The notes below the pieces were generated by a model, which saw only the letters and a list, made by a program, of their open reading frames with translations, had not been told where the DNA came from and made no database searches. A program made the position numbers and the translations under genes. Positions 1 through 64,000 of a stretch of 64,000 nucleotides of DNA are shown here, piece after piece. This DNA comes from Petrosia ficiformis (lineage: Eukaryota > Porifera > Demospongiae > Haplosclerida > Petrosiidae). How positions within the stretch are numbered: the stretch's first letter is position 1; each line of letters begins with the position of its first letter. The stretch lies in NCBI GenBank assembly GCA_947044365.1, contig OX345643.1, positions 124,001 through 188,000 of the forward strand, written 5' to 3'.

Positions 1-68
1 ATAGTATACAATCTTTAGGGTATTCAATACCATACAGTGCAGTATTTACACACCAAACAGTCTCTTCT

Positions 69-3041
69 ATGGTGGAATACATCACCCAACATGGAAAGCC
101 CATTACTAATATCAATAAATGCAGACCTGTTGCAATGAATGCACAGATAGGTCCTCTGAGTTATCAGCAACATGGAATTTGGATGAGCCAGACACTTCAT
201 CCTTCCAGTACAGCACACAATGTAGAGCTAGCATACATCTCAACTCAACCTCTGTCTATTGAAAGACTCAGAGAGTGTGTCTATCATATCATTTCACAAC
301 ATGAAGCTCTCAGAACTGTGTTTCCCATAACTGCACGAGGTGAGCCACAACAACATGTCTTGGATTGGGATTCTCCTGAGCTACAAGCATGGCTGCCAGA
401 GTTGGTTTCAGTTAAAGATAGTTCATCACTGGGTTGGAGCAATGGAGAGGTGATTCTACCTCATGTAGTATTTAATATGAAGGAGGGTCCCTTATTTCGG
501 ATCACTGTATACAGTAACATCACTATACCTCATCTATCTGGTAGTGTGATCCTATCAGTGCAGATCCATCATCTCATCACTGATGGATGGTCAATGAAAA
601 CGATGCTTGAACAATTGGAGAGTATGTATGTTAACGGAGTATCTTCATCATCTCCAAACACAAAGGCGGTGTCATTGCTAAGTTATGCTCTACACCAACG
701 TGACTCGAAGACACAGGAAGGTTTATATAAAGATAAGCTCTCATACTGGAGAAACAAGTTAAGTGGAATGTCACGACGTTCCTCTATTCCACATGATAAA
801 ATTAGACCTCCCATTCCATCAAATGCTGCTGGAAGCATACGAAGACGATTTGATGTCCCTTTACTTACTCTTTCACAGTTTTGTTTCAAGCATCAAGTAA
901 CAGAGTTCATGGTACTTCTTGCCACTCTTAAAGTTACACTTAATCTTTTAGGGGCATCCAATGATATAAATGTGGCTGTGGCAGAAGCTAATCGATATGA
1001 TGATAATACCAGTAACACACTAGGTGTGTTTGTTGTTATGCTAATAATGCGATCAGATTTATCTAGAATGACTGGGTTTTCCTCTTTTCTCTCTCGTGTA
1101 CGACAGACTGTTCTGGATGCTTTTGATAACTCCCTACCAATGGAATATCTTGAAGAACAGCTAAATCCACGTCTTGATCCATACACTCATTCATTTTATC
1201 AGGTAATGATGGTGTTCCAACGAGAAGAGGAACAGCCTTTCACATCCTCATCTTTGTTTAGTGTTCTTCCTGTCCAAGGATCTGGATATGAGTGTGATCT
1301 TGATATTTATGTGGCACAAAGTTCATTAGCGCACAACAGATTATCTGTTGAAATAAGATATCCTTCTGAGATATATTATACTTCTACTATTCATAACTTT
1401 GTGGAATCTTGGAACACAGTGTTGCACAGAGTAGTTACAAATACTAATTTATATGTTCCTTCTATTCTTGGTATGGGTCCTGTGAGAAGTACTCCTCTAC
1501 CACTTCCTATTGTCCCAAATGATGTATCAAGGGATGGTATTGCCATAGCGACCTTTAACAAGAATGTTACATGGAGTATGATATCATCAATATCTCAAGG
1601 CATACAAGAGTTAATGAAGACACATAGTATAACCGAATGGGGAATTATCAGTGTTCAGTTGGATAGTGTGGCTATGTCAGCTGCAGTGGGAATGGCATGT
1701 ATATTGTGTGGTATGGGGGTTATATTTCCAGAATATTCCACTATTACAACAGATATATCTCTTAGTATAGTGGAGTACACGCAACCAGATTCTCCTTTTA
1801 ATGCTATAAGCATTACTCAGCTTCTGGAAACACAGGGCAGATGTGAACCAGTGCCGTTAAGAGGTAAACTTCATGGTGTTATTTACGACTCATCAATACA
1901 ATGGATGAGCCAGTATGACATAGCAACAGTTGGTGAATTCATCCACAAGTATGTAAATGGTAAGAGTAATGAAACAGTCCATGTATTGGCTACATCGCTC
2001 AATTCTTCTCAATTTTCGCTGGTCCTTGCACTACTGATCAATCACATTACAGTCCATCTTCACATCACACTGAACACAATCACACATAGCAATATCTCTT
2101 TGCTTCTTCTACCGACTGACTCTATTTATTCTGCTATTACACTTATTAATACTGTACAACCACAGATACTATGGTTTCATGGCTTTCCTTCTGGTTTGCG
2201 ATACATCATTGAAAATATTAAAGCAAGAACATATATTTCACATAGCATTCTTTCTTCTCATTACGTTGTTACACATCATTATGCAGTGTCAAATGTCAAA
2301 GATATTGTCAATGAAACCACCAGATATTTACCACTTGGTAATATATCATCCTACATTACCTGGAAGCTAATAAATATGGATGGGAACCCAACAATGAAAG
2401 GTGGTTTGGGAAGTTTAGTATTTACGTCTGAAGGTTTAGAAATTTGTTCGCGATATCTTGTGAGACATAATGATTCAGTTGGATTTGAACTGGTTTCAAT
2501 GAACTTTAGTTCTGAAAATGATGACAATACTTTAACATTCACTGCATTATGTAAACATCCTGATATTGTGTGGTCAGCATTGGAACCAGACCTTTTATTA
2601 TACACTACCACTTCAGAACTATTCCCACCTCACACGTTGAAAAAGTATCTTTTGAAATACGTACCTACACATCTGATACCTTCAAACATCCAACAAGTGA
2701 ATCCAATATCGTCACTTGTGACACATGACCAAACTATGCCTTCTTCTATTAGTGATACAACATCCTCTATACACTGTCCAATATATAATATTGTAATAAA
2801 TACAGTACAGGAGTTATTAGGACTAAGAGAGATTGAACAATGGAAGAGTTTTCACTCTCTTGGGGGACACTCGTTGTTAGCGATGCAACTGGCCATGTTG
2901 CTGAGTCAGCATTTATCGTTACAAGTAGATATTAGATTGGTATTTGAATCAAAGTCCATTTATCATTTGATAAAGACAATACACATTCTCTTTCATCAAA
3001 ACCCAGCTACAAATGATAAACTAACATGCAACTGTACATAA
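69..3041 (+). CDS. NRPS-like protein: condensation, degenerate adenylation and carrier domains
   Basis: One uninterrupted 990-residue frame. Residues about 30-450 read as a condensation domain: a C1-like LSYQQHGIWM, the catalytic HHLITDG at 167-173 (second His 168, Asp172), and a later GVFVVMLIMRSDL. Residues about 470-890 sit where an adenylation domain belongs and keep its tail (KHPDIVWSAL, then LKKYLLKYVPTHLIPS). No P-loop-like TSGTTGxPKG or other ATP-binding core is visible, so adenylation is probably lost. Residues about 905-975 are a peptidyl-carrier domain with LGGHSLLAMQL, whose Ser935 would carry phosphopantetheine. There is no thioesterase. The family condenses carrier-bound acyl or aminoacyl groups; the substrate here is unknown. 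Unlike most neighbours it has no introns, which fits horizontal transfer or retroposition, but several other genes here are also intronless. The start is the first in-frame Met; Met at 138 is an alternative. Confidence 0.85.
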   Translation: MVEYITQHGKPITNINKCRPVAMNAQIGPLSYQQHGIWMSQTLHPSSTAHNVELAYISTQPLSIERLRECVYHIISQHEALRTVFPITARGEPQQHVLDWDSPELQAWLPELVSVKDSSSLGWSNGEVILPHVVFNMKEGPLFRITVYSNITIPHLSGSVILSVQIHHLITDGWSMKTMLEQLESMYVNGVSSSSPNTKAVSLLSYALHQRDSKTQEGLYKDKLSYWRNKLSGMSRRSSIPHDKIRPPIPSNAAGSIRRRFDVPLLTLSQFCFKHQVTEFMVLLATLKVTLNLLGASNDINVAVAEANRYDDNTSNTLGVFVVMLIMRSDLSRMTGFSSFLSRVRQTVLDAFDNSLPMEYLEEQLNPRLDPYTHSFYQVMMVFQREEEQPFTSSSLFSVLPVQGSGYECDLDIYVAQSSLAHNRLSVEIRYPSEIYYTSTIHNFVESWNTVLHRVVTNTNLYVPSILGMGPVRSTPLPLPIVPNDVSRDGIAIATFNKNVTWSMISSISQGIQELMKTHSITEWGIISVQLDSVAMSAAVGMACILCGMGVIFPEYSTITTDISLSIVEYTQPDSPFNAISITQLLETQGRCEPVPLRGKLHGVIYDSSIQWMSQYDIATVGEFIHKYVNGKSNETVHVLATSLNSSQFSLVLALLINHITVHLHITLNTITHSNISLLLLPTDSIYSAITLINTVQPQILWFHGFPSGLRYIIENIKARTYISHSILSSHYVVTHHYAVSNVKDIVNETTRYLPLGNISSYITWKLINMDGNPTMKGGLGSLVFTSEGLEICSRYLVRHNDSVGFELVSMNFSSENDDNTLTFTALCKHPDIVWSALEPDLLLYTTTSELFPPHTLKKYLLKYVPTHLIPSNIQQVNPISSLVTHDQTMPSSISDTTSSIHCPIYNIVINTVQELLGLREIEQWKSFHSLGGHSLLAMQLAMLLSQHLSLQVDIRLVFESKSIYHLIKTIHILFHQNPATNDKLTCNCT

Positions 3042-3127
3042 CTAATTATTTAAAAATGTATATTTTTGTTAAAAAGTGTAATTATTGTTTTATACTTCAC
3101 TAAGTATTTCACACACACATACACATA

Positions 3128-3133
3128 AATAAA
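3128..3133 (+). promoter_or_regulatory. candidate polyadenylation signal of the NRPS-like gene
   Basis: AATAAA lies 87 nt past the stop codon, inside an AAAT-rich run that almost reaches the tail of the opposing SLC15 gene. Other AATAAA copies follow within 20 nt, so the exact site is uncertain. Confidence 0.35.
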
Positions 3134-3147
3134 TATAAATAAATAAA

Positions 3148-5012
3148 TTAATTGTAGTACATTGATATTCTCATTATGTCAGATACAGGATTGTTACGAC
3201 TTCTATTTTTATACTTGTAGCTAACAATTGAGAAGAGTAACAGTCCTACTATACTAATTAATGCATATCCCATGTAATACCAAAATACTATGTCTGATTT
3301 TATAGCACTTGGATCTACTGAAGAACACTCTAATTGTGGATTAATCTTGAAGATTATAACTCCAGCTATTGTTGTAAACATACCATACAATAAATAGTGA
3401 AACCCAATGAGAAGTCCTTTCATATTGTCAGGACTTTGAGCATAAATGAATTCTAATACTAGAAACACAAGAATAGTATATATCATAATTATAAAGAATA
3501 TAAATATCAGGATATTCTAACCTGGTACAAAAACAAGAGACTCTCCAATCACTACAACAGCGGATGGTATAAACAGCAATGAGACCCGAATTGATTCACT
3601 AGAACTAGGATTTAGTTCTAATATAGCAGCTATCAGAGATCCCAGTAGACCAATAGCTAGACCAACCCCAATTCTCTTGCGTGTGTTAGGATGGTAATGT
3701 CCTAACAATGGAAATATAAGATTACTCCAAACTGGTAATAGAAAGAGAAGCAATGTAGAATCATATAGTACATATAAAGATTGCTGTATGAATATCACTA
3801 CACTATTTCTTGCATCATCCTCTCCTGTGGGATTTGAAATACATCCTTGTAACTGTAGCGTCACCATATTCCAAACCTAAATATTTGAAAATTAAGAGTA
3901 ATATTATATTTGAATGGAATACTTACTCCAACATATGTAGCAGAATATCCACTGATCATGATGATTACTAATATAATACGTACAAACGTTCTCACATCCC
4001 CTACTTGTTCATCTGTATATTTTCCATCATGGTATTGACGAGCATATTCAAGTCCTGATGGAGGATCTTCCCCATACCTAAATGCACTAAGAAATGGTTG
4101 TTTGGGTCGTGAAGTTAAAGCATTATAAAATACTCCACAGATCTGGCTTAGTGGATTTTTGTTCACTCGTTCATGATCAAACATGTATCGAATTTTCTTG
4201 TGTAGCAATATAACTACTGTTATTATCACTGCTGATATGAAGGGTACAAGACAAGGTATAACACTCTTAATTACTGGATAATAGATTGATAATCCAAGTA
4301 GAGCAGCTAGACTTGTATCAACAAGAATTCCTATTACAACACCTAGATTCTTTGTCCAATACCACCAGTAAATGTATGAACCAGTTTCTTCACTCGGTGC
4401 ATTTATTAACTGGTCTGCACCAAATGTCAGCCAATTAACTTGAAATATACCATCACTTGCTACAATGACTATTAGAGTCAGAAGAGAGATCACGTTCTCA
4501 AATGTGAATTTAACAACTTCTTCAGAAACATTGTCTGCAATAGAAAGACTAAAAGATAATACACAATAAGATATCCAGGAGATGAATAAACACACAACTG
4601 AGATAAAGTGTCGACCAAGATATACATCACCAATTATCCCTCCAATAGGATAAAACAATGCGGGTATTCCTGCTTGAACAGCTAATACTACAAGCGTTGC
4701 ATGTTGGCTTGCTCCTAATACATCAGTAATCGTCTTTTGAATTACAATGGAGTAAGCAATACTCTGTAATGCATTTATTAATAAAATGTAAGCAACAGCT
4801 TTAGATTTGGGAATTCTTCTCCAAAAGTTGTTTACAAAATGTCTCCTCTTTGCTGACAAAGATATGTATCTGCTAGTAGCAGCAGAATTGTCTAGCTCAT
4901 ACGTAGAATTGGTGCTACCTAAAGTGGTTGTAGTGTTAGATAACAGGACTTGATCCTCTTCATTTTCATCAATGAATATTTCAGATATTCCTCTACTGAT
5001 ACTTGAGGACAT
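3148..5012 (-). CDS. SLC15 (POT/PTR) proton-coupled oligopeptide transporter
   Basis: Three exons join in frame: 5012-3927, 3876-3522 and 3458-3148, giving 583 residues. The introns are 50 and 63 nt with GTAAGT and GTTAGA donors on the minus strand. The protein is a multi-spanning MFS carrier. The PTR2-like signature GGIIGDVYLGR is in the first half, NLGVVIGIL follows, and EFIYAQSPDNMKGLL near the end is a POT hallmark. The family imports di- and tripeptides, and in PHT members histidine, with protons. An acidic N-terminal tail precedes the first membrane segment, as in lysosomal PHT1/SLC15A4, but subfamily assignment is inference. An in-frame ATG lies 20 codons upstream (5072). I chose 5012 because the upstream stretch comes from a tandem AT-poor repeat (GTGTGAGAGCCACACCTAT). 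The gene is head-to-head with the cysteine-protease relative, 73 bp away. Confidence 0.9.
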
Positions 5013-5085
5013 CTTCAAAGATGAGCTGTGCTGCACTGGTGTGTGAGAGCCACACCTATGTGAGAGCCACACCTATTGTCACGAG

Positions 5086-6185
5086 ATGTTGCATTCATTG
5101 GTACTAGTTTTGTTCTTCTCTCTCACTTTTGCTCATACTGGAGTAGAATATTCTGATTTTCTAAAATGGTCTGTAGCAAATAATATCTATGAAGAAGACT
5201 TGGTGCAGTATTATCCAGTTTGGAGGGAGAATGTTGAGTATATAATGAAACATAATTCTAAAGATACAGGATACACTCTTGAGATCAATAAATTTGCACA
5301 TTTAGTAAGTTAATTTACTAATATTAATAATTATTACTTACACTATCTATCTATCTGTCAGACACCAGATAAACTACCAAAGTTTGGGACATTTCGTGCT
5401 GCTAGCTCACTCAACAAGCCACTAAATCACTACTTTGATCCTCCACCTGAGGTAGATTGGCGTTCAAAAGGAGTAGTGACTTCTGTTCGTAATCAAGGAA
5501 ATACCGGATGTTCTGTAGAAATTTTTTTTGCTGATGTTGTTAGCAGTTTTCATGCAGTTGAAACTGGTCACTTAGTGGAATACAGTGTACAGCAATTGAT
5601 TGATTGTTGCACCAAAGATTGTAATTGTGAAGATACGTTACTGGAACCAGGTCGTCTTGCTTACTGTATCAAGAAACATGGAGGATTATGTTCAGACTAT
5701 CCTGATCACTCAAATACGTCTGAGTGTGAATGTCTTAAGTGTAAGGGTGATAAGTTTGTTATTCAGGGTGTTCGTGAAGTCCATTCTGGTAATGAGACCG
5801 CTTTAGAATATGCAGTTGCTATGCAACCAGTTATGGCAGGAATTGATGCTGGTCAAAAATCATTTCAGGTAATTCATAACTATATACGTATTATTTGTTA
5901 TTACTATCATAACAGCTCTATCATGAGGGAGTGTACAGTGATCCTTTGTGTTCCAATACTACATTAGATCATGTCCTACTTGTAGTTGGATATGGAAAAT
6001 ATCAAGATCAAGATTTCTGGCTTTGCAAGAATAGCTGGGGTAAGTAATTATAATTATGTATTATGTGTTACTGTAACTATATACATCATTTAGGATCTAA
6101 TTGGGGCATGAATGGATACATTATGGTTGCTCGTAACCATGACAACACATGTGGAATAGCAACAGCTGCTTATTATCCATATTGA
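5086..6185 (+). CDS. papain-family (C1A, cathepsin L-like) protein with Ser at the catalytic Cys position
   Basis: Exons 5086-5304, 5362-5868, 5916-6039 and 6094-6185 give 313 residues. Residues 1-17 are a signal peptide. About 20-75 are an I29-type inhibitory propeptide (EINKFAHL). The mature fold starts near PPEVDWRSKGVVTSVRNQG. Gap-free alignment to cathepsin L (same spacing between NQG and TGxL) puts Ser124 at the nucleophile Cys position; the local sequence is NQGNTGCSVEIFF. The Trp after the nucleophile is Val, and the disulfide Cys22 equivalent is Thr. The oxyanion Gln118, His261 (LDHVLLVVGYG) and Asn281 (WLCKNSWG) are intact. Sponge silicateins carry the same Cys-to-Ser change, but they keep more of the surrounding motif, so this may be a silicatein relative or an inactive protease homologue. 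A shifted Cys123 adjacent to Ser124 could in principle act instead. Confidence 0.88.
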
Positions 6186-6447
6186 AACAAACTAACGTGC
6201 TGAAAAACTAATTCAATGTTGATTTGCTGCTCTGATTATTTTTGTTTCCCCATTTTCAAAATTAAAATATTATAATACAGGAAATACAATGGATGGATGT
6301 AATTTAATGGTATAAAGAGTGGTTCTGCCATATATATATAGCCAATTATTCCTCTGTCTGTATGTATTGAATGTAACAATATTAATTACAGTAATAATTT
6401 TAAAAGGTTGTGCAAAATGCATTACAAATATGCTTATATAATACAGT

Positions 6448-7927
<1,480 letters not shown>

Positions 7928-7955
7928 TTGTCACTGTCGACACAAACATCAGATG

Positions 7956-7965
7956 GTGACGTCAC
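7956..7965. promoter_or_regulatory. palindromic CRE-like site in the TMEM184/SENP bidirectional promoter
   Basis: GTGACGTCAC is a perfect 10-bp palindrome containing the full CREB/ATF consensus TGACGTCA. It is almost centred in the 76-bp gap between two divergent start codons. Function is inferred from consensus and position. Confidence 0.45.
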
Positions 7966-8003
7966 TGGGTGTGTTCATAAATATGACCACACCTTTATGA
8001 TAA

Positions 8004-8167
8004 ATGGAAGTATGTATTATCACTGATAATAGTTCAGTGTTGAAAGTGAGGCTGTTAGATATTATATGTAATATGATATAGTTCATTCCATTTGTTAGGT
8101 GAAATATACAACAGGAGATACATTACAACAACTACTACTAAAACTCAATTATGATATAAAGTACGTG

Positions 8168-8208
<41 letters not shown>

Positions 8209-9573
8209 TACATAATTATGTATGTACATATTTGATTATACAATCAACAGATTAGTAAAAGCTTACAAAGTTCCTGTTGTATCACTATGGATTGGATGCA
8301 ACCAATTTCTTCAATTACCAGAACTTTCATTGACTCACAAATTGATTGACACTTCTATTGGTCATGTGATTTTGATTAGAATATCACATGATCATTCTAG
8401 TTATGAAACATCAAAACATTTATTATCGGTACAATCCAAGACTGATGAACATTTATTAGAAATGAAGTATGATATACCATACTCTAGTGTACAACAGGAA
8501 CATATAGCTGAGAATAAAAATGTGTTTACAGTAAAAGATGATGACGTTATCATAATTGAGGAAGATGATGATGTAATTACTGATCATCAATTCACAGTAA
8601 CATGTTGTGGAGTTACATTATCTGGTAATGATTTATCAACATTGAATCCAGGACAATGGTTGAATGATCAGGTGATAGGATTATAATCATTCATTATTAA
8701 TATTCTATTAATATTAACAGGTCATTAATGGATATATGAAACTTCTAATGTACCATAACAAGGTATCGTAATTTAATTAATAAATATAATTTAATTAAAT
8801 CTAATTTAAAGGATGTTTATATTACAAGTACCTTCTTCTATACAAAACTGAGACGATCGGGATATAAAGGAATATTAAAATGGATTTATAAGGTAGTGTA
8901 GATTCTTTATTATATGAATATTTAATGAAATTATTCATATAGATAAATATATTTCGATATTCCAAGATTCTTATTCCGATTCATTTGAGTAATCACTGGT
9001 CACTAATAGTAATAGATATTCAATACAAAGTAAGACTAATAATATAATATGTAATATTATATTATGAATTATTTAATTAGAGAATAGAATATTATGATTC
9101 ATTAGGAATTAGTGGAAATACTATTATGAAGGTAATATATATTATGACACATTATGACATCATGTGATGTAATGTATTTAGCATATTCAGTATTTAATAA
9201 TGAAAATTGCAAAATATGAAAAGAGATCAGAGAAATGGAATAGTTGGAGAAGAACGCATCCAAAAGTAATTAAATTTAATTAATAATGAAACATAAATAA
9301 ATATTAAATAAATATTTTATCACAGAATATTCCAAGACAGCATAACAGCAGTGATTGTGGTATATATATATGTCAGGTATAGAAAATGGAGTTATTACTT
9401 CATTTGTGACATGTTATATTTCAATGTAGTATGCGAAATGGATTTGTAAAAGAGGAAACCCTTTCTCATTAATACCATCTTTCTCATCAAAGAAAATGAG
9501 AGAATTAATGATAACAGAAATGAAGAATGAACTTATAATACCATTTTTAAGAAAAGAATTTAATAAGTACTAA
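8004..9573 (+). CDS. SENP/Ulp1-type SUMO protease (C48) with a ubiquitin-like N-terminus
   Basis: Many small exons. 8004-8045, 8099-8160 and 8251-8671 join in phase to give MEVCIITDNSSVLK, VKYTTGDTLQQLLLKLNYDIK and LVKAYKVPVVSLW, which has the look of a beta-grasp ubiquitin-like domain. The peptidase follows: LNPGQWLNDQVINGYMKLLM, TFFYTKL, PIHLSNHWSLIVID (His at 8994-8996), IEYYDSLG (Asp at 9096-9098), and IPRQHNSSDCGIYIC (oxyanion Gln; Cys at 9356-9358). The His-Asp-Gln-Cys set is complete, so activity is expected. The family removes SUMO from proteins or matures SUMO. The frame ends with KEFNKY and a stop at 9571-9573. The ubiquitin-like call is weaker than the peptidase call. The next gene, LLGL, starts only 140 bp downstream on the same strand. 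Confidence 0.9.
8168..8201. repeat. (TA)n microsatellite in a SENP intron
   Basis: Simple TA dinucleotide run directly after the donor of the second SENP intron. Confidence 0.9.
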
Positions 9574-9712
9574 TTATATTATATATTACTAGTGGGTGTG
9601 GATTATTCATATCCTGTTTTATGAACAAGACTCGAAACACCCTATCAACTGTAGTTTCATTGATCTGCTATTATCAGAGAATCAGTTCATAAATTTGTAC
9701 TTTAAAGAAATC

Positions 9713-12700
9713 ATGTGGAAGTTCTGGAAGAGATTTGGTGGTAAAAGTAGTGGAGCTAGTGTTAGTACTAGTATCCAGGGCTCAGTAGCTGACCTGAGAG
9801 ATAAATTCTATCTTGAGAAGGTTAGCCATTATATATATATAATTATATATATATATATATTATTATAATTATTATACATTATTATTATATAATTATAATA
9901 AATAATTATAGTTAATTATGAATAAGTTATTATATTCATGAATTGTATTCATTAATTATTATTATCATTTTTAATAACTGTAAATATATATATATAATTA
10001 TGTATATATATAATAATAATAATAATATAAGAGTACGTTATTATAACCAGTACCTCAATAGGTACATGTAGTAATGTTACTATAATATTAACATTACTAT
10101 TTATCATCCTCGCACCACAATAAGAGAATGTGTTAATTAGTGTAACCACAATAATACAACATGTTATAAGTTGTTTATAGTAAATTATGTACTAATATAA
10201 ATATAAATTATGCATGAATGTAATCCTTTTGTTTCCATGGTAACTCATTATTGTATATTGGAATGTATTGTACAGTTTTTATTTATCACTTTAATGCTAG
10301 ACAGAGTGTCTCTGTTACACCTTCAACACTGTTAGTTCCATCTCATGAATATCATTAACTCTATTTCTACAACAATGACTGATGTATGTACTGTTTCTAT
10401 GTAGCATGGAACACATGGATTTCCAGTTGGACCTTCTGCTCTGACATATGATCCATATCGTCATGTTATGTACATAGGAACATCTAACGGAGAATTGAAT
10501 ATGTAAATTTCAATTGATTGTTTATTATTTTTTTGTTTGTTTATTTATTCATAAACTTTATTCTTTATCAGGTACGGTAGACCAGGTGTAGAAACATCTG
10601 TTAATCATTTTGATAATTATAAAGTTCTTCAAATCCTACCCTTTCAATCAGAAGTGAGATTATTATTGTGACATCATATGACATCATTATCTCTTCATCC
10701 ACTTCAGCCCTCCATTATCACCGTATGTAGTAATAATATATTAAATAAATGGATAATTGATGAGGAAGATGGACGAACTCAATTAGTATTGAAGAGAACT
10801 TATAAATTTCAAGGAGGATTGTAAGTTAATCTACCTGGGCTTATAGTAATCATTTTCATCTCTTTTATTAGAGCTAAGACAATTACTGTCTGTTGTTTAC
10901 CACCATATGGGGAATGCCTGTTTGTAGGCACACTGGGAGGAATAACTTATCCTATGGATACTGAGTTTGATGGGATGTCACCTGAAGTGTTGTCGTGGTC
11001 ACGAGCAAGAGCTTTGTGAGTAAATAGTTGTAATTATATATACTATACTATTAATGGTTTAAATTATAGTTTGAAGTACAAAGGAAAAGATATTCCAGGA
11101 GAAGTGAGGGCATTGATTATTAATCCTGCCCATCCCAAGCAGGTATGTACATATACTTGTGTGTGTACATATGTACATGTATGTGTGTGTTTTATATGTA
11201 TAATATGTGTGTAAATGAGGGTGTGTATATGTAGAATGTATATGTGTGTTTGGATAGTGTTGGTATGTGGGTGTGTGTGTATATATATATATATATATGT
11301 ATGGACAGTTGAGTGTGTGTATATGTGTGTATGGATAGTTGAGTGTGTGTATATGATGTGTATGGATAGTTGAGTGTGTGTATATGTATGTGTGTGGGTG
11401 TGTGTTTATGTGTATGTAATGTAGTACTGTGTATATATTTGTGGATGTGTATGTATATACCAGTATATATGTGTGTGTGTGTATTTATGTACTGTAATAT
11501 ATGGGTATTATATATAATACATTTATATATAAGTGTATGTATGAATGTAATCTTGTATTAATCCTAACATCTTATTATCACATGTACTATAGTTACTGAT
11601 AGGATATGAACATGGTTATTTGGAGATATGGAATGCAATGACATGGAAACCAGACTCATTGTATGGCCCTTATAAGGTACTTAAAAACTCATACAATACT
11701 CTCTGATATTATATATATAATATAGGACTCTGGAGATATTCGTACAGCTTGCTGGCATTCGAATGGTGTTCAGTTTCTCACTAGTCATTCAAATGGTAGT
11801 TTGTGTATTTGGAGTTCAAATTCATCACATGGTCCAATTGCTGTCAAGAAATTTTATGGTATGTTGTATGTTTCAATCATGTGACTGTCATGTGACTAAT
11901 ATTTACTTATAGAGAGTGATAAATTACAGGAGATTAGTCGTGTTCTGTGGCCGGAGTATGTGAATTATTTATATAATAATATATATTATTTATAAATTTA
12001 TATTATAGAGAAGAGTTTATAGTGTTTAATGGCGGGGTACCTCATGATCTTGTGGATGGAGATAGTGTTAGCATTTGGGATGGAAAAGATGTTGTAACTC
12101 TTCAGACCACATCTCCTGTCAAAGGAATACACATAATAGAAGATAGCCAGTCTGATATGGACTCAGGTATTGTGGGAGCATCGTCTGAAATGGACAATGT
12201 CTCAACAGGTATGTCATGTGACTTGTGAGGTAATTATTAGTATGTGTGTAATATGAAGTTAAACATGTACACATACATGTACATCAGACATGTGGTAATA
12301 GATATATATAGTTGTAATTGACCTTAAGTATGTTCATGTATAGTAGGACCAGTAGAGAAATGTTTTGGCTAGAAAGAAATGTAATGTGATTTCGTTTAAA
12401 ACATGAAAGAATTCCAAAGAAACATCAACACTATAATAATGTAGTAATAGTAATATACTGATATGTAAGGTAATAGTAATATACTGATATGTAAGATAAT
12501 AGTAATATACTGATATGTAAGGTAATAGTAATATACTGGTATGTAAGGTAATAGTAATATACTGATATGTAAGGTAATAGTAATATACTGATATGTAAGG
12601 TAATAGTAATATACTGATATGTAAGGTAATAGTAATATACTGGTATGTAAGGTAATAGTAATATACTGGTATGTAAGGTAATAGTAATATACTGATATGT

Positions 12701-13417
12701 AAGGTAATAGTAATTGACACTAACTTTGGAGGTATTAGTAATAGTAATAGGAATATATTACACTGACTAAGGAGGTATTAGTAATAGTAATAGGAATATA
12801 TTACACTGACTAAGGAGGTATTAGTAATAGTAATAGGAATATATTACACTGACTAAGGAGGTATTAGTAATAGTAATGGTAATGGTAATATACTGATTTT
12901 TAAGGTATAGTAATAACATTACAATGCAATTGGGTGTCATGTCTGATGTACATATGTAATATATATACATGTACATATATATGGCCACCCTTCAAAGCTG
13001 CTATAAATGTGCTAAGTGCACTGTGTGGTTTGTGGCTTCATTAAGCTGTATAAACATGAGGTGATGTTATGTCTGCCCACTCGTGCTAACATAATATATA
13101 TATGCATATAATTATACATATATACATGTACATATATACATATATAGCATGCTACCATGGCAACCGTTTGATGTGGTTAGGTCTTATATTTTTGTATATA
13201 GACCTGTGAATCTTTAATCTATCAGCATACAATATATTGTATATAGTACACTTACAGTTCTTATATAAAACAATATAAAACCTTGGTTTAGTGTCCTCGG
13301 ATGTGATATAGCCCTCGCAGGCTCGGGCTATATCACATCCTTGGACACTAAACCTCGGGTCTATATTTTTGTATATAAGACCTGTAAGTGTACTATATAT
13401 ATTACATATACATGTAC

Positions 13418-13448
<31 letters not shown>

Positions 13449-13704
13449 GCATGCTACCATGGCAACCGTTTGATGTGGTTAGGTCTTATATTTTTGTATA
13501 TAGACCTGTGAATCTTTAATCTATCAGCATACAATATATTGTATATAGTACACTTACAGTTCTTATATAAAACAATATAAAACCTTGGTTTAGTGTCCTC
13601 GGATGTGATATAGCCCTCGCAGGCTCGGGCTATATCACATCCTTGGACACTAAACCTCGGGTCTATATTTTTGTATATAAGACCTGTAAGTGTACTATAT
13701 ATAT

Positions 13705-13740
<36 letters not shown>

Positions 13741-16700
13741 ATATATATATATACATATAGTTCGTAAGGTTCTGATTCTGATGTTGGAACAAGAAATACT
13801 ATTCCTAGAGTTAAGATTACCTGAGTAAGTTCGTTATTTGTTGCTATAGTAACCACATAATCGACCCCACCCTCTAATAGATTACTACTGCTACAACCAC
13901 CTTACCTAAACAGTCTACACAATAGTCCCTTGAAAGAGGTATCTGTTCATAGTGATGTTGACAGAGAGGTATGGTCGATAATACATCGAGTTGGTAAAGT
14001 TCAGCAGGAAGATGTTTATCGAGCTCCTTGTAAGGTATGTTGTGTATCTATATATGTTTACCTGTTTTAATGGACTGTATGTATTAGGTGTGGCCTATTG
14101 ATGGAGGTGTGATAGAGGTATCATCTCCTGACAATAGAGATCTTCTATTAACAGGGTAATTCGTTTTATTGATTAATTATTAATATTTATTATATATAAA
14201 CTTTTTGTAGTCATGAGGATGGTACAGTTAAGTTTTGGGACATCAAAGACCGTAAGTAATGGAGGTCTAGATTATACGTCTTATACTTTACTCTCTCCCT
14301 GCCATTCTCTCATAGTGTCCATGAGATTGATGTATGAAGTACGTTGCGCACATTTCTTCAGTAGCCCTGATTCTGACTTCAGAACAGAGAGTCCAGAACC
14401 TCACCTGTCATCCCTTCGTCATGTACGTATACATATGTACATCTAAACATAACATTAAACATTGTTACATAGATTGGATTTTGGGACCCTCGTAGTGATG
14501 ATGATCAACTTATTGTTACCAGCATGAAGCTATGTGGGGAGCAGTTATTGGTAGGATTTCAAGGTGGTCATGCACTATTACTGAGTGTTAATAATCAAAC
14601 TGCAGATTGTACTATTATTGTAAGTTGATTGGTTTGATAGTTATAATAATAATTTCACTGTGTTTATTATAGTTATTGAAAGTATCTATCATGAGAGATG
14701 ATCCTCGTCAGAAGACTAGGGGATGGCAGGCTCCACTAGAGATAAGGAGTGATGCAATTGAATGTTCCCCAGGTTTTCAACCTTCACATGGTATCCACTT
14801 CTTCCCTGCTGTTCCTGTGACTTCATTGGCTATTGCAAAGCAACAAGGGCTGTAAGTTTAGTATTATTCATGTGATAATCATGTGATAATAATGTAATTT
14901 TTCTCAGTCTTGCTGTAGGGTGTGTTTATGGCTTTGCTGTAGTGGACTACTTCAAGAACGAGACAGTATTTGTCCATTCCACATTTGACTTAGATTTGGA
15001 TGATCCAACCACGATGTCTCGAATGCAGTCTATCCGACGATCATTTAGACACTCATTACAAAGAGTCAATATTCGTCATAGTATGAGAGGTACCCAAAGT
15101 ATTAACAGATCAGTGAGACCTGGTTCTATGAAACTTGGTAGTTCACCTTTGGGCAGATCTGGCAGTGCTCGTCCAGCCACTTATAATCGAATATCAAGTG
15201 TTAGAAGATCAGGAATGGGAGGTGCTAGCACACTCACAATGGAAATTAGGGGCAAAGGAGCTCAACCCATTGATGTACAAGCTGCAGTTCAAACCCCCAG
15301 ACGAGATTCAATACGTACTCTACAGTTTACAGCTCCTACACATATAAGTGGTTCTTCTCTATTACATGGTCTATTAGTTGGTACTAATCAAGGGGCAATA
15401 CTTGGATTTACTGTTGATATGCCTCAAGAAAGACAAAGACGTGTGAGATCACCTATCATCATGCCCGTAGGTAAGTAATGAATAATTAATTAGATAGGAT
15501 TAATGATAGGAGTAATGATAGGGTTCTAATCTCAATATAAATTATTATTCTTTCAGAGAAAGAGTTTAATGCACGTAAGAATCATGCTGTTCTGTTTGCT
15601 GGAATAATTGATGGAAATAACTACTTACTGGATGTTAATGATCATGGAAATTTTAAAACAAAAGGAACTCATTATCTTATTATGTGTACTGAAGATATGT
15701 TGAGAGTAAGTATGTGTTACTAATAATAGCATCATTATGTTACTAATAATGGTATCATTATGTTACTATTGATAGTATCATTATGTGGTATCATTATGTT
15801 ACTATTAATAGTATCATTATGTTACTAATAATGGTATCATTATGTTACTAATAATAGTATCATTATGTTACTAATCATGGATGTTACTATTAATAGTATC
15901 ATTATCAGGGTTCGAATTTAGCACTTATCCACTTGTCCAAGATGGTAATAAAGATGCAAAGATTCTGAACACAGTGAACAGTCAGATTCCTGTGGATTAA
16001 TTTGGACACACCCCTCATGAATATTAATAAGTTGTCTGGGACAAGCAATTTTTTGGCCTATTTGCCCTATGGACAAGTGGATCAGAAAGTTAAATTCGAA
16101 CCCTGATCATTATGTTACTAATAATGGTATCATTATGTTACTAATAATAGTATCATTGTGTTACTAATAATAGTATCTAATAATAGTATCATTGTGTTAC
16201 TAATAATGGTATCATTGTTTACTAATAATAGTATCATTATGTTACTAATAATAGTATCATTGTGTTACTAATAATAGTATCATTATGTTACTAATAATAG
16301 TATCATTATGTTACTAATAATAGTATTGTGTTACTAATAATGGTATCATTGTTTACTAATAATAGTATCATTGTGTTACTAATAATAGTTTCATTGTGTT
16401 ACTAATAATAGTATCATTGTGTTACTAATAGTGGTATCATTGTTTACTAATAATGGTATCATTATGTTACTAATAATAGTATCATTGTGTTACTAATAAT
16501 AGTATCATTATGTTACTAATAATAGTATCATTGTGTTACTAATAATAGTATCATGTATGAATATATTATATTAGGTAACTAATCTTCCTGGACAAAAGAA
16601 GAAGTTTCGAGTCAAATTCAAACAGAATGAACAAGATGACTTTCATATTGTTTCTGCTCATTTTATTAGAATATATGGTGAGTTAGTATCTAATAATGAA

Positions 16701-17653
16701 TTATAATTATGTCTATCTATATTCAGGACATTCAGCCATATTGATAATGGATAGTGAGGGATACATATCCATCTATAATCTCCCAGAACTTAAACTAGTT
16801 TATAAAGAGAACTGTGTGGATGCTTCAGATGCTGTGTATGTTGCATATCACATGACATATCACATGACATATCACGATAACACTTATGTTTTGAATACTT
16901 AGGGGTCAAAGGCATTTCATATGTAGTACCATGGGTCTTGTTCTTCATCAAAAATCTCCTTCAGAATTCATAAGAGGCTCAATCACTGATGCTGCTAGGT
17001 ATAATAAAATGTATAAAATGTAGAATCCAATGATATCATTGTGTTGTAATTATTTAGATTAGATGTTCAATTCACATTACCTGCAAAAGTATCGTCACCT
17101 CAAGCTCCTGTAAGATTCTCTCGACCTTTATCAGATGGACCACATCTTGTGGAAATGGATGGAGTGAGTCTAATTCACTAGCCACTCCCTCTAATTATAT
17201 TATATATTTATTGAATAGACGTATTATGGATTGGAAATAGAAGCTGAAATAACTGATGGAGTTGGTCCTATTGACAGCAAAACATCATTTGAATCAACAA
17301 AGAGTGTCCAATCAGATAAGAGTGCACACAGCGTCCAATCAGAAAAGAGTGCACACAGTATACAAAGTATTCAATCAGAAAAGAGTGTACACAGTGTTCA
17401 ATCAGATCAGAGTGTACACAGCGTCCAATCAGATCAGAGTGTACACAGTGTCCAATCAGATAAAAGTAAGAATGTAAACAGTGTCCAGCCAAATAAGAGT
17501 GTCCAATCAGAAAATAGCATTCAATCAGACAAGAGTGTCCGACCAGAGAAGAGTGTCCGAACCGAAAAAAGTAAAAGTGTTGAATTACCTGATCATTACT
17601 TCACTCATCATGCTCCTGAGCTCAAGAAAGGATTCAAAGAGAGGGCACTATAA
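9713..17653 (+). CDS. LLGL: lethal giant larvae homologue (LLGL), WD40 cell-polarity scaffold
   Basis: About 20 exons. It begins MWKFWKRFGG. The paired beta-propellers are recognisable throughout: HGFPVGPSALTYDP (10405), YGRPGVETSV, LLIGYEHGYLEIWNA (about 11593), GVQFLTSHSNGSLCIW (about 11770), VLILMLEQEILFLELRLP (about 13768-13824), RDLLLTG then HEDGTVKFWDIKD (14130-14254). The hinge at about 15020-15090 carries the basic Ser-rich QSIRRSFRHSLQRV, equivalent to the aPKC phosphorylation segment that releases Lgl from the cortex. Later pieces are GLVLHQKSPSEFIRGSI and a Ser-rich tail. No C-terminal SNARE motif is visible, which favours LLGL over tomosyn. Lgl acts at the basolateral cortex with Scribble and Dlg and against aPKC. 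Unusual features are huge repeat-filled introns and a tandem-repeat C-terminus. Confidence 0.93.
9821..10404 (+). other. first LLGL intron, AT-rich
   Basis: 584 nt between GAGAAG|GTTAGC and the acceptor TATGTAG. Very AT-rich, with (TA) runs and no protein-coding signal that I can see. Confidence 0.6.
11155..11510. repeat. TG-rich degenerate microsatellite in an LLGL intron
   Basis: Long stretch of GTGTGTATATGTGTGTATGG-like units with interspersed TA runs. The short frames inside it are only repeat translations. Confidence 0.8.
12443..12712. repeat. 26-bp minisatellite in an LLGL intron
   Basis: About ten head-to-tail copies of a 26-bp unit beginning TAATAGTAATATACTG and ending TATGTAAGG, differing at one or two bases. 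The minus-strand frame here (12334-12720) is a repeat artefact. Confidence 0.92.
12728..12885. repeat. 43-bp minisatellite in the same intron
   Basis: Three to four near-identical copies of a 43-bp unit beginning GGAGGTATTAGTAATAG and containing ATATTACACTGACTAA. It directly follows the 26-bp array and shares its TAATAGTAAT core, so it may derive from it. Confidence 0.88.
13147..13750. mobile_element. tandemly duplicated foldback (MITE-like) element
   Basis: Two copies spaced 302 bp apart (13147 and 13449) start with GCATGCTACCATGGCAACCG and are nearly identical. Each contains a long foldback: 13246-13393 in copy 1 and 13548-13695 in copy 2. The two arms of about 69 nt match at most positions and surround a GC-rich loop (CTCGCAGGCTCGG). 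No transposase is encoded, so this looks like a non-autonomous element duplicated in tandem in an LLGL intron. A diverged relative of the first 65 bp lies at about 46795. Confidence 0.75.
15714..16557. repeat. 23-bp minisatellite filling an LLGL intron
   Basis: Dozens of copies of a unit like TTACTAATAATAGTATCATTATG with point changes and unit losses fill the intron between exons ending LIMCTEDMLR and starting VTNLPGQKKKF. The array is interrupted once by an inverted-repeat insertion at 15904-16107. Related TACTATTAATAGTATCA motifs also occur just past the gene (about 17660-17750). Confidence 0.9.
15904..16107. mobile_element. 204-bp MITE-like insertion with terminal inverted repeats
   Basis: The ends are exact inverted repeats: ATCAGGGTTCGAATTTA at 15904-15920 and its reverse complement at 16091-16107. 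Further internal pairing is visible (CACTTATCCACTTGTCC against GGACAAGTGGAT). The interior is unlike the surrounding minisatellite and encodes nothing. The same minisatellite flanks both sides, showing insertion into a pre-existing array. Confidence 0.8.
17300..17580 (+). repeat. coding tandem repeat at the LLGL C-terminus
   Basis: A repeat built from multiples of nine nucleotides encodes Ser-rich units of the type SVHSVQSDQ or SVQSDK. About ten to twelve units occur between TKSVQSDKSAH and EKSKSVEL. It lies in the last exon in frame, so it is part of the protein rather than a shadow frame. Confidence 0.85.
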
Positions 17654-17877
17654 TTATAGTTATAAGATGATACTATTAATAGTATCATTTTAATGATAAC
17701 ATAGGTTTCAATACTATATTTATAAAACTGTTACTAAAAATAGTATCACACTTCTATTAATATCATTTTACCATATAAACTAACTCCATGACTTCATTTT
17801 TTTAATGTACGAGTGAATCTACAATGTTTAAACCTTTTATATATACATGATGAATTAATACTTGATAATAAATATAT

Positions 17878-20297
17878 TCATGAAACAAGATGTGTGTTCC
17901 ATCCATGAAAACATCGGGTAAATTCCCAGGGTTCTTGACCTCGTTTAGATATCTTGAGTTTCCTTTTCACTCCATTTTCAATATCAACCAAGTGTTTAAT
18001 ATATACCTATATAATTAGTCAACTATCTATTCCTATAAGATAATAATATTCATTACTTGAGCACTTTTCATGGCTAATTTCTTTTCAATTTCACTACATC
18101 TCGATCCAAACCATACAAATACCTGTTATGATGTAATCATTATATGTATCTATGTATAAATAGATATACCTCTTTCCCTGTATCCAGTAACATGACATCA
18201 TCTTCCGACATATCACCCTATTAGTTAAATAATTAAATAAAAAATTATTAATTAGAGGGGCATGTGATATATTACCTGACAGAAATCAGGAGTCTTCTCA
18301 GATACACTGAAATAACCTTTCTCGTTAGAACACCTGAATAAACGTCTACACAGCATATACTCTGCAGTCTATGTATGTATGTATGTATGTATGTATGTAT
18401 GTATGTATGTATGTATGTATGTATGTATGTATGTATGTATGTATGTATGTATGTATGTATGTATGTATGTATGTATGTATGTATGTATGTATGTATGTAT
18501 GTATGTATGTATGTATGTATGTATGTATGTATGTATGTATGTATGTATGTATGTATGTATGTATGTATGTATGTATGTATGTATGTATGTATGTATGTAT
18601 GTATGTATGTATGTATGTATGTATGTATGTATGTATGTATGTATGTATGTATGTATGTATGTATGTATGTATGTATGTATGTATGTATGTATGTATGTAT
18701 GTATGTATGTATGTATGTATGTATGTATGTATGTATGTATGTATGTATGTATGTATGTATGTATGTATGTATGTATGTATGTATGTATGTATGTATGTAT
18801 GTATGTATGTATGTATGTATGTATGTATGTATGTATGTATGTATGTATGTATGTATGTATGTATGTATGTATGTATGTATGTATGTATGTATGTATGTAT
18901 GTATGTATGTATGTATGTATGTATGTATGTATGTATGTATGTATGTATGTATGTATGTATGTATGTATGTATGTATGTATGTATGTATGTATGTATGTAT
19001 GTATGTATGTATGTATGTATGTATGTATGTATGTATGTATGTATGTATGTATGTATGTATGTATGTATGTATGTATGTATGTATGTATGTATGTATGTAT
19101 GTATGTATGTATGTATGTATGTATGTATGTATGTATGTATGTATGTATGTATGTATGTATGTATGTATGTATGTATGTATGTATGTATGTATGTATGTAT
19201 GTATGTATGTATGTATGTATGTATGTATGTATGTATGTATGTATGTATGTATGTATGTATGTATGTATGTATGTATGTATGTATGTATGTATGTATGTAT
19301 GTATGTATGTATGTATGTATGTATGTATGTATGTATGTATGTATGTATGTATGTATGTATGTATGTATGTATGTATGTATGTATGTATGTATGTATGTAT
19401 GTATGTATGTATGTATGTATGTATGTATGTATGTATGTATGTATGTATGTATGTATGTATGTATGTATGTATGTATGTATGTATGTATGTATGTATGTAT
19501 GTATGTATGTATGTATGTATGTATGTATGTATGTATGTATGTATGTATGTATGTATGTATGTATGTATGTATGTATGTATGTATGTATGTATGTATGTAT
19601 GTATGTATGTATGTATGTATGTATGTATGTATGTATGTATGTATGTATGTATGTATGTATGTATGTATGTATGTATGTATGTATGTATGTATGTATGTAT
19701 GTATGTATGTATGTATGTATGTATGTATGTATGTATGTATGTATGTATGTATGTATGTATGTATGTATGTATGTATGTATGTATGTATGTATGTATGTAT
19801 GTATGTATGTATGTATGTATGTATGTATGTATGTATGTATGTATGTATGTATGTATGTATGTATGTATGTATGTATGTATGTATGTATGTATGTATGTAT
19901 GTATGTATGTATGTATGTATGTATGTATGTATGTATGTATGTATGTATGTATGTATGTATGTATGTATGTATGTATGTATGTATGTATGTATGTATGTAT
20001 GTATGTATGTATGTATGTATGTATGTATGTATGTATGTATGTATGTATGTATGTATGTATGTATGTATGTATGTATGTATGTATGTATGTATGTATGTAT
20101 GTATGTATGTATGTATGTATGTATGTATGTATGTATGTATGTATGTATGTATGTATGTATGTATGTATGTATGTATGTATGTATGTATGTATGTATGTAT
20201 GTATGTATGTATGTATGTATGTATGTATGTATGTATGTATGTATGTATGTATGTATGTATGTATGTATGTATGTATGTATGTATGTATGTATGTATG

Positions 20298-20328
<31 letters not shown>

Positions 20329-20446
20329 TACTTACAGTTTCATACTCGGTTCTTCCTCCTAATGCCACCCAAAAGAAATTCTCAGGTTCTGCCCCTTCTT
20401 GTACAACCACATTAGAATAACTAGACTAGTAATTGAAATAAGAATA

Positions 20447-20487
<41 letters not shown>

Positions 20488-23400
20488 GTACATATATATA
20501 TATTTATACACAATTAATTACATTCTTTACATACCAGTGGTATAGTACCAGTAATGATATCACTCTTAAAGTATGTTCAATCCAAGAATATATGGCCTCA
20601 GTTTTGAAGCCATATCTAAGTTATCATTAATTATCAACTCACTTCAAATGTACCTCGTCCCATTTGTTCAGCGTGTATGGCTTCTTCAGTTCTTGTGTTA
20701 CTATACAACAAGTAGTGATATATTAATTAATGACCTCATTAATATTCATACTTTCCAATCCAGATATACACTATACCAGAACCAGGAGAATTTTCAAATG
20801 GCACTTTTAATATATGACTATATAGTAGAAATAATTAATTATTAACTAATTAATTATTGATAGCTTACCAAAAATTCGAATTCAAGTATTTTGGTTCAAC
20901 AGGTACCTATAAATTATATTGCTAATAGTATTTCCTGTATATAAAACTGGTTTTACTTGTATAACTCGTCTTGTTAATCTGCTATTGTTTGATCGTATTT
21001 GATAAAGAGCTGGTTTAGGAACTACTTCATCACGTCTTTTACCCTATAAGGTAATGTGGTACTCTATAATGCTAATCCCTGTTTAATTATTAATAACCTG
21101 ATGAATAACGACTTTCCCACCAAAATGAGATAAAAACTGTAATGTCTCTTGTTGCTAAGCAACTAAACATGATATTAATTCAACAGATAAATTCAATCTC
21201 ACTTGTTTCATTGGTATCACTTCTATAGGTCCCATAGCTCGTTCTAATTGTTTCTGTATACTAAGAGGAACCCCCTGTTAATTAATAATATAAATTATAC
21301 CTAACTTACCCTAATGTAAACTGAAGCCATCCCATTTTACTAGCATCTTGTCCCTATATAATATATATAATACATGTACATATATACATGTACATATACA
21401 TGTACATATATACATGTACATGTTATAAATGTATATGTATATACATTGTATGTATATACACACCTGCCAAAAATAGACAACAGTTTGAAGTTCCTCTTCA
21501 TCTTCACTTTCATCACTACTGTCTGTTACCATAATTGTATATTCTAATTTAAAGTATGTATACTTTGAAATTATTTCTTACCGTCATCTTCAATTATATA
21601 CTGACACAAAAAGAAATAACATTCGCCACTATAAAATATCCCTAATAGAATTTCTAATTAAAAGGAAGTTATAAATAATTTCTTTACAAACCTTTTTCTT
21701 CTCTTGGTAAAATAGAGAATTTTCTACCCTCTATAACACAACACTGCATCATCTTCAGTAAACTATTATAATAAGCTATCAACTCCTCGGCTTCACTGTT
21801 AGACATTAGAGTTTTACGAGGATGAAATAATGATGAGAGATCAACCTTTGGAGGTTTCTTAACCGGAGAACCAAATGGTACAGGCTATGATATATAATTT
21901 AATTATCTGTTAGTTAATATATATATATATGTGTGTGCGTCATTACTGAGGATTCCTTTTTCCTGTTTTCTATCATTTGAGGAGTAATTGTATAATCAAC
22001 AATTATTATATCATGCCAATCAGAGAATCTCAATCGGAATGCCATAGGTTCAAGACTATATATTATAATAGATAATTATTATTACCAGATCCATATAATA
22101 CTTACCCTTCAAGAACTCGTGTTACTGCAGCAAAGTACGGACGAGACATAATTTCTATTAGTTCATCAGCAAGCTTTAGTGCAGCTGCTCGAATGAGTCG
22201 AGCAGAATTTCTACCAATCCTATAATTAATAATTACTAATTAAAAGAGGGGATTAGGAGATGTACCCACATACCAAACATATATATCAGAATAGCAGTCT
22301 AAGAGATACACTTCAGATGGCTTGAGGAGATTTCGAGTCAAATTAGCTCGATATTCAACTAGTAAAATCAAGAGTGGTTTGATATAAGTATCAATATCAA
22401 AAGTATACCTTGTGGAAGTTCCAAATATCCTTGCCCCATTCCAGCTTTATATAGAATGGGTTTGTGGCTTGTAATATAATTTCGGGAAGGCTGTGCCTGT
22501 GAGAGATTCATTAATGAATGCGACATATTATGGGTGGGACTTAATTACGTTTATTGGTTTATTCGGATAACCTCCAAAATAATCCCAAAACTCATCAGAT
22601 TCAATTCCCTGTAATCATGACATCATATTAGTTCATTATAACTTAATTAACTCACAGCTCTAAATAGAATTATATTCGACTTGTTTTTTCTTTCAATCTT
22701 ATTAATTCTTTCTGAAATTAGACGAGCTTTAGATCTTTCATTGAGTTTAGATTTTGCTCCACACCAAATAAAAATGATTTTCCCAGCATCCAATACAAAC
22801 ACATGAGTATGATCCAATGAATCACCACTTAATGCAACCTGATCATTATGAGGATAACCCTATCATTAATATTAATTAATTACTAACTGATTTTAAATGT
22901 AATTGTTTGCCATATTTATCAGCACATAAGCAATATAATCGAATGGGAGGTTCCTGTAATTATATAATAGTAATTATAATTAACATTATTATAATTATAC
23001 TTACTACTTCCTCAACACTGTAAAATCCACTAGCAGTACCCCCTGATACGGATAGATAGATAGACAGATAGATAGATAGATAGACAGATAGATGTACAGT
23101 CATGATATACATAGATATACAGATGGATACAGTGATAGATACATAGATACATACATACCTTCAATATAATCAATATTATAATCAAACAATTCTTTGAATT
23201 CTTCAGATTCATCATTCTGTTCTTCTCTCTTCAAACGTCTACGACAACCCAACATGTTACGAAGATTTACAGCATGCATTGCAGAGCATGCCTTCTTATC
23301 AACCTATGTGAATAGAATGTTAACACATGATATGTCACATGACTGAAACTCACAGGTGAATCTTGTCCTATCCAGTAATGTATATCCCAATCAAGTTCCA

Positions 23401-25544
23401 AATCATCATTAAAAAATGTCTAAAATAAAGTATTTACTATTAATAGAACAAAATGTTACTATTATTAGAACAATAGGTTTATATTGTTACTATTATTAGA
23501 ACAATAGGTATATATTGTTACTATTATTAGAACAATAGGTTGATATTGTTACTATTATTAGAATAGGTTTTGTTACTAATATTAGAACAATAGGTATATA
23601 TTGTTACTATTATTAAAACAATAGGTATATATTGTTACTATTATTAGAACAATAGGTATATATTGTTACTATTATTAGAACAATAGGTTGATATTGTTAC
23701 TATTATTAGAATAGGTTTTGTTACTAATATTAGAACAATAGGTATATATTGTTACTATTATTAGAACAATAGGTTGATATTGTTACTATTATTAGAATAG
23801 GTTTTGTTACTATTATTAGAACAATAGGTATTATTGTTACTATTATTAGAACAATAGGTATATATTGTTACTATTATTAGAACAATAGGTTTGTATTGTT
23901 ACTATTATTAGAACAATAGGTTTATAATGTTACTATTATTAGAATAGGTTTTGTTACTATTATTAGAACAATAGGTATTATTGTTACTATTATTAGAACA
24001 ATAGGTTTGTATTGTTACTATTATTAGAACAATAGGTTTATAATGTTACTATTATTAGAATAGGTTTTGTTACTATTATTAGAACATTAGATTTATATTG
24101 TTACTATTATTAGAACATGATGACAGATATACATGTAAAGCTTACATTGAGAATGATGTAAGTATCTCCCATATAAAAATGATGTCTCAAAGCTGTAAAA
24201 AGGAAATCAATGAAATATTTAAATTCTGTTAATTAGAATTACCATCTTCTACTAAAACAGGATAAAAGTTCTCAATCTGCCACATGGTAATACCCGGTAG
24301 TGTTCCAGTATCATCCATAAAGAGACTACTATAGTCTAAATCAGGTCTCACTAAAGTCTCATCCCAACGCTTAGGTCTGAGGAAAGTGAGAATATACTAA
24401 CAGAATATATATTAGCTAAATGACATCATCATGTGTGGTTAAGCAACTGGTATTAGTTTACATTATAGACATAACTGTATATACTATATGAACTATCATA
24501 TTTAGTAATACTGTACCAGTGATGTTCAAATGAAACATGATATGATTTGACCTTTGTACTATTATCTATAATCTTAATATCCTGATACTATATCTCATAT
24601 TTATTTCTTACACTTTGAGAGTATATGATTCTTCATCTAGTTCAATACCTGCACCAGCTGACATCTGATAATAAAACATGTCACATGATAAAATGTCAGA
24701 TGACTATCATGTGATATATCACTTACTACATCAGAGTCATGTGAAGTATGTTGTTGTTTATAATCAGCAATATCCACAAGACCCTGTTATTATTAATAAC
24801 TATTAATTAACTAGATTATTTAGTTCATTAATATACCTTTAAAACTTTCCTGGCGGAATCTTCATCACTACTTCTGGAATTAACAGAACTTTTTCTACCT
24901 CTTTGTAGTTTCATATATCTTTCCTAAATAATGGAAAATAATATTTCTTATAAACTATATTGATAATGAAACGCACCTTTTGCTTAGTATATGAAGCTAA
25001 AGAGAGAAATAGAGGAATGAGATGAATGTAGAGATATACCGACTTACTCTTAGCAATTTTACTAGATGTAACTACAGCTCCTTGTTGTAACAATTTAGAA
25101 TCAAAATCAATATGATAGAACTCAGGCCCAGCTCCTGGAACTTCAACTTTGGGTTTAGGGGGCATCTCCAAATTAGGATTATTACTAGTATCCAATCTCT
25201 GTATAAATAAATCAAACTCCAGACTAATTCCCATACTATGGGACTGATTCCCATACAAAGATATAAAAATTTGGGATTGATTCCCATACTTGCCTCCAAT
25301 TTTAGATAATGAATAGCCTCTGGTAGAGTCAATAGACAATTTGAAGTGAGAATAAGTTTTTTGAGTGAGTAACATCTACACATCCCCTCCGGAATACATT
25401 CTAACTTATTATGAGAAGCAATGAAATGTTCCTGATAATAAAAGATATGAAACTGTTATTATAAACTAGTTAGACTGGACTAACAAGCTGTGAACACTTG
25501 CTGATTCCGGCTGGAATTCCTTCAAATGTAATCTTATTATCTGA

Positions 25545-25590
<46 letters not shown>

Positions 25591-27352
25591 TCACTTACCA
25601 CTAACAAATAGCCGTTTGAGCTTTGTACATTTGCAAATGTGTGGCTGTATTATACATACAATATATATATATACATACAAACACACATATACACACATAC
25701 ATACACACATACATATAAACACATACATACATATACTTACATGTAAAGCTGTTAGTAAATTGTGTGACATGTCTAGAGTAACCAACTCAGTCCATGTGTC
25801 TGTATTACATAAATTTTTCTATCATGTGACTATCATGTGATTTATAAACTAACCAATCAGAGATGACAATTCTCTAATGTGATTATGACTGAAATTTACT
25901 CTGCGAAGCTTCTCCAATAAATACACTTGTTCAGGAACTGTTGGTTACCATGGTAACATAGATTAATACTAATGAAATAATTATAGGCTCACTTCTTGAT
26001 AATTGATTATGTGACATGTTGATATCTGTTAAATTAACGAGTTTGTCTAAATAAGGTGTGTTGTCAAAATCCCTCTATAATAGATAATGTAATTAATATT
26101 TATAATGATATTCATAGTTATTATCTTACTCCACAATTTGATAGGTTTAATGTCGTGAGATTTGTAAGTTTATCAATAACTCTAATATGCGAAATGAAAT
26201 ATTTGATTCATATGTATTATATATACTCACTTGAATACGAAATGTTGCATTGGATTATTAGAAATATTCTGAAGAGTAGGAGGATGGGGATGAAGTGGAG
26301 GATGAAGTGGAGAAGGAGGAGGAAAATGAAGTGGAGTAGGAGGAGGAAATGGAGGAAGTGGAGGAGGAGGAGGAAGAGGAGGAGGAAGTGGAGGATGAAG
26401 TGGAGGAGGAAGAAGAGGAGAAGATAGAAAAGGAGGGGGAGGAGGATGAAAGGGAAGAGGAGGTAGATGAGGAGTGGAGGTAGGGAGGATGATATGACTT
26501 ACAAGTGTAGTAAGATCAACAAGTCGTCTCAATTGAGGAGGTAGTGATTCTAATATTAATAATGATAGTTAATAAAATATAATTAATATTTATTAAACGT
26601 ACGTATTTCATTATTACTAAGATCCAAATACTGTAAACCGGAACATCGTACAAATAGCTAATGAATATGGATAGATATATTAATGCATGAATAGATGGAT
26701 TAATGCACCTGTCCAGAGACACTTGTAATCTTATTATGACCAAGTGACAGAACTATGAGATCTTTAGCTTTATTAAGATCATCAGGGACCTTTGTCAACT
26801 TATTATGACTTAAATCCTATACAATATTGAATAAGGTATTAAGAATATACACAAACCAGTCTAACCAGTGTGACCAGTTCTTGTAAACGGAATAAATGTG
26901 GGGGTATACCACAGTCTTGTACTCGATTATCACGTACATTCAAAACCTGTCAGACAAGATAATAAAACCAGTTTAGTGATAATTCCAATCTTCTACCTTT
27001 AATGATGGGAAGTTTGGAGGATCAATATCGTATAAACCTTTAATACGATTATGAGTCATTGATATAACTTCCTGTTGGGGAATGAAATCACATGACTAAT
27101 CAGTCATATGACAAACAAAATATACCATTTTTGAGAATGTATCTAACATATCTGGTACTTGTTCTAAATTGCTTTTATTCATTCGCAACCATCTTAAGTT
27201 GCACATCTGAGATGACTTGTCACTCAATCCTTCAACCTACAGCAAAATACAACATTATAATATATATATTATATATTTATACACAATACCTTTAAGTCAT
27301 TGCCAGAGAGATCTACTCCTCTCACAAATGGTAACACAGAGCCAGAAGACAT
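17878..27352 (-). CDS. FLII: flightless-1 homologue: leucine-rich repeats plus gelsolin domains
   Basis: Multi-exon gene running from [21 protein letters not shown] at 27352 to a stop at 17880-17878. The N-terminal half (27.35-25.1 kb) is leucine-rich repeats, including [44 protein letters not shown] and the boundary motif [13 protein letters not shown]. Six gelsolin-like repeats follow. The last ones are clear: [19 protein letters not shown] (about 20400), [18 protein letters not shown] (about 18320), and a C-terminus [18 protein letters not shown]. Flightless-1 binds actin and links cytoskeleton to transcription and small-GTPase signalling. Its introns host a remarkable microsatellite, several minisatellites and a pyrimidine tract. 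The internal junctions are approximate. It is tail-to-tail with LLGL and head-to-head with EMRE. Confidence 0.94.
18370..20327. repeat. perfect 1,958-bp (TATG)n / (CATA)n microsatellite that constitutes an FLII intron
   Basis: About 489 uninterrupted copies of a 4-bp unit. The intron spans 18369-20335. On the minus strand the donor GTAAGTATTA runs straight into ACATACATAC, and the acceptor is formed by the last unit changing to CATAG before ACTGCAGAG. Joining these exons keeps the FLII frame (TEYET then [11 protein letters not shown]). The long frames of MYVC and IHTY repeats here are artefacts. Confidence 0.97.
20447..20488. repeat. (ATT)n microsatellite in an FLII intron
   Basis: About 14 perfect ATT units, followed by a short TA run. 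Confidence 0.9.
23037..23160. repeat. (GATA)-type microsatellite in an FLII intron
   Basis: Repeated GATAGATAGACA units grading into ATAGATACAGAT. The minus-strand frame of LSIYLS type is a repeat translation. Confidence 0.85.
23430..24118. repeat. minisatellite with a 30-40-bp unit in an FLII intron
   Basis: About 690 bp of units such as TGTTACTATTATTAGAACAATAGG with a variable TATATAT, TTGATAT or TTTGTAT spacer. Higher-order blocks (an AATAGGTTTTGTTAC variant every third or fourth unit) repeat, implying later duplication of multi-unit segments. Confidence 0.9.
25547..25590. repeat. (AAT)n microsatellite in an FLII intron
   Basis: About 14 AAT/ATA trinucleotide units next to the splice acceptor of a leucine-rich-repeat exon. 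Confidence 0.9.
26270..26500. repeat. polypurine/polypyrimidine tract in an FLII intron
   Basis: The plus strand is almost only A and G (AGGAGGAGGAAATGGAGGAAG-like units) for about 230 bp. In the FLII transcript it is therefore a C/T tract ending directly at the 3' splice site CTCTTCAG before AATATTTC. Such mirror-symmetric purine tracts can form triplex DNA. The Lys/Arg-rich and Pro-rich frames here are artefacts. Confidence 0.85.
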
Positions 27353-27397
27353 TATTGTATCAACCCACACAAATTTTTTTTTTTCAGAACTATTTGA

Positions 27398-27405
27398 TCA
27401 CGTGA
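27398..27405. promoter_or_regulatory. palindromic E-box between FLII and EMRE
   Basis: TCACGTGA, the core bound by bHLH-Zip factors (USF, MITF/TFE, Myc type), lies in the 76-bp interval between the two divergent start codons. Role inferred from position. Confidence 0.4.
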
Positions 27406-27428
27406 TAGTGACCACACCCACAGTAAAC

Positions 27429-27683
27429 ATGGCTGCCAGGATAGTTCTAATGACATTAACAAGGAGAGTTCCTACTATATTACAGAGGAATAGAACAGCA
27501 GTAACAGCCCATAGTGGAGCACTGGAGATACAACCTATTAAATATTACAAATTAGGTTTGATTCGTTTGTCTCTTGTCATGATACCATTCTTATACCTTG
27601 GTTATTATTTGGGAGGCGAGTTTGCTGATGTTATTGAACAGATGGAGTGGTATGTTCCTGATGATGATGATGAAGATGACTAA
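27429..27683 (+). CDS. SMDT1: EMRE, essential regulator of the mitochondrial calcium uniporter
   Basis: Intronless 84-residue protein. It has a basic mitochondrial presequence (residues 1-30), a single membrane helix at about 43-62 containing IPFLYLGYYLGGEF, and an acidic C-terminus VPDDDDEDD. Human EMRE has the same layout: a PFLYxG helix and a terminal run of Asp. EMRE bridges the MCU pore and MICU1 in the inner mitochondrial membrane and is needed for uniporter conductance in animals. EMRE is regarded as animal-specific, which supports the metazoan origin of the window. An upstream in-frame region exists, but the ATG at 27429 gives a proper presequence. Confidence 0.9.
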   Translation: MAARIVLMTLTRRVPTILQRNRTAVTAHSGALEIQPIKYYKLGLIRLSLVMIPFLYLGYYLGGEFADVIEQMEWYVPDDDDEDD

Positions 27684-27988
27684 TCATAGTGTAGAGATCA
27701 ATTGAAATATAGATTTAAAAACTCATTTAATTATAAAATAACTATTAATTCATTAGTTTGTATTATTCGGAGATTGTTTTTACACACAATAATTAATAAC
27801 AAGATAAAACATAATTTATATTATCACACATTCAAAAATTAGTTTCTACATATAATTATTTAGAATTAAAAGAAAGAAAATATACCTATTTTGTTTATAA
27901 CTGAAATGGTGTAATAGAGGAACACATTTAGAAATACACGAGACATTATTATACATAATTATATTAAAACCAGTTTGGAAACATTCTA
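27684..27988. other. AT-rich convergent intergenic interval
   Basis: 305 bp between the EMRE and Galpha12/13 stop codons. I see only AT-rich 3'-UTR-like sequence. Confidence 0.6.
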
Positions 27989-28592
27989 TTAAATTTGCAT
28001 TATTTCATTAATATGTTTTGAGAGAATAGAGTCTTTCACTATGTTGAACACAACTTTTATATTCTTAGTATTGATTGCTGTGGTGAAGTAATGATAAAAT
28101 TCCTGTTGCGTGTTCCTACGTACTGCATCAAACATTGCAGCCATGAACCCCTGCACATGCTCTAGCTTTTTAGGATCGCCTTCAAAATTTGGAAAATTAT
28201 TTCGAATATCGGATTTCAAAATCTTCTCTTCTAGTAAGTCACTTTTGTTAAAGAACACAATAATAATAACTTGTTTGAAACATCTGTTATTAACTATCGT
28301 TTCAAAGATATTAACACTCTCAACTAATCTATTAGTCACTCGATCCTCCAGTAATTTCTGATCGAATTCGCTGGATCCAACGAGAAACAGAATAGCAGTC
28401 ACCTCATCAAAACATTGAAACCATTTCTGTCGTTGCGATCTTTGACCTCCAACATCAACAAAACGAAATTGTTGATTACGTATTGCAACAGTATACTCAT
28501 ATACACCTCGAGTTGCTTTACGCGAACGCAGTACATCATCTCGAGATGGGAGATAATCCTATATTAACACATAAATAGCATACATACATACA

Positions 28593-28623
<31 letters not shown>

Positions 28624-30034
28624 CAGAGTTTTTGATGTTTTGAAGCATGTGCCAAATTGGTTCAACAATGGTTAGTGTGTGCCGCCACATCTTGGGGCAA
28701 TTAACGACAATACAATTATAATTAATTGCGCCACTGGTCCAAAGACACTGATACATACATAAATACATACATACATACACACATATATATATATGTACAT
28801 CAGTGTTTCCCACAAAAGGGCGGTATCGTAATGCTACCCTTTTACAATTTGTTTTACAACATTGTTGACCAAACATCATGTTCCACACATGCATCAATAT
28901 TTATTCTGGGGGAAACACTGATACATACATACATACATACATACATATAATACATATATACATATACATACATATACATTACAACATACATTTATGTACA
29001 TACATGCATGCATATATACACATACAACACATTTATACTATTCACAAATAACAGTAGTGTGTGGGAGTTGCCATTATAACTCACAATTGCTCCAACCACA
29101 TCTAGTCTCTGGAAGAAATACGGCACCGAGTCAGCCTATGGACGATATTATAATTATATTCACTATTATCATAAATGGAAACAGCACAATAATTAATATA
29201 ATAATGATAATAAAAAATGTTAATTATATATAATTATGGTCTAATGAAATATTCTGTAAGTCCCTTATCTATGTGGAACAGTACACTGAAATATTAGCCA
29301 GTCCAGTCAATATATTTATTAACAGATGATGTACATATGGTAATGTTTATCTTTAATTCATACAGAACTCATTATGCTGTATTAACCATATTACATAAAC
29401 AAACACAATGATTAACTATCTTGTTATATTTACAGGAAGATAAACTGAGACAATTGTTAATGTGTACTTATATTCTCTAAATAGTTATTAATAGTTATGA
29501 ATGTTTGATAATAACAATAGAAAATAGAACCCACAAGGTGAGGAAATTGATGAATAATTAAGGATATTAATAACTTACAAGTTGAAATTCATTGCTGCGT
29601 TGCAAAGTAGCTTGAATTCCTTCATCATTCCATAGTGATCTTAATGGTTCAACATACTTGACGAACTCCTCCGGAGAGAGCTGTTGTGAGTTGTGATAAC
29701 CAGATAATATCATATCAGTGTTTGACACGTTCTCTGGATTAGACAACGGTGTCTGCAACCTTTTACGTGCTTCACTCAATACCTTCATCCCCTTTAAAAG
29801 GTTATGATATATCAATGGTCTAAAATCAAGCCGATCTTGATCTGAATAATCTTCTCCGTGAATTATTCGCATCTGTTTGAGAAAAGTACTCTTTCCCGAT
29901 TCTCCTGCCCCTAACAAAAGTATTTTCATTTCTCTCTGCCAACTCTTGTTTCGATCTTGCTGCTTGAGTTGCCGATCTATCATTCTACTTCTCCTGATTG
30001 CCTCTTTCTCGTCTTCAGCCTGAAAGCAAGCCAT
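27989..30034 (-). CDS. heterotrimeric G-protein alpha subunit, G12/13 class
   Basis: Exon 1 (30034 to about 29575) encodes MACFQAEDE, the P-loop GAGESGKST and most of the helical domain (LRSLWNDEGIQATLQRSNEFQL). The distal exons (28560-27989) encode DYLPSRDDVLRSRKATRGV (switch I Arg/Thr), FVDVGGQRSQRQKWFQCFD (switch II), TNRLVESVNIFETIVNN, NKSDLLEEK and TTAINTKN, ending HINEIMQI. QRSQRQKWFQCFD and ESxNIFETIVNN are G12/13-type. This class activates RhoGEFs. Cys3 could be palmitoylated. The usual 17-18-residue helix between FQL and DYLPS (GESVKYFLDNLD-like in human Galpha13) is not found. The two exons flank about 1 kb and are both phase 0, so either a diverged micro-exon hides in the intron or the segment is missing. 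Confidence 0.9.
28799..28922. mobile_element. 124-bp inverted-repeat element in a G-alpha intron
   Basis: It begins ATCAGTGTTTCCC (28799-28811) and ends with the exact reverse complement (28910-28922). The interior has no frame of interest. It is flanked on both sides by CATA microsatellite tracts. It looks like a miniature transposon. Confidence 0.65.
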
Positions 30035-30104
30035 TTTAAATTATAATGACACACGTACACTGCAATTAAGAACAGTGAAGGTGCACGCCCATTCCTTTAA
30101 CTGA

Positions 30105-30112
30105 TCACGTGA
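30105..30112. promoter_or_regulatory. palindromic E-box upstream of the G-alpha gene
   Basis: TCACGTGA, 71 bp upstream of the Galpha start codon and identical to the site between FLII and EMRE. Confidence 0.35.
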
Positions 30113-30203
30113 TAATAAAACTAACAATATTACATGATTCAGTTTATATAATATTTGTAGACAGTTTGATATATCTAATGAAAATAAAAGTAAATTAATT
30201 ATA

Positions 30204-31097
30204 TTAATTTAATGAGATACTACATACCTCTTCATAAAACATCCAGGTGAATGAAGCCATTAACGTTCTCCTAATTACACGAGGGGTTAATCCCCTGAAT
30301 AAATACTTCATTCCATCTTTATTAACTATACTCATCATAATACTCATTATTCCTTGATTGTGGGAGGTACCTATCTGGAGACGAGTCTTGACTACATCAA
30401 ATGGTTGAGTGATAACAGATGCACACACTCCACACACACAACCACATGACAATACATAAATAGGATTAAGATGTGATGTATTAGTTACTATATGAGAAAA
30501 AATAATTATTTGTGTATATATAATTATGTACAAACTAACATTGTTTCAGTGACTGTGTAGATTGTGAATATAACAAGTAATATATTGCAGAAAAGGGAAC
30601 ATCTCGTGCCAATGTAGCAGAGAGTCCACTATACAAACCTATACAATATTATACATCACTATCATTTTAGGTTAATAATAAATATATACCTCGAACACCT
30701 TCACGAATCCATATTTGTTTTACAGCTTGTGGGACACTTTTATAAGTGTAAATTCCACTCTATACATTATTACAGTACATGAAATCATGAAAATGCAAGT
30801 ATAACATTACTTCATAACGAGCTTTAACAACAGTAATTGGTAGGAGACTGAAAACTGCAATTCCACGAGATACTACACCGATAAATAGAGCTTGAAATGG
30901 GGATATATTTTGATCTGGTGAGCCACTATAATTATCGAGATTTAATTATTGGAGATATTAATAATAGATTATGAGCTCACACAAATGAGGTTTTAAGAGT
31001 CGTTAGGCTGGCAAAATACACTCCAATACCTGGTACACATCTCTGAAGAGACTGTAATTAAAATAATAGATATAATTATATATAATTGTAAATGCAG

Positions 31098-31131
<34 letters not shown>

Positions 31132-31442
31132 CTACGTACTGGAATCAGTCCCTTCCAAAGAGCAGGGAATCTCTCATTACGTATAATAGAGAATAACGTG
31201 TTCATCATTCCAACATTAGACCTATGTATTTATGAATAGAACATCAATAACAGTATCCTATATATATATATAATTATCAGACTAACTCACACAACAGGAG
31301 ATGCTTTCATTGTCCCAGCTTGCATTCTGGTTTTAATAAGATCAAGAGGTTGAAACATTGCAGTAGACAATGTACCACTAATGGCTCCAGCTAAGAATGA
31401 TACAGCTGTGATTGTTCTCTTCTCCTTTGATTTGGTAGCCAT
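30204..31442 (-). CDS. SLC25A38: mitochondrial glycine carrier, SLC25A38 type
   Basis: Multi-exon mitochondrial carrier with three repeats. Signatures are FQPLDLIKTRMQAG (about 31350), LLPITVVKARYESG (about 30840), and ITQPFDVVKTRLQIG (about 30400), each a PxDxxKxR-like motif. Diagnostic for SLC25A38 are VGMMNTLFSIIRNE, ALWKGLIPS then LQRCVPGIGVYF, LYSGLSATLARDVPFSAIYY, and the ending RRTLMASFTWMFYEE. The family imports glycine into mitochondria for the first step of haem synthesis. It starts MATKSKEKRTIT. The carrier's last residues may instead lie in one more small exon, since GAG|GTATGT is a usable donor. It is 170 bp upstream of the Galpha gene on the same strand and head-to-head with eEF2K. 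Confidence 0.92.
31104..31128. repeat. (TA)n microsatellite in an SLC25A38 intron
   Basis: Short TA run inside an intron, next to the exon encoding ALWKGLIP. Confidence 0.85.
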
Positions 31443-31635
31443 CAATGGGAAATGCAGGCGCCTTTTTAATAAACATCATCATCATGTGTTGCCATTTAAA
31501 AAATAAAACCAAAACATTCCATATTTTTAAATGTATTGAAAAATTTTTGCATTAATTTAAGATACACCCATTTTCATAAACACTGATGTACTATTGTACT
31601 GTACTTTGTACTTTCAATGAAGTATCATTCAGATA

Positions 31636-33211
31636 ATGGCTGCTCCTATTAAAAATCATTGGAAACTTGCTGCTAGGAAGACAAAGTACTTAACAGATCC
31701 ATGGGAGAATCTTGGTTTTGATACTCTACAAGAAAAATCAGCAACACGTCATGTTTATAATCCTGTTACTAAAGAATGGTGGAAGGACAACATCATGATT
31801 AAAATTGAAGATAAGGTTCTTACTGGAATCAATATATTCATGTATTTATATATTGTATAATAATAATATCTCTCAGCCATTTGCCAAAGGTGCTATGAGA
31901 GAATGCTACAGAATGCAAGTTATTAAATTGTTGACGTCAATATTCCATTATATATATAATCATTTCTGTAGGAAAAAGTTGTCAAAATTTTCTCACCAAC
32001 CTGACTGGAAGCACGCATCTAACTATGTTGCTAAACGTTATATGAGTGAACAACCTTATAGTATATATTTACAAGATGTTCAGCTGCAAATGGACTCCAA
32101 AATGTGGGGAGACAAGTATAACAAACGTAATCCTCCAAAAAAGGTCAAAGGTATCAGTCTAGTTGATATGAGTTTACTTGCCCTCTATTTTATTACTGTA
32201 GGTTGATTTCTTTCAAGCTTATCTTATAGAATTGAAGGAGGAAGAGTGTGTGAAAGTGTTTTGTGTGGAACACTTCATTGAAGGAAACTATGTTAAGTAT
32301 AATTCTAATTCCGGGTTTGTATCTGAACTTCATAGATTAACACCACATGTGAGTCAGTCACATGACACAGCAATGATTATCACATGATATACTTATAGGC
32401 ATTTAGTCATTTCACTTTTGAGAAATCACGACATCAGTTGATTGTCGTTGATATACAAGGTAGCCTTTCATTATAATATTTTGTTATATTAATTGTTCAA
32501 TTATAAAGGAGTTGGTGATTTATATACTGATCCTCAAATGCACACAATGGATCTATCAGAATATGGAGATGCTAATCTTGGGGCAAAGGGGATGGCTCTA
32601 TTCTTCTCGTCTCATTTATGTTCCCCTCTTTGTTTCGCTCTAGGACTTACTCAGTTTGATCTTAGTCAAGAAGTACAGTCATTACTTGCACTAATTTTTC
32701 AATTCAGTGCATTTCTTATTATTAGGAACTATCACGTTTAAGTTCTAATAAATGGAGTATTATCTCATCTGAAACAGTTGTTAGTCCTTCCATCACTGGA
32801 TCTTCTGATATCACCAAGCTTAATTCAACAGACATCCTACCTCTTTCTACCACAACTGAAAGTGTATCTGAAGCTTATCAGCGTATTAAACTGTTATATG
32901 AACTGAATCCTCTTCCACATACTCCTCTGATTAGTGAAGACTCGTATCATTCCTTGGAGAGTCCAATAATTACACCTGAGGAATTTCAGTTGGAGTTAAA
33001 GTGTGGAAGAGATGAAGAAACAAATGTTTATACTAACACTGAAAAGGTAACTAGCTTATCATTTATTAAGTACTTCAATGCTTTTATTTCTAACACTGCA
33101 GAGTTGTGATAAAAAATCCAGAAGATCTTCTAGTGTTAAACAAGAGATACAATTAGCTAAAGATATTGAACAAGTTAAAGAAACATTACATTCATTAGGA
33201 CAAGTATGTGT

Positions 33212-33301
<90 letters not shown>

Positions 33302-34093
33302 ATCACATTATAGGTACACTATGAGATGTCTGTGTATCATAGCATTGGTCGATTTACTGATTATAAACCTGATATTGAATCAGGAATGCATCATTTGAAG
33401 AAAGCAGCTCAGTGTGGTGTGACAAAGGCCCTTTACTTATTAGGATGTATATATCAACAATTACCTCATCAACAATTAGAACAATTCACTATTGAAGTTA
33501 GTAAAATGATATTGTGTGATTGTACATCACCTATCACTTGATTTTTTCAGTCAAATCCTACTAACGAGTGCTTAGGATTTGAGTACTTCTTAGAAGCTGC
33601 TGAAAATGGTTTACGAGTTGCCATGGTGATAGTTGCTAAGACATTTGAAACTGGAGTGGGACTGGGTTTACTATGTGATAGTAACAATGGCTTAGCTAAG
33701 CATAGGTAACTATATTACACATGACATTACTTGAGATTATTTTATTTATAATTGGAAGAACGCAAGACTGGAAAGCTGCTGTTCAGTGGTATGAAAAAGC
33801 TCTTGAAACCACACCCACCCCATCATGTGACCTGGATGAATCGGCACCAGATGAACCAGAATATTCCATCTTGGCACACTTGGCACAAATGTATAATATA
33901 GGTACATATGATATACGTATGGACCACACCCTCACTATTAATTAACTTAGGAGGTTATGGTTTGTCTATTGACTTACAAACTGCTGGTGATTATTATCAA
34001 AAAGCTGCTGATGTTGCCATGGAAATGATGAAAGGCAAACTAGCTAATAAGTATTACATGTTAGCAGAGGAGGCGTGGTCAATAATACAGTAA
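31636..34093 (+). CDS. EEF2K: eukaryotic elongation factor 2 kinase (alpha-kinase)
   Basis: Multi-exon. It begins MAAPIKNHWKLAARKTKYLTD, which overlays the calmodulin-binding helix of animal eEF2K, then DPWENLGFDT and ATRHVYNPVTKEW. The alpha-kinase domain follows: PFAKGAMRECYRM, WKHASNYVAKRYM (ATP-site Lys), VKYNSNSGFV, HQLIVVDIQGVGDLYTDPQ (metal and catalytic region), and GDANLGAKGMALFF (Gly-rich loop). A low-complexity regulatory linker covers about 32.7-33.2 kb. The C-terminus has SEL1-like helical repeats (GMHHLKKAAQCGVTKALYLLG, WKAAVQWYEKALE) and ends GKLANKYYMLAEEAWSIIQ. The enzyme phosphorylates eEF2 to slow translation elongation under Ca2+/calmodulin. The layout is complete. Confidence 0.94.
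33212..33293. repeat. (TA)n microsatellite in an eEF2K intron
   Basis: About 80 bp of TA dinucleotides with one GTATATA interruption. Confidence 0.9.
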
Positions 34094-34147
34094 ATATTTA
34101 TATTTCTAATCACAAATCAATATTCATATGTGAATCATAAGACATGT

Positions 34148-34153
34148 AATAAA
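34148..34153 (+). promoter_or_regulatory. candidate polyadenylation signal of EEF2K
   Basis: AATAAA 55 nt beyond the eEF2K stop, in the 150-bp gap before the opposing LRRK stop codon. Confidence 0.45.
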
Positions 34154-34243
34154 ATTACATGTTATCAGTTTTTATTTCTTTGTAAACTACATAAAATATT
34201 TATATTTGTAATAAAAATTGTTAAAAATAATAGCTGGATTATG

Positions 34244-37200
34244 TTAGCGATAAGGTAGTTGTTGTGATCTCATTTCATCAAAATAATGTTTAACACGTGG
34301 CATAGTGCAATCCCATAATAACAAGACTCCGTAGCTATCTAGAGTATCTGTATATCAAAAGAAGGAACATTGGATACTTGTAATGTGACAGTTATACCAA
34401 CTTGTTTTTAAAGACTGATTCCCAGGTCTTGTCCTGAATCCCAGACCACATGTTAGAACTACATTCACTGACCTTTCATGACCTAATGAGTTTATGACCT
34501 TATAAGTTCGAAGTATACATTTGTATATATCTTACTTGATGTTCTAATAGTTTGGATATGGCGAATAGCATTTACATGCCGTAGTGTTGCCATTAAAGGA
34601 ATGCAAGTATTAGCATCATAAACTAATAAGTGACCAGTTGCTAGCCCAACCCATAATAATGAAGGAGCGGATATTTGAAGATACATTGCTGTAATACGAC
34701 ACATCAAGGGATCAAGAGGCATAGAAGAGGATTTGGAAGAATGAGGAATTGGTAGAAGACCAACATCACCAGAAATCCTATTAATTTCAGTAATATATAA
34801 TTAGTATGTTCCCATCCAAAATCATAACATATTTATAACTATATCTTACAATGTTTGAATACTGTCAAATGTATTGATTGTTCTTCTCAAAGATCCGTCC
34901 TCACAATCCCATAATTGCAATTTAGGACTTTTATGGATTGACGTCCATACCATATCTTCCCCAACTTCAATACAACTCAAGAAGCGTCGTGTTGGACTGA
35001 GAGAAAGCTAATAATATAATAACTAATTAATTATACTAGAACTAACTCATCACAAGCTGTCCATTTGAAACTAATAGCAAGTTTTGATAAATCAAACACA
35101 AACACTTCTAATCCACTAATGATATAAACCATAGCATGAAGTCTCTTGATACCTCTCACCGGTCCATGATTTAGAGTAATAACAGTATCAGCTTTACCAC
35201 CAGGTGTCTATTAATTAATATGAAATATTTATATGTCAACTAAATCACTTTACCTGTAGTACACTTTGATCATAAGCTGCTAACATCCCATTAGCAAGGC
35301 CTGCAAAGACATAAGGCTTATTGTCACCCCGAGCTCTGCAGAATTTAGATTATAGTATAACGATAGATACACAATGAAGAGATAGATAGACAGACTTAAC
35401 GTAAGCCAGACATAGTACACTGTCTGGTAGTTTCTTCAGCTTATGCTCTTTTTTGTTGTCATATCCATCACATACCAAAATGTCTCCTGAGTTGGTACCC
35501 AACAATACGAGACTAGATCCAATGGATACCATACTCAATATCAGATTGTTATAGGGAAGAATACGACCCTGTGACAAATGTGTGACAGTGAGAACTATTA
35601 ATAAATGTGTGTGTGACAGTGATAAATGTGAGTTTGACAGTGGGAGCAGAATGGTAGATGTACGTACATATGTACATGTACCTGTGGTTGCGCCTGCTTT
35701 TTACTCAAGTTCACACAAGAAAGCTGAGAGAGAAAAGATCATGTGATAGACATGTGACCAGTCATAAAACTAACCATTGATTGTTGACTGACATCACAAC
35801 TAGACATCCAAACCTCTGTTAAGTGTTCTGCTCTTTTTTCATTACTCTCTTTGAAGTTCTAAAACAAGATACGCATTTTGTTAAACCTCTCATCTTTCTG
35901 TTCATCTTTTCTTACCCGAATAGTGAAACAAATCACTTCCCAGTTTTGATGAATGGGAACAACATGTCTTAATGATAAAAACTCAGGACGACACTGGCGA
36001 TCAAATATCTCTTGGGCCTGTTGTGAGAATGTGAGATGTGAATGTGGAATGAAATGAGATCACTCACACTTGGTCTGTCGCTAGGATTGTATTGGAGACA
36101 GTGCTGGATAATGTCATGCATATCAGGCCAGGGCGGACATCCATAATATCCCACACTCCTAATACTCCGCCCCTGAAGTTATGATGTTAGAAATAAATGT
36201 TGTAAAAATTCACAATTATATTGTATGTCAATACTTTGTACCTCTTCTATGGCTTTGTCCCTCTCATAAGGTGAGAACTCTTCAAAAGGGGTGTGGCCAT
36301 TTGTTATAAGTTGAAATAAAACAATTCCATAGCAATAAACATCAACCTAATATAAAAAAAAAAAACCAAAATGGGTGTGGTCAGACTACAAAAGAGGTGT
36401 GGCTTAATGCCTACCTTGCTATCATAAGGCATTTTAGATATCTTTGCTTTTAAGAGTTCAGGAGCTTTATATCCAGGCGTTCCCACATCCTGAGTAAGTC
36501 CGGTCTCTGTAGCATATGTCGATATTCCATAATCGGATAGTTTAGCATTGACCTAATCAGTTATGACTAAAAACAAGTCTTAATAACTAGTTATCTAATA
36601 TAACCTTAGCATTAAAAGATAGAGAAAATATTAATATATTTCCAGGTTTCAAATCTCTGTATATTACATTGTTTTTATGAAGAAATGCAAGAGCGCTTGC
36701 TACCTGTGTGTAAGTACATACATATGTACATCATGTGTATGTTTGTACATGTGTATGTTTGTACATGTGTATGTTTGTACATGTGTATGTTTGTACATGT
36801 GTATGTGTGTACATGTGTATGTTTGTACATGTGTATGTTTGTACATGTGTATGTGTGTACATGTGTATGTGTGTACATGTGTATGTGTGTACATGTGTAT
36901 GTTTGTACATGTGTATGTGTGTACATGTGTATGTTTGTACATGTGTATGTTTAATCAAACCTGTATTGCAATTCGATGTTTTAAGTTGTTACTAACATTA
37001 ATGTATGGACTAAATGAAGCCAGAGACCCAAGCTCAGCATATTCTAATAACAACATTGGTTTGGGTCTAAGACACACTCCAACTAATCTTATAATATTAG
37101 GATGAACCATCTGACTCAGAATAGATACCTGTGTACGTATATATACAATATATCATATATATGTATACACTGTATATATTGTATGTATGTACACACATGT

Positions 37201-38618
37201 GTACTTATGTACAAACGTCCATACTTCTTGTCTTAGCAGTTGATTAGGAGTTGTATTGTGCATCTCTGCTGCAAGAGGTGAGAATATCTTCACAGCAATA
37301 TTCATATTCTTGTACAAACCCTTCAACACTTCACCAAATCCTCCTTTACCCAACACCGAGGCAGGACTAATGAAGGGAGTGATGTCATTGTGATGTTGCA
37401 ATTATAAATCTATACCTGGTCTCATTCATGATGATGTCATCTCGAGACACATGGTAAGAGGAGCTAAGATCTCCAATGATAATATCAGGAGCCTGGAGAA
37501 GATGAAGAGTACATAATTATAGTAGAGATATAAGTAGAATTATCATACCAATAATTTCAGAGAAACATTAGCTTTATGAACAGGACACTTTATATCATCA
37601 TTCGTGATTGACGTCTGTTGTAACTCGATTAATGAAAATGAATGTTGTTTATATGCTAATTAACAGATAAAATGTACCATTTCAATATGTACTTGTATTA
37701 ACACATGTACATAGACCACTACAACAATGTATTAATACAATATATGTACTAATATAACATGTACAAGTACATGTACATGTAATACAACAAGTACAGTGTT
37801 ACCACAACAATAAACATGTATGTATTACTAGGTACATGTATTAATACAACATGTACATACTATAACATGAACATGTATTAATACAACAAGTACTACAACA
37901 TGAACATGCATCAATTACATGTTACATGTACATAAACATGTACAGTGTACTAGTATACACGTTTTGTATTAAATACACACGAGTAAGAAAATGAATAACA
38001 TAACATGTACATATACATGTATTAATACCTGGACACAATGGACAAAGAGCATATGGACAAACAAGTGAGTCACCAGCTGTTATGCTAACATTACGCAATC
38101 CTGGAAACCACTCATCAATTAGTACTTCAACATTATCCACAACAGAACAAAGAAGACTGCAGTAATACAGTGTCATTACCTGTTAGTATGTTATTATATT
38201 CACTTACCGTATTCCTTCAGCTGTATTTGGTACTGTTATATCAAACATTGTCTTACAACCTTCCAACTGTTCAATAATGAAGAATGCTTGCTGTTGGTAA
38301 ATAATACAAGTCATATGATCGTCATGTGATGTAACTATATCTGACTGACCAAAGACCAGAAGCTGTATAAACCACAGTACCAATACATCTGCTTTGTTGG
38401 TTCGGTCACCTGATAATCACATGACAACAAACAAGACATGAAAATGAAGTAATAATGATGTCACCTGTATAGCTTTGCGGGGAAAGGATAACAAGCGAAT
38501 GACAAGTCTTGGCCAAAATCCCGGAGGAATAAAACACATGGAGTAACGTCTAACTATTCTACCTGTATGAAAAATGTAAACAGAGAGATAGATAGGTAGA
38601 TAGATGGATAGATAGATG

Positions 38619-38655
<37 letters not shown>

Positions 38656-38657
38656 AC

Positions 38658-38692
<35 letters not shown>

Positions 38693-41600
38693 ATAGATGT
38701 ACATACGGTCTGGGGGTAGACTAATTGGTCCTGGTTTGTGTTTTGGTAAATAAGATGGAATGAGGATGGAATCAGAAGCATGATGTAATGCTACATCAAA
38801 CCTGTAGGGTCATGTGACAGTCATATGAGACATTACATGATTTCAAAAACAAACCATTCTAACAATCGTATATACTCTGAAATTAATTCAGGAGGGTACT
38901 GTGAACCTTTCAGTAGCAACGGAAGATCTTGAACTTTTAATATCTAAAGAGATATGTATCTATCTGTCAGTTTGTACATATGTATGTGCATGTCTCTCAC
39001 CCCATTTGAAACCATTGTTAATTGCTTGATTGTAATAACTTTGGCCATCATTGAACATAGCCATTGTGGATCTAGGAAATACAGGTCAGACAGGTTTGAC
39101 TTGATATCATCATAATGTAACAAAACTCCACACTCGTGAAGGAACTGGATGGCTTGTTCCATTTCCACTCGATCCATTTTCTGATCTAGCCCCGCCTTCT
39201 TCATTAACTCAGAAAGACGTCTCCCACGTACTAGTTTGAGATTTGATTTAGTCTTGTTTAGTTGTTTGGCTTCCTCTTCTAATATGTCACAAAGCTCCTG
39301 TGGTCAAAGGATGATATGTGATATTAGTGATTGAGTGATGATAGTGGGTGTGGTGAAAATGAGTGCATGTAATTAGTGAGTGAGGGTCAGACAGTATGAA
39401 TGTGATAATAGTGGGTGTGGCAATATGTGGTATGGATCATGGATTAGGCAGTAAATGATGAACAATGATAGTGGGTGTGGCAATATGTGGTGCAGGTGAG
39501 ACAGTGAGTAATGACTGACAATAGTGTATGTGGTATATGGATTAGCCAGTGAATAAAAGATAATGGGTGTGGCAATATGTGGTATACGTGGGTTGGACAG
39601 TGAGTAATGAATGGGCGTGGCAATATGTAATCCAGTGAATAGTGATGACTGAAGATAGCGGGTGTGGCAAATATGTAGTGTGGGTCAGAGTGTGATGACT
39701 GATTATAGTGGGTGTGGCAATATGTTGATTAAACAACGAATAATGTCTGATGATAGTGGACGTGTTCATATACCAGGTAACTTGCAGGAACCATCTCTCC
39801 CATGATCTTTTGATTACGCAACTTAGCACTATTAAAAAAAAACGATTAACATATAGGCCAGGATAACAAAGGTTAATTACTCATCAATTTTTTCTTTAAT
39901 TTTATTTCGTAAAGAATCCAAACCCATTTTATTTCCAACACAACTAATCTCTGCAAACGATATGTCTTTAGGAAAACCTACATGGGTATGTAATTATGTA
40001 TATATGTATTGTAATGTATCTCTGTAAGGAACCTGGTCTATATATCATGTCGTTCACACGAGATCTCATTGTTTTCTTCACACTACTAAACAATTCTGTA
40101 GAAGAGATGTTACTGTCAACACACGAATGTACATATTTGAATGTACAAACCTTCAGGAATCATATCACGATGCGTTCCTACAATAATGACATGAGAGCCC
40201 GGGGCTCTGGCCTGTATATTGAGTAACCATGATAGCAAAGAGTCAAGTTCTGTTTCACCTTTTAATAAATTGTATACCAGCTAAGAATGAGGAGGTATTA
40301 AAATAATAAGGAACAAAAGGAAAGGAGGAGATTTGGAAGGAATTAAGGAACGAGGATGAGGACGCATAAGAAAGAGAATGAATATGAGGATAGGGAATAG
40401 AATGTAGAGAATGAGCATGAGGATAAGAGGGAACTAACAACATATATAGATCGAGGAGTCAGAAAACATTGATGTGTACTGTAAAATTCTTCTTGACCAG
40501 CAAAATCCCAACAGTTGATTGTATATTTGATGTTGGGTCTGTGTTCATATCTAAAACATATATCAATTATTACTTCACAAATTAATAGTTAATTAACTTA
40601 CATCCATTTCCTAATATTGACGCCCAATGTTGCTGTATTATCCAACTTGAGAGAGGACCCACGTTGTTCGTTTATCAAGAGATTAAGTAGAGTGGTTTTA
40701 CCCTTTCCAGCCCCACCCACAATCATCATCTTCATTGTGTAGCATGGCTTGCTCTATTGGAATAAAATGCATTCATTTATCTTCATTCACTCTCTCTCTC
40801 TCTCTTCACCTGTATCAACTTTGATTTCAAGTACCGTACAATAGCTCTAGCATTCTGGGTCACATCAACATCTAAATTCTTCAAACCCTTTAGATTGAGC
40901 TACAGACATAATATTATAATAATTAGACATAAAATAAGATCAAGAGGCTCACATAAAATAGATACTCCAGTTTGCCCATCTCATTGGGAAGGTGTTTGAT
41001 GTCTCGATTATGACTAATGTCGAGAACTGATAATGTACGTAACTTTCCAATTTCTGGAGGAATCTATAAAAAAAACAGTTGACGAATATACGTAATTATA
41101 TCATGGTTCAGACCTCTCTTAGTTTATTATCTGATAATACAAGTCTTTCCATGTTAGGCCAAAAACGATCACAATCAGATAACTCAAGCTGCAGTCAGGA
41201 AGTAAATAAATATGAGAAGAAGGAATATATAACCAGATCAGGTAACATTTCAGTCTTACAGTTGTTATTTTGTTGTTGCCTAACAACAGGTGCTTAAGTC
41301 CTCTTGATCTCCACATGTAGGGAGGAGGAAATGATGACAAAATATTGTCAGTAGCATCCACATATTGTATACTGATGAAAAGAACATAATTGGTACATAC
41401 AAATAATTCATACACATACATACATACATAGTTATTAAACTTACACAAGTGCAGTCTTCACAAAAGATTGGAAATCAGGTTCATTTTTGCCGAGTTTATT
41501 GTGAGCTATTTTAAGATCTTGTAAAGAACACATATACTCAGCCGCGTCTCCTGGCAACAATTCTATTTATAAACAACAAGCCGTTTACTAATTGTAAACA

Positions 41601-44600
41601 AAATTGAAAACAAACTAACCTACACAATTACGAGAAACATCCAAGGACTTTAGGGACGTCATTCCAGCTAAGAAAGTGAATGGAAGTTCTTTAATTGAGT
41701 TTTTACTAATAGTGAGTTCTTGTAAGGTCTTTAATTTGATGTCTTTATCATCAATAAAACAAATCTGGTTACTAGAGACAAAGAATGTATGTAAGCTTGT
41801 AAGTCAGTCTATCTGTCCATTTGTACCTGTCAACCTGTAGAACCCTTAAGGAATTGAGATTATCTCCATTTAAGATAGAAGGGAATGCCGATAATGAATT
41901 GTTACTGAGATTAAGTTTTTCTAAATTTGGTAACACAATCCGCTCACTGGGGAATGCTACAATCTGTACACACAAACAAACAAACAAATAATATTTACAT
42001 GTATGTATGAATTTGAACACAAACAAACCAGATTATGAGACAGGTTAAGTTCTACGAGATTGTTACATAGAGATATTTCCGATGGAAAACATTTGAATTG
42101 ATTCTGATTTAGAGATAATTTCTCTAAAACAATTAATTCCTGCAAAATTTAATAAACGATAAATCATCACATCTATCTATAAATTGATGATGTTTGAATG
42201 AATTGATGAACTAATGACTGTATGATTATATTAATGAGCGTCCATGCCTATAATAAATACCAGTAAATGGAAGACTATCTGATTTACTTGTAAGAGAGTG
42301 TGTGGTAATTCCATGAGTGAGTTTTGTTGAACATCAAGTGTAGTCAGTTCTCTCAGTCCCTTGGCAATTTCTGGACCTTCCTCTACTAATGTTCGAAGAC
42401 TCTTTAATTTATTTGATGATAAATCAAGAGAACAAATTGAAAAGCTGCTGTTTACATGTACAGGAGGTTTAGCAACAGGAGGTGGACCATCGGTTTCATC
42501 CACACCTTCAGAAGAATTCTTACTTTCTTCTTGAGAGCTTTTCAATGATGAGAGAAGCTCAGAACGAACTTCTTTTGATGTAGTAGTGACAGACTCCAAG
42601 AACTTTTGATACGATTGATCACGCTCCAAACTGGTCTCATCGCTGGAGAAAAATGAAGAAATGGAATTAGAACTGACAGTTGATTCAACTTGTTTTTTGT
42701 GTTTCAATTTAAGAGCTGCTCTTCGAATATGTTTGGGACTAAACAGTTCTTCTTTATGCTCTTGAACTGTGACTAAGTCTGTGATACTACCATGACTACT
42801 GCCTCTGTGGTACCTCTCAAGGGTATTAAATGCCACATGATGAGAACCTGTGATAGTCCGTGAAATCTCACAATGTCTTCTTTCTGGAACTCTCTCTTGC
42901 TCTTCCTCTTCCTCTTCCTCCTCCTCTTCCTCCTTCTGTTCATCCTCCTCCTCATTTTCCTTTTTATCTCCATCAATGTAGTCTCCCTTTTCATAATGGC
43001 TTCCAACAAACTGATCTTTTCCTTCCATGTCAAGTGAGACAAGCAATGGACTGTCATGCATCATTTCCGGCATACTACTAGATTTTAAGACCCCAATAGG
43101 AGAGCTGAGAACAGTTGGTAGAGTTGGAGGACGTGATGCTGTATTGGGACGTTTTTGTCTCTCAGTACTTTTTAGATAACGAGAAGGGGTAGATGAATAA
43201 GGTGTATTTGTCAAGGGGACACTGGGGTCTTCATATTCCACAGGCTTATTCCTATGAGAGACATAACGTGACTCAGTTATATCTCTTTGATCATCTTTTT
43301 GGTTTTGCTCTTCATCTCCTTTCATTTTATCTTCTCCAGCCACTTCATCTGGATTATTTAGTCCTGTAAAGATACCAGCTGGATCAAATGTCTTGATGAC
43401 ATTGCTTGCAAGAAATTTAAGAGGAGACTGCAAGCTTTCTGTGTAATCAACAGAAGTCCTTCTTTTTATGCCATCTGCTACGAAATCAAGACTACGATGT
43501 CGTCTATGTCCCCGAACTGGAACTGGTTTGAGTCCAAGAGAGGGTTGGATCCAGAGTGGTCTTATTTCAACAAGATCCAAACCACCCAAATTCAAAGTTC
43601 TACGATGCTTATCCAGTCCGAGAGGTTTCAATATGAGTCCTATAATAGCATCAAGTTGAAAGAACCTTGCAAGAGAGAGGGCCTCCTTCAACTGGTTTCT
43701 GTTAGTAACATTACTCTCCAAGACATACTCTACTACATCTTTGTCTTTTGATAATACAGCATGATATATTGGTGAATCAGAACAATCTTCCTTCTGTGAG
43801 TAGTTGATATCTGCTCCAATTTCCACAAGAAGTTTGATAGCCTAAATGAAAACGAAACATATTAACTGGTCTGGTACGAATGTATATCATTACCTCAATC
43901 ATGCTGTACTTGATAGCTGAGAGTAACATCTTCTGTCTACACTGTTCATTTAGACTCATCGAATGAATGTTGTCAATAGCTAACTCATAGATCACTAGAG
44001 AATATAATTTAAATCTATATCTATCCCCATACTTTAAAATATATCATTGATATATCTACACAATTTAAACTGGTCTTCAAACACGCCTCACCATTTCCAG
44101 GATTATCTGGCCCAAGAGTATCATCCAAATCATGTCTACCATACAATATTTTAAATAGATTCACATCTACTTCACATTCAACAAGTAGTTGAGGTATTAT
44201 AGTAGGACATGTCTTGCATAAACTACTAGTACACACAAGAGCCTATAATCAGATAACAATCAGATCATATCACTTGTGTATTATAAACTATAGTATACCT
44301 CTATTGTGAGTAGAGTGTCTAGTTCATTGGGTACTAAAAATCGACTCAGTATCCACGCAATCCGATGCCCATCCTTAGGACTCATTCCCAGGTACTCTTC
44401 ATCTCCAAGCATGTGGATTAACATTAGAGATTTGTAGCTAATAGCTGAACATATTAATAGTGATATCATAAACAACACTTTCAATACACTTACATCCTCC
44501 CATGTCTCTGTCCAGAATTTCAAGAATCTCTTTAAATATTCCAGCCTCATTAAAAACTGAATGCATATTCTCTTCTGTGTAGTTGAAATATAAACATACA

Positions 44601-47600
44601 TACATACAGACAGATATCTTACCAAAATGAGTGAGGATAATAAGCACTTCAATAGCGCTCTCGATCAAAACAGTGTGTGTTTGTCTATATTGAATCAGGT
44701 TTAATATACGAGTATGAATGTTCTGACGACACAATTCTTTACGAAACTCATCTAATATAATTATTATCTTTGTAATGATCTCAGGAAAAAATTTTGCCAT
44801 ACCTATATCAGAGAGACAAGCAATGACTCCAAGAGCTTCTGCAGTTACACTTGGTGATGTGATAAAGTTCTCTAGTATATCTATCAAATCATAAACTATG
44901 TTGATTGTAACAAGATATTGCTTTTCTTTAGGAGCACTGTAAGTAATGAATATAATATGTAATACATAGGCGTCTCAGTTAGTGTGTATGTGTGTGTTCA
45001 TACTCATTCATTATAAGAGAGACAAGTGCTTGACAACCATATTGAACACATTTCTCAAACTTTGGTTCTGATAAACTTATAAATTGTCTCAAACCTTCAA
45101 GCACAGCCATAGCAGCACCTCTCTGCAATAAGGATGTGCGAAGACGCTCTGTGATTTAATGAATTACAAAATACTAAAAAAGCTTTTTTATTAAAACTTA
45201 CGACATTCCACAACAAGATAATAAATATCAAGTGACACAGCTTGAAATACTTTATAACGTTGCGTATCACGAATGGAAGAGAGAAGAACTATCCAAACCC
45301 GAGGCAACAAAGGGACTCTATATTACAATGTATGTATTAGTATATGTATACACAAACCTCTTACCTCAATGTGGTTGATCCAGGTGCAGTATCATGAGAC
45401 AGGTCATCTATAAACATATATAAACTACTGTTGAGTTCTAAAAGTCTGGCAAGGGAACGGCAAAATGCTTCCTGATACTGCAGACTATCTCCATGCTGTT
45501 CGAATGTTGTGTACATGAACTGCAGAATGGCTTCCATCTTTATATCACCTTTGAGTAGAGGTTCATGAGAGCAGAGGTGATCAATAATAGATAGGCCATA
45601 GACACATATCTGTTCCACATCAGAATGTCGAAGAAGAGATGAAAACACAACAAACAGAATATTTGTGGTAGATGCTTTTACAATGAAGTCACTGGACTCT
45701 AAATAAATACATAAATATAATATTATGTATATAGTAGACACAAACAGATAGATAGAATAGATGAATGGGGAATTACCTGAAGATGACAGATTATCTATTA
45801 GACCTAAACTATAAGTCACAACATAACTATCATTTTCATGTTGTTTTAAGAATAACAAGGACAATTGATAAACTTCATTCTCTAATAAAACCTTTTGACA
45901 ATGACCTAAAAAAGAGGGCAAAAAACATACGTGCGTACATACGTATATACATTACGTATGTACATACATCCATACATACATACGTATGTACGTACGTACG
46001 TACATCCATATATACATACATACATACAAACATACATACATACATACATACATGCATACATACATACGTATATACGTATGTACGTACATACATACATACG
46101 TACATACATATGTACGTATGTACGTACATACATACATACGTACATACATACATACATACGTGCATACATACATACATACATACGTACAAACATACATACA
46201 TACAAACATACATACATACATACATACATACATACATACATACATACATACATACATACATGCATACATACATACATACATACATACACACACATATACA
46301 TACTTGAAGATGCTAGTTGTCTCAAAGCCTGACAGCCATTACTGACCAGTGTTCCTTTGCCGTTATGAATCTGTAATATTTCACAGATTAATTTGTGATA
46401 ATTCAATTGTATAAGATTGTTTTGAGCAAACAGATCTATTTGAGAGATGAGATATAGCCATATGAAGATTTGAGACAGACAGACAAGAGAACATAATTCA
46501 TACCATCTTGTAATACATTAGCAAGAGCTAATAAACCACATGTCTGAAGAGACACATGATATTTGTACAATTCCAAAACACTAATAATATCAAGATAAGC
46601 TTCAGATTGTCGGAGACCTTTGCATGATAGCGCTGGATTAATGGAGATAAGAAAGATCAATATAACTGGTCAATAAATAGATACACAGATGTATCAAGTT
46701 ATAAATGATTTCACATACTACTTATGTAGTTAAAGCAAATGGACATAATATAATATCCATATTTATAAACAGCACTGTATATACAAATAGACCATGTGCT
46801 ACCATGACAACCATTTGATGTGGTTAGGTCTATGTTTTTACATATAGAACCTGTGAAGGCAAACGTAAATGCTATATCATTTACGGTGTGGGATTTATCA
46901 TACCCATGGCCTCAGTTTTGGTTGTATAGTAGCCCTCAGCTTAAACTTGTGCTGCTATGCAACTGGAAACATACTCAACCTTTGTGGCCTAGTGGGTATG
47001 ATCAGATAGTGCTGACTCTACCATACTACATTGGATATACCTACATAATGGGAATCGTACCAATAAATTATATTATATTATAGGACCATTGGATGGATGA
47101 TATACATGTAGTGTGGTGTGGCTGTTGTTATAAACAATGAGACAATTGTCTATTAAAATACAAGTTATACATTATTATAATTATTTTTATATAATCAGGG
47201 CTGTCCATGTGTCTAGCTGTTGAAAGAACTATTTGTGTGCTGAAGATTCTACTCAAAATAGAATTGAATGAAATATGAGACCAGCCATTGATACCTGCTT
47301 GATATACAACTGAATCAGTTGACATACAAGTGGACCAGTTGATATAGAAATGGACCAGTTGATATACAAGTGGACCAGTTGATATACAAGTGGACTAATT
47401 GATATACAAGTGGAACAGTTGATATAGAAATGGATCAGTTGATATACAAGTGGACCAGTTGATATACAATCTGATAAGTTGATATACAAGTGGATCATTT
47501 GATATACAAATGGACCAGTTGATATACAAGTGAACCAGTTGATATACAAATGGACCAGTTGATATACAAGTGAACCAGTTGATATACAAATAGACCAGTT

Positions 47601-49075
47601 GATATACAAGTGTATCAGTTGATATACAAGTGGTATACAAGTGGACCAGTTGATATACAAGTGATATACAAGTGATATACAAGTGGACCAGTTGATATAC
47701 AAATGGATCAGTTGATATACAATCTGATAAGTTGATATACAATCTTTATCAGTTTGTATCCGTTGTGTTCAGTATATTAATTACCTGATTCAGCTAATGA
47801 AGCCACTGTTTTCAGTGCTGTTCCAAGGAAACAAGGATCTTGTTTATGATTTTTAATACCAGATAAGATTGGTCTAAAAATATCACAATATATTTGGTAA
47901 TTAACACGATGTACACAACCTACCTGTAGACTTCACACTCTTCAATGCTATCTCTGAACTGTAATTTCTGATTACAATGCCAAATAACGTTACAAGCAGA
48001 CTAGAAATGAGAGAGAAAAGTAAAGAAAATGGAGGATGAGGAGGAGGAAGAAGAGAGTAAGCAAATAGTATACCTGTAAGAGTTCAGAGTTTAGAGGATG
48101 ATTAATCATGAGTTGGTAAGTCACATGTACTGTCTCTTCTTCTTTATTAGTACCAAACACTTTGTCTAGTGAGACAAGAGAGATAGAGAGATATATAATA
48201 GTATCATGAATGTGTGATAAGAATGTGAGTAACAAAACAGTTTATACAAATTATCCCAATATAGTAAATGGCATTTGACAGTCTAATGAAACACTCCTTT
48301 TAATTTCCTACACTAAACAAAACCCGTCCTAAAGTCTAGTACTCAGTGATCATATTCCTACCAACCCATTCAATACATCTATGCATGCAAGTAGTTAGGT
48401 GTTACATCTACGCAAGTAGCTGGATATACATATATGCAAGTAGTTTGCTGTTACAGCTATGCAAGTAGCTGGATACACATATATGCAAGTAGTTAGCTGT
48501 TACATCTATGCAAGTAGCTGGATATACATATATACAAGTAGTTAGCTTCTATAGTGCTACTTTTAATCTCATCCAACAATCATTTGTTAAAGAATTGAAT
48601 ACGTGTGAGATTGCATTAGTCCCAGGTTAAGAAATGATACCTCTGTAATAGATACAAGTGCATTATATGGATCATTAGTCAATATATGTATAAGGTTTCA
48701 TATTAACATATGATCATGAATAGGATAGTAATAATAATCATACCATATTGCAGAGACTGAGCTATTCCATTACATGCATATAATAATTTAGTCTCATCTT
48801 TGCTGTTACGTAGAATAGCAAGATATGCAGATGGATGCTAAAAAAGAAAATAAACAACTTAAAAGCAAACTAAACTATCTAATCACTTGAACATCCTCGG
48901 TGCTCAGCTGTTGACTGTGTGGTTTTCCTTTCTCCATTTCATCTTTCACCTGTGTTTGTTTTCTATTAGTACTGGTGCTGTAGTAATAACTTGAGCTATA
49001 GCTGCTACCAAGAATTCTCAGCTTTCCTTTAGCAGCTGTGTTGCTACAGTATGTATCCATCTCCATGTCTGACAT
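34244..49075 (-). CDS. LRRK2-type ROCO kinase (ARM-ANK-LRR-ROC-COR-kinase-WD40)
   Basis: The largest gene here, nearly 15 kb with dozens of small exons. From the start at 49075: helical armadillo-like region (49.0-44.0 kb, e.g. ESAIEVLIILTHFG); ankyrin-like AIKLLVEIGADINYSQ (about 43.8); a long Ser- and Glu-rich linker (43.5-42.45); leucine-rich repeats (42.4-40.9); ROC GTPase with MMIVGGAGKGKTTLLNLL (about 40.7); COR with ECGVLLHYDDIKSNLSDLYFLDP (39.1) and EWFPGL (38.1); kinase with GKGGFGEVLKGLYK, AVKIF, VIYRDLKPGNIL, LSDYGIST, GTPGYKAPEL (37.4-36.4); then WD40 (35.9-34.2) ending DCTMPRVKHYFDEMRSQQLPYR. The YRD and DYG motifs match LRRK2 rather than LRRK1 or generic kinases. LRRK2 phosphorylates Rab GTPases on endolysosomes. 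Exon limits are approximate. Confidence 0.93.
36720..36953. repeat. 16-bp minisatellite in an LRRK intron
   Basis: About 14 copies of a 16-bp unit GTACATGTGTATGTTT, with T/G variation at one position. All the long THVHTYTC or VCLYMCM frames here are repeat translations. Confidence 0.93.
37680..37990. repeat. ACATGTAC-rich degenerate repeat in an LRRK intron
   Basis: Irregular copies of ATTAATACAACATGTAC and TACATGTACATG, partly palindromic, next to the COR-coding exon containing EWFPGL. Confidence 0.7.
38583..38695. repeat. (GATA)n microsatellite in an LRRK intron
   Basis: About 28 GATA units with few interruptions (GATG, AACA). Confidence 0.93.
39310..39775. repeat. degenerate minisatellite in an LRRK intron
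   Basis: Imperfect units of about 60-75 bp recur with shared words GATAGTGGGTGTGGCAATATG and CAGTGAATAATGA. G-rich on the plus strand; no coding signal. Confidence 0.7.
45928..46300. repeat. TACATACGTA-type microsatellite in an LRRK intron
   Basis: Tandem ACAT units mixed with self-complementary ACGT and TACGTA steps, then pure CATA units. Frames on both strands here are artefacts. Confidence 0.9.
46794..46860. mobile_element. diverged relative of the 13-kb foldback element
   Basis: GTGCTACCATGACAACCATTTGATGTGGTTAGGTCTATG.. matches the start of both copies near 13147 over about 65 bp with scattered mismatches (MITE-like relic). The matching stops near 46860 and no second arm is seen. Confidence 0.6.
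47286..47755. repeat. 20-bp minisatellite in an LRRK intron
   Basis: About 22 copies of a 20-bp unit GTTGATATACAAGTGGACCA with variants AAATGGACCA and ATCTGATAA. Confidence 0.93.
48387..48545. repeat. 49-bp tandem repeat in an LRRK intron
   Basis: Three and a half copies with a 49-bp period (48387, 48436, 48485, 48534). Each holds two related words, GCAAGTAGTTAGCTG and GCAAGTAGCTGGATA. Confidence 0.9.
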
Positions 49076-49381
49076 TATGTTGTCAGTGTGTACACGCCTA
49101 CCTCATAATAGTGGGTGGGTGTTGATTCATTATTGCAGGCAGCTATATATCTGGTGCTAGAATCTAACAATTTGTTAGGAAAACGTATCTTCAAGTTTTA
49201 TTAGTTTTACTAGTAAGACAGCTAAAAACACTCAATTGAATAAACCACCTTGAAAAAAGAATTGAAAATCAAAAAAGCCTAAAGTATAATTATAGCATTA
49301 CAACACTTCATACATTATAATAATTATATTAAAAAGATCATTAGTTTTGGTTCAAATTGTTCTGTGAGGTTGTTGTTAGCT
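49076..49381. other. intergenic interval, LRRK promoter and tectonin 3' side
   Basis: About 300 bp. It must hold the promoter of the LRRK-type kinase. No TATA box or recognised element was identified with confidence. Confidence 0.5.
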
Positions 49382-50119
49382 TTATGCAATCTCCTTTTCA
49401 TAAATAGTTCCTCCAGTGCTAACACCAAATACACCATCAATGGTAGCATCGATCTCTCCCATAGATCCTTCATCAAATGCCATCTCCTCCCAGTTTCCAA
49501 TACATGGTATCTTGCAACGATATACATCTGAGTCTTCATCAATACCAAACACTTCATCATGCCCTACAGAAACATACTGCATCTTTTTACCGGGAACTGC
49601 AAACCAGCCTCCACTACCATCTACTGGACGAGAATATACAGTGTTGCCACTATTCACACCATAAACATATTTCTCTCCTCCGTCGATTTGTTTGAGACGA
49701 CCAGGAACATTTATCCAGGCTCCATTACATGGTTTCTTACACTTGTATATATAATCTCCTGAGTTAACACCCCATATATAGCCATTACCAGAAGCTGATA
49801 CATGTTTCAATAAACCATTAACTTTAACCCATGATCCACCAGCATCAATTGAACGTTTGTAGATATGATTGGCACTAGTAACACCCCAGACCTCAATATC
49901 ACTGACATCAACCTGCATAAGTCCCCCAGCTATGTTAACCCAGTTACCAGTACAAGGTCGTGTACATCGATAGATTTTATCATTTGAATCCACACCCCAG
50001 AGGTAGTTAACGGAAGAAGAGATGTGTTTAAGTCCACCTGATATTTCTGTCCATTGGTGACTGAATGTAACACAAGAGCAGCAAATGATGAGCAAGACTG
50101 AAATGAAACTCATCTTCAT
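49382..50119 (-). CDS. secreted tectonin-repeat lectin-like protein
   Basis: Intronless, 245 residues. A signal peptide (MKMSFISVLLIICCSCVTFS) is followed by five to six tectonin (TECPR) repeats of about 37 residues. Each has a W-x-x-I/V...L/M..V/I/D pattern followed by WGVxxxxxIYxxxxP or its equivalent, e.g. YLWGVDSNDKIYRCTRPC, VWGVTSANHIYKRS, IWGVNSGDYIYKCKKPC and VFGIDEDSDVYRCKIPC. The fold is a single beta-propeller. Relatives include fish-egg lectins and Physarum tectonin, which bind sugars or bacterial lipopolysaccharide. A role in innate recognition is plausible but inferred. Conserved CxxPC pairs suggest disulfides within alternate blades. An in-frame ATG at 50191 is rejected because it lies 4 nt after a TATA box; transcription should start downstream of it, making 50119 (or 50113) the first usable start. 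Confidence 0.88.
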   Translation of the reverse strand: MKMSFISVLLIICCSCVTFSHQWTEISGGLKHISSSVNYLWGVDSNDKIYRCTRPCTGNWVNIAGGLMQVDVSDIEVWGVTSANHIYKRSIDAGGSWVKVNGLLKHVSASGNGYIWGVNSGDYIYKCKKPCNGAWINVPGRLKQIDGGEKYVYGVNSGNTVYSRPVDGSGGWFAVPGKKMQYVSVGHDEVFGIDEDSDVYRCKIPCIGNWEEMAFDEGSMGEIDATIDGVFGVSTGGTIYEKEIA

Positions 50120-50194
50120 AATTATATCATCAATTATGAATCCTTCAATATGAGTGGTGGTATGTAGTATTGACGATAGACCTTGCTTCATGGC

Positions 50195-50202
50195 CTTTTA
50201 TA
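50195..50202 (-). promoter_or_regulatory. TATA box of the tectonin-lectin gene
   Basis: TATAAAAG on the minus strand, about 76 bp upstream of the chosen start codon. That is suitable spacing for a TSS near 50170 and a short leader. Confidence 0.65.
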
Positions 50203-50964
50203 CACTATGTTAATACACATCTCCCTATACTAACACTCGATCAATACTTCTCATGTGAGTCACAACTTACAAAATATCTTCTCAACATAAAATAATATAA
50301 AGTACTGTATTTAGCTTGCTTTCTTATCAATTTTCAGTGGAAAAATATCTCTACTCTTCTTCACATGCGAACATAGTAATAAATTCTGATTATCATAACA
50401 CTATAATTATAAGACATGCATCAGGATAATGTACTCACTACAAGAAGCTGACACAAGTGAACACTTGTGTCAGCTTCTTGTAGTGAGTACAAACAAACAC
50501 TCAAAGTAATAATTTCATTAACAGCGTAGAATATCTACACTTTACAATAGACTGTCATTTTAAAATAGAGGGTACATGCACTAACAGCTATGTATATTAA
50601 ATCAACTACCAGTACATACATACACAAATACATTTTTATCAATACTTATATAACCATTGAACATCACTGTGTTCAGTTGTCATGATATGGTAAATTGTAA
50701 TTATAATAATAATTATTATTATAATAATTATTATATTAAAGTTTAACGCAATTAAAAGATTAAAATTTATTACAATAAATTAAGAAATGAACCAATTTTC
50801 ACCTATTATCAACAATAATGAAAATAAGAATTGAAAAACGATTTAGTTATATTCTAACACCTTTTTATGGTAAAACAGAAGATACCTACAAATGGAGGGA
50901 GGGAGGGAGGGAAAGGGAGAGAGAGACCTATGTAAATTGATTGCCAGAGATAAAAGAGAAGTGA
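50203..50964. other. intergenic interval between tectonin and USP22 genes
   Basis: About 760 bp, AT-rich. It holds a near-perfect 60-nt palindrome (50431-50490), an ATTATAAT-type inverted repeat near 50695-50735 and a GGGA/GAGA purine run at 50893-50927. No gene seen. Confidence 0.6.
50431..50490. repeat. 60-nt near-perfect palindrome
   Basis: Two 29-nt arms that are exact reverse complements (starting GTACTCACTACAAGAAGCTG) are separated only by AA. Strong cruciform or hairpin potential. The arm is not AT-biased like the surroundings. Confidence 0.9.
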
Positions 50965-53223
50965 TTACCCTTCACTTGCTAACACGTGTTCAGGTAAAGC
51001 TTTAGTAATCCAGTGATCATCACATTTAAACCACTATAACAAAATATATGCAATATGTAGGGTTATAATAGATCATATAACAACACTACCTGATCTTGTT
51101 GTGGTCTAATATAACATGTGTAATGTCCATTATGTAATGATCCACTATGATTAACAACAGCAAATAAAGAATACCTAATGTTTAATATCAGTAGTAAAAA
51201 TACTAGATAAACTGGTATATCAAACCTGTTATCACTACTTGAAGAACTGTACAAGAAAGAAACAATATCAATAAGACACACGATGACTTGTTATACATAC
51301 CTTCTAGCCATGTATGAAGTCATGTCTAGTTCAGTTGGAAATTGAATGAAATTACTAATTTTACGAGAACGCATTGAGTGCTCAAAACGCTATGAAAATG
51401 GTAGATAATTAACAAATTATTATACATTTCTTTTGGTTACCTTTAAATGAAAACAAATGACAATTGGTAGTTTTTTAACTGTTAATCTTTTGGTAGATTC
51501 ACGATAGCTACGACATTTAACACATCGAATTTTAGATTCACTACCAAGATTTTCGGGTTGAGTAAATCTTCATTATAGATACAATTAGAATAAAACAAAC
51601 ATTGGAATATTGAAATACCTCTCCAAGCACTCATATAGAGTTGATGGAACGCTTGCCACAAGAGTCTCTCCAGAGTTTGTGGAAGAGGCAGGAGAACCAT
51701 TATCAATTTGAATATCTAAGGAGGATATTGAACAGGAGGAGAATTAGATAATAGAGTATTGTTACCTGGAGTTTCAACTGGAGTACTAGTTCTATTAATA
51801 ACTGAATGAGGAGCTAGATCAAGTGATATGTCACGAAATGGATCCACAGTTGTAGATATACCTCTGTAAGATGAGTAGAAAGGAAACTGTATATATATCA
51901 TGAATTCAATATGCATACCCACAACTCTGACAAGTGACATCTGATTGAAGTCTACCAGCAAATATTTGATCTATAATACAAGTACAATGTCCTGGATGAG
52001 TAACTGTGGGAGTTTGACCACCACAGTGATGATGTAACACATCAATAGCTGATATAAAAAACTCATGTGCATCTTGTTGTTCATAGCCAGCAAGATGGCG
52101 AGCATGCATCCATACTAAATGAAGAAACTTGAAGGGAACATGAGGTATTGCCAATCCTGAATAAAACTATAAGGAGGGGAGTATGAATACACCTGAGTAT
52201 AAAGTATTATTAACCTGTTGGAACAGATTTCCAAGTTCACATACAACACATTGCGATTGTATAGCATCCGAATAACACTTGTGACTGTCTGATAAGAAAT
52301 AGTCTCTAAGTACCGGAGTATGTACCAGTGCTTGTAAAATGCAGTTCATGAAACAAGTATTTCCTAGGTTATATAATCCTCGTAAACCTGAAGAAAGTAA
52401 AGAAAGATAATCTTATTTTATATTCGTCTAATTTTGTTAAAAACTATCAATTATTCTGTTAACAAAAACCAAGTTAATGAAAAATTATAAATTTGATTCA
52501 ACAAACACTACACACCTACTGAAGAACCTGGCTCTAATTTACGTCTCTTTGGGTTTTGTCTTAAAAGATCAATCTCAGCTTGTGACGGTTCCCATGCTAC
52601 ATACGCAGCAGGTTGGCGTGACACTACAACCGAATGATATACATACACATTACATGTGGTTAACACATGATCATATGTGAACATACCGCAATGTTGTTTG
52701 TGTACTATCTGAAGTTCAACTTGCTTACACAACTGGTCTATATCGGAATCATATATATAATCACTGCATTTTGAACAGTACACTGTGCCATAATTGAGTT
52801 CTACAGCTAAATTAATAATCATGAATCATGAAAGATACAACATATTTCATTCTTTTTATACCTTACCAAGAATGTGACCTGTGTTTTGTATGTGTTGTAT
52901 CATGTGATTATCAGGTGATTGACATCCAAAGAAAACACAATGTAAACATGTATGAAGACGAACTGAATAATTACGACATACAGTACAAATACAAGTTCGA
53001 GCCTATAAGTAATAAAGTGATTTCTACTACATATACAATATTACACCACTTTAGCTATAATAGTGTAAATAATTTGGGAGTGGCTTACCTTCACCTTCCT
53101 GGCTTCAGCATTTACTAATTGTGGTTTCACTAAGTACTTGTAAATTACTTGATACGAGTGGATTCCGTTAGCCTTTTTGAATTCTTGTAAATGCGAACAT
53201 CCTTTAGTCAATTCTGTCATCAT
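50965..53223 (-). CDS. USP22: USP22-type deubiquitinase of the SAGA complex
   Basis: Multi-exon. The N-terminal zinc-finger UBP domain (53223 to about 52690) has [37 protein letters not shown], and [12 protein letters not shown]. The catalytic USP domain starts [23 protein letters not shown] (Cys at 52355-52353), then ACxxH-rich zinc-binding spacers, [51 protein letters not shown], and the His box [18 protein letters not shown]. It ends [18 protein letters not shown]. The triad looks complete. USP22/Ubp8 removes ubiquitin from histone H2B (and H2A) within SAGA. Length and domain order match USP22/27X/51. Divergent from the PKA RI gene (495 bp). Confidence 0.93.
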
Positions 53224-53718
53224 GTTAAACGATCATCTATTAATACTACATCACAAAATATATCATATCTAAAGATTTATAATAACAAAAATAATAACAT
53301 GATTTACCAACTGATATATACAAGCCACACCCATACTGAAGTGAAGAGAAAAGGGTGTGTCTACTTATAAATTAATTACTATTGTTTCATTATTGTTTGA
53401 TATACAAAACCTTTTTACTTATTTTAAAATGATGCTAGTTTACAAAATATGATTATTTCTAAGTATATATACCAATTATTATAATTTTTAATTATATGGA
53501 TATAATCATAATATTTTGAATATAGAATTTACTTATATTATGTATATATATATGTAATTTTACAATCTCTTTAAAGTTATAAATGTAAATAATTGAATTA
53601 TAAACAAACTAGTAAACACATTAGAATCAGTTTACATTGTACTTCCAAATATGCAATCTGATAATGACGTCATGTGACGTTTAATTCGGGCTTCAATTAC
53701 ATCCAAGGGCAGTGAAAA
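53224..53718. other. USP22 / PKA-RI divergent promoter region
   Basis: 495 bp between divergent starts. Mostly AT-rich with short inverted AT words. The one distinct element is a CRE at its PKA-RI end. Confidence 0.6.
53665..53679 (+). promoter_or_regulatory. full CRE plus half site upstream of the PKA regulatory subunit gene
   Basis: TGACGTCA at 53665-53672 is a full palindromic cAMP-response element, followed by a TGACGT half site ending at 53680. It lies 46-54 nt upstream of the start codon of a gene whose product binds cAMP. Confidence 0.5.
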
Positions 53719-55625
53719 ATGGCGACAACATCTGTGCAAGAATGCGAGGAATACCTAGATACTCATGGAATACAAGGTGTTCTGAAAGAAGCTATTGCCA
53801 AATTATGTCAAGATCGACCTGCTAATCCTTACAAATATCTGCGAGACTATTTCGATAGATTCGAAAAGGTCAGTTTAATATTTAAGTTTCATAAGATCAC
53901 TGTAATTATTAATATGCAGGAACATACTTCCAATACATCAGAAAAAATGATACCTCCTACAATTAATACCCCAGAAAATGTGGAACCACCTCCTTCAAAC
54001 ATTGTACGTGGACGTAGAATGGCTGTCAGTGCTTCTGTAATGACTGAAGAACAAGCTACTAGTTATGTGAAGAAAGTTAGTCCTCCTGTAACGAAATCAT
54101 TTGTAAACATATATACCAGAAAATGGGTGGTTTCTGGGGATGAGGTCAATTTATGAGTAATTATTTTATTATGACACTCCTACAGGTTATTCCAAAGGAT
54201 TATAAAACGACTGCAGCTCTTCAAACAGCCATTGCTAAGAATATTCTATTTTCTCATCTTGATGATGAAGAAAGAACGTAAATGATGATTTATATATATA
54301 ATTTATAAATTCAGCTCTGGTGTATGTATGTAGATATAAGTGGGTATAACATCATGAGATGCTCCATCGTGCACAGTAGTGAGATAAAATGCACCACTGC
54401 TTAGACCATAATCAATATACTAGTTGTACTAGTATTAAATATGTAATGACGCTTGTATAGTTAAAATTATAAATTGTTTGAGAGTTTACAAAACTTTACG
54501 TTCATTTCAGTGACATATTTGATGCAATGTTTAAAGTAAAACATTCAGCTGGTGACATCATCATACAACAAGGTATATATATGCAATTGATATCACATTC
54601 CTGTGGTCTCTTCACACCATAAGAGTCATACTAATGATAATAAATAATTAATGCATTTTGTTTTTAGGTGATGAAGGAGATAATTTTTATGTTATGGATT
54701 CTGGCGAAGTTGAGGTATTTGTGTTATGAATTACTGGTATCATCATTATATGATCTTCAAACTCAATAGATTTATGTTAACAATGAATTTACTGGTACCA
54801 TTAGTGAGACTGGGAGTTTTGGAGAGCTAGCTCTGATTTATGGTACTCCTAGGGCTGCTACCATAAAGGTTTGGACAAAATTTGGCAATATCAAATGCTA
54901 GGATAATAAATTTCAACAGGCAAAGACAGATGTTAAGTTATGGGCCATCGATAGAGATACTTACAGACGTATTTTGATGGTGAGTTACATTTACAAGTTC
55001 TTGTTATGAAATAATTTACATAACTTCAGGGAAGTACTATTCGTAAGAGGAAACTATATGAATCTTTCTTGGAGAAGGTTTCCATTTTAGGTGAGCTCTT
55101 AACATCTCTCTAAACATAGTTGCAAAATGATTTTATTATTTTAGAGAATCTTGATAAATGGGAAAGACTCACTGTTGCTGATGCTTTAGAATCATGTAAC
55201 TTTATGGATGGAGAAAATGTTGTCACTCAGGGAGAACCAGGAGAAGATTTTTATATTATAGTAGAGGTATGACATATTCCTGGTGGAAGTGTCTTGTTAA
55301 AATTATGTTGCACAGGGAAGAGCTACTGTTTTGCAGAGGAAGACTGAAGATGGAGAGTATATTGAAGTAGGACAACTTGGTCCATCTGATTACTTTGGTA
55401 TGTTTTTACAGCTTAGTATGTTTGTCTTTTATACTTGGAATGTCTGCTTCAGGTGAGATAGCTCTTCTCCTGAAACGACCTCGTGCTGCAACAGTGTCTG
55501 CCAAGGGCACATTGAAATGTGTGAAACTAGACAGAGCTCGATTTGAACGTGTTCTGGGACCCTGTCAAGACATATTAAAGCGTAACATTGCTCAATATAA
55601 CAGCTTTGTTCAGTTGGTGGTCTAA
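53719..55625 (+). CDS. PRKAR1: cAMP-dependent protein kinase type I regulatory subunit
   Basis: Multi-exon. The N-terminal dimerisation/docking helix is in [19 protein letters not shown] to [14 protein letters not shown]. The inhibitor segment [11 protein letters not shown] has RRxA, a non-phosphorylatable pseudosubstrate typical of RI rather than RII. Cyclic-nucleotide pocket A is [17 protein letters not shown] (about 54820-54870) and pocket B is [17 protein letters not shown] (about 55453-55503). Both keep the Glu and the Arg that bind cAMP, so both should be functional. It ends FVQLVV. In the cell it holds the catalytic subunit inactive until cAMP binds. The gene is tail-to-tail with HTRA2. 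Confidence 0.95.
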
Positions 55626-55837
55626 AAGAACCCTTCGTTATTAAAAAATGAGAAAATTATTTCAAATAAGATTATTAATTATTATTAGCAGTTTCTCTCG
55701 CATTATCTACATGTTAATTAATTGTACATACTTATACAGACTCGTTTAAACAATTATTATTTGTATTTGTGGACATCTAGTTTGTACATTGATTATAACA
55801 AAATTAAACAACAAACTAATTATATTATTGTACCTAG

Positions 55838-57097
55838 TCATGAATCCAATGGTTCGGGAGTCACTACCAAAATCCTCTTGATGTTCTCGCGTATAATTTC
55901 CACTCTAAGAGACCCACCAGACTGAATAATTTCAAAAACTTCACTGCTAGATTTTATATCTTTGTTATTTATTCTTACTATAACATCACCTTTCATTAGT
56001 CCGGCATGATCTGCTGGGCTACCTGGCCAAACAATAGCCAATAGTACTCCTCTATCAACACCTGGAGGAAGTAAACCCCTCATTTGAAGTGATTTAGCTA
56101 TCCTTGGTGACATTGTTAACATTGATACCCCTATTCCATATCTTCTTCTTCCACGATGTTTTGCAGTTTTGTTAGCTCTTTTCAGAAACTCTTTTGCAAA
56201 ATCACTGGGAACAGCAAACGAGATACCAGGACCTGCTGTCATGGTATTGATTCCTATCACTTCTCCATCCAAATTCACTAATGGTCCTCCCGAGTTGCCT
56301 TGAGTGATGGGTGCATCTGTTTGCACATACTCCATATCAGGTTTATCTGAGAGGCCTAATTCTGCACTTGGACGATGAACACTACTAACAATACCTGCTG
56401 TAATGGTGTTTGAGAGGGCAAGAGGACTACCAAGGGCAACTACCCACTCACCAGGACGCAAGTCTACAGAAGACCCAAACTGCAATGATGGAACCTTCTC
56501 TCCTTTCCTAAGCTCAAGTTTCACAAGAGCCAAGTCAGCAATTTGATCAATATCAGTTACAACACCATTGATGATTCTTCCATTTTGAAGCTTGACTTTA
56601 ATATCTCTTGAGTTATGAACTACATGAGCATTTGTAAGGACATAGCCATTTTCATCAACAATAAATCCTGACCCACATGATGGCTGAACTACCTTACCAA
56701 ATATGGTATTGTACGTTTGATTTCGCTCTATATATACCACTGAAGGTGATGCAGTTTCTACTGCTTCTGCAAGAAAGTTGAACTGTCTTGACCGACGTTC
56801 TGAACATTTAGCTGTAGTTATTAATGGTAGCATGTTTAATATAGTCTTTTCTTTGTAGTTTTGTTTATTTTTGTATGAGGTGTATTTCCAGTAAAGACCT
56901 AAAGAAATAAAACTCGCAAAGACTGCTAAAACCTTACCCTGTGTGTTATTACTAGAGTGATTATGTGATTCACAATAGTATGATTGTTGATAAGGACAGG
57001 AAGAGGCGGCTGGAAGAAACACTAAAGGTTTCACTCCACCCCTCCAGGTTGGTCTCAAGAAAGCTAGAGATACTTTATGCTTGAACAGAAGAGCCAT
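55838..57097 (-). CDS. HTRA2: HTRA2-like mitochondrial serine protease
   Basis: Intronless, 419 residues. It has a basic mitochondrial targeting N-terminus, one membrane segment at about 54-70 (GKVLAVFASFISLGLYW), a trypsin-like HtrA domain, and a C-terminal PDZ domain (about 330-410). The triad is His158 (LTNAHVV), Asp188 (IADLALVKL) and Ser269 (TQGNSGGPL). The layout matches HTRA2/Omi, which performs quality control in the intermembrane space. The IAP-binding AVPS motif of the vertebrate mature protein is not evident after the membrane segment. The first Met is conserved in position relative to the presequence. Head-to-head with SUZ12, with 97 bp between starts. Confidence 0.92.
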   Translation of the reverse strand: MALLFKHKVSLAFLRPTWRGGVKPLVFLPAASSCPYQQSYYCESHNHSSNNTQGKVLAVFASFISLGLYWKYTSYKNKQNYKEKTILNMLPLITTAKCSERRSRQFNFLAEAVETASPSVVYIERNQTYNTIFGKVVQPSCGSGFIVDENGYVLTNAHVVHNSRDIKVKLQNGRIINGVVTDIDQIADLALVKLELRKGEKVPSLQFGSSVDLRPGEWVVALGSPLALSNTITAGIVSSVHRPSAELGLSDKPDMEYVQTDAPITQGNSGGPLVNLDGEVIGINTMTAGPGISFAVPSDFAKEFLKRANKTAKHRGRRRYGIGVSMLTMSPRIAKSLQMRGLLPPGVDRGVLLAIVWPGSPADHAGLMKGDVIVRINNKDIKSSSEVFEIIQSGGSLRVEIIRENIKRILVVTPEPLDS

Positions 57098-57194
57098 TTC
57101 AATCTGTAGAAGGAGAAAAGGTAATATTCAATTACTACAATATAGACCCAGTCCCACCTTTTCCACAAGAGTTGCGGTTGGGGCGGAAACTATC

Positions 57195-60913
<3,719 letters not shown>

Positions 60914-61280
60914 AATAATATTTTATATACACACCTACTAACACTAGAAATTAGGTTATAAAATTGAGTTTTGTCACAATGACACAGTTATTAAAAACTA
61001 CCACCCTATTTAAATATATTGTTAACTATTTTACTCATTTGCTGGTCATTCAATATAATTATGGTTATTATAAAATATTATGTAATAATTATGAGTGTAT
61101 AGATAATACATTTCTAGGAGATATCAAATTACAAGTTACTGTGGGAACTGATTAAATATTAGGAGGATTGTATAGTAAATGATTATAATGTGTATTAAAA
61201 TATAATCTACAGTCAATGCAAGGAAATTCTTTTGTAAAGAATGGTTCGTACCTATGTAGGAAGAGAGAAAATGCAATTTA
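60914..61280. other. convergent intergenic interval between SUZ12 and JmjC genes
   Basis: 367 bp of AT-rich 3'-UTR-like sequence. An unrecognised frame of 63 codons (60964-61155) has no support. Confidence 0.55.
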
Positions 61281-62718
61281 CTAATCATGTACAATATCTG
61301 CATACCAGAAATTAACAGCCAGGTTCCTGTTCTCTTTGGTATCAGGATATGACTGAACTTCGTGCCACCAAAATGCAGGCATAAACAGAATATCACCTTG
61401 TTTTAATTCGCATTGAATTCTTTTTGCATTAGAAAATTTTGGAAAACGTTTTAGTTGAGGATTTAGTATATCAACAGGTGACATGACCATTGAGGTACTT
61501 TCTAAAAGACTTTTACGATAAAACTTATTTCTTTTTTTATCAAATCCTAGTATTGCTTCAGGAATATGTGATTCATAGAGGTTCTCATTGTAATGTGGCT
61601 CAAACATTATCACCTGTTTCTCTCCAGATAGCTGCAAGAAATAAAATTAAATTGTAATAATTTCATTTTTTTTGTACCTGACAAAGGAAGTTATCATAGG
61701 GATCAAAGTGTAGCTTGCCCAGTGTATTTCCATCACTCAACCACATATTCAAATGTCTTCTTTCTAATAGATTTTTAACAAATAATGGTTCTATGATGTC
61801 ATCTTCTATCTCTGGCATATAATATGGAATGGAGGAGTACTCGAGATAGGCTGATATTCCTGTTTTGTTTGAACCTACACTCACAAGATCTATAAACTCA
61901 GAAAACTTCATTTCTGCCGTGGCTGGTCGTACAACTACTAAGTCAGGAAAGGGTAACTTCTCACGTACCTCTAATGGTATCCAATCTGGGGTGTATCCTG
62001 GCCACAGAAATGCTGACTCTACTCCTTCAAACTCACCATGTTCAGTTAGCTTGACATGAACGTCCTTCAATTCATACTTCTCCCTCAAATATTGCATAGT
62101 CCATTTTGATATTGCAGGCCATTCTTTTGCTCCACTTTCAATGATAACAGGTTGTGAACGACTCAAGTACTCCCAGTAAAATTCTTCTTTGGTTAATTGA
62201 GTCACTCGACTGCAATGACTTGATGGTTTCTGTAGCCTAAACTGGTTATTCATTATTTGTTGGTGAAGCAAGCCAGCTGATGTTAAACTACCAGATGATG
62301 TTCTGTATGTACTGCAGTACTCATTTAAATAGTCTACCAATACCCCAGTTGATACAATGCCCTGATAACGTTTTGCTATATTTGCAGGCTCTGGGGACAT
62401 CAGAAGGCATGTACGATCTTTTTTAATCTTTGGATAAAAAATTATTTCTGTTAATACTTTATCACTGTAAACATTTTCTAATATTAAACTGGATTCACTA
62501 TCATTTACTAATGCTGCAATTTGGACATCATTTTCGTTATGAAATACCACTTCCAGTTCCCTCAAAACAAACATGATTAATTCATTATCATCGTGCAGAC
62601 CAAGTAGCAGACATTTATTAGATGTTATCTCTTCAATCTCTGAACTATGGATCTTTCGAAGACATTGAGAAGGAGAAGAAAAGAAAATAAGAAAAAAAAA
62701 GAAAATAATTAACTTCAT
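61281..62718 (-). CDS. secretory-pathway JmjC oxygenase with a PDI-type thioredoxin-like N-terminus
   Basis: Two exons, 62718-61678 and 61631-61281, joined in frame to 463 residues. Residues 1-19 are a signal peptide. About 25-150 resemble the thioredoxin-like and tail part of ER disulfide-isomerase relatives (IIFYPKIK..., YQGIVSTGVLVDYLNEYCSTYRTSSGSLTSAG), without a CxxC pair. About 185-460 is a cupin-8/JmjC domain: PVIIESGAKEWPAISKWT, GKLHFDPYDNFLCQ (iron ligands His337 and Asp339), GEKQVIMFEP, and DILFMPAFWWHEVQ (distal His). The metal set HxD...H is complete, so Fe(II)/2-oxoglutarate hydroxylase activity is likely. The protein substrate is unknown. A signal peptide argues against a histone demethylase role. 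The closest described architectures would be ER-type protein hydroxylases; I give no gene symbol. Confidence 0.85.
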
Positions 62719-62769
62719 TTGTGTATCTTCCTCTCCTAAAAAAAAAAAGCCACACCCTCAATAATAGAT
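62719..62769. promoter_or_regulatory. 51-bp divergent gap between JmjC and SPSB genes
   Basis: Only a poly(A) run of 12 and a CCACACCCT box separate the two start codons, so the promoters must overlap or extend into the first exons. Confidence 0.5.
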
Positions 62770-63504
62770 ATGGATATGGTATCTAGTAGTAGTAGTAGAG
62801 ATGAACAGTTTTGTTGGAGATGGTTTTTAGATGATCCATATAAACCAGTAAATATATCAGAAGATAGACTATCAGTTCTATTTCATCCACGTAGAAGTAA
62901 TGGATGTACTGCTGTCAGAGGTGACACACCTTTGTTACAACATATGGAACATTGGTTTCAAGTTAAAATGACAGGACCATTTTATGGTCAAGCCAGGATG
63001 GTGGGTCTTGGAACAAAATCCACTACTTTACATAGTAGTGGCTCTAAAGACTATTATCCATTGATAGGTCGTGATGGTGGCAGCTGGGGACTTAATTTCA
63101 CGGGCAAGATCCATCATGATGGCAACGAGATAAATTATACAATTATTGATCCATCACAAGAGACTATAGATATCGGAGTGTATTATAACTCTTACTATGG
63201 AACTATTGTATTTAGTGTTAATGATAAAAGTCTCGGTGTAGCATTCCAGAATATTCCGGTAGTAATGGACATTTATCCTATGTTGTGTTCTTCATCAAGA
63301 AATAGCAAAATGGATCTCATATATTGTCATTCCTCTATTGTTTCTCTCAAGTCATTGTGTAGGGGTACTATTAGACTATACTTAAAGAATGAAGAAGACA
63401 TCAATGAATTGCCTTTACCTTCTTCCTTGATGTCTTATTTAATGTGCAAAACGTATGAACATCCGAAACTCAAAGATTATCAGAGTCCCAATCCACAGGA
63501 GTAA
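62770..63504 (+). CDS. SPRY domain and SOCS-box protein, SPSB3-like
   Basis: Intronless, 244 residues. The SPRY domain spans about 20-185: LSVLFHPRRSNGCTAVRGD, HWFQVKMTGPFYG, MVGLGTK, IGRDGGSWGLNFTGKI, YGTIVFSVNDKSLGVAF, VVMDIYPMLCSSS. A C-terminal SOCS-like box follows (LKSLCRGTIRL then INELPLPSSLMSYL). This order and the WGL and LGVAF words match SPSB3, an adaptor that gives substrates to an Elongin-Cullin5 ubiquitin ligase. The SPRY domain picks the target; the target here is unknown. The start at 62770 has a second Met at 62776. Confidence 0.85.
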   Translation: MDMVSSSSSRDEQFCWRWFLDDPYKPVNISEDRLSVLFHPRRSNGCTAVRGDTPLLQHMEHWFQVKMTGPFYGQARMVGLGTKSTTLHSSGSKDYYPLIGRDGGSWGLNFTGKIHHDGNEINYTIIDPSQETIDIGVYYNSYYGTIVFSVNDKSLGVAFQNIPVVMDIYPMLCSSSRNSKMDLIYCHSSIVSLKSLCRGTIRLYLKNEEDINELPLPSSLMSYLMCKTYEHPKLKDYQSPNPQE

Positions 63505-63558
63505 ATAATATTAATTTCATTATCACAATTTCATTCTATCACTTTGTTGTTTATAATG

Positions 63559-64000
63559 TTATTGCCATGACAACTCGTTTTCAAGATGCTGTAGTGTACT
63601 AACAGATAAATCATCAAATGAGGGCCTGCCCCAAAATGAAGGAGGCAGTGAAAGGGAAGTTGCCGAGCAAGGTACTTGATGTTTCACTACCTGGCCTTTT
63701 AGTAGTAAATTGTTTATACTAAATGAAGTACGAGTCACTGGTATTGAAACTGGTTGAGGATTAGATATATTGATATTAGTTGATCTGCTCTTGTGTTGAT
63801 TTAGATAAGTAGACACTGTGTCGAGAAATGCAAAATGGATTACCTATTACGTATGTAATATAGTTTATACCTTGTCTTTTGTTGTATGCCTCACAATATG
63901 TCATTAGTGATACATTCTTGTACAAGACCTGTATGAATATAATATACATGTGCTGTAGACAGGAACTAGAAACAGTTTGTATCCCATTCTTTGCTTACTA
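63559..64000 (-). CDS. 3' end of an unrecognised gene (partial)
   Basis: The last exon ends ENELSWQ at 63559. Its acceptor is CGACACAG before TGTCTACT, and an upstream 58-nt exon (about 63922-63865, reading VLYKNVSLMTYCEAYNKRQ) joins in phase to VSTYLNQHKSRS. The rest lies beyond the window. The tail is Ser-rich with one short motif, TSFSINNLLL, similar to the eh1 Groucho-binding motif (FSIxxLL) of homeodomain and forkhead repressors. No domain is otherwise recognised, so the transcription-factor idea is weak. Confidence 0.55.

Follow-up and report, generated by a model that had tools for sequence, protein, structure and literature searches.

Sponge peptides are usually attributed to symbiotic bacteria, and a nonribosomal peptide synthetase (NRPS) frame in the assembled DNA of Petrosia ficiformis raises the questions of (i) whether the gene is complete, (ii) whether it belongs to the animal and (iii) what an NRPS with an apparently dead adenylation domain could still do. 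The stretch of 64,000 nucleotides that was analysed (the window) was located by genome search at G000:C8:124001-188000, in an assembly of 191 Mb and 29 contigs. An intronless gene starting at position 69 had been proposed, and the open frame in 69..3041 proved real, being a long single frame with Pfam condensation and carrier domains. It spans 1012 codons on the + strand from window base 3 to a stop at 3039-3041, the chance of an equally long frame in random sequence of the same base composition being about 8e-35. The proposed start was not borne out: the frame is still open at the left window edge, where the first coding sequence is the tail of a carrier domain, and the start codon at 69 is internal to a gene that begins 1702 bases before the window. 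Database protein P0001 (1580 residues) agrees with the window frame over its last 1012 residues, apart from two differences, and the whole gene (G000:C8:122299-127041) is a single exon of 1580 codons, differing from P0001 at 4 of 1580 residues; the gene is therefore intronless over its whole coding region, and the window shows only its last two thirds. The full protein is laid out as A1-T1-C-A2*-T2 (A, adenylation; T, carrier; C, condensation; A2*, degenerate adenylation), i.e. as two modules without a thioesterase, and its features are as follows.

G000:C8:122299-124002, outside the window: NRPS gene, 5' part, codons 1-568, covering A1 and most of T1
3..3041, + strand: NRPS gene, 3' part, 1012 codons and stop, of the 1580-codon single-exon gene
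3..89, + strand: C-terminal tail of T1, its Ser lying outside the window (Pfam PP-binding 533-595 of P0001, GGQSL at residue 557)
144..1454, + strand: condensation domain C (PF00668, residues 616-1052 of P0001)
567..587, + strand: condensation active-site motif HHLITDG (motif read)
1476..2768, + strand, approximate boundaries: A2*, predicted degenerate adenylation domain (profile comparison, predicted fold, motif loss, dN/dS)
2781..2993, + strand: carrier domain T2 (PF00550)
2871..2873, + strand: phosphopantetheine-site Ser of T2 (GGHSL; residue 1525 of the full protein)
3027..3035, + strand: C-terminal C-x-C (in three of four family rows: P0001, P0133 and P0162)

On P0001, Pfam identified AMP-binding at 14-364, Condensation at 616-1052 and PP-binding twice (best at 533-595), while AMP-binding_C fell under its cut-off. 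The condensation domain is a PF00668 domain (E 3.3e-61) with its His/Asp/Gly motif intact, as originally described, and HHxxxDG is present in 4/4 family rows; this regular condensation domain sets the protein apart from the Ebony/ACSF4 group, which has none. The phosphopantetheine Ser is kept in both T1 (GGQSLL) and T2 (GGHSLL; PF00550, E 2.3e-11), that of T2 being the carrier Ser935 already reported as intact. The motifs of A1, as read by eye, are FTSGSTGRPK, NLYGSSE, FKTGDL, GRTDNQIKVRG and SSGKIN, such that the A3-A10 motifs of a condensation-type NRPS are found in a functional-looking A1 only, and not in A2*. A stand-alone C-A*-PCP protein had been envisaged, and this was dropped once the whole protein P0001 and the whole gene had been found: that appearance results from truncation at the window edge, as A1 and most of T1 lie outside it. 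Similarly, reliance on another enzyme to load the carrier is unsupported, since A1 and T1, both intact-looking, are part of this polypeptide itself.

The chromosome carrying the NRPS gene is animal, and a sponge as host would fit. Ribosomal protein L3 is encoded upstream of the gene (E 1.5e-30), as is an amino-acid transporter, and downstream are peptide-transporter-like (POT) exons, a papain-family piece, an LRRK2-type ankyrin piece, tectonin, an HtrA-like protease, a cupin and a SPRY-SOCS-box protein, with two of the ten frames scanned having no family. The contig is 7.09 Mb in length, with a GC of 0.33 over the window as a whole and of 0.37 in the surroundings of the NRPS gene. Since these neighbours, including the SPRY-SOCS-box protein and ribosomal protein L3, are animal genes, a symbiont contig is excluded, and the original description of an animal gene stood.

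Residues ~1060-1490 of P0001, between C and T2, have no Pfam match, and no AMP-binding match was obtained there even at E up to 1. Profile comparison (hhalign, using 100 of 246 A domains) nevertheless aligned this region, A2*, to A domains over 389 columns. In one profile alignment, in which motif positions are unsure where it is gapped, A3, A4, A5, A7, A8 and A10 were all lacking, so that A2* has neither the P-loop-like A3, A5, A7 and A8 nor the A10 Lys of a functional adenylation domain; a search for complete A3/A5/A8 motifs, which would have spoken against a dead domain, found none in A2*. A first structure model of A2*, for which the four family rows were used, reached a mean pLDDT of only 51.3, and a second, with 18 database C-A-T proteins added, was better (mean pLDDT 72.7). 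Because the 18 added rows may bias the second model towards the A fold, Foldseek was rerun with the poor first model, and the 50 matches listed were once more A domains, NRPS modules and related adenylating enzymes. The reading of A2* as an A domain stripped of its catalytic motifs holds on profile similarity and predicted fold, in agreement with the dead adenylation domain first proposed. The accompanying claim that only a C-terminal scaffold is kept was too strong: the C-terminal part is indeed better held, but the alignment to A domains extends through the N-terminal half. Identity across three lineages amounts to 4/141 positions in residues 1060-1200, 16/100 in residues 1201-1300 and 35/190 in residues 1301-1490 (177/499 in A1), and these values indicate that the N-terminal half is drifting while the C-terminal part is held.

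The genome also contains a second copy of the gene at G000:C8:1487282-1490160 (L033:3283-6161), in which the C domain is missing, with a frame change at the junction; the PF00668 genome search likewise found no C domain there. Database protein P0002 is 97-98% identical to this second copy, and was therefore rejected as an orthologue and is not independent evidence from another species. Both stop short of T2. P0002 has a C domain and the second copy does not, possibly a deletion polymorphism. The dN/dS ratios between the window gene and the second copy, which are rough because dS between the copies is near 1, were 0.21 (0.15-0.27, 511 codons) for A1, 0.23 (0.17-0.32, 359 codons) for A2* and 0.35 (0.17-0.63, 79 codons) for T1 plus linker; the comparison covers these three regions, the second copy having no C domain or T2 to compare. 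Two more distant homologues, P0133 and P0162, are 46-50% identical to both copies and to each other in A1, and their A2* aligns over 391-416 residues at 24-28% identity, such that A2* diverges faster than A1 in distant members. Since the ratio of A2* is close to that of A1, and since both distant homologues retain the domain, A2* is, as judged by these comparisons, under purifying selection and not decaying. The T2 domains of P0001 and P0133 share 54% identity. P0162 is without T1 between A1 and C, a single PP-binding stretch being detected in it; with T1 absent from P0162 and T2 absent from the second copy, condensation between two carriers is not universal in the family.

The substrate pocket of A1, read from motif anchors at positions numbered after GrsA, is VDWSVSLAD in the window gene and in P0133, VDWSVGIAD in P0002 and VDWTASLGD in P0162. 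Among 294 A cores (247 proteins), 58 start with V-D, the commonest code being VDWVVSLAD (15) and VDWVISLAD occurring 5 times, these counts being biased because the family itself served as query in assembling the sequence pool. A1 carries the V-D-type code expected of a beta-alanine-type A domain, VDWVISLADK being presumably a beta-alanine pocket code; in the literature searched, no printed occurrence of this code or of the string VDWV was found. We infer from the pocket that A1 activates a beta-amino acid, most likely beta-alanine. A tree of A domains was built from the 4 family rows, from 51 of the 54 other V-D rows (3 dropped out because their ends were incomplete) and from 25 of the 197 remaining A domains. 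In it, the four family A1 rows cluster (100) on their own long branch of 0.77 changes per column, and a branch with SH-aLRT 99 sets 23 of the 25 sampled other A domains apart from the family and V-D rows, the two remaining ones being I-D-W and G-D-W variants. Matches to the family alignment occur at 26 loci in 24-odd bacterial genera (25-35% identity), and among the matches listed (the best 120 of 177 and the best 120 of 3928) the closest named relatives outside the family are nearly all bacterial, with one from Mortierella alpina. In a tree of C domains (79 rows, 60 different) the four members again cluster (100), and no donor was named.

With modest confidence, we consider it probable that the gene encodes a horizontally acquired two-module NRPS, in which A1 would activate a beta-amino acid, C would carry out condensation and A2* would be a selected, non-catalytic platform. 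The gene would descend from a bacterial-type NRPS by a transfer that predates the divergence of the family members. A1 would activate the beta-amino acid, most likely beta-alanine, and load it onto T1, and C would join the T1 residue to an acceptor that is either free or bound to T2, itself charged by A1 in cis or else in trans, yielding a beta-alanyl dipeptide or amide. A2*, no longer using ATP, would support C and T2 structurally, as a platform. As the protein is devoid of a release domain, the product would be released by the acceptor or by another enzyme. The main doubt concerns whether T2 carries an amino acid, because one-carrier members exist; the faster divergence of A2* in distant members, the want of a printed pocket code in the literature searched and the zero genome matches for a phosphopantetheinyl transferase, split genes being easily missed, also weigh against this reading. 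The one-carrier members, P0162 and the second copy, in which one carrier seems enough, lend themselves to a rather unlikely scheme after the manner of Ebony, whereby A1 loads one carrier, C transfers the residue to a free amine, and A2* and the second carrier stand outside catalysis; animals are also known to produce beta-alanyl amides, through Ebony and through a flatworm NRPS (PMC11214079). However, the window gene keeps both carriers with an intact Ser, T2 is shared with P0133 at the identity given above, the C domain is a normal PF00668 domain, and in this genome the second copy shows damage of its own.

It is improbable, in our estimation, that a different adenylating enzyme of the genome charges T2 in trans, the protein being one station of a longer pathway. 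The genome does hold other NRPS frames, including a C-A-T-TE frame on C16, and there is precedent for a dead A domain being complemented in trans (PMC8949500), but the gene lies on C8, unclustered with the NRPS frames on C1 and C16, no partner was identified, and the A1 in the same chain could suffice. A dying NRPS copy, or symbiont DNA assembled into the animal, would fit the nearly all bacterial named relatives outside the family among the matches listed and the loss of the C domain from the second copy, yet either is very improbable: contamination was rejected on the animal neighbours on both sides (ribosomal protein L3 upstream; SPRY-SOCS-box, tectonin and cupin downstream) and is at odds with the size and GC of the contig, while a pseudogene was rejected on the intact frame of 1580 codons and dN/dS of 0.21-0.23, the window gene displaying neither a broken frame nor relaxed selection. 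It may also be suggested, tentatively, that an early animal lineage, without any connection to Ebony, turned a bacterial NRPS into an enzyme for beta-alanyl conjugation, with A2* as a selected non-catalytic part (platform, gate or acceptor-binding site).

The retention of an A domain without several core motifs is known from the ferrichrome synthetases Sib1 (S. pombe) and Fso1 (O. olearius), and the first A domain of Sib1 has been proposed to load in cis for the degenerate-A module (PMC2644324). These fungal proteins are larger and use other substrates, whereas the window gene has two modules, is animal and has an A1 of predicted beta-amino-acid type. By analogy with what was proposed for Sib1, a non-catalytic platform is the best reading of A2*. 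An inactive A domain is likewise still present in albicidin-type assembly lines, although these are bacterial and a stand-alone A-T protein serves the inactive domain in trans (PMC8949500). Animal enzymes that activate beta-alanine include Ebony, the flatworm beta-alanyl-tryptamine NRPS and ACSF4-U26 (PMC10531068 and PMC11214079), an activity that is predicted here; according to PMC10531068, the condensation domains surveyed there are not employed by Ebony or ACSF4-U26, while the window gene possesses a normal PF00668 domain and, in addition, a second A domain and carrier. Further NRPSs encoded on animal chromosomes are those of PMC10531068 and nemamide NRPS-1, in other phyla. In PMC10531068, 1059 animal genomes were screened and sponges are not among the 13 phyla named in the Results, the words sponge and Porifera being absent from the main text. 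Bacterial NRPSs with V-D-type A domains share the A1 pocket pattern, but occur in bacterial hosts, while the family A1 has its own long branch. Two assemblies of Amphimedon queenslandica have 1 and 2 antiSMASH clusters of unsettled origin (PMC10542158), and sponge alkaloid gene bundles have been described (PMC12833800); no publication on an A1-T1-C-A2*-T2 gene family was found in the literature searched. If a selected NRPS family resides on a chromosome of the animal itself, the host is shown to be capable of nonribosomal products, and a dead but conserved A domain would constitute a natural test of A-domain roles beyond adenylation.

PF00668 matches 8 places in the genome, namely one in the window gene, three in each of two C1 frames and one in a C16 frame; these and a ketosynthase frame are located as follows.

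G000:C1:11534138-11548195, - strand: PKS-NRPS frame, 4686 codons, single exon (63-Mb contig)
G000:C1:11478395-11495854, - strand: PKS-NRPS frame, 5820 codons, single exon, neighbour of the 4686-codon frame (63-Mb contig)
G000:C16:157943-163234 (L040:444-5735): NRPS frame, 1764 codons, single exon, with C, A, T and thioesterase (5.4-Mb contig)
G000:C9:6568239-6570548 (L041:2740-5049), - strand: 770-codon frame with ketosynthase and carrier domains

The C1 frames comprise ketosynthase, C, methyltransferase, A, T and further C-A-T, with an acyltransferase at the end. Open frames are scarce on either side of them, as is the case in an animal chromosome, and no spliced animal genes were identified adjoining them; these two giant single-exon frames would represent PKS-NRPS genes in an animal genome. 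In PMC10764717, the mitochondrial type II FAS enzymes are reported as the only KS-containing proteins found to be encoded in sponge genomes. The genome search, in which split genes can be missed, gave 0 matches for a phosphopantetheinyl transferase.

Elsewhere in the window, the POT-family exons (3148-5072, - strand, each under its Pfam cut-off) are convergent with the NRPS gene. The papain-family piece (5314-5967, + strand) is perhaps catalytically dead, because its active-site stretch reads by eye QGNTGCSVE in place of the usual QGxCGSCW. Additionally, the region 18272-20425 has long open frames in six frames, with a GC skew of 0.715 (18001-20000), and is probably a tandem repeat.
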